NCBI GenBank assembly: GCA_013349325.1
Contig: DUZX01000035.1
Coordinates: forward strand, 1-41,355
Source of the DNA: Desulfuromonadales bacterium
Lineage (GTDB): Bacteria > Desulfobacterota > Desulfuromonadia > Geobacterales > Pseudopelobacteraceae
DNA: 41,355 bases
Reading direction: 5' to 3'
Shown one piece after another: positions 1 through 41,355 of this stretch. Both the position numbers and the translations under genes were made by a program. The notes under the pieces are model-generated. The model was not told where the DNA came from. It did not search any database and saw nothing but the letters and a program-made list of their open reading frames with translations. Every line of letters starts with the position of its first letter. The first letter of the stretch is position 1.

Positions 1-135
1 CACCTGATCAATCGTGTCAACAGGCAGGCGCCGTTCGGTTGCGAAAGCTGGAGAGAAGCGACCTGTGCGCGATTGGGACTTGAATCAACTTTAAGGCGAC
101 GAGGGTGGCAATCAGGACGGAAAAGAAAAGAATAA
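1..135 (+). pseudogene. C-terminal tail of a REP-associated tyrosine transposase (RAYT/IS200-like), cut by the window edge
   Basis: The first 44 codons are open in frame 1 and end at TAA 133-135. The peptide contains the stretch PFGCESW, then RLGLESTLRRRG, and a basic tail ending KRKE. From memory this is the usual C-terminus of Y1_Tnp transposases of the RAYT type (PFGSxxW...RLGLESTLRPRGRPRK), single-strand HUH nucleases that act on palindromic REP sequences. The catalytic HUH and Tyr residues would lie upstream of the window, so I cannot tell whether the gene is intact. Just downstream, 139-150 reads GGTGCCTGTCCC, a motif often seen beside such transposases. Family assignment rests on about 30 residues, so confidence is moderate. 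Confidence 0.6.
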
Positions 136-146
136 TAGGTGCCTGT

Positions 147-174
147 CCCCTTATAGGTATCCCCTTATAGGTAT
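147..174. repeat. perfect 14-bp tandem duplication at the RAYT/IS3 junction
   Basis: The unit CCCCTTATAGGTAT occurs at 147-160 and again at 161-174, directly after the GGTGCCTGTCCC motif. It forms the artificial C-terminus of the truncated IS3 OrfA on the minus strand (residues after YRQIG). It therefore marks the recombination or insertion joint between the two transposon remnants. Confidence 0.8.
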
Positions 175-408
175 CCCGATCTGACGGTAAAGCTCTGCCA
201 CTTCGGCATCGTGGTTGACTTCTTTCTTCTTGCCCTTACCAAACAGGTCAGCGGCGTTTTCGGCAAGTTCCTGTTTCCAGCGGGTTATCTGTGTCGGATG
301 AACCTTGTACTCGGTTGCGAGTTCAGCCAGAGTCTTTGACTCCGAAAGGGCTGCCAAGGCGACCTTGGCTTTAAAATCTGCGCTGTGACGTTTCCGATGT
401 TGTGGCAT
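151..408 (-). pseudogene. IS3-family transposase OrfA, truncated at the 3' end
   Basis: The 85-residue protein starts at ATG 406-408 ([21 protein letters not shown]) and carries the helix-turn-helix typical of IS3 OrfA (HTH_Tnp_1): [20 protein letters not shown] at about residues 26-45. In the family it binds the IS ends and makes the OrfAB transposase by frameshifting. Homologues normally continue past YRQIG into a leucine-zipper region of 15-25 more residues and are followed by OrfB with the DDE domain. Here the frame runs into the 14-bp tandem repeat and stops, and no OrfB is present. It is a remnant and would need a partner in trans to be active. The sequence CACCTGTCCCAATAATCGG at 452-470 upstream may be the remaining IS end, which I cannot confirm. 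Confidence 0.75.
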
Positions 409-503
409 TGAATCTCTCCTTTTTAGGTCGATTCATTGCTTATACACCTGTCCCAATAATCGGCGCCACTTCAGCTAATACATGCAAAAAAACGAAACGC
501 CAC

Positions 504-535
504 AACAGGGAACCGCAAAATTGCGGTTCCCTGTT
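504..535. terminator. strong bidirectional-type hairpin
   Basis: A perfect 15-bp inverted repeat (AACAGGGAACCGCAA / TTGCGGTTCCCTGTT) with only two bases between the arms. It is followed by a T/A-rich run on the plus side and preceded by an A-rich run (read as T on the minus strand). It lies between the IS3 remnant and the toxin-antitoxin promoter and would insulate the latter. A factor-independent terminator is the likely role; the flanking T tracts are imperfect. Confidence 0.65.
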
Positions 536-566
536 TAATATTTTGCTATTGAATTCCGCTTTTGAT

Positions 567-598
567 TGCTTGACAAGCATGAATATTCCGACAATAAT
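567..598 (+). promoter_or_regulatory. promoter and overlapping operator of the AbrB/PIN operon
   Basis: TTGACA at 570-575 and AATAAT at 593-598 are separated by 17 bp, a near-consensus sigma-70 promoter. A perfect palindrome TGCTTG-A-CAAGCA at 567-579 covers the -35 box. The antitoxin of such pairs normally binds a palindrome at its own promoter, so this is a likely autoregulatory operator. A strong ribosome site (AAGGAGGA, about 621-628) precedes the ATG at 635. Confidence 0.6.
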
Positions 599-634
599 AT
601 TTTGTAGGATTTATTTATAAAGGAGGAATTCAAA

Positions 635-868
635 ATGCTTGCAGTAAAAGTTCTCCCAAAGGGACAAATTACACTCCCGAAAGAAGTACGCCAGAAACTT
701 CATATCCAAGTTGGCGACACTCTACTTATGGATGCTGATGGTGAACAGGTCGTTTTCAGGAGAGGCAAGACCATCTTTGATTTTAAAGGGGTTTTACCTA
801 GTATGGGAATGACAATTGACGAGATCAGAGAAAAAGGGATCGCAGGAGGGGTGGGGGCAAATGAATAA
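635..868 (+). CDS. AbrB/MazE-fold antitoxin (VapB-like)
   Basis: A 77-residue protein starting at ATG 635 behind a strong AAGGAGG site. Residues 1-45 match the swapped-hairpin SpoVT/AbrB DNA-binding domain: VKVLPKGQITLPKEVRQKL, then VGDTLLMDADGEQVVFRR. The remaining tail (about residues 50-77) would wrap the toxin. It overlaps the downstream PIN-domain gene by 8 bp, the usual antitoxin-first arrangement with translational coupling. It is expected to neutralise the toxin and repress the promoter through the palindrome over the -35 box. The domain and pairing are clear; whether the pair is active today is not known. Both genes are AT-richer than the window average, in keeping with transfer. Confidence 0.85.
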   Translation: MLAVKVLPKGQITLPKEVRQKLHIQVGDTLLMDADGEQVVFRRGKTIFDFKGVLPSMGMTIDEIREKGIAGGVGANE

Positions 869-1271
869 AGCATTTATTGACACCAGTGCCATACTTCGCA
901 TGTTGATTCAGGATGACGATTTAAAAGCAAAAGCAGTTGAAAAACTGATACGGAATGCACCAGAGAACGGAGTTGTTCTTCATGTCATCCCGATCACTAT
1001 TATGGAAATCGTCTGGGTTCTGGAAAAAGTCTACAAGCACCCTAAGAAATCGATTCGGGAACTTGCCGAGGCGATCATAAACACACCACAACTAAAAGTA
1101 GACTTGGCTGGAGTGTTTCTGAACGCCCTTAAAGTCTATGAAGAAAAGAATGTCAAGTTTGCCGACGCAGTCATGGCGTTCTGGGGCATGGAGAAAGGAA
1201 TTACCACCACCTACACTTACGATGAGGTAGATTTCAAGCGGATTGAAGGATTATCAGTACTAAAACCATAG
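861..1271 (+). CDS. PIN-domain ribonuclease toxin (VapC family)
   Basis: The start ATG at 861 is chosen because it gives the PIN beginning MNKAFIDTSAILRML and overlaps the antitoxin stop by 8 bp; an upstream ATG at 816 in the same frame would add 15 residues of antitoxin-overlap nonsense. The 136-residue protein has the acidic residues of a PIN nuclease: D7 (IDTSA), E49 (MEIVW), D102 (FADAVMA), and D121/D124 near the C-terminus (TYDEVDFKRI). PIN toxins use these to bind Mg2+/Mn2+ and cleave RNA, often initiator tRNA or 23S rRNA; the target here cannot be read. All expected acidic positions are present, so it looks intact. Confidence 0.85.
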   Translation: MNKAFIDTSAILRMLIQDDDLKAKAVEKLIRNAPENGVVLHVIPITIMEIVWVLEKVYKHPKKSIRELAEAIINTPQLKVDLAGVFLNALKVYEEKNVKFADAVMAFWGMEKGITTTYTYDEVDFKRIEGLSVLKP

Positions 1272-1467
1272 AGTCACACCTTCCAATTTGACAAAACCAT
1301 AAAACCAACGGCGAGAACACCGAATATTCAACCAGCGGCAGCACCGGTCATCGGGAAAAAGCCCCCGCCGAGCCGGTGTGCCTTATCACGTTGGGCAGGA
1401 ATTCAGGAACTGATGAATAGCATCGAAAAGAACAATCTATGGATAATATTCCTTGTGGGCTTGATCT

Positions 1468-1794
1468 TCATTTGTCAAGAAGCCTGACCATAGCAGCGTG
1501 ATATGCAGCCAAATCTTCCCTACGGTCGATGGCCAACACGAGAACAACAAGAACGTCATCCTCAACCATATAAACCAAGCGGTAACCTTGCTTTCGCAAC
1601 TTTATTTTGTAGCAGCCCCGCAGATCGCCATGCAACTCCGCACCTGGTACATGTGGTTGCTCCAGCCGTTTTTTCAGTGCCTTACGCAGAGGTTCTTTGA
1701 TGCTGCCGTCAAGAGCCTGCCACTCCTTGAGTGCATCGGGCACAAACTTGAGGGTATAGGCGGTGTTACCCTTGCCGGCCTCAGACGGTGTCAA
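1468..1794 (-). CDS. RelE/ParE-superfamily toxin
   Basis: A 108-residue basic protein. The body AYTLKFVPDALKEWQAL, the central LHGDLRGCYKIKLRKQGYRLVY and the following VLVLAIDRRED match RelE/StbE mRNA interferases, which cut mRNA in the ribosomal A site. The basic/aromatic residues expected in the active site (KIK, R, Y, ending DRRE) are present. The frame opens with a TTG at 1792-1794 that overlaps the antitoxin's last codons by 14 bp, with a GAGG motif about 7 bases upstream; no ATG/GTG is available before the conserved start, so TTG is my choice. The antitoxin lies directly upstream, as expected for relBE-type pairs. Confidence 0.8.
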   Translation of the reverse strand: MTPSEAGKGNTAYTLKFVPDALKEWQALDGSIKEPLRKALKKRLEQPHVPGAELHGDLRGCYKIKLRKQGYRLVYMVEDDVLVVLVLAIDRREDLAAYHAAMVRLLDK

Positions 1795-2038
1795 TGTCGA
1801 CCTCTACTGCCCGTTCTTTCTGCTCTAGCCGGTGACGGACAAGTTCCGTTAATTCCCGGTCGGCAAGGGCCTCGACAAGGGCCTGAAAAATCTTTGGTGT
1901 CACCATGTAAAATGCCGGACGGTTGTGGTTTAAGATCGCCACCGGCTTTTCACCAGCGGTGCGGAGCACCTGTGCCGGATTTTTCTTAAACTCTGACATA
2001 CTAATGGAAAGATCGGCGTAAATGGTATCCATGTGCAT
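1781..2038 (-). CDS. RelB/Phd-YefM (StbD-like) antitoxin
   Basis: About 85 residues. The N-terminal part DTIYADLSISMSEFKKNPAQVL is the DNA-binding fold of Phd/YefM-type antitoxins, followed by PVAILNHNRPAFYMV and an acidic C-terminus (QKERAVEVDIDTV) that should cover the toxin. Start: the AGGAGG at 2044-2049 places ATG 2036-2038 at 5 bases and ATG 2030-2032 at 11 bases; a GTG further upstream lies inside the ribosome site and is unlikely. It overlaps the toxin gene by 14 bp and presumably represses the joint promoter through the palindrome at 2055-2072. Confidence 0.8.
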   Translation of the reverse strand: MHMDTIYADLSISMSEFKKNPAQVLRTAGEKPVAILNHNRPAFYMVTPKIFQALVEALADRELTELVRHRLEQKERAVEVDIDTV

Positions 2039-2054
2039 AAGCACCTCCTATATT

Positions 2055-2090
2055 AGCTCTAAATATAGAGCTGTTTTCGTAGTTTTTCAA
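2055..2090 (-). promoter_or_regulatory. promoter and operator of the relBE-type pair
   Basis: On the minus strand TTGAAA (2090-2085) and TATATT (2067-2062) are spaced by 17 bp. The perfect inverted repeat AGCTCTA-AATA-TAGAGCT (2055-2072) covers the -10 box and the likely start site. This is the classical layout for autorepression by the antitoxin or the toxin-antitoxin complex. Confidence 0.6.
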
Positions 2091-2316
2091 GTCCTTTGTG
2101 AGAGGGAATTCGCCGGCGCAAAGGACAGTTACAAGATGCTGACGAAAATAAAGCCCAACACGCGCTCAGACCGTGACCGGGCGATGGATGAAGCCGCCCG
2201 GCAGGTCAAACGCAGCCCCGTTATAGGTTCAGTCTCTGGCTGAGCCGATTTTTGATGGAATGATAATTGCCAGAGACATAATCTTCCGGCAAAAGAATGC
2301 ATAAACCGAAGTTCAT
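2091..2316. other. intergenic stretch without a recognisable gene
   Basis: Short frames exist on both strands but none has a convincing start, ribosome site or family resemblance. Nothing here resembles an RNA gene. It separates the minus-strand toxin-antitoxin pair from the plus-strand exporter operon. Confidence 0.5.
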
Positions 2317-2341
2317 CTGTCAGAATGTAACATTGCGACAG
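2317..2341. promoter_or_regulatory. 25-bp palindrome, likely repressor operator of the exporter operon
   Basis: CTGTC-AG-AATGT-A-ACATT-GC-GACAG is symmetrical except for the two dinucleotides. It lies 48 bases before the start of the adaptor gene at 2389. Size and symmetry are like TetR-family sites, which commonly control efflux operons; no TetR gene is in the window, so the regulator is unknown. Confidence 0.45.
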
Positions 2342-2388
2342 ATAACTCACTCAATTCAGGTACACAGCTACAGCATGGGGAAAATTGC

Positions 2389-3633
2389 ATGACAGGGCAT
2401 TCTTTTTCTAAACGGCGCATTTTTATCGGGGCGGTGGTTTTGCTGGTGGTCGCCGCAGCTTTTATGATGAAGCTGAGGGGAAAAATAGTTGTGGGCATCC
2501 CGGTTGAGCGTCGGGACCTGTTGCAGACGGTTGTTACCACCGGACGGGTTACGTCGCTGGCACGGGTTGAGGTTGGCAGTCAGATCATCGGCTCAGTTGC
2601 GGTAGTGCGTGTTGAAGCCGGAGACCGGGTGAAGGCCGGTCAGGTTCTGCTGCAGCTGCGTGACGATGAAGCGCGGGCGGCGCTTGATCAATCACTGGCC
2701 GTTGTCCGCGAACTTGAAGAGCGGCTGAAGCAGATCGGCTCAATAGACGGGCCGGTCAGTCAGCAACGGGTGGCGGAAGCTGAAGCAACCTTGCGTCAGG
2801 CGGTTGGCACGTATGAACGCATCCATACATTGTATGAAAGCGGCATCTCCAGTCGTGCCGAACTCGATGATGCGCTGCGGGCGCGTGATGTGGCTGCCGG
2901 CCTGGTTGAGCGGGAAAAACTGCAGCGAAATAACAGTCGCCCGCAGGGGAGCGATGTCAGACTTGCTGAAGCGAGGCTGGCTCAGGCGCGCGCTGTGGTA
3001 GCGGTCGCCAGGGAGCGTCTTGCCCGTATGGTAATTACCGCACCGGGAGATGGTACGGTAATCATTCGGAAAGTTGAAGTCGGTGATGTTGCCCAACCGG
3101 GGGTGCCGTTGCTGGTGCTCTCACGGAATGGGCGTACGCAGATAACCGCCCAGATAGACGAGAAAAACCTTGGCCTGTTGCGGGTAGGGCAGGCCGCCGT
3201 CGGCTCTGCTGATGCCTATCCCGAGAAGTCATTTCCGGCCAGTCTTACCACCGTCGTGCCGGCCGTTGACCCGCAACGGGGCACGGTTGAGGTTCGCTGC
3301 GACGTTACCGAACCCCCCTCTTACCTTGTGCCGGATATGACCGTTTCCCTGGAAATAGAGGTCGCCCGGCATGCACACGTGGTGACGGTAGCCTCGGAAG
3401 CGGTGCGGGACGTCTCGTCAGCCCCCTGGGTGCTGGTGGCCCGTGACGGGCGGGCAGTACGCCGGAATATCACACTCGGCATCCGTGGCAGTGGCGCCAG
3501 CGAAGTTACCGGTGGGCTTACAGAGGGGGAAATCGTACTTTCCGGAGCTGAGAAAATTACTGCCGGCAGCAGGATTCGTCCGCAGGTCGCGGTGTCCGAA
3601 AAAGTATCCGGCGGAAAAAGTAATGCGAATTGA
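2389..3633 (+). CDS. periplasmic adaptor (HlyD/MacA-type) of an ABC exporter
   Basis: A 414-residue membrane-anchored adaptor. An N-terminal hydrophobic segment (about residues 11-27, IFIGAVVLLVVAAAFMM) anchors it. It is followed by a biotinyl-lipoyl half (VGSQIIGSVAVVRVEAGDRV), an alpha-helical hairpin (about 95-200), the second lipoyl half (ITAPGDGTVIIRKVEVGDV) and a beta-barrel/membrane-proximal region. Such proteins bridge an inner-membrane ABC permease to an outer-membrane channel. The next two genes, a permease (11-bp overlap) and an ATPase (8-bp overlap), form the transporter, so one operon is clear. The substrate cannot be read; drug, lipid or peptide export are all possible. Start ATG 2389 gives a normal short basic N-terminus, though the ribosome site is weak. 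Regulation may act through the palindrome at 2317-2341. Confidence 0.85.
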   Translation: MTGHSFSKRRIFIGAVVLLVVAAAFMMKLRGKIVVGIPVERRDLLQTVVTTGRVTSLARVEVGSQIIGSVAVVRVEAGDRVKAGQVLLQLRDDEARAALDQSLAVVRELEERLKQIGSIDGPVSQQRVAEAEATLRQAVGTYERIHTLYESGISSRAELDDALRARDVAAGLVEREKLQRNNSRPQGSDVRLAEARLAQARAVVAVARERLARMVITAPGDGTVIIRKVEVGDVAQPGVPLLVLSRNGRTQITAQIDEKNLGLLRVGQAAVGSADAYPEKSFPASLTTVVPAVDPQRGTVEVRCDVTEPPSYLVPDMTVSLEIEVARHAHVVTVASEAVRDVSSAPWVLVARDGRAVRRNITLGIRGSGASEVTGGLTEGEIVLSGAEKITAGSRIRPQVAVSEKVSGGKSNAN

Positions 3634-4843
3634 ATGGTTGCTGGCACTCCGCTTTCTGAAAGAGGGGCGGGCACAGACCTTTTTCATGCTTGGTGGGGTC
3701 ACGATGGGGGTCGGGGTGATTGTGTTCCTGACCGCGCTGATTACCGGACTACAGCGCAGTATAATTGATAAAACCCTGGGAACCCAGGCTCATGTGGTTA
3801 TGAGAATGCCTGATGATGAAGCCCGGCGCATCATCAAACCGGATAGTGTGCGGACCGTTTCCGCCAATATTGAACGTCGCGCCCAGCGGCTCAGTTCCAT
3901 CCTGCAGTGGCAGCAGGTTATGCGGGAACTGGAGAAGCGCACCGAAGTGACCGCCGTGTCACCGTTGGTCGCCGGACCTTCATTCGCCATTCGGGGGAAT
4001 GCCACCAAATCGGTCGCTCTGATGGGGATTGATCAGGAAAAATACACCAGAATAGTGCCGATGGCGTCATTCATGAAAGAGGGAGAGTTTCGCATTTCTG
4101 CAAATGATGCCGCCGTCGGAACCGATCTTGCGCGTGAACTGGGAGTGACCCTGGGAGATAAAATCCGCCTGCAGACCGCTGACGGTCGCAGTGAAACGAT
4201 TACTGTCGCCGGCATTTTCGACGTCGGAATCCGCGATCTCAACCGGCGCTGGGTGTTTATCACGCTCCGTTCGGCCCAGAATCTGCTGGATCTTGTCGGC
4301 GGTGTATCGAGCATTGACGTTACCGTGCGGGAGCTTTTCAAAGCTGAGGTTATTGGTCAGCAGCTTGCCCGGCAGACCGGACTGACCGCCGAAAGCTGGA
4401 TGAAAACCAACGCCCAGTTGATGGTCGGCCTCAAATCGCAGAGTGCCTCCAGCTATATGATTCAGTTTTTTGTCATCATCTCGGTGGCCTTTGGCATAAC
4501 GAGCGTGCTGGTCGTATCGGTTATCCAGAAATCCCGTGAAGTCGGCATTCTACGGGCAATGGGTTGCTCACGGAGAAGAATACGGAACATTTTCCTCCTC
4601 CAGGGGGGGCTGGTCGGATTGGTCGGCTCCCTGCTCGGCAGCGGACTGGGGACTCTGCTGGTGACCTTCTTTGCCAGTACGGCCAAAAATCCGGACGGCA
4701 CTCCGATCTTTCCGGTGGTGCTCGAACCGGGCATGTTTCTGATTGCAGCCGGAGTGGCAACAGTTACCGGTATTCTGGCCGCCGCTGCTCCGGCGGTACG
4801 GGCGGCAAAACTTGACCCTGTGGTGGCGATCCGCAATGTCTGA
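3623..4843 (+). CDS. FtsX/MacB-type ABC transporter permease
   Basis: Start ATG 3623 ([21 protein letters not shown]) overlaps the adaptor stop by 11 bp; longer upstream frames would read through the adaptor in another frame. The 406-residue protein has the MacB/LolC architecture: one N-terminal membrane segment (about 24-44), a large periplasmic domain (about 50-275), then three C-terminal segments, with the FtsX-type motif [22 protein letters not shown] in the cytoplasmic loop between the second and third. It ends [10 protein letters not shown], typical for the family. It uses the ATPase encoded next (8-bp overlap) and is expected to work by mechanotransmission, pushing periplasmic substrates outward through the adaptor. 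Confidence 0.88.
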
Positions 4844-5522
4844 TATGAACAACATACTTCAACTGTCCGATGTCCGCAAAGTGTACGGCAACGACGGCAT
4901 CACGACGGAAGTGCTTCACGGCATAGATCTCACACTGCAGCGAGGGGAATTCACCGCTCTGATCGGGCCGTCCGGTTCCGGCAAAAGTACCCTGCTGAAT
5001 ATCATCGGGCTGTTGGAACAGCCGACGAGTGGCGTAATCCGGGTGCAGGGGCAAGAAACCGGAACGCTGGCGGATGAAGAGCTTACCAGACTGCGGGGCA
5101 GGAGTATCGGGTTTGTCTTCCAGTTCCATCACCTGATTCCGGCATTCACGGCCCTCGAAAATGTTATGATGCCGCTGATGCTGGAAGCGGGGCGGCCGAC
5201 ACCGCAGCAGCGCGAGCGGGCCACGGCACTGCTGACGCGCGTTGGTCTGGCAGACCGTCTTGATTTCAAACCGGCCAAACTTTCCGGTGGTCAGCAGCAG
5301 CGGGTTGCCATTGCCCGTGCCCTCGCGGCCGATCCTCCGCTTATCCTTGCCGATGAACCGACCGGCAATCTCGACACCGCCGCTGCCGATGAGATCTTCA
5401 AGCTGCTGTATGAAGTAAATCAGGAATCAGGCACCACTTTCCTGATCATTACGCACGATCCGCGTTTGGCGCATCGCTGCAGGAGGGTGGTTGAACTGGT
5501 TGACGGGCGGATTGTGGGATAA
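4836..5522 (+). CDS. ABC transporter ATPase (MacB/LolD class)
   Basis: A 228-residue nucleotide-binding subunit. Start ATG 4836 overlaps the permease stop by 8 bp; ATG 4845 is an alternative. Walker A is GPSGSGKST at residues 44-52, the signature LSGGQQQRV at 149-157, Walker [13 protein letters not shown] from 169, and the switch histidine follows in ITHD. The spacing and the DEPTGNLD form are those of the LolD/MacB/FtsE class that pairs with FtsX-type permeases. It powers the permease encoded just upstream. This operon has the order adaptor-permease-ATPase, unlike the second exporter at 18755-21948. Confidence 0.93.
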
Positions 5523-5645
5523 TACCAATTCCATATCAAGGCCCTCTCTTCGTTGGCTCGTATTCGGCTGCTCAACGTACGGACATGCACGCCTCGCAGC
5601 CTCAATCCTCGCCGCCTTGATATCATCCTTGATCTGGAATTGGGA
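5523..5645. repeat. MITE-like 123-bp element with imperfect terminal inverted repeats
   Basis: The left end, TACCAATTCCATATCAAGG (5523-5541), is nearly the reverse complement of the right end, CCTTGATCTGGAATTGGGA (5627-5645), with two or three mismatches. It fills the whole gap between the convergent ABC exporter and TVP38 genes. It has no convincing gene inside. A non-autonomous mobile element or an extragenic repeat is likely; it may also serve as a terminator region. Confidence 0.5.
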
Positions 5646-5652
5646 TAACCTG

Positions 5653-6321
5653 TTATTTTTTGAACTTGTTGTACAGCACCGGAACGAGTGCAAACAGTCC
5701 CAGCAGTGCGAAGGATCCCAGTACGCGGGGCGTGGCGATTGCGGAGAGCGAATCAATGCTTGCCAGGCTGGCACCGGCATTGACAAAAACAAAACCGCCG
5801 GGAATGATGCCGAGCAGGGTGCCGAAGAAGAAGGTTCGCAGTGGCAGACGAGTCAGGCCGGCCGCCAGGTTGATCAGGAAGAACGGGAACAGTGGAACCA
5901 GACGTAGAAACAGCAGGTAATTGAAACCGCGGGTTTCAAGCTCCCGGTTGATCCCCTCCAGTTTGCTGCCGAATTTATTCAGAACGACATCCCGCAGCAG
6001 ATAGCGGGTAATAAGAAACGCCAGGGTAGCGCCGAGAGTAGCGGCGATGTTGGTGTAGAGCGTGCCCATGATCGAACCGAAGATTGCTCCGGCTGCCAGT
6101 GACAGAATGGCTGCTCCCGGAAGGGATAAAGCGGTCTGGACTATATAGAGCGCCATGAAGCCGACCACCATGGTCAGCTTGTGGGCGGCGTAGTAATCCA
6201 ATAGTATCTGACGATTCGTCTTGAGTGCCGCCAGGGTCAGAAAGCGACCCAGGTCGAAGGAGAAGAAGAGGGCGATTAAGAGCGTTGCAGCAATCGCCAG
6301 GATAATTTTTTGAGGTTTCAT
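5653..6321 (-). CDS. TVP38/TMEM64 family (VTT-domain) inner-membrane protein
   Basis: A 222-residue, very hydrophobic protein with about six membrane segments and the VTT/SNARE-associated signature: LPGAAILSLAAGAIFG in the first half, then LETRGFNYLLFLRLVPLFPF and NLAAGLTRLPLRTFFFGTLLG. The RxxPxxPF and G-T-x-x-G-x-x-P elements are those of DedA-related proteins, some of which scramble or flip lipids; the exact role of this subgroup is not known. It starts 4 bases after the stop of the flavoprotein gene upstream, so the two are almost certainly co-transcribed, and fusions or pairs of these families are common. The length is normal and nothing is missing. Confidence 0.85.
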   Translation of the reverse strand: MKPQKIILAIAATLLIALFFSFDLGRFLTLAALKTNRQILLDYYAAHKLTMVVGFMALYIVQTALSLPGAAILSLAAGAIFGSIMGTLYTNIAATLGATLAFLITRYLLRDVVLNKFGSKLEGINRELETRGFNYLLFLRLVPLFPFFLINLAAGLTRLPLRTFFFGTLLGIIPGGFVFVNAGASLASIDSLSAIATPRVLGSFALLGLFALVPVLYNKFKK

Positions 6322-6325
6322 GTCG

Positions 6326-7831
6326 TTATCTCCGCTGCCATTTCAGCCACCTGCCGAGCAGGCCCTTCACCAACGGCGTCAACCTTGTCCGGTTGTAGGC
6401 ATCAGCCAAACGTTTCATCACTTCAGCCTGAGTCGGATAGGGATGTATGGTCTTGCCAATGGCCGAGATTTCGAGACCATTCGTGATCGCCAGCGAAAAC
6501 TCGTTGATCATCTCTCCGGCGTGACGGGCCACAAGCGTTGCTCCCAGTATTCTGCCAGTTCCCTTCTTCAGATGTACCCGGGCAAAACCCTCTGTCTCAC
6601 CATCCAAAAGCGCCCGGTCGATGTTGGATAGCGGCACGGTCAGCGTTGTCACCTCGATTCCCTTGGCTCTCGCATCCCTTTCATACATTCCGACATGGGC
6701 GATTTCCGGGTCGGTGTAGGTGCACCAGGGGATGGTGAGGGCGGATCTTTTCTGCCTTCCCAGAAAGAGGGCATTGGCGATCAGGATACGGGCCATGGCG
6801 TCGGCGGTATGCGTAAACTTGATGAGGAAACAGACGTCACCGGCAGCATAGACATTCGGATTTGAAGTTTGCAGGTGGTCGTTGACGGTTACGCCTGCCA
6901 AATCAAACGTGATTCCTGCCTTCTCCAAACCAAGACCCTCAAGATTAGGCGCACGCCCGACTCCCACCAATATGGCGTCCACCGCCACAAGAATGTGCGT
7001 GCCGTCACGTTCAAGATGGAGAATCTTGTCACGACCGCGTATTTCAACGGCAACGATCTTCACGCCAAGCTGCAGATTAATTCCCTCTTGAACAAATACT
7101 CCTTGAAGAATCGTGCCGGCATCGCTGTCTTCACGATCAAGAATATGAGCACCCTGTTCTATAAGTGATACGCGGCTGCCGAAACGGGAAAATGTTTGCG
7201 CCAGCTCGCAACCGATGGGACCGGCGCCGATTACTGCCAAGCGGGGTGGGAGTTCGGTAAGGGAAAAGATTGTTTCGTTGGTGAGATAGCCAGCCTCATC
7301 CAGTCCTGGAATAGCAGGGGCGGCGGCACGGGCGCCGGTGCAGACGGCAGCCTTTTTAAAACGGAGCGTTGTGCCTGCAACCTCGATAGAATCACGACCA
7401 CTGAAACTCCCCTGGCCAAGAAATACATCCACCCCCAGTTCATCCCGATAGCGCCGGGCGGAGTCGTGATAGCTTATTTCGGACCGTATTCTGCGCATGC
7501 GCTCCATGGCCGCGCCGAAGTCAAAACCTAGATGTGCGGCACTCTGCACACCGAATTCTGAGCTGTTGCGGACATCGTACAACGCACGTGATGCCCGAAT
7601 GAGCGCCTTGGAGGGTACACAGCCGACATTCAGGCAGTCACCGCCCAGAAGATGCCGCTCGATGAGCGCAACTTTTGCTCCCAGTCCGGCAGCGCCGGCA
7701 GCTGAGATCAGTCCGGCAGTACCGCCACCGATCACGACGAGATTATAGCGCCCGGTGGGGGTCGGATTGACCCATTCGTCAGGATGGACATGTGCGGTAC
7801 ATGTCTGATTGTGGATGTCGTGTGGGTTCAT
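6326..7831 (-). CDS. FAD-dependent pyridine nucleotide-disulfide oxidoreductase (MerA-like, lacking mercury-binding motifs)
   Basis: A 501-residue class I flavoprotein disulfide reductase. The FAD-binding VVIGGGTAG is at about residues 32-40, the redox pair C66-LNVG-C71 lies in GGDCLNVGCVPSK, an NAD(P)H-binding AVIGAGPIGCELAQ sits in the middle, the second FAD motif is VYAAGDVC, and the interface domain carries the catalytic H463 (HPYPTQAE). It resembles mercuric reductase in the core but has no N-terminal heavy-metal domain and lacks the C-terminal vicinal Cys pair of MerA (it ends GRWLKWQRR). Mercury reduction is therefore unlikely. The pairing with a TVP38 membrane protein suggests a membrane-related thiol or quinone reductase, which is inference. 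Confidence 0.88.
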   Translation of the reverse strand: MNPHDIHNQTCTAHVHPDEWVNPTPTGRYNLVVIGGGTAGLISAAGAAGLGAKVALIERHLLGGDCLNVGCVPSKALIRASRALYDVRNSSEFGVQSAAHLGFDFGAAMERMRRIRSEISYHDSARRYRDELGVDVFLGQGSFSGRDSIEVAGTTLRFKKAAVCTGARAAAPAIPGLDEAGYLTNETIFSLTELPPRLAVIGAGPIGCELAQTFSRFGSRVSLIEQGAHILDREDSDAGTILQGVFVQEGINLQLGVKIVAVEIRGRDKILHLERDGTHILVAVDAILVGVGRAPNLEGLGLEKAGITFDLAGVTVNDHLQTSNPNVYAAGDVCFLIKFTHTADAMARILIANALFLGRQKRSALTIPWCTYTDPEIAHVGMYERDARAKGIEVTTLTVPLSNIDRALLDGETEGFARVHLKKGTGRILGATLVARHAGEMINEFSLAITNGLEISAIGKTIHPYPTQAEVMKRLADAYNRTRLTPLVKGLLGRWLKWQRR

Positions 7832-7871
7832 TTTTGTCTGAATAATTTTGATGGGGCTGTTTCGGTGTGTC

Positions 7872-8666
7872 CTATTTTAACGGGTAATCTGACATTCGCA
7901 CAAAGCGGAAACCGCGTCGTTGCAGCTCCGGAACCGCTGCTATGATCCCGGCCCCTGTTCCTGCATTGGGGTGATTCATGTGCAGCAGGGCAATGTCGCC
8001 CGGTTGCGCCTTCAGCAGAGCCGCTTTTACCTTGGTTGCGCTCCAGGTGGCGCCGGCATCACCCAAAAGCGAGAAGCCGGCCACATCATGCTGCAGACCG
8101 TTTGCTACCAGAATTGCAATTTCATCATAATATGCGGTGCCGGAGCGGTACAGCCGTGGTCGCTTGCCGCTGATGGCTTCAATCTTGCGGGCGTTCAGTT
8201 CGATTTCTTCGGTAAGCTCGCGCACATTTTTTGTTCCATTAATCCCGTAGATCGAACGACCGGTGACCGAAGCCGGCTTATGCCAGGTGCCGTGGTTGGC
8301 AATCTCGAAGAGCGGGTTGGCCGCCAGTTGCCGGAACAGCTCCTGGTTGGCGTCGATCCAGCGCGCGTTGATAAAAAGTGTGGCCGGTATCTGCTCCCGG
8401 ATCAGGAAATCGAGCAGCTGTCTGTCAACGCCTTTGCCGTTGGTGCTGCCACAGGCGTCCAGTGTCATGGCAATAACGCGGTCAGCGGTGTCCAGTCGCG
8501 TACGTACGCCGGGTGCAGTTTCACCCCAATAGACTGGTTGCCGGTCGGCAAACTGTACGGATAAATGCTGACTCAGCACATCGAGTGATGGTGCGGTTCC
8601 TGCGGCGATGGCCGCATGTGTGGCTGCCATGAGCAGGATGGTGGTGAGTATCGTGCTTCGCAACAT
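7872..8666 (-). CDS. secreted polysaccharide deacetylase (NodB-fold)
   Basis: A 264-residue protein with a cleavable signal peptide (hydrophobic stretch about residues 5-21, ending AIAA). The NodB motifs are recognisable in variant form: motif 1 is MTLDACGS, with D70 as metal or base residue in place of the usual TFDDG; motif 2 is HGTWH (H125, H129), the metal-binding histidines; YRSGTAYYDE resembles motif 3 and LLHMNH motif 5. It probably removes acetyl groups from a cell-wall or exopolysaccharide in the periplasm. The gene lies 40 bases upstream of the flavoprotein gene on the same strand and may be in its operon. GAGGGAG precedes ATG 8664-8666. Confidence 0.85.
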   Translation of the reverse strand: MLRSTILTTILLMAATHAAIAAGTAPSLDVLSQHLSVQFADRQPVYWGETAPGVRTRLDTADRVIAMTLDACGSTNGKGVDRQLLDFLIREQIPATLFINARWIDANQELFRQLAANPLFEIANHGTWHKPASVTGRSIYGINGTKNVRELTEEIELNARKIEAISGKRPRLYRSGTAYYDEIAILVANGLQHDVAGFSLLGDAGATWSATKVKAALLKAQPGDIALLHMNHPNAGTGAGIIAAVPELQRRGFRFVRMSDYPLK

Positions 8667-8832
8667 ATAAGCTCCCTCATTTTATGTTCGCAGGTATTCT
8701 TTCGTACTTTCAACAGAGATGCAATTGAATCTTGCACGGAGACTGACAGGCGGGCATTAAAAGCTGGCGTTACGGTGATTCGGTGAAAAATAAATATGTG
8801 ATTTGAAAAAGGTTCTAAATCTTCAAAAAACG

Positions 8833-8859
8833 AATATGTATACGTTTTGTATACATATT
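8833..8859. promoter_or_regulatory. perfect 11-bp-arm palindrome in the divergent region (putative IclR-type operator)
   Basis: AATATGTATAC (8833-8843), a 5-base spacer GTTTT, and GTATACATATT (8849-8859) form a perfect inverted repeat in an AT-rich 430-bp gap between divergent genes. The core GTATACGTT recurs at 9026-9034 at the regulator's promoter, which argues for a protein-binding site rather than a terminator. Much of the rest of 8667-9098 is AT-rich and I see no gene in it. Confidence 0.55.
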
Positions 8860-8995
8860 TTATCGTCCGGCATTTCAGCTGAAAAATAAAACTGAAAGAT
8901 GTAATAAACCCAACGTAAATATATTAAAAGTGGATGTTTAACATGCTGATGCAAAAGATAAAAATGTATATTGTTCCGTATCATTAAATAAAATA

Positions 8996-9034
8996 TTGAC
9001 AATTTTAGAACATCATACTATTACAGTATACGTT
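8996..9034 (+). promoter_or_regulatory. promoter of the IclR gene with a second palindromic half site
   Basis: TTGACA (8996-9001) with a weaker -10, TATTAC (9019-9024), 17 bp away. Overlapping the -10 is ATACT-ATTAC-AGTAT (9015-9029), a perfect 5-bp-arm inverted repeat, running into GTATACGTT (9026-9034), which repeats the core of the palindrome at 8833-8859. Autoregulation by the gene product is likely. Confidence 0.5.
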
Positions 9035-9098
9035 CTTTAAAAAAGGTATTTTATTTTTGATATTTTTGCTGCCGGAAGCGGATGCAAAGGAGCTGTAC

Positions 9099-9863
9099 AT
9101 GACAAGTGAAAACGGTACTTATTCGGTGCAAGCCGTTACCAAGGCCATCGAATTGATCGAAACACTTGCTCAGGATGGCGCCAGTCCAACTATCGCTGTC
9201 TTGGCCCAGAAGCTTGAGTTAAGCCGTAACAAGGCCTTCCGGCTGCTTGCGACTCTCGAAAACAAAGGGCTGGTTGAACGAAACGAAGTAGTCGGCACTT
9301 ACAGCCTCGGGCTTCAGGCTTATGAAATGGCGCAACATATTCTTAAAAGCGCCAATCTGATTCGACTGGCACATCCGATTATGGAAGAGTTGGCCCGTAA
9401 GTTGGATGAGTCGGTGTACATCGCTGTTATGAGCAATGATGAGGTGCTGTTCCTTGATATGGTCGATTCATTACAGCAGGTGAAGACGGTAGATCTGGTC
9501 GGCAAACGCTTTCCGTTCTTTACCAACGCCGCCGGTAAAGTACTCAAATCAGTTACGTCAATCGATTTTCGCGGGCGGGGAGCCAAAAAACGCAATTTTC
9601 CCGACCCTCAGCAACTGGAAGATGAACTGTATGAGATTCGTCAAAAGGGGGTGGCCGTCGATTTTGGCGGGTTGGGAGAGGGACTGTGTGCCGTTGCGGT
9701 TGTTGTCCGAGATTATGCCGGGAAGGTGGTTGGGGCGCTCACGCTGCTGGCCCCCTCGTTTCGCGTACTGCAGGAACGTCTGGAAAAAGAGATTATTCCG
9801 TCCATGCTGTCAAGCGCTGAAGAACTGTCAATGAAATTCGGCTACATAAAAATACCTGTTTGA
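9099..9863 (+). CDS. IclR-family transcriptional regulator
   Basis: A 254-residue protein. Start ATG 9099 is chosen for the AAAGGAG site 8 bases upstream; a TTG 42 bases earlier has no ribosome site. Residues about 8-75 form the winged helix: SVQAVTKAIELIETLAQDG, then LSRNKAFRLLATLENKGLVER. The C-terminal half is the IclR GAF-like effector domain (IRLAHPIMEELARKLDESVYIAVM ... TNAAGKVLKSV ... VDFGGLGEGLCAVAVVV). Members sense small metabolites, often carboxylates. Its position 95 bases before the DUF485/ActP genes suggests control of acetate or short-chain acid uptake, and the palindromes upstream suggest autocontrol. The effector is not known. Confidence 0.88.
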   Translation: MTSENGTYSVQAVTKAIELIETLAQDGASPTIAVLAQKLELSRNKAFRLLATLENKGLVERNEVVGTYSLGLQAYEMAQHILKSANLIRLAHPIMEELARKLDESVYIAVMSNDEVLFLDMVDSLQQVKTVDLVGKRFPFFTNAAGKVLKSVTSIDFRGRGAKKRNFPDPQQLEDELYEIRQKGVAVDFGGLGEGLCAVAVVVRDYAGKVVGALTLLAPSFRVLQERLEKEIIPSMLSSAEELSMKFGYIKIPV

Positions 9864-9958
9864 AGTTGGGTACATATCTTAAGGAAAGGAGGAACTGGCA
9901 GCATCTTGAAAACCAACGGAGAGTCAAAATATCAACATCTTCATGAAAGGAGTAACTA

Positions 9959-10270
9959 ATGGCAGAAAGAAAGTATGATTGGGCAGCAATAGCCCAAAAC
10001 CCGAAATTCGTCGAGCTCCACCACAAAAAACAGGCGTTTCTTTTCGGCTGGTGGATTTTTTCCAGCGTGTACTACTTCCTGCTCCCGATCGGAGCAGCGT
10101 ACGCACCCGGCCTGTTCAAGGTCAAAATGATCGGTGTCATCAACTTCGGCTACGTATTCGCCCTTTCCCAGTTTTTTGTTTCCTGGGGATTGGCCCTGTA
10201 TTATGCCCATGTAGCCAACAAGGACTTTGACCGTTTGACCAAAGAACTGATCGACGAACTTCATCTTTAG
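9959..10270 (+). CDS. DUF485 small membrane protein, partner of the ActP symporter
   Basis: A 103-residue protein with two membrane segments (about residues 28-50 and 60-85) and the DUF485 core (NPKFVELHHKKQAFLFGWW, then YYAHVANKDFDRL). DUF485 proteins (YjcH in E. coli) are almost always encoded directly before the cation/acetate symporter and probably act as a small subunit. GGAG lies 6 bases before ATG 9959, and the ATG overlaps the TAA of a possible 17-codon leader frame. The symporter starts 16 bases downstream. Confidence 0.88.
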   Translation: MAERKYDWAAIAQNPKFVELHHKKQAFLFGWWIFSSVYYFLLPIGAAYAPGLFKVKMIGVINFGYVFALSQFFVSWGLALYYAHVANKDFDRLTKELIDELHL

Positions 10271-10286
10271 AAAAGGAGGATACGAC

Positions 10287-12275
10287 ATGACTTTTAAGAA
10301 ACTCATTATTGCCGCCAGTTTAACTCTCACCGTTGCCGCAGCCGCCTTTGCTGAAGAGCCGAAGGCCGCCGTCCCCGCACCTGGTTCAGCTCCTGTTGCC
10401 GCCGCTCCGGCTACCCCCGGTGCCCCTGTAGTTGCCGCTCCCGGTGCGGCCATGCCGACCCCTGCAGCTGCTCCTGCCCCTGTTGAAAAAAAGAAAGTAA
10501 CCCTTAAGGCCAATAGGGTCATTACTCTGTCGATGTTTGCCGTCATCATCGGTATCACCATGAGTGTCGTTGTCTGGGCTGCCAAACAGACTAAATCAGC
10601 TGCCGACTTCTACGCAGCCGGCGGTGGTATCACCGGTACCCAGAACGGCTGGGCGATTGCCGGCGATTACATGTCAGCGGCATCGTTCCTCGGAATTTCC
10701 GGCCTTATTTCGCTGTACGGGTATGACGGATTCATGTACTCGGTCGGCTGGCTGGTTGCCTACATCACCGTACTCCTGATCGTTGCCGAGCCCTGCCGTA
10801 ACGCCGGTAAGTACACTCTGGGAGATATTCTCTCCTTCCGTACCGATCCGAAGCCGGTGCGCGCTTTCGCCGCGATTTCTACCGTTGCCGTTTCCACCTT
10901 CTACCTGACCGCCCAGATGGTCGGTGCCGGTAAACTGATGGCGCTGCTGGTCGGAGTTCCTTACAAAACAGCCATTATCGGCGTTGGTATCCTGATGGTA
11001 GGCTACGTCGTTTTCGGCGGTATGACCGCTACCACCTGGGTTCAGATCATCAAGGCCGGTCTGCTCATGTCCGGTGCGTTCCTGCTGTCCTTTCTGGTTC
11101 TGCTCAAATGCAATTTCAATATCTTTGCGTTCTTTCAGACCATTGTCGACAGTCCTGACATTCAGGACCACGTATCAAAACTGGTACTGAAAGACGGCGT
11201 AACACTCAATGGAGCTGACGCTGGCCAACGCTTCCTTGAGCCCGGTCTGTTCCTCAAAAACCCGCTCGACCAGATTTCACTCGGTATGGCGCTGGTTCTC
11301 GGTACGGCCGGCATGCCGCATATCCTGATGCGTTTCTTCACGGTACCGACAGCACAGGCAGCCCGTAAATCGGTTATCATTGCCATGTTCATCATCGGCG
11401 GCTTCTATGTTCTGACCACTCTGCTCGGTTTCGGCGCCGCTATCAACCTGACACCTCAGGGAATCATTTCAGTTGACCCGGGCGGCAACATGGCTACCCT
11501 GATTCTTGCCCAGACTATGGGCGCGGAAATCGCCCCGATTTTCGGCGATATCTTCCTGGCCTTCCTCTGCTCGGTCGCTTTCGCTACCATCCTGGCCGTT
11601 GTTTCCGGTCTGGTTCTGGCCGCATCGGCAGCTATCGCTCACGACATTTATGTTAACGTTATCAAAGACGGCCATGCCGACCAGCATGAGCAGGTTATGG
11701 CAGCCCGTATCACCTCGCTGGTTGTCGGTGTTGTCGGTATCATGATCGGTTTAATGGCTGAAAAAGCAAACGTTGCCCACCTGGTTGCTCTGGCTTTCGC
11801 CGTTGCTTCATCCGGCAATCTGCCGGTTGTCGTACTGTCGCTGTTCTGGCGCAAGTTCAATACCGCCGGCGTTATCTCCGGTCTCTTGGTTGGTACGATC
11901 GCTTCCATCGGCCTGGTTATGGTCTCCCCGAACATGACTTATCCGAAAACTGTTGCTGCCGGTGCTAAGAAAGTCGTGGCTGCCCTTGAGAAAAAGCAGG
12001 CTGCCCTGCCTCCGGGAGCAACTTTATCTGAAAAAGATACCAAAGCGCTTGCCAAGGCTAAAGTTGATGAGCAGTTGACCGGAACATCCATGATGGGTCT
12101 TGAAAAACCGCTCTTTACGCTGAAAAACCCCGGTATAATCTCGATACCGCTCGGATTTTTCGCTGCTATTCTGGGAGCCCTCATGTTCCCGAGCAAACGT
12201 GCAGAAGAAATGTTTGACGAGGTCTATGTCCGCCAGAATACCGGTCTCGGCATGGCTAAAGCTATCGATCATTGA
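10287..12275 (+). CDS. actP: cation/acetate symporter (ActP, sodium:solute symporter family)
   Basis: A 662-residue SSS transporter, longer than E. coli ActP (about 550). Residues 1-22 are a signal-like segment (KLIIAASLTLTVAAAAFAEE), followed by an Ala/Pro-rich low-complexity stretch to about residue 68, then 12-13 membrane segments. Family features include FYAAGGGITGTQNGWAIAGDYMSAASFLG and GTAGMPHILMRFFTVP. Before the last membrane segment there is an extra charged/Ala-Lys loop (about 550-600, KKVVAALEKKQAALPPG ... EKDTKALAKAK). Preceded by AAGGAGG and 16 bases after the DUF485 gene. It is expected to bring acetate or related monocarboxylates in with Na+ or H+, an important carbon source for Geobacter-type bacteria. 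The terminator at 12311 closes the operon. Confidence 0.88.
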   Translation: MTFKKLIIAASLTLTVAAAAFAEEPKAAVPAPGSAPVAAAPATPGAPVVAAPGAAMPTPAAAPAPVEKKKVTLKANRVITLSMFAVIIGITMSVVVWAAKQTKSAADFYAAGGGITGTQNGWAIAGDYMSAASFLGISGLISLYGYDGFMYSVGWLVAYITVLLIVAEPCRNAGKYTLGDILSFRTDPKPVRAFAAISTVAVSTFYLTAQMVGAGKLMALLVGVPYKTAIIGVGILMVGYVVFGGMTATTWVQIIKAGLLMSGAFLLSFLVLLKCNFNIFAFFQTIVDSPDIQDHVSKLVLKDGVTLNGADAGQRFLEPGLFLKNPLDQISLGMALVLGTAGMPHILMRFFTVPTAQAARKSVIIAMFIIGGFYVLTTLLGFGAAINLTPQGIISVDPGGNMATLILAQTMGAEIAPIFGDIFLAFLCSVAFATILAVVSGLVLAASAAIAHDIYVNVIKDGHADQHEQVMAARITSLVVGVVGIMIGLMAEKANVAHLVALAFAVASSGNLPVVVLSLFWRKFNTAGVISGLLVGTIASIGLVMVSPNMTYPKTVAAGAKKVVAALEKKQAALPPGATLSEKDTKALAKAKVDEQLTGTSMMGLEKPLFTLKNPGIISIPLGFFAAILGALMFPSKRAEEMFDEVYVRQNTGLGMAKAIDH

Positions 12276-12310
12276 TAACCTATCAATTCTTGATAGTATG
12301 CTTCAATTCA

Positions 12311-12338
12311 GGGGATGGCTTCGGCCATCCCCTTTTTT
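12311..12338 (+). terminator. rho-independent terminator after actP
   Basis: Perfect 9-bp stem GGGGATGGC / GCCATCCCC with a TTCG tetraloop and six T's (12333-12338). A smaller inverted repeat, CTATCAA-TTC-TTGATAG, lies just upstream at 12280-12296. Confidence 0.92.
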
Positions 12339-12406
12339 AATGAATACCGGTGTGAAAATGTATAGTATCGCTTCGTCGCTATAATGTGACTCTAAAGGTG
12401 CCCGCT

Positions 12407-13690
12407 ATGTTGACCATACTTATTGTTGTCTTTGTTCTGGCCTATGCCGCAATCGCTTTGGAGCATCCGATCAGGATCCATAAAACCGCTTCGGCCCTGA
12501 TCGGGGCCGGACTGCTCTGGACTGTCTACGCGGTCATGAGTGGTGATTTTCATACGGTGGGGGCACAGCTCAATGAATCTCTGGCCGCTACGGCCCAGAT
12601 TGTCTTCTTTCTGATGGGCGCCATGACGATTGTCGAAGTGGTAGATGCTCACAATGGTTTCGAGGTGATCACGTCGCGTATCAAGACTACCCGGCTCTCC
12701 ACTCTGATGTGGCTGGTCGGCTTTGTTACATTTTTTCTCAGTGCGGTACTCGACAACCTCACCACCACAATTGTAATGATTTCACTGATGAAAAAACTGC
12801 TCGATAATCATGATGACCGCCTGTTTTTTGCCGGAATGATTGTAATCGCTGCAAATGCCGGCGGCGCCTGGACTCCGATCGGCGATGTTACGACAACGAT
12901 GCTCTGGATTGGCGGCCAGATCACGACGCTGGCGATCATGAAGGGAGTATTCCTGGCTTCACTGGTCAACCTGATCGTCCCGCTGATGGTGACCAGCTAC
13001 CTGCTCAGAGGGCGCAAGATTGTTGCTCCACTGCAAGCTGCTGATTCCGGTTTGCTACAGACAACCGGCTTTGAACGCAATCTGATGTTTTTTCTGGGCC
13101 TCGGAATTCTGGTGGCAGTGCCGGTATTCAAGACCTTTACGCATCTGCCTCCGTTTATGGGCATACTCTTCGGGCTCGGCATCCTCTGGCTGGTGGGTAA
13201 TCTGGTGCACCGTAACAAGGCGGATGAGGAGAAGGAACACTTGACGCTGGTGCATGCGCTGACCAGAATTGATATGGGCTCAATTATATTTTTTATTGGC
13301 ATTCTGTTGGCGGTGGCGACTCTGGAACACACTCATATTCTGGGAACGCTGGCTGTGTGGCTGGATCACGCTGTCGGCCGCCTGGACCTGATCGTCACAA
13401 TTATCGGCCTGGTCAGTGCCATTGTTGATAACGTGCCGCTGGTAGCGGCCTCGATGGGGATGTACAGCCTGGCGCAGTATCCGATAGACAGTTTTCTGTG
13501 GGAGTTTATGGCCTATTGCGCCGGAACCGGCGGATCGATACTGATCATCGGTTCGGCAGCCGGAGTCGCCGCCATGGGACTGGAGAAAATTCATTTTTTC
13601 TGGTATGTCAAGCGCATCAGCTGGTTGGCACTGATCGGTTATTTTAGCGGCATAGCGGTGTATATTATGCAGAACAGGTTGTTCCATTGA
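12407..13690 (+). CDS. nhaD: NhaD-type Na+/H+ antiporter
   Basis: A 427-residue polytopic membrane protein of the ion-transporter (ArsB/NhaD/citrate) superfamily. The motif ANAGGAWTPIGDVTTTMLW at about residues 150-168 is the NhaD hallmark; SAVLDNLTTTIVM and SAIVDNVPLVAASMGMY carry the conserved Asp-Asn pairs of the two inverted halves. It would exchange Na+ (or Li+) for protons, supporting the sodium gradient used by the symporter upstream. The ATG at 12407 is preferred (AAAGGTG about 8 bases upstream) over an in-frame GTG at 12386. The next gene starts 11 bases after the stop. Confidence 0.87.
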   Translation: MLTILIVVFVLAYAAIALEHPIRIHKTASALIGAGLLWTVYAVMSGDFHTVGAQLNESLAATAQIVFFLMGAMTIVEVVDAHNGFEVITSRIKTTRLSTLMWLVGFVTFFLSAVLDNLTTTIVMISLMKKLLDNHDDRLFFAGMIVIAANAGGAWTPIGDVTTTMLWIGGQITTLAIMKGVFLASLVNLIVPLMVTSYLLRGRKIVAPLQAADSGLLQTTGFERNLMFFLGLGILVAVPVFKTFTHLPPFMGILFGLGILWLVGNLVHRNKADEEKEHLTLVHALTRIDMGSIIFFIGILLAVATLEHTHILGTLAVWLDHAVGRLDLIVTIIGLVSAIVDNVPLVAASMGMYSLAQYPIDSFLWEFMAYCAGTGGSILIIGSAAGVAAMGLEKIHFFWYVKRISWLALIGYFSGIAVYIMQNRLFH

Positions 13691-13701
13691 GGAGTTTATC
13701 G

Positions 13702-14691
13702 ATGTCCCGACATACCACTATCAGCTATCTTTTATCGGTGATCGCTGTATTGCTGGTACTGTATTTTCATATGCTGCCGGCTGTGTTTGCCGGTTTGGCG
13801 GTGTATGTTCTGACCCTGAAGCTGGCCCGTCATCTCCCCAAAAACATGAACCGCTTTGCTCACAAGGTTGCTCTGGGAGTGGTGGTAATCAGCGTTATAT
13901 CGTGTCTGACGAGTGCCGGAGCCGCCATCTGGTCATTTATCAACAGCAGCCAGGGCATTGCCCCCCTGTTGACGACGGTTGTTGATACGCTCGGGAGCCT
14001 GCGCCAGACGCTGCCGACCCCGATTGCAGAAGTACTGCCGACAACAACGGAAGGGCTACGCCAGCAACTCGCCGAAATGCTGGGTGAGCATGTTCAGAAA
14101 ATATCCGTCGTCGGCATGGAAGGGTTCAAGGTCTTTGCACATATTCTCCTGGGTATGGTTGTTGGCGGAATGGCTGCCGTGCATCATTTCAAGGAACATG
14201 ACACGGCGCCGCCTCTGATACACGCGCTGCGTTTCCGTCTGAGAACCCTTACAACGGCCTTTGATAAGGTTGTCTTTGCACAGGTCAAAATATCCGCGCT
14301 CAATACCACGTTGACGGCACTCTACCTGCTGGCTGCCCTGCCGCTGTTCGGTATTCATCTCCCGATGGCGATGATTCTGGTACTGTTTACGTTTGCCGTC
14401 GGTATGCTTCCGGTGGTGGGAAATCTGGTTTCAAATACGCTTATTGTAGTTATCAGCCTCGGCATCTCACCGGGAGTCGGAGTAGCGTCGCTGCTGTTTC
14501 TGGTGTTGATCCATAAAGCCGAGTATTTCATGAACGCCAGGATTGTCGGACATGAAGTACAGGCAACGGCGTGGGAGCTGTTAAGCGCCATGCTGCTTCT
14601 GGAGGCTGTTTTTGGCATACCCGGTCTGGTGGCTGCTCCGGTGGTGTATGCCTGGCTCAAGGCCGAGGTTAAGGAACAGGGTATGATCTGA
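13702..14691 (+). CDS. AI-2E/PerM-family membrane protein
   Basis: A 329-residue protein, start ATG 13702 with GAGGAG 7 bases upstream (an in-frame TTG at 13687 lies before the ribosome site). It has about seven or eight membrane segments, a soluble region around residues 85-140, and the family's C-terminal FTFAVGMLPVVGNLVSNTLIVVISL, then HKAEYFMNARIVGHEVQATAWELL. Named for a proposed role in autoinducer-2 export, the family more likely includes ion antiporters and general permeases. Here it sits between NhaD and Kef-type genes, which favours an ion-homeostasis role, as inference. Confidence 0.8.
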   Translation: MSRHTTISYLLSVIAVLLVLYFHMLPAVFAGLAVYVLTLKLARHLPKNMNRFAHKVALGVVVISVISCLTSAGAAIWSFINSSQGIAPLLTTVVDTLGSLRQTLPTPIAEVLPTTTEGLRQQLAEMLGEHVQKISVVGMEGFKVFAHILLGMVVGGMAAVHHFKEHDTAPPLIHALRFRLRTLTTAFDKVVFAQVKISALNTTLTALYLLAALPLFGIHLPMAMILVLFTFAVGMLPVVGNLVSNTLIVVISLGISPGVGVASLLFLVLIHKAEYFMNARIVGHEVQATAWELLSAMLLLEAVFGIPGLVAAPVVYAWLKAEVKEQGMI

Positions 14692-14714
14692 TCTAGGTTT
14701 GGAAAGGAACAGCT

Positions 14715-15214
14715 ATGGAAACAGGATTATCTCAAAATATGTTGAGGTCGGCAGTACTCTCGATGGTGGTTGTGGCGGTGCTTTTGATGGTCTCCTATCC
14801 GGGCCTGTCGCACGCTTCTGAAATCAGACTTTCCAAGGGACAGACACTGTATGTGCCGGTCTATTCGAATGTATTTTCCGGTCCACGGCGACTCCCGCTG
14901 CAGCTGGCAGCCACCCTGAGTATCAGGAATACCGATCAGTCGGCATCGTTCAGGGTGACCGCAATCGACTATTACGACACCAACGGCAAGCTGGTGCGTC
15001 GTCACCTTGAGCGCCCGGCGGTTGTCGCTCCCCTGGCGACCATGTACGTTCATATCGAAGAGAAAGATACACTCGGCGGGTTCGGAGCCACTTTATCGTG
15101 CGTTGGCAGGCTGGCAGTGTCATTAACGCTCCGATTATCGAGTGCGTCATGATCGGCGCCACCGGCGGTCAGGGGATATCGTTTGTCAGCCCCGGACAGG
15201 AAATCAGGGAATAG
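14715..15214 (+). pseudogene. DUF3124 family secreted protein with a -1 frameshift
   Basis: The frame from ATG 14715 (AAAGGA upstream) encodes a signal peptide (about residues 10-35) and RLSKGQTLYVPVYSNVFSGP, LAATLSIRNTD and AIDYYDTNGKLVRRHLERP, as in DUF3124. After GGFGA (gcc at 15087-15089) the natural frame is lost and runs to a stop at 15152. Reading from 15092 in another frame restores family-like sequence (FIVRWQAGSVINAPIIECVM, GQGISFVSPGQEIRE) to TAG 15212-15214. Adding one base at 15090-15091 (GCC A-C TTT to GCC AAC TTT) joins the two parts into about 166 residues. The rest is undamaged, so it is either a very young mutation or a sequencing error. Function of the family is unknown. 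Confidence 0.75.
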
Positions 15215-15234
15215 CGCCATGACAGATCACTGAC

Positions 15235-17238
15235 ATGGAATTCGGGCTTCTCAAAGACATCGTCCTGCTGCTGGGATTGGCACTCTTCACGTTGATCATA
15301 TTCCGGCAGTTTAAAATCCCCTCAATTATCGGTTTTCTGGTCACCGGTATAATTGCCGGTCCGCATGCCCTTGGTTTTGTCAAAAATATCCAGGAAGTTG
15401 AACAGATGGCTGAAATCGGCGTCGTCCTGCTGCTCTTCACCATCGGCATAGAATTTTCACTGAAAGAGCTGCTTCGAATCCGTCATCTGGTGCTCTGGGG
15501 CGGCGGGCTTCAGGTGGGGCTGACCATCGCTCTTGTCGCGCTGATCTCGACCATGGCCGGATTTACTCCGTCAGAGTCGATTTTTTTCGGCTTTTTGGTA
15601 TCGCTTTCAAGCACTGCCATACTGATGAAGCTGCTCATGGATGCCGGTGAGATGGATACGCCGCACGGCAAGGCAGCCCTCGGCATTCTTGTTTTTCAGG
15701 ATCTGTGCGTTGTCCCGTTGATGCTGTTTGTGCCCTTTCTTGCAGGTACCGGCAACGGTGTCGTCGATGTGGCGCTGGTTTCTGTAAAAGCTCTGGTCGT
15801 CGTTGTTATCGCCCATTTCGGATCACGTTTTGCCGTCCCATGGATTTTCAGTCAGGTTGTACGCACCAGAAGCAGAGAGCTGTTTATACTCACCATTATT
15901 TTTGTCGGTTTTGGTACCGCCTGGCTGACCGCACAGGCCGGGCTCTCTCTGGCTCTGGGTGCCTTTATCGCCGGCCTGGCAATTTCCGAGTCAGAATACA
16001 GTCATCAGGTTATGGGAGACATCATCCCCTTCAGGGATGCGTTCATCAGCCTCTTTTTCATCTCTGTCGGCATGCTGCTGGATCCTGCCTTCGTGCTCTC
16101 CAACCCGTTCATCATACTTGCCGTTGTCGCTATGATAATTGTCGTCAAATGTCTGCTCGTAGCCGGAACAATCCTGATACTGAAGTTCCCGACACGGGTG
16201 GCCCTGACCAGTGGCCTGATCCTGGCGCAGGTCGGCGAATTTGCCTTTGTACTCTCATATTCCGGTATAAAATACGGACTTTTGACAGAAGCAACGTATC
16301 AGGTGTTTTTGTCTGCATCGATTGCCACAATGGCGCTGACGCCGCTCTATCTCAAACTGGCTGATCCCTTTGCAGAAAAGTTTTCTGCGATCCTCTTCCG
16401 TATACTTCCGGCTTTTCTCCTCAAAGGAACCAGATCAACCGGAGTGAGCCACGCCCGCTTTCCGATGGAGGGACATGTCATCATCATCGGCTACGGAGTA
16501 AATGGAAAAAATGTGGCACGGGTACTGACCAGCAACGGGATTCCGTACCTTGCCGTTGAAGCGAATCATCTGACGGTACGAACCGAGCGGAAGAAGGGGA
16601 TAAAAATAATTTTCGGGGATGCATCCCGGCCGGAAATTCTTCAGCATGCCCACATCGAGAAGGCGCGGATTCTGGTCGTCGCCATATCGGATGCGACCGC
16701 TTCCCGGCGCATCGTCAGCCAGGCCCGCAGCATGAGCAGCACTGTGCACATCATAGTGAGAACGCGCTATATCGCTGAAATGGAGCCGCTCTACACTTTG
16801 GGGGCCAATGAAGTTATACCGGAGGAGTTTGAAACTTCGATTGAGATATTTTCGCGCGTGCTGAGAAACTACCTGGATCCGCACGATCAGATCGAGCTCT
16901 GTATCGGCGAGGTGCGCAAGGACTCATACCAGATGTTCCGCTCGATGAGCAGACGCAATCTGCATGCGGTCGGTATTTCAAGTTATCTGGCCGGTTCAGA
17001 ACTTTTGACCTGCAGGGTCCAACAGGGTTCCGCAGCGGATGGCTCGCACGTAAAAGACGGCTTGATTCGGGGGCAATCGGGGGCGACGATACTGGCTATC
17101 AAGCGCGGAGATGAGGTAACACCTAATCCGGATTCTGATTGGCAACTCAGTCCGGAAGATGTCGTGCTGCTCCTGGGAAACCCGCAGCAATTATCGGTGG
17201 CGTCAGTCCTGTTTGATGGACGCGACGCCTCCGCCTGA
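15235..17238 (+). CDS. Kef-type K+/H+ antiporter with RCK domains (CPA2 family)
   Basis: A 667-residue protein. Residues 1 to about 385 form a CPA2 exchanger with 12 or so segments: QFKIPSIIGFLVTGIIAGP, then GVVLLLFTIGIEFSLKEL, GILVFQDLCVVPLM (the transport Asp in FQD), and LAQVGEFAFVLSY. A Rossmann RCK-N domain follows (IIIGYGVNGKNVARVL, GYGVNG at 419-424), then a TrkA-C/RCK-C domain at about 570-665. In KefB/KefC such domains gate K+ efflux in response to nucleotides or glutathione adducts; no KefF/G-like partner is encoded nearby. Start ATG 15235 gives the standard N-terminus. It follows the broken DUF3124 gene by 20 bases. Confidence 0.88.
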   Translation: MEFGLLKDIVLLLGLALFTLIIFRQFKIPSIIGFLVTGIIAGPHALGFVKNIQEVEQMAEIGVVLLLFTIGIEFSLKELLRIRHLVLWGGGLQVGLTIALVALISTMAGFTPSESIFFGFLVSLSSTAILMKLLMDAGEMDTPHGKAALGILVFQDLCVVPLMLFVPFLAGTGNGVVDVALVSVKALVVVVIAHFGSRFAVPWIFSQVVRTRSRELFILTIIFVGFGTAWLTAQAGLSLALGAFIAGLAISESEYSHQVMGDIIPFRDAFISLFFISVGMLLDPAFVLSNPFIILAVVAMIIVVKCLLVAGTILILKFPTRVALTSGLILAQVGEFAFVLSYSGIKYGLLTEATYQVFLSASIATMALTPLYLKLADPFAEKFSAILFRILPAFLLKGTRSTGVSHARFPMEGHVIIIGYGVNGKNVARVLTSNGIPYLAVEANHLTVRTERKKGIKIIFGDASRPEILQHAHIEKARILVVAISDATASRRIVSQARSMSSTVHIIVRTRYIAEMEPLYTLGANEVIPEEFETSIEIFSRVLRNYLDPHDQIELCIGEVRKDSYQMFRSMSRRNLHAVGISSYLAGSELLTCRVQQGSAADGSHVKDGLIRGQSGATILAIKRGDEVTPNPDSDWQLSPEDVVLLLGNPQQLSVASVLFDGRDASA

Positions 17239-17336
17239 GACTCCACCGTCAGGGATTCCAACAGGGCCAGCGGCCCGCTATTCCTTTTGTGCCACGTGCC
17301 GTAACAGGGTGATCCGGCCTGCAATTTTTTTCTCGG

Positions 17337-17365
17337 TTGAATTACCGCGAGTGGCAAGGTACAGT
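17337..17365 (+). promoter_or_regulatory. likely sigma-70 promoter of the radical SAM gene
   Basis: TTGAAT (17337-17342) and TACAGT (17360-17365) with 17 bp between them, 31 bases upstream of the GTG start. It follows a T-rich run and a weak GC hairpin after the antiporter gene. It may serve the whole downstream exporter run. Confidence 0.45.
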
Positions 17366-17395
17366 ATCGGCCCAACTGAAACAAGGAGTATCATC

Positions 17396-18718
17396 GTGTC
17401 GCGACGCCTGCCAAAAATGGTCTATGCCGACCTTAAAAGAAATATCTTCGATCACGCCGAACTCTGCATGGCCGGTATGAACGGTGCGGCAGCAGTTTTG
17501 CCAGACGATGTCGAGCTGATCCCGCTGCCGGATGACAGCAAGCTTTTCACCATGCCGGGAATGCCGCCGATCGCCTGGGACAGCCGTAAGAAAAACTTCA
17601 CAACGGTTGCTGAACTGCGTGAGGGGAAACGAAATCAGCGCATTCAGGCGGTGGCCGCTTTTATGGCGCCCGGCTATCTGCGGACGTTGCTACCGGCCTG
17701 TGACTACTCTTCCAAAACGGTTCAGCTGCCGCTCTGGTCGTACACGGCGGTCGGCTGGGATGAGGAGCGTGACTGTTTCGTTGTCGCTGCGACCAAAGTG
17801 GACAGCAACAGCACCTGGAATCCGGTCAACTTTGACGACCGTACGCTTGATCCGCTGGTCAGGCGCATGTTGAAGGATATGCCGGACAACCGCCTGCTGG
17901 AGCAGCTGTCGCGCTGTGCCGTCGATTATCACTGCTTCGCCGCCAAGAATCTGTTCTATCGTCGCTGGGAAGCGCCGCTTCCGACCTCACCGATCTGCAA
18001 TTCGGCCTGCCTGGGGTGCATCTCGCTGCAGGCTTCGGAATGCTGCCCCTCCAATCATGATCGCATCAGTTTCGTACCGACGCCGGACGAACTGTGCCAG
18101 GTCGCCCTGCCGCATCTGGAACAGGCCGATCAGGCCATAGTTTCCTACGGTCAGGGATGCGAAGGGGATCCGATCCTGCAGGCCGACACGATTGCCGAGG
18201 CGACTCTCCGGATGAAGAAAACGACGTCGCGCGGTACTGTCAACTTCAACTCCAACGGTTCGATCCCCGAACGGGTGCAGCTGCTCTGTGACGCCGGTAT
18301 GGACTCCTTCCGTTTCTCGATGAATTCGCTGCGCGAAGATCTCTACAACCGCTACTATCGCCCCAAAGGGTACCATTTTGCCGATGTGCTGCGCTCGGTT
18401 AAAATTTCCAAGCAGGCCGGACGTTTTACCTCGATTAACTACCTGGTTTCACCCGGCGTTTCGGATGCTCCGGCCGAGGTCGAGGCACTGCTGGCGTTTG
18501 TTGCCGAAACCGGGCTGGACATGATCCAGATGCGCAACCTGTCGATTGATCCGGAGTATTACAACCGCGAGATGGGGGTGCTGGGAAAGGGCATCGGCAT
18601 GTACCGCCTGCTGCAGCGGCTCAAAAAGGAATTCCCGCGCCTGCAATTCGGCTACTATAACCGCACCAAAGAGAATTTCTACCCCTCCGATCTGGAGACC
18701 GGCTGGCCGATCAGCTGA
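17396..18718 (+). CDS. radical SAM protein of unknown substrate
   Basis: The GTG at 17396 with AAGGAG 7 bases upstream is the chosen start (440 residues); ATG 17417 is an alternative. C201-NSA-C205-LG-C208 is the CxxxCxxC site for the radical 4Fe-4S cluster, placed unusually late after about 200 residues of N-terminal sequence that I do not recognise. Downstream are ISFVPTPDELCQ, SYGQGCEGDPILQ (like the GEP motif), a strand NFNSNGSIPERVQ and SMNSLREDLYNRYYRP, as in SPASM-less radical SAM barrels. Additional cysteines at the CCPSN motif directly after the cluster site may matter. Genes like this occur in Geobacter genomes without an assigned reaction. The next gene, an exporter adaptor, starts 36 bases on, so co-expression is likely. 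Confidence 0.78.
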   Translation: MSRRLPKMVYADLKRNIFDHAELCMAGMNGAAAVLPDDVELIPLPDDSKLFTMPGMPPIAWDSRKKNFTTVAELREGKRNQRIQAVAAFMAPGYLRTLLPACDYSSKTVQLPLWSYTAVGWDEERDCFVVAATKVDSNSTWNPVNFDDRTLDPLVRRMLKDMPDNRLLEQLSRCAVDYHCFAAKNLFYRRWEAPLPTSPICNSACLGCISLQASECCPSNHDRISFVPTPDELCQVALPHLEQADQAIVSYGQGCEGDPILQADTIAEATLRMKKTTSRGTVNFNSNGSIPERVQLLCDAGMDSFRFSMNSLREDLYNRYYRPKGYHFADVLRSVKISKQAGRFTSINYLVSPGVSDAPAEVEALLAFVAETGLDMIQMRNLSIDPEYYNREMGVLGKGIGMYRLLQRLKKEFPRLQFGYYNRTKENFYPSDLETGWPIS

Positions 18719-18754
18719 TTGAACACACTTTTGTACGTGAAGGAACATGAAACG

Positions 18755-20005
18755 ATGAAAAAAATTGTACTACTTCTTGTTGTCGTGCTGGTCGTGGCGG
18801 CTGTCGGCGGATATTTCTACTACAAACGTACTCCGGAAATCACCTACAAAACCGCAAAAATCGAGCGAGGAATGATCGTCTCGACGGTAGCCGCGACCGG
18901 TAACCTTTCGGCCGTTACCACCGTTCAGGTCGGTACGCAGGTTTCCGGTACGATTCAGAAGCTATATGTTGATTACAACTCGCGCGTCAAAAAAGGGCAG
19001 GCGATTGCCGAAATCGACCCTTCGCTGTTCAACGCCTCAGTCGAGCAGGCCCAGGGTAATGCCCTTTCGGCGGAAGCAAATCTGCAAAAAGCAAAGGTCG
19101 CCCGGGCTGATGCAGAACGAACCCTCAAGCGCAATAAACAGCTCCTGACGGACGGCATTATTTCGCAGAGTGATTATGATGTGACTGAGACCGCCCTGCA
19201 ATCGGCGCAATCATCGGTCAAGGCGGCTGAAGGGAGTCTGGCCCAGACACGCGGTTCGCTGATGCAGTCCAAAACCAATCTGCGTTATTCCGTGATTCGC
19301 TCACCGGTTGATGGCGTCGTCATCTCGCGGGCCATTGATGTCGGCCAGACCGTTGCGGCTTCGTTTTCAACCCCGACACTCTTCACGATTGCGCAGGATT
19401 TGACCAAGATGCAGATAGAGGTCAGCGTCGATGAAGCGGATATCAGCCGCATCGTGCTTGACCAGAAAGCTACCTTCACGGTTGACTCCTATCCGGAGCA
19501 GACTTTTCGCGGCAAAGTTATTCAGGTCCGCTCGGCACCGGTCATTACCCAGAATGTGGTGACATACGTCGTTGTCGTTAGCGTCGATAATACCGAACTG
19601 AAACTGAAACCGGGTATGACGGCCAACGTCTCAATTGAGGTTGCCAAAAAAGAGGATGCCCTCAAACTTCCACCAGCTGCGCTGCGCTTTAAACCGAAAG
19701 TAAAACCTGAAGATGCAAAAGCAAAAGGGGAGCGGAACAGTGCCGCAGGCCAGCGTCCCGCAGGATCTCCTGGTGGCGCTAAAACCAGCGGCCGCAAGGG
19801 TGCTGGCGGTCAGCAGGTGTACATTTTGAAAGAGGGTAAACCTGCCCCGGTCGCAATCAAAACCGGAATAGCCAACAACAGCGCTATCGAACTGCTTGAG
19901 AGTACGCTCAAAGAGGGGGATGAGGTCATCGTCGAGCAGAGCGGCGGCGACAGCAAGAAGAAGAGCGGCGGCATGGGTGGCTCACCGATGGGACCCCGTT
20001 TCTGA
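18755..20005 (+). CDS. macA: MacA-type periplasmic adaptor
   Basis: A 416-residue adaptor. Start ATG 18755 (MKKIVLLLVVVLVVAAVGGYF) follows AAGGAAC; an in-frame ATG at 18719 has no ribosome site. Domains: membrane anchor about 4-22; first lipoyl half (VQVGTQVSGTIQKLYVDYNSRVKKGQ); helical hairpin about 95-190; second lipoyl half (VIRSPVDGVVISRAIDVGQTV); beta-barrel; then a low-complexity Lys/Gly/Pro insert at about 315-350 before the last strand, and a Gly/Ser/Lys-rich tail. The stop overlaps the ATPase start by one base (TGATG). It couples the MacB-like permease to an outer-membrane channel of the TolC type, which is not in the window. Confidence 0.87.
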   Translation: MKKIVLLLVVVLVVAAVGGYFYYKRTPEITYKTAKIERGMIVSTVAATGNLSAVTTVQVGTQVSGTIQKLYVDYNSRVKKGQAIAEIDPSLFNASVEQAQGNALSAEANLQKAKVARADAERTLKRNKQLLTDGIISQSDYDVTETALQSAQSSVKAAEGSLAQTRGSLMQSKTNLRYSVIRSPVDGVVISRAIDVGQTVAASFSTPTLFTIAQDLTKMQIEVSVDEADISRIVLDQKATFTVDSYPEQTFRGKVIQVRSAPVITQNVVTYVVVVSVDNTELKLKPGMTANVSIEVAKKEDALKLPPAALRFKPKVKPEDAKAKGERNSAAGQRPAGSPGGAKTSGRKGAGGQQVYILKEGKPAPVAIKTGIANNSAIELLESTLKEGDEVIVEQSGGDSKKKSGGMGGSPMGPRF

Positions 20006-20718
20006 TGAGCGCGGTCATCGTTCTGACAGATATCCGCCGCGTTTTCATTATGGGCGATCAGCAGTTTGAAGCGCTGAAGGGGGTCTCCTTTGCGGTTGAG
20101 CAGGGTGAATTCGTCGCTATCATGGGTGCTTCCGGCAGCGGTAAGTCCACCTGTATGAACCTGATCGGATGCCTTGATCGCCCCACCTCCGGCAGCTATC
20201 TTCTGGATGGTCTGGATGTGGGTGGCATGGATGCCGATCAGCTGGCGGAGATTCGCAACAAAAAGCTCGGTTTCGTCTTTCAGGGATTTAATCTGCTGGC
20301 ACGTACACCGGCGGTTGAAAATGTTGAACTGCCGCTGGTCTATTCCGGCATTCACTCAAAGGAACGTCGTCAGTTGGCCCTGGCCGCTCTGGAGCAGGTT
20401 GGGCTGGCCGGCAAGGAATTCAACCATTCCAGCCAACTCTCGGGTGGCCAGCAGCAACGGGTGGCCATCGCCCGCGCCCTGGTCAACAAACCGGCTCTGA
20501 TCTTGGCGGATGAACCGACCGGTAATCTGGACAGTACCACGACGCTTGAGATTATGACGCTGTTTACGGCGCTTAACCGGCAGGGGATCACCATCGTCAT
20601 GGTCACGCATGAACATGATGTGGCCGGGTTTGCACGGCGCCAGCTCACGTTTAAAGACGGGCAAATACTCTCCGATTGTCAGACCGGTCAGACGAGTCAG
20701 ACTCTTCTGAAGGCCTAA
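20005..20718 (+). CDS. MacB-type ABC ATPase (separate subunit)
   Basis: A 237-residue ATPase with Walker [10 protein letters not shown] at residues 41-49, signature [15 protein letters not shown] from 145, and Walker B with DEPTGNLD from 169. In E. coli MacB the ATPase is fused to the permease; here they are separate genes, as in many other bacteria. TGATG overlap with the adaptor and a 3-base gap to the permease show tight coupling. The tail after residue 220 ([14 protein letters not shown]) is not conserved. Confidence 0.92.
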
Positions 20719-20721
20719 AAT

Positions 20722-21948
20722 ATGGACTTCCTCCAAACACTCAAAATTGCCCTGCGGGCACTGCGCACCAACAAAATGCGCTCGTTTCTGACCATGCTCG
20801 GCATCATCATCGGTATTGCAGCCGTAATTGCCATGATGGCGGTCGGTTCCGGCGCCAGTTATGTCATCTCCCAGCAGATCGCCAGCATCGGCAGCAACAT
20901 CATTCTGGTGATTCCCGGTTCCACCACCAGCGGCGGTCTGCGCACCGGCAGCGGCGGCGCACAGACGCTCACCAGCGACGATGTCAAGGCTATCATGAAC
21001 GAGTGCCCCTCGGTTGCTCTGGCGTCAGGGACTGTTCGCTCGAGCGGCCAGGTGGTTTATGGCAACCTGAACTGGTCAACGCTCATCATGGGGGGAACGC
21101 CGGAGCTGTTCGAGATCAGGGAGTGGCCGGTGACCGCCGGTCGCAGCATTGAGCAGCAGGATGTTGATTCTGCCGGCAAGGTCTGTCTTCTGGGGCAGAC
21201 GGTAGCCGACAACCTGTTCGGTTCCTCTGATCCGGTGGGTAAAATTGTGCGGATCAAGAAAATTCCCTTTACCGTGATCGGTGTACTGGAGCGCAAGGGG
21301 CAATCGCCGCAGGGAACCGATCAGGATGACACCGTTTTTGTGCCTCTGCGTACCGCCCAGCGCAACCTGGTGCGCTCCAACCACACCACTTCTGTCGGTG
21401 CCCTGATGGTGCAGGCCAGGAGCGCGGAGCTGCTGGACAAAGCCGAAGAGGAGATCAACAGTCTGCTCAAACAGCGCCACCGTATTACGGGGGACAAGGA
21501 ACCTGATTTCTCGACCCGCAATCTTTCCGAAATTCTGGCCGTGGCGGAAAAATCATCCCAGGCCATGTCATTGCTGTTGGGAGCGGTTGCCTCGATTTCG
21601 CTGATCGTCGGCGGCATCGGTATCATGAATATCATGCTGGTCTCGGTGACGGAGCGTACCCGCGAGATCGGAATTCGTATGGCTATCGGCGCCCGCAAGA
21701 ACGATATTCTGCTACAGTTCATGACCGAAGCGGTGCTGTTGACGATTCTGGGCGGACTGATCGGGATTGCACTGGGAGCTGCCGGAGCTACGATTGTGTC
21801 CAAAATGCTCTCCTGGCCGACCCTGATTTCCATTCAATCCATCACGGTTGCGTTTTTCTTTTCGGGTGCTATCGGCATATTCTTCGGATTCTACCCGGCC
21901 AAAAAAGCTGCCGGGCTCAATCCGATTGATGCGCTGCGCTATGAATAA
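20722..21948 (+). CDS. MacB-type ABC permease
   Basis: A 408-residue permease: N-terminal segment after LKIALRALRTNKMRSFLTMLGIIIG, periplasmic domain about 50-270 (SIGSNIILVIPGSTTSGG, VCLLGQTVADNLFG), and three C-terminal segments with the hallmark ERTREIGIRMAIGARKNDILLQFM. It ends KAAGLNPIDALRYE, the classical MacB end. With the adaptor and the ATPase just upstream it forms a complete tripartite exporter, probably for macrolides, lipopeptides or another periplasmic compound. The RND adaptor starts 67 bases downstream. Confidence 0.92.
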   Translation: MDFLQTLKIALRALRTNKMRSFLTMLGIIIGIAAVIAMMAVGSGASYVISQQIASIGSNIILVIPGSTTSGGLRTGSGGAQTLTSDDVKAIMNECPSVALASGTVRSSGQVVYGNLNWSTLIMGGTPELFEIREWPVTAGRSIEQQDVDSAGKVCLLGQTVADNLFGSSDPVGKIVRIKKIPFTVIGVLERKGQSPQGTDQDDTVFVPLRTAQRNLVRSNHTTSVGALMVQARSAELLDKAEEEINSLLKQRHRITGDKEPDFSTRNLSEILAVAEKSSQAMSLLLGAVASISLIVGGIGIMNIMLVSVTERTREIGIRMAIGARKNDILLQFMTEAVLLTILGGLIGIALGAAGATIVSKMLSWPTLISIQSITVAFFFSGAIGIFFGFYPAKKAAGLNPIDALRYE

Positions 21949-22015
21949 TGGTCTCTGTATCACGCTGCCGTTTAACGCAGACATGTCTCCCCGATGAAAC
22001 AGGAAAGAAGATCCA

Positions 22016-23128
22016 ATGAAGAACACTGCTCGCATTCTAACCGTATTCGTCACAATCATACTCTGTGTCGCCTGTGCTCCCAAAAAAGAGAAACCGAAAA
22101 CAAAGCCTCCCGTGCCGGTCAAGGTTTCAAAGGCTTTACAGAAAGAGCTGCCGCTGCAGATCAAAACCATTGGTACTGTTGAGGCGATCAGCAGCGTTGC
22201 AATCAAGTCGCAGGTGAGCGGGCAGATCGCACGGCTGCATTTTACGGAAGGGAGCCATGTGTCAAAAGGCGCTCTGCTGGTCAGTATCGATCCGCAACCG
22301 TTCCAGGCGGTGCTGCATCAGGCTGAAGCGGCCCTTGCCAAGGATCAGGCCCAGGAAAAATTCGCCCGTGAACAGGCGCTGCGCTATGAGGGGCTCCTGA
22401 AAGAGGGCATCGTTACCCGCGACCAGTTTGATCTGTTGCGCTCCAATGCCGAGTCACTGGCAGCAACGGTTGCAGCTGACCGTGCTGTCATCAGAAATGC
22501 AAGAATTCAGCTCGATTACTGCTCCATCCGTTCCCCCATCTCCGGTCGGACGGGAAGTGTTACGCTTCAGCCGGGCAACCTGGTTAAGGCCAACGATCTG
22601 CCGATAGTAACGCTTAACCAGATCACACCTATTAATGTCATCTTCTCGCTTCCCGAAAAAAGATTACCCGAAATCAAGCGCGGCATGGCTGCCGGAAAAC
22701 TCAAGCTGCTGGCCGGCATCCCCAATGAGACCATCGCGGAGAGCAGCACGATAAATTTTCTGGATAATGCCGTCAACGCTGCGACCGGAACGATCAAGCT
22801 CAAAGCGGTGTTCGCCAACACGTCTCACAAGCTGTGGCCGGGGCAGTTTGCCGACCTTCTGATTACGCTCGACACCCGTAAAAACGCCGTTGTTATTCCG
22901 ATCCAGGCTGTGCAGACCGGCCAGCAGGGAGAATTTGTCTATGTCGTAAAAACGGATAACAAGGTCGAGCTGCGGCCGGTAACCTCGATTGCCATCGGTG
23001 ATGAAGCGATGATCGAAAAAGGCCTGGCAGCCGGCGAGACAGTCGTGATTGATGGTCAGCTGCGGTTGACGCCGGGTGTGACGGTTGAGACGGGGAATAA
23101 GCACACGATGGAAAAGGGAAAAAAATAG
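22016..23128 (+). CDS. RND efflux adaptor (MdtA/AcrA-like lipoprotein)
   Basis: A 370-residue adaptor. The hydrophobic N-terminus ends ILCVACAPKK, a somewhat atypical lipobox with C20 as the lipid-anchored residue. Then LPLQIKTIGTVEAISSVAIKSQVSGQI (lipoyl), a helical hairpin about 95-165, DYCSIRSPISGRTGSVTLQPGNLV (second lipoyl half), and the beta-barrel and membrane-proximal regions of the RND class (LNQITPINVIFSLPEKRLPEI). Its natural partner is the RND pump at 28946, now separated by 5.8 kb of restriction-modification genes. The hsdR start lies 3 bases after this stop and its ribosome site (AAAGGG) falls inside the last codons, so transcription of the foreign genes is probably driven by the efflux operon. 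Confidence 0.88.
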   Translation: MKNTARILTVFVTIILCVACAPKKEKPKTKPPVPVKVSKALQKELPLQIKTIGTVEAISSVAIKSQVSGQIARLHFTEGSHVSKGALLVSIDPQPFQAVLHQAEAALAKDQAQEKFAREQALRYEGLLKEGIVTRDQFDLLRSNAESLAATVAADRAVIRNARIQLDYCSIRSPISGRTGSVTLQPGNLVKANDLPIVTLNQITPINVIFSLPEKRLPEIKRGMAAGKLKLLAGIPNETIAESSTINFLDNAVNAATGTIKLKAVFANTSHKLWPGQFADLLITLDTRKNAVVIPIQAVQTGQQGEFVYVVKTDNKVELRPVTSIAIGDEAMIEKGLAAGETVVIDGQLRLTPGVTVETGNKHTMEKGKK

Positions 23129-23131
23129 TTT

Positions 23132-25534
23132 ATGAGCTATAACGAGGCAGAAACCCGCTACTACCTGATTGATCCGGTTTTGCGGGAGAAGGGTTACGAC
23201 TCTCACCAGTGGTTGAAGCTGGAAACACCTGCCCCGGTTGAGCCGACCGGCCCAAAAGGCAAACGGCGTAAAGGTTCAGGGCGTACCGATTATCTGCTCT
23301 GTGTTCAGGTTGGTGACATGCCCAAATCGTTGCCGGTGGCGGTACTTGAAGCGAAGAAAGAAACTGATGATCCATTGAAGGGTATGCAGCAGGCAAAAGG
23401 GTATATTGATCGCTATGATGTGAAGTATGTTTTTGCCACGAATGGCCACCGCTACGGTGAATATGACAAGTTCACTGGTCTGCAGGCCGGGCCGCACCCC
23501 TTTGTGGATTTCCTGGCACACCCTGATCTGACGGCACGTTATTCAAAAGATACCGGTATTGATGTTACCCTGCCCGAAGCAAAAAAACTCTTCATGCCGG
23601 ATAGCGCCGCCTACCCGGACTCCCGCTACTATCAGGATGCTGCCATTCGCGCGGCATTTGAGAAGATCATCCACTGTCGGCAGAATGGTGAACCTGCGCG
23701 TGTGCTCCTTAGTCTGGTAACCGGCGCTGGTAAAACGATTATCGCTGCTAATCTGTTGTGGCGTCTGCACGAGGCCGAAGATCTTCCCAAACCGGCCCTG
23801 TTCCTGTGTGATCGTGATGAGTTACGCGAACAGGCCTACAACAAACTGAGCGCCGTATTTGGTGATAATGCCCGGATAGTTAAAACGGAAAAGAGCCTGA
23901 ACGCCGCACGGAACGCCCGTATTCACATCGCCACGTACCAGACCTTGGGACTTGATGACGACACCGAAGAAGAAAAGATTGCCAGCTTCCTCACCGATTT
24001 CTATCCGCTTGACGCCTTCAGCGTTATCATCATTGATGAATGTCATCGTTCCGCCTGGGGGCGCTGGTCGGAAGTTCTCAAACGCAACCCGAATGCCATC
24101 CACATCGGCCTGACGGCGACGCCGCGCCAACTGCGCGAAGCAAAAAAGATAACCAGCGAAGATGAAGAAATTACCGCCAACAACCGGAAATATTTCGGTG
24201 AACCGGTCTACGAATACACCTTGATTCAAGCTCAGGAAGACGGCTATCTGGCCGCCTGTGAAATAGTCAAGCGCAAGCCGTCCATTGACAGCAAGATATT
24301 CACCAGAGAAGAAATACTTGCTGCCAAGCCGCTCGATATAAGAACCGGCAAGCCGATAACCGCTGAAGATCTTACCAAGAGCCAGTACAGCGGCAAGGAT
24401 TTTGACAACGAACTGTTTATCGACATGCGTACTCCCGCCATGTGTCAGGATCTCTTTACGTTACTCTGCCAGAATGGCGGTCCGGAACAAAAAGTCATCA
24501 TCTTCTGTACTCGCGAAATCCAGGCGGATCGTGTTGCCATGCGCATGAACAACCTTTACGCCACCTGGTGCAGGGAACAGGGCAGCACGCCGAAAGAGCA
24601 TTACGCCTTCAAGTGCATGGGGGGCAAAAACAACGGCAGCGACATGATCGAACCGATGCGCGGCTCCGGCGAACGGGCCTTTATTGCTTGTACTGTTGAT
24701 CTGCTGGAAGCCGGTGTCGATATTGAGCGCCTCAACGCGGTGGTGTTCTTTCGCTATCTGGAATCGCCGATCAAGTTTTATCAGATGGTGGGGCGCGGCA
24801 CCCGTATCCATGAAGAAACCAGCAAATACAAGTTCTGGCTCTACGACTACACCGGTGTTACCGATCTGTTCGGCACTGATTTTATTACTGATCCGCCACG
24901 TCCCGGTGGCAGTAGTTCTGGTGGCGGAACCGGCGGCGGTGATGGTGGTGGTGACGGTGGCGATCCTCCCGCAGTTGCAGAGCTATCAGGGCATTTTGTG
25001 AGCATAACGCCTCAAGGTCGCTTCATCCTCTGCAGCCGTGATGGTCGCGATGTGCCTATTCCGGTGGATGAATACCGGCGAGATATGGTTGCGCGGGTTT
25101 TGCAGGAAGCGCACACCTTGAACGAATTCCGGCAACTGTGGGTGGAAACGCAGAAGCGTCGTCAGCTGGTCAAGCATCTGCTGGAGAGCAATCTCAGCCC
25201 GGAGCTGATTCGCGAGATCGACCAGATGAATGACTGCGATATGTACGATGTGTTTGTGCACCACGGCTACCGTGCCAGCGCTTTCAAACGTTCGGAGCGC
25301 AACTGGCTTTATCTTGATAACAATCGCAGATGGTTTGAGGAAGCGAATCCGAAAGCGGCTACGGTACTAATGGAGCTGGGGCATCAGTTTGAAATAGGCG
25401 GCACTGAAGCGCTGGAAACACCGGCGTTATGGGATGTGCCTGAGATCAAGCTGGTTGGCGGATTTGATGCGTTGAAGTCTTTGGGGAAGCCGCCGCTGGT
25501 GATGCATGAGGCGAAGATGAGGTTATTTACGTGA
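23132..25534 (+). CDS. hsdR: type I restriction enzyme, R (motor and nuclease) subunit
   Basis: An 800-residue HsdR. The N-terminal nuclease domain shows D53 and E73-A-K75 (VLEAKKE), the PD-(D/E)xK arrangement. The SF2 motor has Walker A TGAGKT at 197-202, the DEAD-box variant DECH at 302-305, LTATPRQL just after, and motif VI QMVGRGTRIHE. After the helicase there is a Gly/Ser/Asp-rich flexible linker (about 590-612), then a C-terminal assembly domain. It translocates DNA toward the M2S complex and cuts at collision. At 800 residues it is shorter than EcoKI R and like the EcoEI-type subunits. No lesion is seen. It is followed directly by a paired palindrome. Confidence 0.93.
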   Translation: MSYNEAETRYYLIDPVLREKGYDSHQWLKLETPAPVEPTGPKGKRRKGSGRTDYLLCVQVGDMPKSLPVAVLEAKKETDDPLKGMQQAKGYIDRYDVKYVFATNGHRYGEYDKFTGLQAGPHPFVDFLAHPDLTARYSKDTGIDVTLPEAKKLFMPDSAAYPDSRYYQDAAIRAAFEKIIHCRQNGEPARVLLSLVTGAGKTIIAANLLWRLHEAEDLPKPALFLCDRDELREQAYNKLSAVFGDNARIVKTEKSLNAARNARIHIATYQTLGLDDDTEEEKIASFLTDFYPLDAFSVIIIDECHRSAWGRWSEVLKRNPNAIHIGLTATPRQLREAKKITSEDEEITANNRKYFGEPVYEYTLIQAQEDGYLAACEIVKRKPSIDSKIFTREEILAAKPLDIRTGKPITAEDLTKSQYSGKDFDNELFIDMRTPAMCQDLFTLLCQNGGPEQKVIIFCTREIQADRVAMRMNNLYATWCREQGSTPKEHYAFKCMGGKNNGSDMIEPMRGSGERAFIACTVDLLEAGVDIERLNAVVFFRYLESPIKFYQMVGRGTRIHEETSKYKFWLYDYTGVTDLFGTDFITDPPRPGGSSSGGGTGGGDGGGDGGDPPAVAELSGHFVSITPQGRFILCSRDGRDVPIPVDEYRRDMVARVLQEAHTLNEFRQLWVETQKRRQLVKHLLESNLSPELIREIDQMNDCDMYDVFVHHGYRASAFKRSERNWLYLDNNRRWFEEANPKAATVLMELGHQFEIGGTEALETPALWDVPEIKLVGGFDALKSLGKPPLVMHEAKMRLFT

Positions 25535-25542
25535 CTCTCCTT

Positions 25543-25622
25543 CTCCCCCCTCCCGGCCTCCCCCCGCTGGGGGGAGGAGCTTTTAGTTCCCTCCCCAGGA
25601 GGGGGAGGGTTAGGGAGGGGGC
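25543..25622. repeat. paired GC-rich palindromes between hsdR and hsdS
   Basis: The left half, read on the minus strand, has stem CTCCTCCCCCC-AGC-GGGGGGAGG and the tail CCGGGAGGGGGG. The right half, on the plus strand, has CCCTCCCC-AGGA-GGGGGAGGG and the tail TTAGGGAGGGGG. Tails point outward. It begins 8 bases after the hsdR stop, and the tail runs into the ribosome site of hsdS. Same class as the elements at 26178-26288, 26676-26757 and 41271-41355. Confidence 0.85.
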
Positions 25623-25658
25623 TGGTGGAGATTATTGATGTGTGAGGTGGTTTCATAT

Positions 25659-26177
25659 ATGGAAAAAAGAATTGTAGAGCTTGGGGAAATATGCAAATTC
25701 GAGTATGGCACTAACCTGCCGGGGCGTATTCGTGTTCCTGGGGCAGTGCCTGTATATGGCTCAAATGGTGTTATTGGCACTCATTCAACTGCAATTACAT
25801 CTGGGCCGACGATTATTATTGGGCGTAAAGGTTCAATTGGAGAAATTCATCAATCAAATCAGCCTTGCTGGCCGATAGACACTACCTACTTTATTGATGA
25901 ATCATTCACTGACTGTGATCTTGATTGGCTTACTTACCAGTTGATCCATCTGAATTTATGTCGGTTAAATAAAGCCAGCGGTGTGCCTGGGTTGAATCGT
26001 GAAGATGCGTATAAGTTAGAAGTAATTCTGCCTTCGATTGAGCAGCAACGGAGTATTGCCGCATATCTTAAAGCCCAGCTCACCATCGTCGAAGAAGCAA
26101 GAATAGCAGCGAAAGCCCAACTCCAGGAAATCGAACAACTACCATCACGGCTACTTGCCCAGGCGTTCGAAACCTAG
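25659..26177 (+). CDS. hsdS: type I specificity subunit with a single target-recognition domain
   Basis: A 172-residue protein from ATG 25659 (MEKRIVELGEICKFEYG); ATG 25638 with a GGAG 7 bases upstream would add seven residues and cannot be excluded. It holds one target-recognition domain (VYGSNGVIGTH, GPTIIIGRKGSIGEIHQSNQPCWPIDTTYF) and one conserved helical spacer (LPSIEQQRSIAAYLKAQLTIVEEARIAAKAQLQEIEQLPSRLLAQAF). Normal HsdS proteins have two such halves and about 400 residues. Half-size S proteins can dimerise and recognise symmetrical bipartite sites, so this may be functional. Alternatively it is what remains after recombination. Base composition is more AT-rich in the recognition domain, which is usual for hsdS. 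Confidence 0.85.
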   Translation: MEKRIVELGEICKFEYGTNLPGRIRVPGAVPVYGSNGVIGTHSTAITSGPTIIIGRKGSIGEIHQSNQPCWPIDTTYFIDESFTDCDLDWLTYQLIHLNLCRLNKASGVPGLNREDAYKLEVILPSIEQQRSIAAYLKAQLTIVEEARIAAKAQLQEIEQLPSRLLAQAFET

Positions 26178-26288
26178 CTCCCCCCTCCCAGCCTCCCCCC
26201 GCTGGGGGGAGGAGTTGAAAACCGCAGTTTATTGAGATGTTTCGCAGTTCGTTCCCTCCCCCAGCGGGGGAGGGCTAGGGAGGGGGAG
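26178..26288. repeat. paired GC-rich palindromes between hsdS and the DUF559 gene
   Basis: The left half (26178-26215) is the minus-strand version, stem CCTCCCCCC-GCT-GGGGGGAGG with the tail CTGGGAGGGGGG when reversed. A 37-base middle follows, then the right half (26253-26288), stem CCCTCCCCC-AGC-GGGGGAGGG and tail CTAGGGAGGGGG. The left half begins at the base after the hsdS stop; the right tail provides the GGGGGAG ribosome-site-like run before the DUF559 start. Confidence 0.88.
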
Positions 26289-26298
26289 ATTTCGGCCC

Positions 26299-26673
26299 AT
26301 GGATAAAAAGCTCTTCATCCCCAAGCCAGTACCTGAACCGCTGCTCGCCGCTGCCCGTGCTCTGCGCGGAGCCATGACCGATGCCGAGCAGCTTTTATGG
26401 CACTGTCTCAGAAGGAAACAGCTCGGAGGATTCCGTTTCCGACGTCAACATCCGTTCGAGATGTACGTCCTTGATTTCTATTGCTGCGAAGCAAAGCTGG
26501 CGATAGAGCTTGATGGCGGACAGCACAATGAGCCTGAAGCTATTATCCGCGACAATATTCGAACCGAGTTTCTGGCAAAGCACGATATACAAGTACTTCG
26601 CTTCTGGAACAATGAGGTTTTCAAGAATCTGGAAGGTGTGTTACAGCGGATTTATGATGAGTTGAACAGGTAA
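26299..26673 (+). CDS. DUF559 (Vsr-like) endonuclease-domain protein
   Basis: A 124-residue protein of the DUF559 family, related to very-short-patch-repair and other PD-(D/E)xK nucleases. Helical start ALRGAMTDAEQLLWHCLR, then LGGFRFRRQHPFEMYVLDFYC, with D59, then LAIELDGGQH with E70, D72 and H76, and the end VLRFWNNEVFKNLEGVLQRI. These positions match the usual catalytic set, so it should be a nicking or cutting nuclease or a relative. It is bracketed on both sides by inverted pairs of GC-rich palindromes, and its ribosome site comes from the left one. In other genomes I recall DUF559 genes beside similar palindromes, pointing to a repeat-associated mobile unit. Within the type I locus it may have been carried in as cargo. 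Confidence 0.9.
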   Translation: MDKKLFIPKPVPEPLLAAARALRGAMTDAEQLLWHCLRRKQLGGFRFRRQHPFEMYVLDFYCCEAKLAIELDGGQHNEPEAIIRDNIRTEFLAKHDIQVLRFWNNEVFKNLEGVLQRIYDELNR

Positions 26674-26675
26674 CA

Positions 26676-26757
26676 GCTCCCCCTCCCTAGCCCTCCCCCG
26701 CTGGGGGAGGGGATCAATACTCCTCCACCCAGCGGGGGGAGGCCGGGAGGGGGGAGA
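26676..26757. repeat. paired GC-rich palindromes after the DUF559 gene
   Basis: The left half, reversed, reads CCCTCCCCC-AGC-GGGGGAGGG with the tail CTAGGGAGGGGGAG; the right half is CCTCCACCC-AGC-GGGGGGAGG with the tail CCGGGAGGGGGG. It begins 2 bases after the DUF559 stop. The left-half sequence here matches the right half of the pair upstream of DUF559, so the gene is flanked by oppositely oriented near-copies of one palindrome. Confidence 0.88.
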
Positions 26758-26778
26758 AGTGCAGGAGATAATTACACG

Positions 26779-26941
26779 ATGAGTAACGCCCTGATATCAC
26801 AATTGAACAGATTTTCGTATCAGTGTTACGACAATTGGAAGAGGAATTCGGCAAAGGTTTCAGTTATTCGGCGTTGACCCGAATGATCCGTTTACTGAGA
26901 TGTTTCCGGACGAAGCAATTGTTGTATCACAGTTACAATAA
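26779..26941 (+). pseudogene. remnant of a DUF1016 (YhcG/PDDEXK) gene
   Basis: ATG 26779 opens MSNALISQLN, the usual beginning of DUF1016 proteins, and then loses frame. In another frame, from about 26807, come FVSVLRQLEEEFGKGFSYSALTRMIR, and after a further one-base slip FTEMFPDEAIVVSQLQ, ending TAA 26939-26941. Intact members have about 350 residues with a nuclease domain at the C-terminus; only about 55 recognisable codons remain, with an internal deletion and at least two frameshifts. DUF1016 genes are often found inside type I restriction loci, which fits. The recognition rests on motif memory. Confidence 0.65.
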
Positions 26942-26950
26942 TTGATTTTA

Positions 26951-26956
26951 TATAAT
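26951..26956 (+). promoter_or_regulatory. possible -10 box before hsdM
   Basis: A perfect TATAAT 45 bases upstream of the hsdM start, in an AT-rich stretch just after the DUF1016 remnant. No good -35 is at the correct distance, so an independent hsdM promoter is only suggested. It would be useful, since three palindrome pairs separate hsdM from the upstream promoter. Confidence 0.3.
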
Positions 26957-27000
26957 TCTTGCCGAGAAAACGATATCGATTAAGGAACCAAAAAGAACCC

Positions 27001-28923
27001 ATGCCCAGACAGCAAAAAACAACGAAACAGGAAAAGCAGAAAAAAGCCAAAACCATATCATCAGCTCAATCGCTTTCTTCCTTCGTCAAGTCGATCTGCG
27101 ACATCATGCGCCGCTCCAACTGCGCCAGTGCACTGCAGTACGTTCCCGAGCTGACCTGGATTCTCTTTCTGCGTATTCTTGATGCCCAGGAAGAGAGGGA
27201 TCGCGAGGCTGCTGAGGCGGTGGGCGGGACGTTTTCCCCGGCGCTGGTCAGCCCTTTTCGCTGGCAGGATTGGGCCGCCCCATTTTCCGAAAAGCCTGAT
27301 CATCCCACTACAACAGAAGGAAAGCCGTTCGGTTGGAAGCGACAGGAGCTATTTGCCAAGGGGGACGGCAATCTGTTTGATTTCATCAACGCTGAACTGC
27401 TGCCGCATCTGCATGGCCTTGATATCGACTCCCGTACCGGTCTGCCCAATCCGGCTGCTTCGCGCAAACAGCGCATCATCGGGCGGATCATAACGGCTGT
27501 CGAGCGGGTTCGGGTGGATAGCGAAACCAATCTGCGTGACATCCTCGACAAGGTCCATGAGATCAGTATCGATAATATCGACGATACCCACTTCTTTACG
27601 CTGTCCCAGGTGTACGAGGATCTGTTGCTGAAAATGGGGGAGAAGAATTCCGATGGCGGCCAGTTTTTCACACCGCGAGAAGTCATCCGGGCAATGGTGC
27701 ATACAATTGATCCTCAACCGGGCGAAACAGTCTATGACCCCTGTTGCGGCACAGGTGGCTTTCTGGCGATAGCCTACGAGCATATTGCCCGTAATCAGGG
27801 GAGTTCACCCGCGTCAACAGACATTGATACACTGAAACATGACACTTTTTTTGGCCGGGAAAAGGAGAATCTTGTTTTCCCGATTGCTTTGGCAAACCTG
27901 GTATTGCACGGCATCGACCAGCCAAATCTCTGGCATGGCAACACCCTGACCAGGCGCGCTACTTACGGAGCACTCTTTGATAATGCTCCGAAAACATTTG
28001 ATGTCCTTCTGACCAACCCACCCTTCGGCGGCAAGGAAGGCAGCGATGCTCAGAAAAATTTTGCCTTTGAAACCGGATCCACTCAGGTCCTGTTCGTTCA
28101 GGACATTCTTGCTGAACTGGCTCCCGGTGGCCGCTGCGGGATAGTCCTTGACGAGGGACTTCTGTTTCGTACCAACGAAAGCGCCTTTGTGGAGACCAAG
28201 CGGAAGCTGGTGGATGAATGCAGCCTCTGGTGCATTATCAGCCTGCCGGGAGGAGTGTTTTCAACGGCCGGTGCCGGGGTCAAAACCAATCTGCTCTTTT
28301 TTACCGAGGGGAAGAAAACCGAGAAAATCTGGTATTATGATCTGTCACATATCAAGGTCGGCAAGAAAACACCCATGACGTTGGGACTTTTTGGCTTTGG
28401 TGCCGATGGTGAAACCCTTGACGACACTCTGCTGCCAGCAACGCTTACTGCGGATTGGCTGGAAGATGAAGCACACCAGGGTAAACCGTTTCCCAGCTAC
28501 GCCAGGCTGTTTTCAAGTCGCGGCACTCCGGCGGGCGAGAGCCGCTATTCATGGACCATTGATTTCGCTGATCGTCGTAAAATTGCCAGAGAGGAGATGC
28601 AGCCCTACCTTGAGGAAGCCGCTAAGCTAAAGGGTGATACGGTGACGCTCAAGGAAAAACTGAAGGTGCTCAGGAAAAACAGTGCTACCACAGCAGAGAT
28701 TGAAGCCGTTGAGTTAAAGATCAAAGAAACGGAAAAATCCTCTCGTGACGCGCAGGCAAAGGTAGACGAAATTGACGCTTCAGTATTCGACCTGAAAGCA
28801 GTTAATCCGAATGTCGTAACCAAGCGGGATGAACGTACCACAGACGAAATAATTGGAAACATCGAAGAGCAGGGAAAGATAGTTGTAAATGCCTTGAATA
28901 GACTGAAGGGGCTTCTGAAATGA
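27001..28923 (+). CDS. hsdM: type I DNA adenine methyltransferase, M subunit
   Basis: A 640-residue N6-adenine methyltransferase. Start ATG 27001 (MPRQQKTTKQ); an in-frame TTG at 26959 has no ribosome site. The N-terminal HsdM_N helical domain spans about 20-180 (SSFVKSICDIMRRSN ... YVPELTWILFLRILD). The SAM-binding motif is DPCCGTGGFL from residue 246, and the catalytic NPPF at 339-342 defines the gamma class. A coiled-coil C-terminus (about 540-600) fits S-subunit contact. It protects host sites from HsdR. Its position at the end, after S and DUF559, is unusual; M commonly comes before S. It appears intact. The RND pump begins 22 bases later. Confidence 0.93.
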   Translation: MPRQQKTTKQEKQKKAKTISSAQSLSSFVKSICDIMRRSNCASALQYVPELTWILFLRILDAQEERDREAAEAVGGTFSPALVSPFRWQDWAAPFSEKPDHPTTTEGKPFGWKRQELFAKGDGNLFDFINAELLPHLHGLDIDSRTGLPNPAASRKQRIIGRIITAVERVRVDSETNLRDILDKVHEISIDNIDDTHFFTLSQVYEDLLLKMGEKNSDGGQFFTPREVIRAMVHTIDPQPGETVYDPCCGTGGFLAIAYEHIARNQGSSPASTDIDTLKHDTFFGREKENLVFPIALANLVLHGIDQPNLWHGNTLTRRATYGALFDNAPKTFDVLLTNPPFGGKEGSDAQKNFAFETGSTQVLFVQDILAELAPGGRCGIVLDEGLLFRTNESAFVETKRKLVDECSLWCIISLPGGVFSTAGAGVKTNLLFFTEGKKTEKIWYYDLSHIKVGKKTPMTLGLFGFGADGETLDDTLLPATLTADWLEDEAHQGKPFPSYARLFSSRGTPAGESRYSWTIDFADRRKIAREEMQPYLEEAAKLKGDTVTLKEKLKVLRKNSATTAEIEAVELKIKETEKSSRDAQAKVDEIDASVFDLKAVNPNVVTKRDERTTDEIIGNIEEQGKIVVNALNRLKGLLK

Positions 28924-28945
28924 GAGAGAAGAAAAATAAAAATCG

Positions 28946-31900
28946 ATGAACATCGCCGCACTCTTCATCCGCCGTCCGATTATGACCTCGCTGGTTATGG
29001 TTGCGATCTTCATTTTCGGCGTCGTCTCCTATCGGCAGCTGCCGGTTAATGACCTCCCCAACGTCGATTTTCCGACGATACAGATCAATGCCAGCCTGCC
29101 GGGCGCCAACCCGGATACCATGGCGTCGGCGGTGGCGACTCCTCTGGAGAATCAGCTTTCCACCATTGCCGGCGTTGATTCGATGACCTCCACCAATGGC
29201 ATCGGCACGACCAGGATCACGCTGCAGTTCAATCTGGACCGCGATATCGATGCCGCCGCCCAGGATGTGCAGGCGGCTATCTCGCTGGCCACCCGCTCCC
29301 TGCCCAAAGACATGAAAACGCCGCCATCCTTCCGCAAGGTCAATCCGGCCGATCAGCCGGTGCTGTACCTGGCGCTCAACTCACCAACCCTGCCGCTCTC
29401 CGCCATTGACGAATACGCCCAAACGCTGATTGCCCGACGTATCTCGACGGTCAGCGGTGTGGCGCAGGTCAATGTCTACGGTTCTCAAAAATATGCGGTA
29501 CGCGCCCAGCTTGACCCGAAGGCGCTCGCCTCGCGGCAGATCGGCATTGATGAAGTGGCGAAGGCGATTGACGAGGCCAATGTCAATCTGCCGACCGGTA
29601 CCTTGGATGGTAGCCAGCAGGCGTATACCATCGAAACCGGTGGCCAGCTCTTCAAGGCGGCCGAATACCGTTCGCTGGTGGTTGCGTATCGCGACGGCTC
29701 ACCGGTTCGGCTGGAGGAACTCGGAAAAGTTATCGATTCGGTTGAAGACACCAAGCGGGCCGCCTGGTACAACGGCACGCGCGGGATTATCCTGGCGGTG
29801 CAGCGCCAACCGGGCACCAACTCCATTGAAGTGGTGGATAATGTCCAGAAACTGCTTCCCGATTTCCGCAGCAAGATGCCCGGTTCGGTTGAGCTGAATG
29901 TGCTTTTTGACCGTTCGATCCTGATCCGTGAATCGATGCACGACGTCAAGTTTACGCTGGTGTTGACGATCGGGCTGGTGATCATGGTGATCTTCCTGTT
30001 TCTGCGCAACCTGTCCGCCACGATTATCCCCTCGCTGGCGGTTCCGATGTCGATTGTCGGTACCTTTACGGTCATGCATCTGCTCGGTTTCTCGCTTAAC
30101 AACATCTCCATGATGGCGTTGACGCTGGCGGTCGGCTTCGTCGTGGATGATGCTATCGTCATGCTGGAGAATATCGTCCGGCATATCGAAAAGGGCGAAA
30201 GCGCCATGGAAGCCTCCTACAAAGGTTCCCGGGAGATCGGCTTCACAATTATCTCGATGACGATATCGCTGGTGGCGGTCTTTATTCCGGTGCTGTTCAT
30301 GGGCGGCATTCTGGGGCGACTGCTGCATGAATTTGCCCTGACGATCAGCGTTGCGATTCTGGTCTCCTGCTTCGTTTCGCTGACACTGACACCGATGCTC
30401 TGCAGCCGCTTTTTAAAACCGGCCGGTACGAAACAGCATGGTGCGATCTATATGGCCATGGAGCGCTTCTTTGACGGCTGGCTGAATTTGTATGAACGCT
30501 CCCTGAAGCTGGTACTCCGCTTTCGCCGGACGACGATGGTCGTGACGCTGCTGATTACGCTGCTGACGGTCTGGCTGTTCAGAATCATTCCGATGGGTTT
30601 CCTGCCGACCGAGGATACCGGACGGATCAATGCCGACATAGAAACCGCCCAGGGGACCTCTTTTGACAGCATGAAGCTGCATCAGGAGGCGGTGGCTGCC
30701 ATTATCGCACAAGACCCGAATGTCGAAGGCTTCATGTCCTCCGTCGGTGGTGGTCGCGGCACCAATGCCGGCAGTTTTTTTATCCGGCTTAAACCGAGGG
30801 GGCAGCGCACGCTCTCAGCAGATGAGATTATTCAGAAGCTGCGCCCCAAGCTGTCCAAAGTGCCGGGGGTCAAAGTGTTTCTGAAAAATGTTCCTTCGAT
30901 CCAGATCGGCGGCACCAGCTCCAAGAGCGAGTATCAGTTTACCCTGCAGGGGCAGGACACGGCCGAGTTGTACCGATCGGCAGCTGGTTTTGAGGTAAAG
31001 CTGCGCGAAATACCGGATCTGCTGGACGTTACCAGCGACCTACAGATCAGCAATCCGCAGGTTCATGTGGAACTTAACCGCGACAAAATAGCGGCGCTGG
31101 GACTCTCCGTTCTTCAGGTTGAGGATGCCTTAGGTTACGCCTATGGCTCGCGCCAGGTCTCCTCGATCTTTGCCCCGACCAATCAGTATCAGGTGATCCT
31201 CGAACTTGACCCGCTCTACCAGGGTGACTCGGCCGCGCTTGATATGCTCTATATCCGCGCTAAAAGCGGGCAGCTGATTCCGCTCGAAACGGTGGCGACG
31301 ATCTCCAAAACGATCGGCCCGTTGGCGGTCAATCATCTCGGACAGCTTCCGGCGGTAACGATTTCTTTTAACCTGCGTCCCGGTGTTGCCCTGGGGGATG
31401 CCATGCAGCTGGTCGACAAGCTGGCCGCTACGGCTCTCCCGGCGACGATCAGCACCAGCTTTCAGGGTACGGCGCAGGCCTTCCAGTCATCATTCAGCGG
31501 CCTCTGGATCCTGCTGGTCATGGCGATTTTCGTCATCTATATCGTGCTGGGAGTTCTGTACGAAAGCTACATTCACCCGATTACGATTCTCTCCGGTCTT
31601 CCGGCAGCCGGCTTCGGAGCGTTGATAACGCTGATGATCTTTGGCAGCAACCTCAATGTTTACGGATTTGTCGGCATCATCATGCTGCTCGGCATCGTCA
31701 AGAAGAACGCCATCATGATGATTGACTTTGCCCTGGAGGCCGAGAGAACAGAAGGAAAGAACCCGCTGGATGCGATCTATGAAGGGGCGATTGTCCGTTT
31801 TCGGCCGATCATGATGACTACCATGGCGGCTCTGATGGGGACGCTGCCGATTGCGATCGGCTATGGTGCCGGTGGGGAGTCGCGCCAGCCGCTCGGACTG

Positions 31901-32008
31901 GCGGTCGTGGGCGGTCTGCTGACCTCACAGCTGTTGACGCTCTATATTACGCCGGTGGTCTATTACTATATGGATCGCCTGTTGAAGAAATTAACTACGG
32001 TGAAATAA
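28946..32008 (+). CDS. RND multidrug efflux pump (HAE1, MdtB/MdtC-like)
   Basis: A 1020-residue inner-membrane pump of the AcrB class with 12 segments and two large periplasmic loops. It begins MNIAALFIRRPIMTSLVMVA, and the proton-relay aspartates D401 and D402 are in GFVVDDAIVMLENI in segment 4, with the partner lysine in GIVKKNAIMM in segment 10. The sequence SLPGANPDTMASAVATPLENQL is closest to the MdtB/MdtC group. It should take substrates from the periplasm or outer leaflet using proton flow, with the adaptor at 22016 as the cognate partner. The weak ribosome site (GAGAGAAG) lies in the 22-base gap after hsdM. Confidence 0.92.
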   Translation: MNIAALFIRRPIMTSLVMVAIFIFGVVSYRQLPVNDLPNVDFPTIQINASLPGANPDTMASAVATPLENQLSTIAGVDSMTSTNGIGTTRITLQFNLDRDIDAAAQDVQAAISLATRSLPKDMKTPPSFRKVNPADQPVLYLALNSPTLPLSAIDEYAQTLIARRISTVSGVAQVNVYGSQKYAVRAQLDPKALASRQIGIDEVAKAIDEANVNLPTGTLDGSQQAYTIETGGQLFKAAEYRSLVVAYRDGSPVRLEELGKVIDSVEDTKRAAWYNGTRGIILAVQRQPGTNSIEVVDNVQKLLPDFRSKMPGSVELNVLFDRSILIRESMHDVKFTLVLTIGLVIMVIFLFLRNLSATIIPSLAVPMSIVGTFTVMHLLGFSLNNISMMALTLAVGFVVDDAIVMLENIVRHIEKGESAMEASYKGSREIGFTIISMTISLVAVFIPVLFMGGILGRLLHEFALTISVAILVSCFVSLTLTPMLCSRFLKPAGTKQHGAIYMAMERFFDGWLNLYERSLKLVLRFRRTTMVVTLLITLLTVWLFRIIPMGFLPTEDTGRINADIETAQGTSFDSMKLHQEAVAAIIAQDPNVEGFMSSVGGGRGTNAGSFFIRLKPRGQRTLSADEIIQKLRPKLSKVPGVKVFLKNVPSIQIGGTSSKSEYQFTLQGQDTAELYRSAAGFEVKLREIPDLLDVTSDLQISNPQVHVELNRDKIAALGLSVLQVEDALGYAYGSRQVSSIFAPTNQYQVILELDPLYQGDSAALDMLYIRAKSGQLIPLETVATISKTIGPLAVNHLGQLPAVTISFNLRPGVALGDAMQLVDKLAATALPATISTSFQGTAQAFQSSFSGLWILLVMAIFVIYIVLGVLYESYIHPITILSGLPAAGFGALITLMIFGSNLNVYGFVGIIMLLGIVKKNAIMMIDFALEAERTEGKNPLDAIYEGAIVRFRPIMMTTMAALMGTLPIAIGYGAGGESRQPLGLAVVGGLLTSQLLTLYITPVVYYYMDRLLKKLTTVK

Positions 32009-32028
32009 TAAAGAATAGAGGTGAGGTT

Positions 32029-32232
32029 ATGGAAGAGCGGATCAACGAACTGGAACTGCGCTTCATGCAGCAGGAACGTACCATTCAGGAACTGGATGAA
32101 ATTGTCTGTCGCCAGGAACAGGTGCTGGAATACCTGCAGCGGGAGTTTAATGTGTTAAAACAGCAGTTTTTGCTGATGTCGCCATCGGTCTCCCGCGATC
32201 CTGATCAGGAAGAACCGCCCCCGCATTATTGA
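32029..32232 (+). CDS. slyX: SlyX-family coiled-coil protein
   Basis: A 67-residue protein, almost entirely one coiled coil (about residues 2-50, ELELRFMQQERTIQELDEIV), ending in the Pro/His tail EEPPPHY typical of SlyX. A GAGGTGAGG site precedes ATG 32029, 20 bases after the RND gene, so it is likely the last gene of that run. The function of SlyX is unknown. Confidence 0.85.
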   Translation: MEERINELELRFMQQERTIQELDEIVCRQEQVLEYLQREFNVLKQQFLLMSPSVSRDPDQEEPPPHY

Positions 32233-32275
32233 CCCAGAAACGATAGTTGAACTTCCTGCCTGATACCGATTGAAA

Positions 32276-32303
32276 TTGTGCGCAATTATTTTAAAAATAT
32301 GCT
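32276..32303 (+). promoter_or_regulatory. candidate promoter of the cysteine-biosynthesis run
   Basis: TTGTGC (32276-32281) and TATGCT (32298-32303), 16 bp apart, leave a 5' leader of about 70 bases before the cysK start. The region 32233-32379 is AT-rich, with an imperfect dyad ATTGTGCGCAAT at the -35 that might bind a sulfur regulator. I see no known riboswitch fold. Confidence 0.4.
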
Positions 32304-32379
32304 AGTCTCGAAACCTTATTTTTCCGGCCTGAAATATAAGCCTGTACGAACGTAGATAAAAACTAAAAGGGGAACATTC

Positions 32380-33333
32380 ATGAGCAAGATTTTCGCAGAC
32401 AATTCGCAGTCAATCGGCAATACACCGCTCGTCAAATTGAACCACGTTGTCGGGAACACCACAGCAACAGTGCTGGCCAAGATCGAGGGTCGCAATCCGG
32501 CCTATTCGGTTAAATGCCGCATTGGCGCCAATCTGATCTGGGATGCTGAAAAACGGGGCGTTCTCAAGCCGGGGGTCGAGATTGTCGAGCCGACCTCCGG
32601 CAACACCGGGATTGCGCTGGCGTATGTGGCTGCTGCCCGTGGCTACAAACTGACGCTGACCATGCCGGAGACGATGAGTATCGAACGTCGTCGCGTGCTG
32701 GCCGCTCTGGGTGCCAATCTGATTCTGACGCCGGGTGCAGAAGGGATGAAGGGGGCCATCAATCGTGCCGAAGAGATGGCCGCTTCCGACCCGCAGCGTT
32801 ATTTCCTGCCGCAGCAGTTTAAAAACCCGGCCAACCCGGAGATTCATGAAAAAACGACCGGTCCCGAAATATGGGACGATACCGATGGTGGCATTGATGT
32901 GCTCGTGTCCGGCGTTGGTACCGGTGGCACCATTACCGGAATCTCCCGCTACATCAAGAACAGCAAGGGTAAAAAGATCATTTCGGTGGCCGTAGAGCCG
33001 AAAGAGAGCCCCGTGATTACCCAGAAACTGGCCGGCTTGCCGTTGAAACCGGGGCCGCACCGAATCCAGGGTATCGGGGCCGGCTTTATTCCCGATACAC
33101 TCGATCTGTCGATAGTCGATCGGGTTGAGCAAATCGAGAGTGGTGAGGCGATCGAATTTGCCAGACGTCTGGCACGCGAAGAAGGCCTGCTGGTTGGCAT
33201 CTCCTGCGGCGCTGCTGCTGCTGTTGCCGTACGACTGGCCCAGCTGGATGAATTTGCCGGTAAAACGATTGTCGTGATCCTGCCGGATGGCGCCGAACGC
33301 TATATGTCAACGGCGCTGTTTGAGGATCTGTAA
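32380..33333 (+). CDS. cysK: cysteine synthase A (O-acetylserine sulfhydrylase)
   Basis: A 317-residue PLP enzyme making L-cysteine from O-acetylserine and sulfide. K45 in [16 protein letters not shown] binds [14 protein letters not shown] binds the substrate carboxylate; [16 protein letters not shown] holds the phosphate; and [10 protein letters not shown] follows. Length and motif order match CysK. AAGGGG lies 9 bases before ATG 32380. It leads an apparent run with sulfite reductase (3-base gap), cysH, cysD and cysN, so sulfide made by the cluster feeds it directly. Confidence 0.93.
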
Positions 33334-33336
33334 GTC

Positions 33337-34617
33337 ATGCCGCAGTTGACCCCTCTGTCCCGCCTGGACGGTATTTATCCGCAGCGCCAGGCCGGTTTCT
33401 TCATGCAGCGTGTCAAACTGGCTGCCGGTGTCATCTCGGCGGACCAGGCGCGGACCGTCGCTGCCGTTGCGGCGCGCTTCGGTCAGGGGGCCATCCATCT
33501 GACGACGCGTGGCAGTATGGAGATTCATTGGCTTCATGAGGCTGATCTCCTGGCGGTCAAACGTGAGCTGGCCAAAGTCGGTCTCACATCGCGCGGCGCC
33601 TGTGGCGGTGCCGTGCGGGGTGTGACCTGCGCCAGTCAGGGTGCTGCCGGTTTCCCGGTGGTCGAGGTTCTGGCAGCCCGGCTGCAGAAGCACTTTACCG
33701 GAAACCCCCGTTTTGAACGGCTGCCCAAAAAGTTCAAAATCGGCGTAGAGACTGATACGCTCGGCAGGCGCCATCTGATTCAGGATGTCGGCCTGGTCTA
33801 CTCGTCTCATACAGAGGGTGTCGCGTATTTTGATCTGTATGCTGCCGGGGGACTGGGGCGTGAGCCGCAGCCCGGTTTTCTGTTTGAAGCGGGAGTCAGT
33901 GAAAACCGTATTATCCCGCTGATCGAGGCGATTGCCCGCGTCTATGCCGCCCATTCTCCGGCCGGCAAGCGCCTCAAGCATCTGCTGCGCGACGTTGGTG
34001 AGGAACAATTTCGCCGCCTGGTTGCGCAGGATCCCTCCGCGACGGAAGAGCTGTCCGCGCAGGAAGGGCTCAACAGCAATCTGATTCATCAGCCACCAAC
34101 GCAGCGGTTGGTGGTCCGGATTCCGGCCGGAGAGCTGAACAGTCGGCACCTGATTACGCTTGCCGATCATGCCGATAGCTGGCAGCTCGGCTTTCTGATG
34201 GTGACCGCCGATCAGGACATCGCCTTCCATCTGCACGAATCAAGCGATCCTGTCGAGGCTGCCGCTGAACTGGAAGCTGCCGGTATTCAGCAGGCAACCA
34301 TTAATTTCCGGACCTGTCCCGGTACCGCCACCTGCAAAGCCGGGCTATCCGCCACGCGTGAGGTTGTGAGCCAGCTCACCGCTCTGATTTCAGCGCAGGG
34401 CAAGCTCCTCACCTGGGCCATCTCCGGCTGCCCCAACTCCTGCACCCAGCCTCAGTTGGCCGATGTGGGCATTGTCAGCAGCGCTCTGGTAAAAGGGGAA
34501 GATGGCGAACGAACTCCCCGCTTTGATCTCTATCGATCCGGGGATGCCCCCTTTGGAACCCTCGTAGAGCGGGCATTAACGCTCGATGAACTCTGCAGCA
34601 GAGTGGCGGGGATGTAA
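33337..34617 (+). CDS. siroheme-dependent sulfite (or nitrite) reductase
   Basis: A 426-residue member of the nitrite/sulfite reductase hemoprotein family. An N-terminal ferredoxin-like half domain (FMQRVKLAAGVISADQARTVA, HLTTRGSMEIHWL) is followed by the first sirohaem half (GACGGAVRGVTCA) and the second. C327 and C333 in TCPGTATC plus C365 and C369 in SGCPNSC form the 4Fe-4S/sirohaem site. It is shorter than E. coli CysI (570). By family alone nitrite and sulfite reductases are hard to tell apart; placement between cysK and cysH argues for assimilatory sulfite reduction to sulfide. GAGGA near the cysK end serves as the ribosome site. Confidence 0.85.
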   Translation: MPQLTPLSRLDGIYPQRQAGFFMQRVKLAAGVISADQARTVAAVAARFGQGAIHLTTRGSMEIHWLHEADLLAVKRELAKVGLTSRGACGGAVRGVTCASQGAAGFPVVEVLAARLQKHFTGNPRFERLPKKFKIGVETDTLGRRHLIQDVGLVYSSHTEGVAYFDLYAAGGLGREPQPGFLFEAGVSENRIIPLIEAIARVYAAHSPAGKRLKHLLRDVGEEQFRRLVAQDPSATEELSAQEGLNSNLIHQPPTQRLVVRIPAGELNSRHLITLADHADSWQLGFLMVTADQDIAFHLHESSDPVEAAAELEAAGIQQATINFRTCPGTATCKAGLSATREVVSQLTALISAQGKLLTWAISGCPNSCTQPQLADVGIVSSALVKGEDGERTPRFDLYRSGDAPFGTLVERALTLDELCSRVAGM

Positions 34618-34645
34618 ACACGTTACAGATATGAAAGGAAACGGT

Positions 34646-35341
34646 ATGGCGAACGGCACATTTGAAGTTTCAGCAGACGCGACCCCTCGCGAAATTCTTG
34701 AGGTCGGCATCAGAGCGGCAGACGGTCCGGTTTCGTTGGCCTGCTCCTTTTCGCTGGAGGATGTCGCCATTATTGACATCGCCTACGAGGCCGGTATTCC
34801 GCTGGGGCTGTTTGCCCTGGATACCGGGCGCTTGAACGAGGAGACCTACGAGGTGGCCGATGCCCTGGTTGAGCGCTATCGCCTGAAGATCGACTGGTAT
34901 TTTCCGCGCCACGAAGCGGTGGAAACTCTGGAGTGCGACAAGGGGCTCTTCTCTTTTCGTGAATCGCTGGAAAATCGCCACGAATGCTGCCATATCCGCA
35001 AGGTGGAGCCGCTCTCACGGGCGCTGCGGAGCCTTTCCGGCTGGGTTACCGGTATGCGCCGTGAGCAGAGCGTTACCCGCAGTGACCTCGCAGCTGTCGA
35101 ACGGGATGACTTAAATGGCGGCATCATCAAGATCAATCCGCTACTGAACTGGACCGAAGAGCAGCTGCTGGAGTATACCGCAATACACCATCTGCCCCAA
35201 AACCGCCTCCTTGGCCAGGGGTACCGCTCAATCGGCTGTGCCCCCTGTACGCGGGCGGTCCAGCCGGGCGAAGATGCCCGTGCCGGGCGCTGGTGGTGGG
35301 AAAACCCGGAACACAAGGAATGCGGACTGCATAGAAGATAG
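34646..35341 (+). CDS. cysH: assimilatory adenylylsulfate (APS) reductase
   Basis: A 231-residue PAPS/APS reductase-family protein. Start ATG 34646 with AAAGGA upstream; other in-frame ATGs at 34586 and 34631 would read back into the reductase gene or lack a good site. CSFSLEDV holds the nucleotide; the cysteine pairs C114-C115 (ECCHIRK) and C198-xx-C201 (GCAPCTRAV) are those of the 4Fe-4S APS-type enzymes, missing in the PAPS-only E. coli type; the catalytic C226 is in the tail KECGLH. It would reduce APS directly to sulfite with thioredoxin, so no CysC kinase is needed, in agreement with its absence. Confidence 0.9.
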
Positions 35342-35370
35342 ATAGTTTTGATTATTCAAGGAGAGTTGAA

Positions 35371-36174
35371 ATGTACGACCATTTAGACGATTTGGAAGCC
35401 CAGAGTATTTATATCTTCCGCGAAGCCTACCGCAAGTTCGAGAATCTGGCCATGCTGTATTCAATCGGCAAGGACTCGACCACCATGATCCACTTGGCGC
35501 GTAAAGCTTTCTTCGGCAAGATTCCCTTTCCGCTGGTGCATATCGATACTACCTATAAATACCCGGAGATGATTCAGTACCGCGACCGGATGGCTCGCGA
35601 GTGGCAGGCTGATCTGATCGTAGGGAGTAATGCAGCGGCAATCGAAGCCGGTATGAGTCCGGCTGCCGGACGACTGGTCTGCTGCGAAAAGCTCAAAAGC
35701 GAAGGTTTGACCAAGATCATCGAGGAGCGCGATTTCCACGGCCTCTTTCTCGGTATTCGTCGCGACGAAGAGGGGAGTCGTGCCAAAGAGCGCGTATTCT
35801 CGCCACGTGACAAGAACTTCGAGTGGGCTTACAAGGATCAGCCACCTGAATTGTGGGATCAGTTCAACACGAACTTCGATCCGGGCACGCATATCCGCGT
35901 TCATCCGATTCTGCACTGGACGGAACTCAATATCTGGGAATATATCCAGCGTGAAAAGTTTGAAATTTGCCCGCTCTATTTTGCCAAGGATGGCAAGCGT
36001 TTCCGCTCGCTGGGGTGCATGCCCTGCACGACGCCGATCGATTCCCGTGCAACAACGGTCGATGAGATCATCGAAGAGCTGAAGACGCTCAAAGACCCGG
36101 AACGGGCAGGGCGGGCGCAGGATCAGGAAAACGCCTACGCCATGCAGAAACTGCGAGCTAAAGGGTACATGTAA
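35371..36174 (+). CDS. cysD: sulfate adenylyltransferase subunit 2
   Basis: A 267-residue ATP-pyrophosphatase-fold protein. The PP-loop is SIGKDST at residues 31-37, followed by [11 protein letters not shown], the conserved [41 protein letters not shown], and the C-terminal [11 protein letters not shown]. With CysN it activates sulfate to APS, with CysN's GTP hydrolysis driving the reaction. AAGGAGAG precedes ATG 35371. A paired palindrome (36182-36266) separates it from cysN, unlike the usual tight cysDN overlap. Confidence 0.95.
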
Positions 36175-36181
36175 ACAGAAG

Positions 36182-36266
36182 TCCCCCTTGATAAAGGGGG
36201 ATTTAGGGGGATTCGCTTCTGAATCTACAATCAAATCCCCCCAGCCCCCCTTTATCAAGGGGGGAG
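36182..36266. repeat. paired palindromes (TCCCCCTTGATAAAGGGGGA type) between cysD and cysN
   Basis: The first copy has 8-bp arms TCCCCCTT-GATA-AAGGGGGA (36182-36201) and the tail TTTAGGGGGATT. The second, oppositely oriented, ends near 36266. A 30-base middle lies between the tails, which point inward. The layout (stem-loop plus a TAGGG-containing tail, in inverted pairs) is the same as that of the DUF559-linked repeats, although the stem sequence differs. Confidence 0.8.
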
Positions 36267-36289
36267 TAAAATTAAAAGGAATCTTACAT

Positions 36290-37858
36290 ATGAATCAAAA
36301 TGAAACCTTGAAAATCGTCATCGTCGGTCATGTTGATCATGGCAAATCCACGCTGATCGGTCGGCTCTTTTACGATACCGGCAGTATCCCCGAAGTACGT
36401 TACCGTGAGATTGAAGCTACCTGTCGTGCCCAGGGGCGTGAATTTGAATTTGCCTATCTGATGGATGCCCTGGAAGAAGAGCGCGACCAGAATATCACCA
36501 TCGACACCGCCTCGACCTTCTTCAAAACCGCCCAGCGTCCCTATGTCATCATCGATGCGCCCGGACACAAGCAGTTTCTTAAAAACATGATTACCGGCGC
36601 AGCCAGTGCCGATGCAGCTATCCTGCTGGTTGATGGCGCGGAAGGGGTGCGCGAGCAGACCCGCCGTCACGCCTATGTTCTCTCACTGCTCGGTATCCGT
36701 CAGGTGGCGGTCGCGGTAAACAAGCTGGATATGGTCGCATATGACCGCACCCGTTTTCAGCAGGTAGATAATGATATCCGCGTCTTTCTGCATTCGGTCG
36801 GCATCACCCCCTCCTATGTGATCCCGATTTCGGCCCGCGACGGTGAAAACATCGCCAGCCGCCATGGAAAGGTGCCCTGGTACGACGGTCCCACTATTCT
36901 TGAAGCGCTGGACAGTTTCGGTAATGTGCGTGCTGAAGCCGGAGCCCCGCTGCGTCTGCCGGTGCAGGATGTCTATAAATGGGATGACAAGCGTATCTAC
37001 GTCGGGCGGGTCGAGACCGGTGAAATCAACAAAGGTGATGAGATCATCTTTCTCCCTTCCGGCAAGATCACGCGCGTCAAGAGTGTTGAAAAATGGGGCC
37101 AGACCGATCTTCCGCAGGCAATATCCGGCGAATGTATCGGCATCACGACTGATGATGAACTTTTTGTCGAGCGGGGTGAAATCATCTCGCGCCGCAGACG
37201 CAAGCCGGTGGCGGCCTGCCAGATACGCGCCAGTATCTTCTGGCTGGCTGATCGTCCCTTTCAGTCCGGCAAAACGTATACGATCAAACTCGGCACCGCC
37301 GAGGTGCAGGCGGTCGCTACCGCCATTGAAGAGCGTCTCGACTCATCAACGCTGGAGGTGACCGAACGCTATGCCGCCGAACTGATGCCTTCTGAGGTTG
37401 GTACGGTACTCTTCACCCTCAAAAACGAGATCGCCGCTGATCCCTACTCAGAGAACACCCGTACCGGGCGCTTCGTCGTTGAAGAGGGGCTCCAGATCGG
37501 AGGAGGGGGCATTATCCGCAGCTTGACCGACAAGAGCGGTGTTTCCGCCCAGCGTATCAATCTCGGAGAAAGCTTTATCGTCGGCGATGAGGGGGGGCTG
37601 GTTGATCTGGTCGACGAATTCGGCAGCATTGAATTTGACGTCACGTCTGGATTTGTCGACTATCTGGGCAAAGGCAACTGTATCCTCTTCAAGCTGCGCG
37701 ACCTGGGGCAGCTCGATCCGGTGGCACGGCTGGCATTTCAGCATGATCTCTCCTTCCTGTTCAGTCGCGGAGACGGCAGCTTGAATATTGTCATGAGCAA
37801 GCGTAGCCCGCACGGTAGGTTAGTCAGTGATGATAACGGTAACGGACCGATCATCTGA
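36290..37858 (+). CDS. cysN: sulfate adenylyltransferase subunit 1 (GTPase)
   Basis: A 522-residue EF-Tu-like GTPase. Start ATG 36290 (MNQNETLKIVIVGHVDHGKST) with AAAAGGA 9 bases upstream is preferred; an in-frame ATG at 36188 would translate the palindrome repeat. GHVDHGKS is at residues 13-20, DAPGH at 89-93 and NKLD at 144-147. It couples GTP hydrolysis to APS formation by CysD. There is no CysC kinase domain (a CysNC fusion would have more than 600 residues), which again fits an APS-using CysH. The last 100 residues (from about RTGRFVVEEGLQIGGGGII) extend past the usual E. coli end. A strong terminator follows at 37883. Confidence 0.93.
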   Translation: MNQNETLKIVIVGHVDHGKSTLIGRLFYDTGSIPEVRYREIEATCRAQGREFEFAYLMDALEEERDQNITIDTASTFFKTAQRPYVIIDAPGHKQFLKNMITGAASADAAILLVDGAEGVREQTRRHAYVLSLLGIRQVAVAVNKLDMVAYDRTRFQQVDNDIRVFLHSVGITPSYVIPISARDGENIASRHGKVPWYDGPTILEALDSFGNVRAEAGAPLRLPVQDVYKWDDKRIYVGRVETGEINKGDEIIFLPSGKITRVKSVEKWGQTDLPQAISGECIGITTDDELFVERGEIISRRRRKPVAACQIRASIFWLADRPFQSGKTYTIKLGTAEVQAVATAIEERLDSSTLEVTERYAAELMPSEVGTVLFTLKNEIAADPYSENTRTGRFVVEEGLQIGGGGIIRSLTDKSGVSAQRINLGESFIVGDEGGLVDLVDEFGSIEFDVTSGFVDYLGKGNCILFKLRDLGQLDPVARLAFQHDLSFLFSRGDGSLNIVMSKRSPHGRLVSDDNGNGPII

Positions 37859-37882
37859 CTTTTTACAGACAACGGGACAAGC

Positions 37883-37916
37883 AGAGGTCAAGAGACTGTT
37901 CTCTTGACCTCTTTTT
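37883..37916 (+). terminator. strong terminator after cysN, overlapping the leader of the chromate-transporter gene
   Basis: Perfect 13-bp stem AGAGGTCAAGAGA / TCTCTTGACCTCT with a CTGT loop and five T's (37912-37916). The ribosome site of the next gene (GGAGG, 37917-37921) directly follows. The GAGGTC of the 5' arm (37884-37889) recurs at 37918-37923 over the ribosome site, so both could pair with GACCTC of the 3' arm. Confidence 0.88.
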
Positions 37917-37928
37917 GGAGGTCGATTC

Positions 37929-38516
37929 ATGTTGCTCTGGAAAATATTTGTTCTCTTCAGCCGGGTATCCCTGTTTTCCTGGGGGGGCGGACCGGCCTCA
38001 CTGGCGCTCATGCAGCGTGAGACGACGGCGGCGACCTGGCTGCCGCCCGGTGCGGCGGAAGTGGCCCCCTGGACGACTCCTCTGGAATTTTCCGACGCAG
38101 TAGCGGTCGGAAACGCTCTGCCTGGTCCGATTGCGCCGCAGGTGTCGGCCTATATCGGCTACAAAATGGCCGGCCTTCCGGGTGCCATCGCTGCTGCTGC
38201 CGGAACGGTGCTTCCGACCACAATTCTGATGCTGATCATGGTGGTCTATTTTTTCAGGATCAAGGACAGTCTGCTGGTCCAGTCGATGCTCAAAACCGTG
38301 CGCCCGGTCGTAGTGGGGCTGCTGCTCTGGACCGCCTACGACATGGCCTACAGCGTCTTTGGCGTCAAGCGACTGGGATGGGGTTCTTCTCTGAATCTCG
38401 GCTGGGATAAAATTCTGATTGTTGCCGTTACGTTCGGACTGTTAACGATGACGAAGGTCAATCCTGCGCTGGTAATTCTGGGAGCCGCCTGCGCTGGTGG
38501 TGTACTGTACCGCTGA
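37929..38516 (+). CDS. short chromate-transporter (CHR) family protein
   Basis: A 195-residue single-domain CHR protein with about five or six membrane segments. The hallmark FSWGGGPASLALMQRE, then DAVAVGNALPGPIAPQVSAYIGYKMAGLPGAIAAA, matches the N-terminal CHR repeat, with extra residues between RE and the FSDAVA part. Two-domain ChrA proteins have about 400 residues; short forms normally occur as adjacent gene pairs, but no second copy is present here. Chromate is a sulfate analogue, so the position after cysDN may reflect protection of the sulfate pathway; it may also move another anion. Start ATG 37929 with GGAGG upstream. Confidence 0.82.
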   Translation: MLLWKIFVLFSRVSLFSWGGGPASLALMQRETTAATWLPPGAAEVAPWTTPLEFSDAVAVGNALPGPIAPQVSAYIGYKMAGLPGAIAAAAGTVLPTTILMLIMVVYFFRIKDSLLVQSMLKTVRPVVVGLLLWTAYDMAYSVFGVKRLGWGSSLNLGWDKILIVAVTFGLLTMTKVNPALVILGAACAGGVLYR

Positions 38517-38518
38517 CG

Positions 38519-38583
38519 CTTTGACTCCGCTCCGCGATCGGCCTTTGATGGATACCTATGGAGAAATCTGAGCGGAGTCGAAG
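38519..38583. repeat. interspersed repeat with GAGCGGAGTCGAAG-type inverted ends
   Basis: CTTTGACTCCGCTC (38519-38532) and GAGCGGAGTCGAAG (38570-38583) are inverted, matching in 13 of 14 positions, with 37 bases between. The motif is a commonly scattered extragenic repeat end. It fills the gap between the chromate-transporter gene and the next gene and would form a long hairpin. Confidence 0.6.
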
Positions 38584-38602
38584 GGTACTTTGTGAGGTGA
38601 TG

Positions 38603-40066
38603 ATGAGTAATCGTGATTTATTGCATGATCCAATCTGGCGGGCGGAAGAGCTGGGACAGGCGTTACCTCAATCGCTGCACGCGGTTTCCGTGGCGCTGCC
38701 GCGCTGGCAGGATGTTGTCGGGTATGAAGAAAAATGGCCCGCCGTGATCAGCCGATTGCAATGCGGGTATCCCCGTTTTGTTATTCACCGCCTGATACAG
38801 GAACTGGCCGGCTTGATTGGTGGCGGTCAGCCGTGTCTGCCGTTTCCTTCGCTTCAGACGGCGCAGCAGTGTGTCAGCTACATCAGCCGAAAGAGTGATG
38901 CCACGGCCAGCCTGGTTGAGCGGGGTGGACAGTTCGGCGTTACAACGACTGCGGCAGGCTACGACACGCTGAAGGCCTTCTGGCAGCATACCGGTTTGAT
39001 TGTTTCGACCCGCCGGGCCGCGTCGGTTTTGAGCGGAACACCTCCGGAACTGCGGGATGACCAGAGAGTTCGCGATTCGCTGCGTCTTCAGCTGGCGGGG
39101 TTGTACGACTGTGCGCCGGACGATGTTTTTTTGCAGCCGAGCGGCATGGCGGCCATGCATGCCGCGCTGCGAACCGTCATGCAGCGCACGCCGGGAGCCG
39201 CTACGGCCCAGATCGGTTTCCCCTATGTGGATACCCTCAAGTTGCAGGAAAAATTCGGCTGTGGCGCGACACTGCTACACGACTTGAATCACTGCGCCGC
39301 CAATCTGAAGGAACTTCTGCAGCGGGCCCCCCTGGCGGCCTGTTTCAGCGAAATCCCCGGAAATCCGCTGCTCGGCTCGGCTGATGTGCGGCAGATCACC
39401 CCGATTCTGCGTGAGCATGGTATTCCACTGGTGGCCGATGATGTGGTGGCAACCCCGCTGAATGTCGATCTGGGTCCGCACGCCGACCTGATTGCCACCA
39501 GTCTGACCAAATATCTGGTCGGCACGGGTGACGTCATGGGGGGGGCGCTGATCTGTAATCCCCGTTCGCCGTATCATGCGGAGCTCAAGGCTATCGCGGC
39601 TGCACAGCATGAGGAGTTGCTCTGGATTGAGGATGCCGTGGTTCTGGAAGCGCAGATTCACAGCTTTCGGGAGCGGATGCGTATCCACAACCGTAATGGT
39701 CTGGTGATCGCCGAACGGCTGCGCACGCATCCCGCTATTGAAGCGGTCTGGTATCCCAAATGGTCGTTTGGTGACTCCTACGAGGCGGTCCGTCGGCCGG
39801 ATGGCGGCTGGGGGTCGCTGATCACGTTTTTGCCAAAGAACGCCGAACAAACCGCGCCACGAATCTACGATAATCTGGAGGTTTGCAAAGGGCCCAGCCT
39901 GGGGACCAGCTTTACCCTGGCCTGTCCGTTTACCCTGCTGGCGCATTATACGGAGCTTGAATGGGCCGAAGCGTGTGGAGTGCCGCGTAACCTGATCAGG
40001 CTGTCAGTCGGTCTGGAGGATGCCGATGAGTTGTGGCAGCGTATCGAGCGGGCGCTCAATTTCTGA
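38603..40066 (+). CDS. cystathionine gamma-synthase-like PLP enzyme, fungal STR2-like
   Basis: A 487-residue Cys/Met-metabolism PLP-fold protein. Start ATG 38603 with GAGGTG 5 bases upstream; ATG 38600 is too near the site and an earlier ATG lies in the repeat. K303 (SLTKYLVGTGDVMGG) is the PLP lysine. The N-terminal 110 residues (HAVSVALPRWQDVVGYEE, CGYPRFVIH) are absent from bacterial MetB (about 390 residues) and resemble, from memory, fungal cystathionine gamma-synthases such as yeast STR2. It would join cysteine and an activated homoserine to cystathionine. The next gene, a beta-lyase, would complete transsulfuration. Direct sulfhydrylation is an alternative reaction. Confidence 0.8.
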   Translation: MSNRDLLHDPIWRAEELGQALPQSLHAVSVALPRWQDVVGYEEKWPAVISRLQCGYPRFVIHRLIQELAGLIGGGQPCLPFPSLQTAQQCVSYISRKSDATASLVERGGQFGVTTTAAGYDTLKAFWQHTGLIVSTRRAASVLSGTPPELRDDQRVRDSLRLQLAGLYDCAPDDVFLQPSGMAAMHAALRTVMQRTPGAATAQIGFPYVDTLKLQEKFGCGATLLHDLNHCAANLKELLQRAPLAACFSEIPGNPLLGSADVRQITPILREHGIPLVADDVVATPLNVDLGPHADLIATSLTKYLVGTGDVMGGALICNPRSPYHAELKAIAAAQHEELLWIEDAVVLEAQIHSFRERMRIHNRNGLVIAERLRTHPAIEAVWYPKWSFGDSYEAVRRPDGGWGSLITFLPKNAEQTAPRIYDNLEVCKGPSLGTSFTLACPFTLLAHYTELEWAEACGVPRNLIRLSVGLEDADELWQRIERALNF

Positions 40067-40080
40067 TGCAGCGGGGATGC

Positions 40081-41238
40081 ATGGCTGATACGAAAGACAG
40101 CATTTTTGATTTCGACACGATCGTCGATCGCAGTGCCACCAGCAGTGAGAAGTGGGAAAAATACCGGGGGCGCGACATCATTCCGTTGTGGGTGGCGGAT
40201 ATGGATTTCCGATCTCCTCCTGCCGTCATAGCGGCTCTGCATAAACGTATCGAACATGGGGTCTTTGGTTACACGCACGCTCCGCCCACTCTGGTCGAAG
40301 CGGTGCTGGAGCATCTGGAGCGGGATTTCGGCTGGCAGGTCCAGCCGAAGTGGCTGGTCTGGCTGCCGGGTCTGGTCTGCGGCTTGAACGTACTTGCCCG
40401 TACCGTGGGAGAACCGGGTGATGAGGTAATCACGTTTACGCCGGTCTATCCCCCTTTTATGTCGGCTCCGACCCTTTCAGAGCGTGTAACAGTCAAGGTG
40501 CCGCTCCAGCTGGTTGCAGGGCGCTGGGTTGCAGACATGGCCGCACTGGAGCGGGCCATCACGCCGCGCACGAAGCTGCTGCTGCTCTGCAGCCCGCACA
40601 ATCCGGTCGGCCGGGCCTGGACACGCGCAGAACTGCTGCAGTTCGCCGACGTGGCCGAACGCCGCGATCTGATCATCGGTTCTGATGATATCCACGCCGG
40701 TCTGATCCTGGACGAGGGGATCCGCCACCTGCCGATTGCGACCCTGTCCCCTGAAACAGCCCGCCGCACCATCACGCTGCTGGCCCCCAGCAAAACCTAC
40801 AACATCCCCGGGCTGGGCTGCTCCTTTGCCGTCATCAGCGATCCGCAGCTGCGGAAAAAATTCATTACAGCAGCCGGTCGGATCGTACCGCACGTAAATC
40901 TGCTCGGTTTCACCGCCACTGAAGCGGCTTATCGATTCGGCGAAGCGTGGCGGCAGGCGCTGCTTCGCTATCTGCGCGGGAATCGTGATCTGGTGGAAGC
41001 GGAGATTAACTCAATACCGGGACTTTCCGCAACGCACGTAGAAGCAACCTATCTGGCCTGGATCGATACGCGTGCAGCCGGTATTGAAAATCCGGCCGGA
41101 TTTTTTGAAAAAGCCGGAGTCGGCCTCTCGGATGGGGCCGATTTCGATGCCCCCGGTTTTGTACGGCTCAACTTCGGCTGTAGCAGGTCGCTGCTGCGTA
41201 CGGCGCTAAAGCGTATGCGTACAGCCATAACCACCTAG
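40081..41238 (+). CDS. PatB/MalY-type cystathionine beta-lyase
   Basis: A 385-residue fold-type I aminotransferase-like enzyme of the MalY/PatB group. Start ATG 40081 gives the family's N-terminus (FDFDTIVDRSATSSEKWEKY, then LWVADMDF); ATG 40066 overlaps the previous stop (TGATG) and is possible, which would give translational coupling. CSPHNPVGRAWT, GSDDIHAGLIL and K238 in APSKTYNIPGL (PLP lysine) are the family motifs. It should split cystathionine to homocysteine, pyruvate and ammonia, following the gamma-synthase upstream. PatB relatives can also act as general C-S lyases. Confidence 0.87.
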   Translation: MADTKDSIFDFDTIVDRSATSSEKWEKYRGRDIIPLWVADMDFRSPPAVIAALHKRIEHGVFGYTHAPPTLVEAVLEHLERDFGWQVQPKWLVWLPGLVCGLNVLARTVGEPGDEVITFTPVYPPFMSAPTLSERVTVKVPLQLVAGRWVADMAALERAITPRTKLLLLCSPHNPVGRAWTRAELLQFADVAERRDLIIGSDDIHAGLILDEGIRHLPIATLSPETARRTITLLAPSKTYNIPGLGCSFAVISDPQLRKKFITAAGRIVPHVNLLGFTATEAAYRFGEAWRQALLRYLRGNRDLVEAEINSIPGLSATHVEATYLAWIDTRAAGIENPAGFFEKAGVGLSDGADFDAPGFVRLNFGCSRSLLRTALKRMRTAITT

Positions 41239-41270
41239 TACCAAGTAACACTTAAATAATCGTACAAAAA

Positions 41271-41355
41271 GCTCCCTCCCCCCTGGCGGGGGAGGGTTAG
41301 GGTGGGGGGGAGGTTGCCATGAAAGTACTCCGTTGCAGCTTCCCCCACCCCCTGC
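41271..41355. repeat. paired GC-rich palindromes at the window end (second copy incomplete)
   Basis: The first copy is CCTCCCCC-CTGGC-GGGGGAGG with tail GTTAGGGTGGGGGG (about 41274-41312). After a 27-base middle the reverse of such a tail begins (CCCCCACCCCCTGC, 41342-41355) and is cut off by the window end. The tails point inward here, as in the cysD-cysN pair, unlike the outward ones around hsdS and DUF559. Confidence 0.78.

Follow-up and report, generated by a model that had tools for sequence, protein, structure and literature searches.

Why does a small nuclease gene lie between inverted palindromes in the middle of a type I restriction operon? The operon has the order hsdR-hsdS-DUF559-hsdM, with the DUF559 gene between hsdS and hsdM. 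It lies in a window of 41,355 nucleotides, the whole stretch of DNA that was analyzed, which corresponds to contig C35 of a genome of 3.58 Mb. The genes are separated by three pairs of GC-rich palindromes at 25543-25621, 26178-26288 and 26677-26759 (Table 1). A preliminary description had placed paired palindromes, each half a stem with a tail, 8, 0 and 2 bases from the stops of hsdR, hsdS and the DUF559 gene. The three pairs are present, but only five of the six halves pass a stem-plus-tail test; the sixth (about 26729-26748) carries a stem mismatch. The gaps to the hsdR (25534) and hsdS (26177) stops are 8 and 0 bases as claimed, whereas the gap to the DUF559 stop (26673) is 3.

Table 1. Genes and palindrome halves at the DUF559 locus of the window.
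Feature	Position	Strand	Remarks
hsdR-like gene	23132..25534	+	Pfam; context
Palindrome half 1a, tail-stem	25543..25577	-	tail 25543-25554, stem 25557-25577
Palindrome half 1b, stem-tail	25589..25621	+	stem 25589-25609, spacer TTA, tail up to 25621
Half-size hsdS, 180 aa, one Methylase_S domain	25635..26177	+	between halves 1b and 2a; context
Palindrome half 2a, tail-stem	26178..26212	-	begins immediately 3' of hsdS stop
Palindrome half 2b, stem-tail	26254..26288	+	left end of DUF559 unit, tail facing gene
DUF559 (PF04480) nuclease gene, 124 aa, Vsr/EDxHD-like fold predicted	26299..26673	+	Pfam, alignment, fold prediction
Palindrome half 3a, tail-stem	26677..26711	-	right end of DUF559 unit
Palindrome half 3b, stem-tail	26719..26759	+	one stem mismatch
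hsdM	26959..28923	+	context

Between the two halves adjoining the DUF559 gene (26254-26288 and 26677-26711) the inverted match is perfect over 35 nt. For the outer pair of halves (26178-26215 and 26719-26756) it covers 38 nt at 95%. Each tail mirrors its stem, and in the halves adjoining the gene the tails point towards it. The hairpin pattern CCTCYCCCN{2,6}GGGRGAGG occurs five times in the window, four of them at the DUF559/hsd locus; none of 100 dinucleotide shuffles reaches five. The whole source genome contains 20 hairpins of this pattern. A looser pattern, CCCCTCCCNNNCCTCCCC with 2 mismatches, gave 42 matches in the source genome and 37 for the reversed control, and was therefore replaced by the hairpin pattern.

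Several other features of the source genome were observed. Two further tailed palindromes are located at 36245-36264 and 41274-41296 of the window. Within 22016-32008 the restriction operon is flanked by HlyD-type and AcrB-type genes (Pfam), as if set into an efflux operon. By eye, positions 26779-26940 hold the broken remnant of another gene 5' of hsdM, in a frame with three stops. The half-size hsdS is bracketed by stem-tail and tail-stem halves (25589-26213) in the same way as DUF559, and could therefore be the cargo of such a unit. The genome has another small DUF559 gene, on contig C7, which adjoins a DNA-methylase gene and is surrounded by hairpins of another stem type. At that locus (L001, 8-1408) the methylase gene reads through hairpins in its own frame.

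The palindromes beside DUF559 are the known BoxC/PIT/TM intrastrand-triplex repeats. They share with them the sequence and the architecture, a purine/pyrimidine hairpin with a mirror-repeat third strand and a short second loop, and the E. coli pairs correspond to a gene-less unit. In the window the spacers between stem and tail read CCG, TTA, CTG, CTA and CTA. Mirror tails are found in 97 of the 128 nearest hairpins at 80 DUF559 loci; shuffled flanks expect 10.4. According to the parts of PMC4666352 covered, the repeats have been known in E. coli since the 1990s, are of unclear origin, are linked to genome instability without a known cause and are flanked by genes with no common function. Intrastrand triplex folding is reported there for the E. 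coli motif in vitro. In Enterobacter sp. 638, 100 copies of CCCTCTCCCXX(X)GGGAGAGGG are described in the covered part of PMC2869309. Each of the five published inverted pairs in E. coli combines a type A and a type B repeat; no excess of this combination was seen at other loci, where 12 of 24 and 20 of 59 pairs compare with shuffled means of 10.7 and 22.4. The difference lies in the partner gene. None is named in the parts of the literature covered, and we propose DUF559 (ycjD in E. coli). The words ‘DUF’, ‘Vsr’ and ‘endonuclease’ are absent from the main text of PMC4666352. No paper tying DUF559 to these repeats was found in the open literature searched, including the covered parts of PMC12306157 and PMC2267715; subscription papers and bioRxiv lay mostly outside this literature, and a report may exist elsewhere.

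The window protein matches Pfam PF04480 with an E value of 2.1e-37, and PF04480 and PF18741 are the only families matched. Its closest named relatives are from Desulfuromonadales and Geobacter-type bacteria. D59, E70, D72 and H76, on which the preliminary description based its view of an active Vsr-type nuclease, are invariant in 25 aligned homologues, as is D85. The predicted fold is PD-(D/E)XK/Vsr-like and is nearest to a Neisseria DUF559 structure, the homing endonuclease I-Bth0305I and Vsr. Sequence matches in the PDB other than 3hrl had E values of at least 0.16 and were treated as chance.

Similar neighborhoods, which the preliminary description had mentioned for other genomes, are common. 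A genome scan with the 25-sequence alignment gave at least 589 matched stretches, of which at least 534 were confirmed, and the best 80 loci were used. They come from Proteobacteria, Desulfuromonadales, Chloroflexi, Nitrospirae, Verrucomicrobia, Melainabacteria, Wirthbacteria, Caldisericia and others. A pyrimidine-rich palindrome lies within 200 bp at 69 of the 72 loci with enough flank among these best 80 of at least 534, and on both sides at 49 of the 72. At eight shifted control positions a palindrome is found at 2-4 of 58-71 loci, and never on both sides. Within the 200 bp 5' of the match there are 4.9 hairpins per kb, and 2.7 per kb in the 200 bp past the stop of the frame; at 1-3 kb the density falls to 0.25-0.44. 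The nearest tails mostly face the gene, both upstream (35 towards, 10 away, 16 unclear) and downstream (39, 5 and 13). Twenty-nine further loci of the window's class gave a comparable picture: 25 have a tailed palindrome within 250 bp on either side and in either orientation, 13 of these have both nearest tails inward, and 2 have none. A restriction or DNA-methylase gene is the upstream neighbor at one of eight free-standing loci with a Pfam-matched neighbor. The restriction-modification setting is frequent, but it is not required.

The palindromes are close behind stop codons in the window, and the covered part of PMC2869309 presumes a role in termination. They could be terminators of transcription, or regulatory hairpins of another kind, whose position at gene ends is incidental. 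We consider this highly improbable, since palindromes also lie upstream of DUF559 and within open frames, and PIT elements had neither promoter nor terminator activity in work cited by PMC4666352, as far as that paper was covered.

One set of 277 genomes served for counting both DUF559 (PF04480, with strong matches defined by E under 1e-20) and the hairpin pattern. The pattern totals 4920, compared with 85 for the reversed pattern. The median number of repeat copies is 11 in the 135 genomes with a strong DUF559 match, 12 of which have none, and 0 in the 130 genomes without a match, 67 of which have none. The 12 genomes with weak matches were kept apart from both groups. Twenty genera contain both DUF559 states; 16 differ in the expected direction, 3 in the opposite one and 1 is tied, and none of 5000 within-genus permutations reaches the observed value. 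Local copies average 1.37 per DUF559 locus (30 loci). Once these are subtracted, the value is still attained in 8 of 2000 within-genus permutations, rising to 40 of 2000 when 2 copies per gene are subtracted, 392 of 2000 with 3 and 3374 of 5000 with 4. The excess in DUF559-positive genomes that the preliminary description would predict thus survives subtraction of the measured local copies and is lost when 3 or more per gene are subtracted. There are exceptions: 25 of the 130 DUF559-free genomes have at least five repeat copies, up to 127. One genome that is DUF559-free by the PF04480 search (G008) contains 56 hairpins, some of them as tails-inward pairs. A PF04480 search of 14 control genomes gave no E. 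coli match, although YcjD of MG1655 matches PF04480 at E 1.4e-49.

Y1 (RAYT or IS200/IS605) transposases could in principle spread the repeats, with DUF559 as a passenger, and Y1_Tnp is present in 242 of the 277 genomes. However, the correlation of repeat number is 0.15 with Y1 number and 0.56 with DUF559, and one genome without a Y1 match has 126 repeat copies. A Y1 driver is very hard to credit.

The stem sequence also co-varies with the DUF559 sequence, as anticipated. Over 102 loci the correlation between stem and protein distances is 0.31, and between different host groups the Mantel r is 0.26; none of 1000 permutations reaches either value. Joint transfer of the gene and its flanks would also yield co-variation, and stem types were therefore counted genome-wide in 26 DUF559-bearing genomes. 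The four genomes in which the GC-extended stem is predicted have 30, 38, 12 and 2 copies of it; 8 others have 1-14, and 14 have none. In two of these 8 genomes a further DUF559 with the GC-extended stem was seen (L174, L186). For the TTA-extended stem the three genomes where it is predicted have 5, 3 and 10 copies, one other has 2, and 22 have none. Stem types thus recur genome-wide mostly where the DUF559 type predicts.

Many DUF559 units are located inside coding genes. At 30 of the 80 loci (the best 80 of at least 534) DUF559 lies within an open frame longer than 300 aa. Seventeen such frames were scanned with Pfam; host domains are found on both sides in 10 and on one side only in 7. The both-sided hosts are MetH (L041), HsdR (L042), HrpA-type helicases (L047, L049, L050, L056, L058), MetG (L087), MmeI (L090) and RecG (L105), and the one-sided hosts are methylases, a type ISP enzyme and a Mur ligase. 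Restriction or DNA-methylase genes account for 8 of the 17. No intein or self-splicing (Hint) domain is among the Pfam matches of the 17 in-frame proteins at E 1e-5. Inspection by eye of 16 loci at their ends, and of the hrpB-mrcB alleles of E. coli, showed no evident target-site duplication; no exact empty DNA allele was at hand for the in-frame inserts. In 12 aligned regions of one genus the intergenic spaces proved too variable to show clean insertion sites.

In RecG (L105) the unit is inserted between LALRDKG and TPHLLMMSATPIPR. PF04480 is carried by 15 RecG and 27 MetG homologues among the 120 best listed for each; these rows come from a similarity search with DUF559-bearing queries, which favors similar nucleases. 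Six of the 120 RecG rows were dropped from the analysis of this loop, five with DUF559 elsewhere or unplaced and one without anchors. The loop is empty in 97 of the remaining 114 rows, contains DUF559 in 10 and palindrome remnants, identified by an ad hoc pattern, in 7. On the RecG tree the DUF559 state requires 10 changes, at least 8 on supported branches, which is no fewer than with shuffled labels (9.7). The MetG tree requires 18, at least 9 supported, fewer than the 24.6 with shuffled labels. On the DUF559 tree, which is built on few columns, the RecG-site nucleases require 2 changes (shuffled 9.8) and are nearly one clade; 28 MetG-site nucleases require 4 (26.1) and five HrpA-site nucleases 2 (4.9). 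Host and nuclease distances are correlated for MetG (r 0.48, 0 of 2000 permutations, n=27) and not significantly for RecG (r 0.23, 336 of 2000, n=10). These results indicate that, besides descent, the units have moved or have been lost repeatedly at fixed sites, with gains and losses inseparable here. DUF559 is scattered on the RecG tree while its nucleases are nearly one clade, the pattern expected of homing.

A Vsr-like host repair nuclease might instead trim or repair the hairpins and be kept beside them without moving them. The predicted fold fits such a role, and in Caulobacter a DUF559 protein has been connected with DNA damage in cells without a cytosine methylase (PMC12907096, in part). 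Neither the in-frame insertion in unrelated host genes nor the scattered occurrence at one RecG site is explained in this way, and we regard it as improbable. Compared with the very-short-patch-repair endonuclease Vsr itself, DUF559 is bracketed by dispersed repeats and does not seem to be linked here to any one cytosine methylase. A slightly better candidate, still unlikely, is that DUF559 is a selfish homing nuclease landing in pre-existing palindromes, the repeats being older and spread otherwise. The DUF559-free genomes rich in repeats agree with this, and the palindrome-only RecG loops could be landing sites. Most RecG loops, however, have neither palindrome nor DUF559, the genome-wide stems match the nuclease type, and the end of ycjD is a BoxC terminus that includes bases outside the hairpin (see below).

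We consider it probable that DUF559 belongs together with its flanking hairpins in a single family of mobile elements, which moves by nuclease action and break repair as in homing. We are very confident that the nuclease and the hairpins form one genetic unit and strongly favor its being mobile; our confidence in a homing-type mechanism is moderate, and action of the nuclease on the repeats is what we infer. The gene-bearing unit would be stem-tail-DUF559-tail-stem. Its gene-less copies would be the dispersed BoxC/PIT/TM repeats, which in E. coli form stem-tail...tail-stem units roughly 100 bp long. Because each tail mirrors its own stem, each end could fold as an intrastrand triplex. The DUF559 protein, of predicted Vsr/EDxHD type, would most likely recognize the structured ends of the unit or else the recipient site, and most likely nick or cut DNA. 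Break repair may then copy the unit into a new place, and frame-compatible ends would allow it inside coding genes.

The preliminary description had drawn a parallel with RAYT transposases. The layout bears this out in its bracketing, on both sides at the 49 loci above, and in its dispersal; the defining Y1 enzyme is absent. REP/BIME and RAYT (TnpA-REP) likewise combine a small nuclease-type gene with inverted palindromes that carry a conserved tail. Gene-less dispersed copies, repeat-enzyme co-variation and low gene copy number are also shared (PMC2817692, in part). Here, unlike there, the enzyme is DUF559/Vsr-like and not a Y1 (HUH) transposase, the tail mirrors the stem, and units sit in frame inside host genes. 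REP/RAYT is the closest model, and a good working one, with an unrelated enzyme, and our results point to a second, chemically unrelated version of this way of life. The EDxHD homing endonuclease I-Bth0305I differs in that no intron or intein is involved here, the flanking hairpins are also dispersed gene-less, and the protein has only 124 aa, without an added DNA-binding region. Rickettsia palindromic elements are inserted in frame in coding genes, as are DUF559 units, but are not known to carry a gene or to have a nuclease partner. The in-frame inserts point to a mobile unit able to lie inside enzymes like RecG and MetG because it is readable in frame.

In E. coli MG1655, ycjD (1351407-1351760) encodes a DUF559 protein. 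The published TM number 9 (1351204-1351239) is 167 bp beyond its stop. Of the five inverted pairs published, four have the order stem-tail...tail-stem and one has the reverse, by the Table 1 positions and strands of PMC4666352, a paper covered in part. Three pairs that we examined share bases outside the hairpins, and the units are an estimated 107-120 bp long. In strain 118UI the 3' flank of ycjD agrees with the right terminus of each of these three BoxC units, including non-hairpin bases, with scores of 60-68 (maximum of 300 shuffles, 24). In MG1655 this flank is shortened, and the scores are 32-36 (largest shuffle 27). DUF559 is a candidate partner gene, and hence a testable mechanism, for the BoxC family, and offers a role for the uncharacterized ycjD and for a large DUF family. 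More tentatively, and close to an even call, there may be a bacteria-wide mobile class apart from RAYTs and classical IS: a Vsr/EDxHD nuclease between two inward-tailed triplex-forming hairpins, homing in frame into housekeeping genes and leaving palindrome-only scars. Its gene-less derivatives would be E. coli BoxC/PIT and thousands elsewhere, and ycjD its E. coli survivor.

BoxC units vary among E. coli strains. At hrpB-mrcB, 24 of 39 chromosomes have the full length and 15 are shorter; three of four shorter alleles inspected are without the unit, and one has a collapsed single hairpin. One strain is collapsed at alx-sstT and another has unrelated sequence there, and at ygfF-gcvP one strain is without the unit and its surroundings. 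Pair collapse of this kind is the ‘palindrome effect’ of PMC4666352, as described in the part covered. In some strains the inverted pairs are seen collapsed into a single hybrid hairpin (L085, hrpB-mrcB, alx-sstT; L274, L275).
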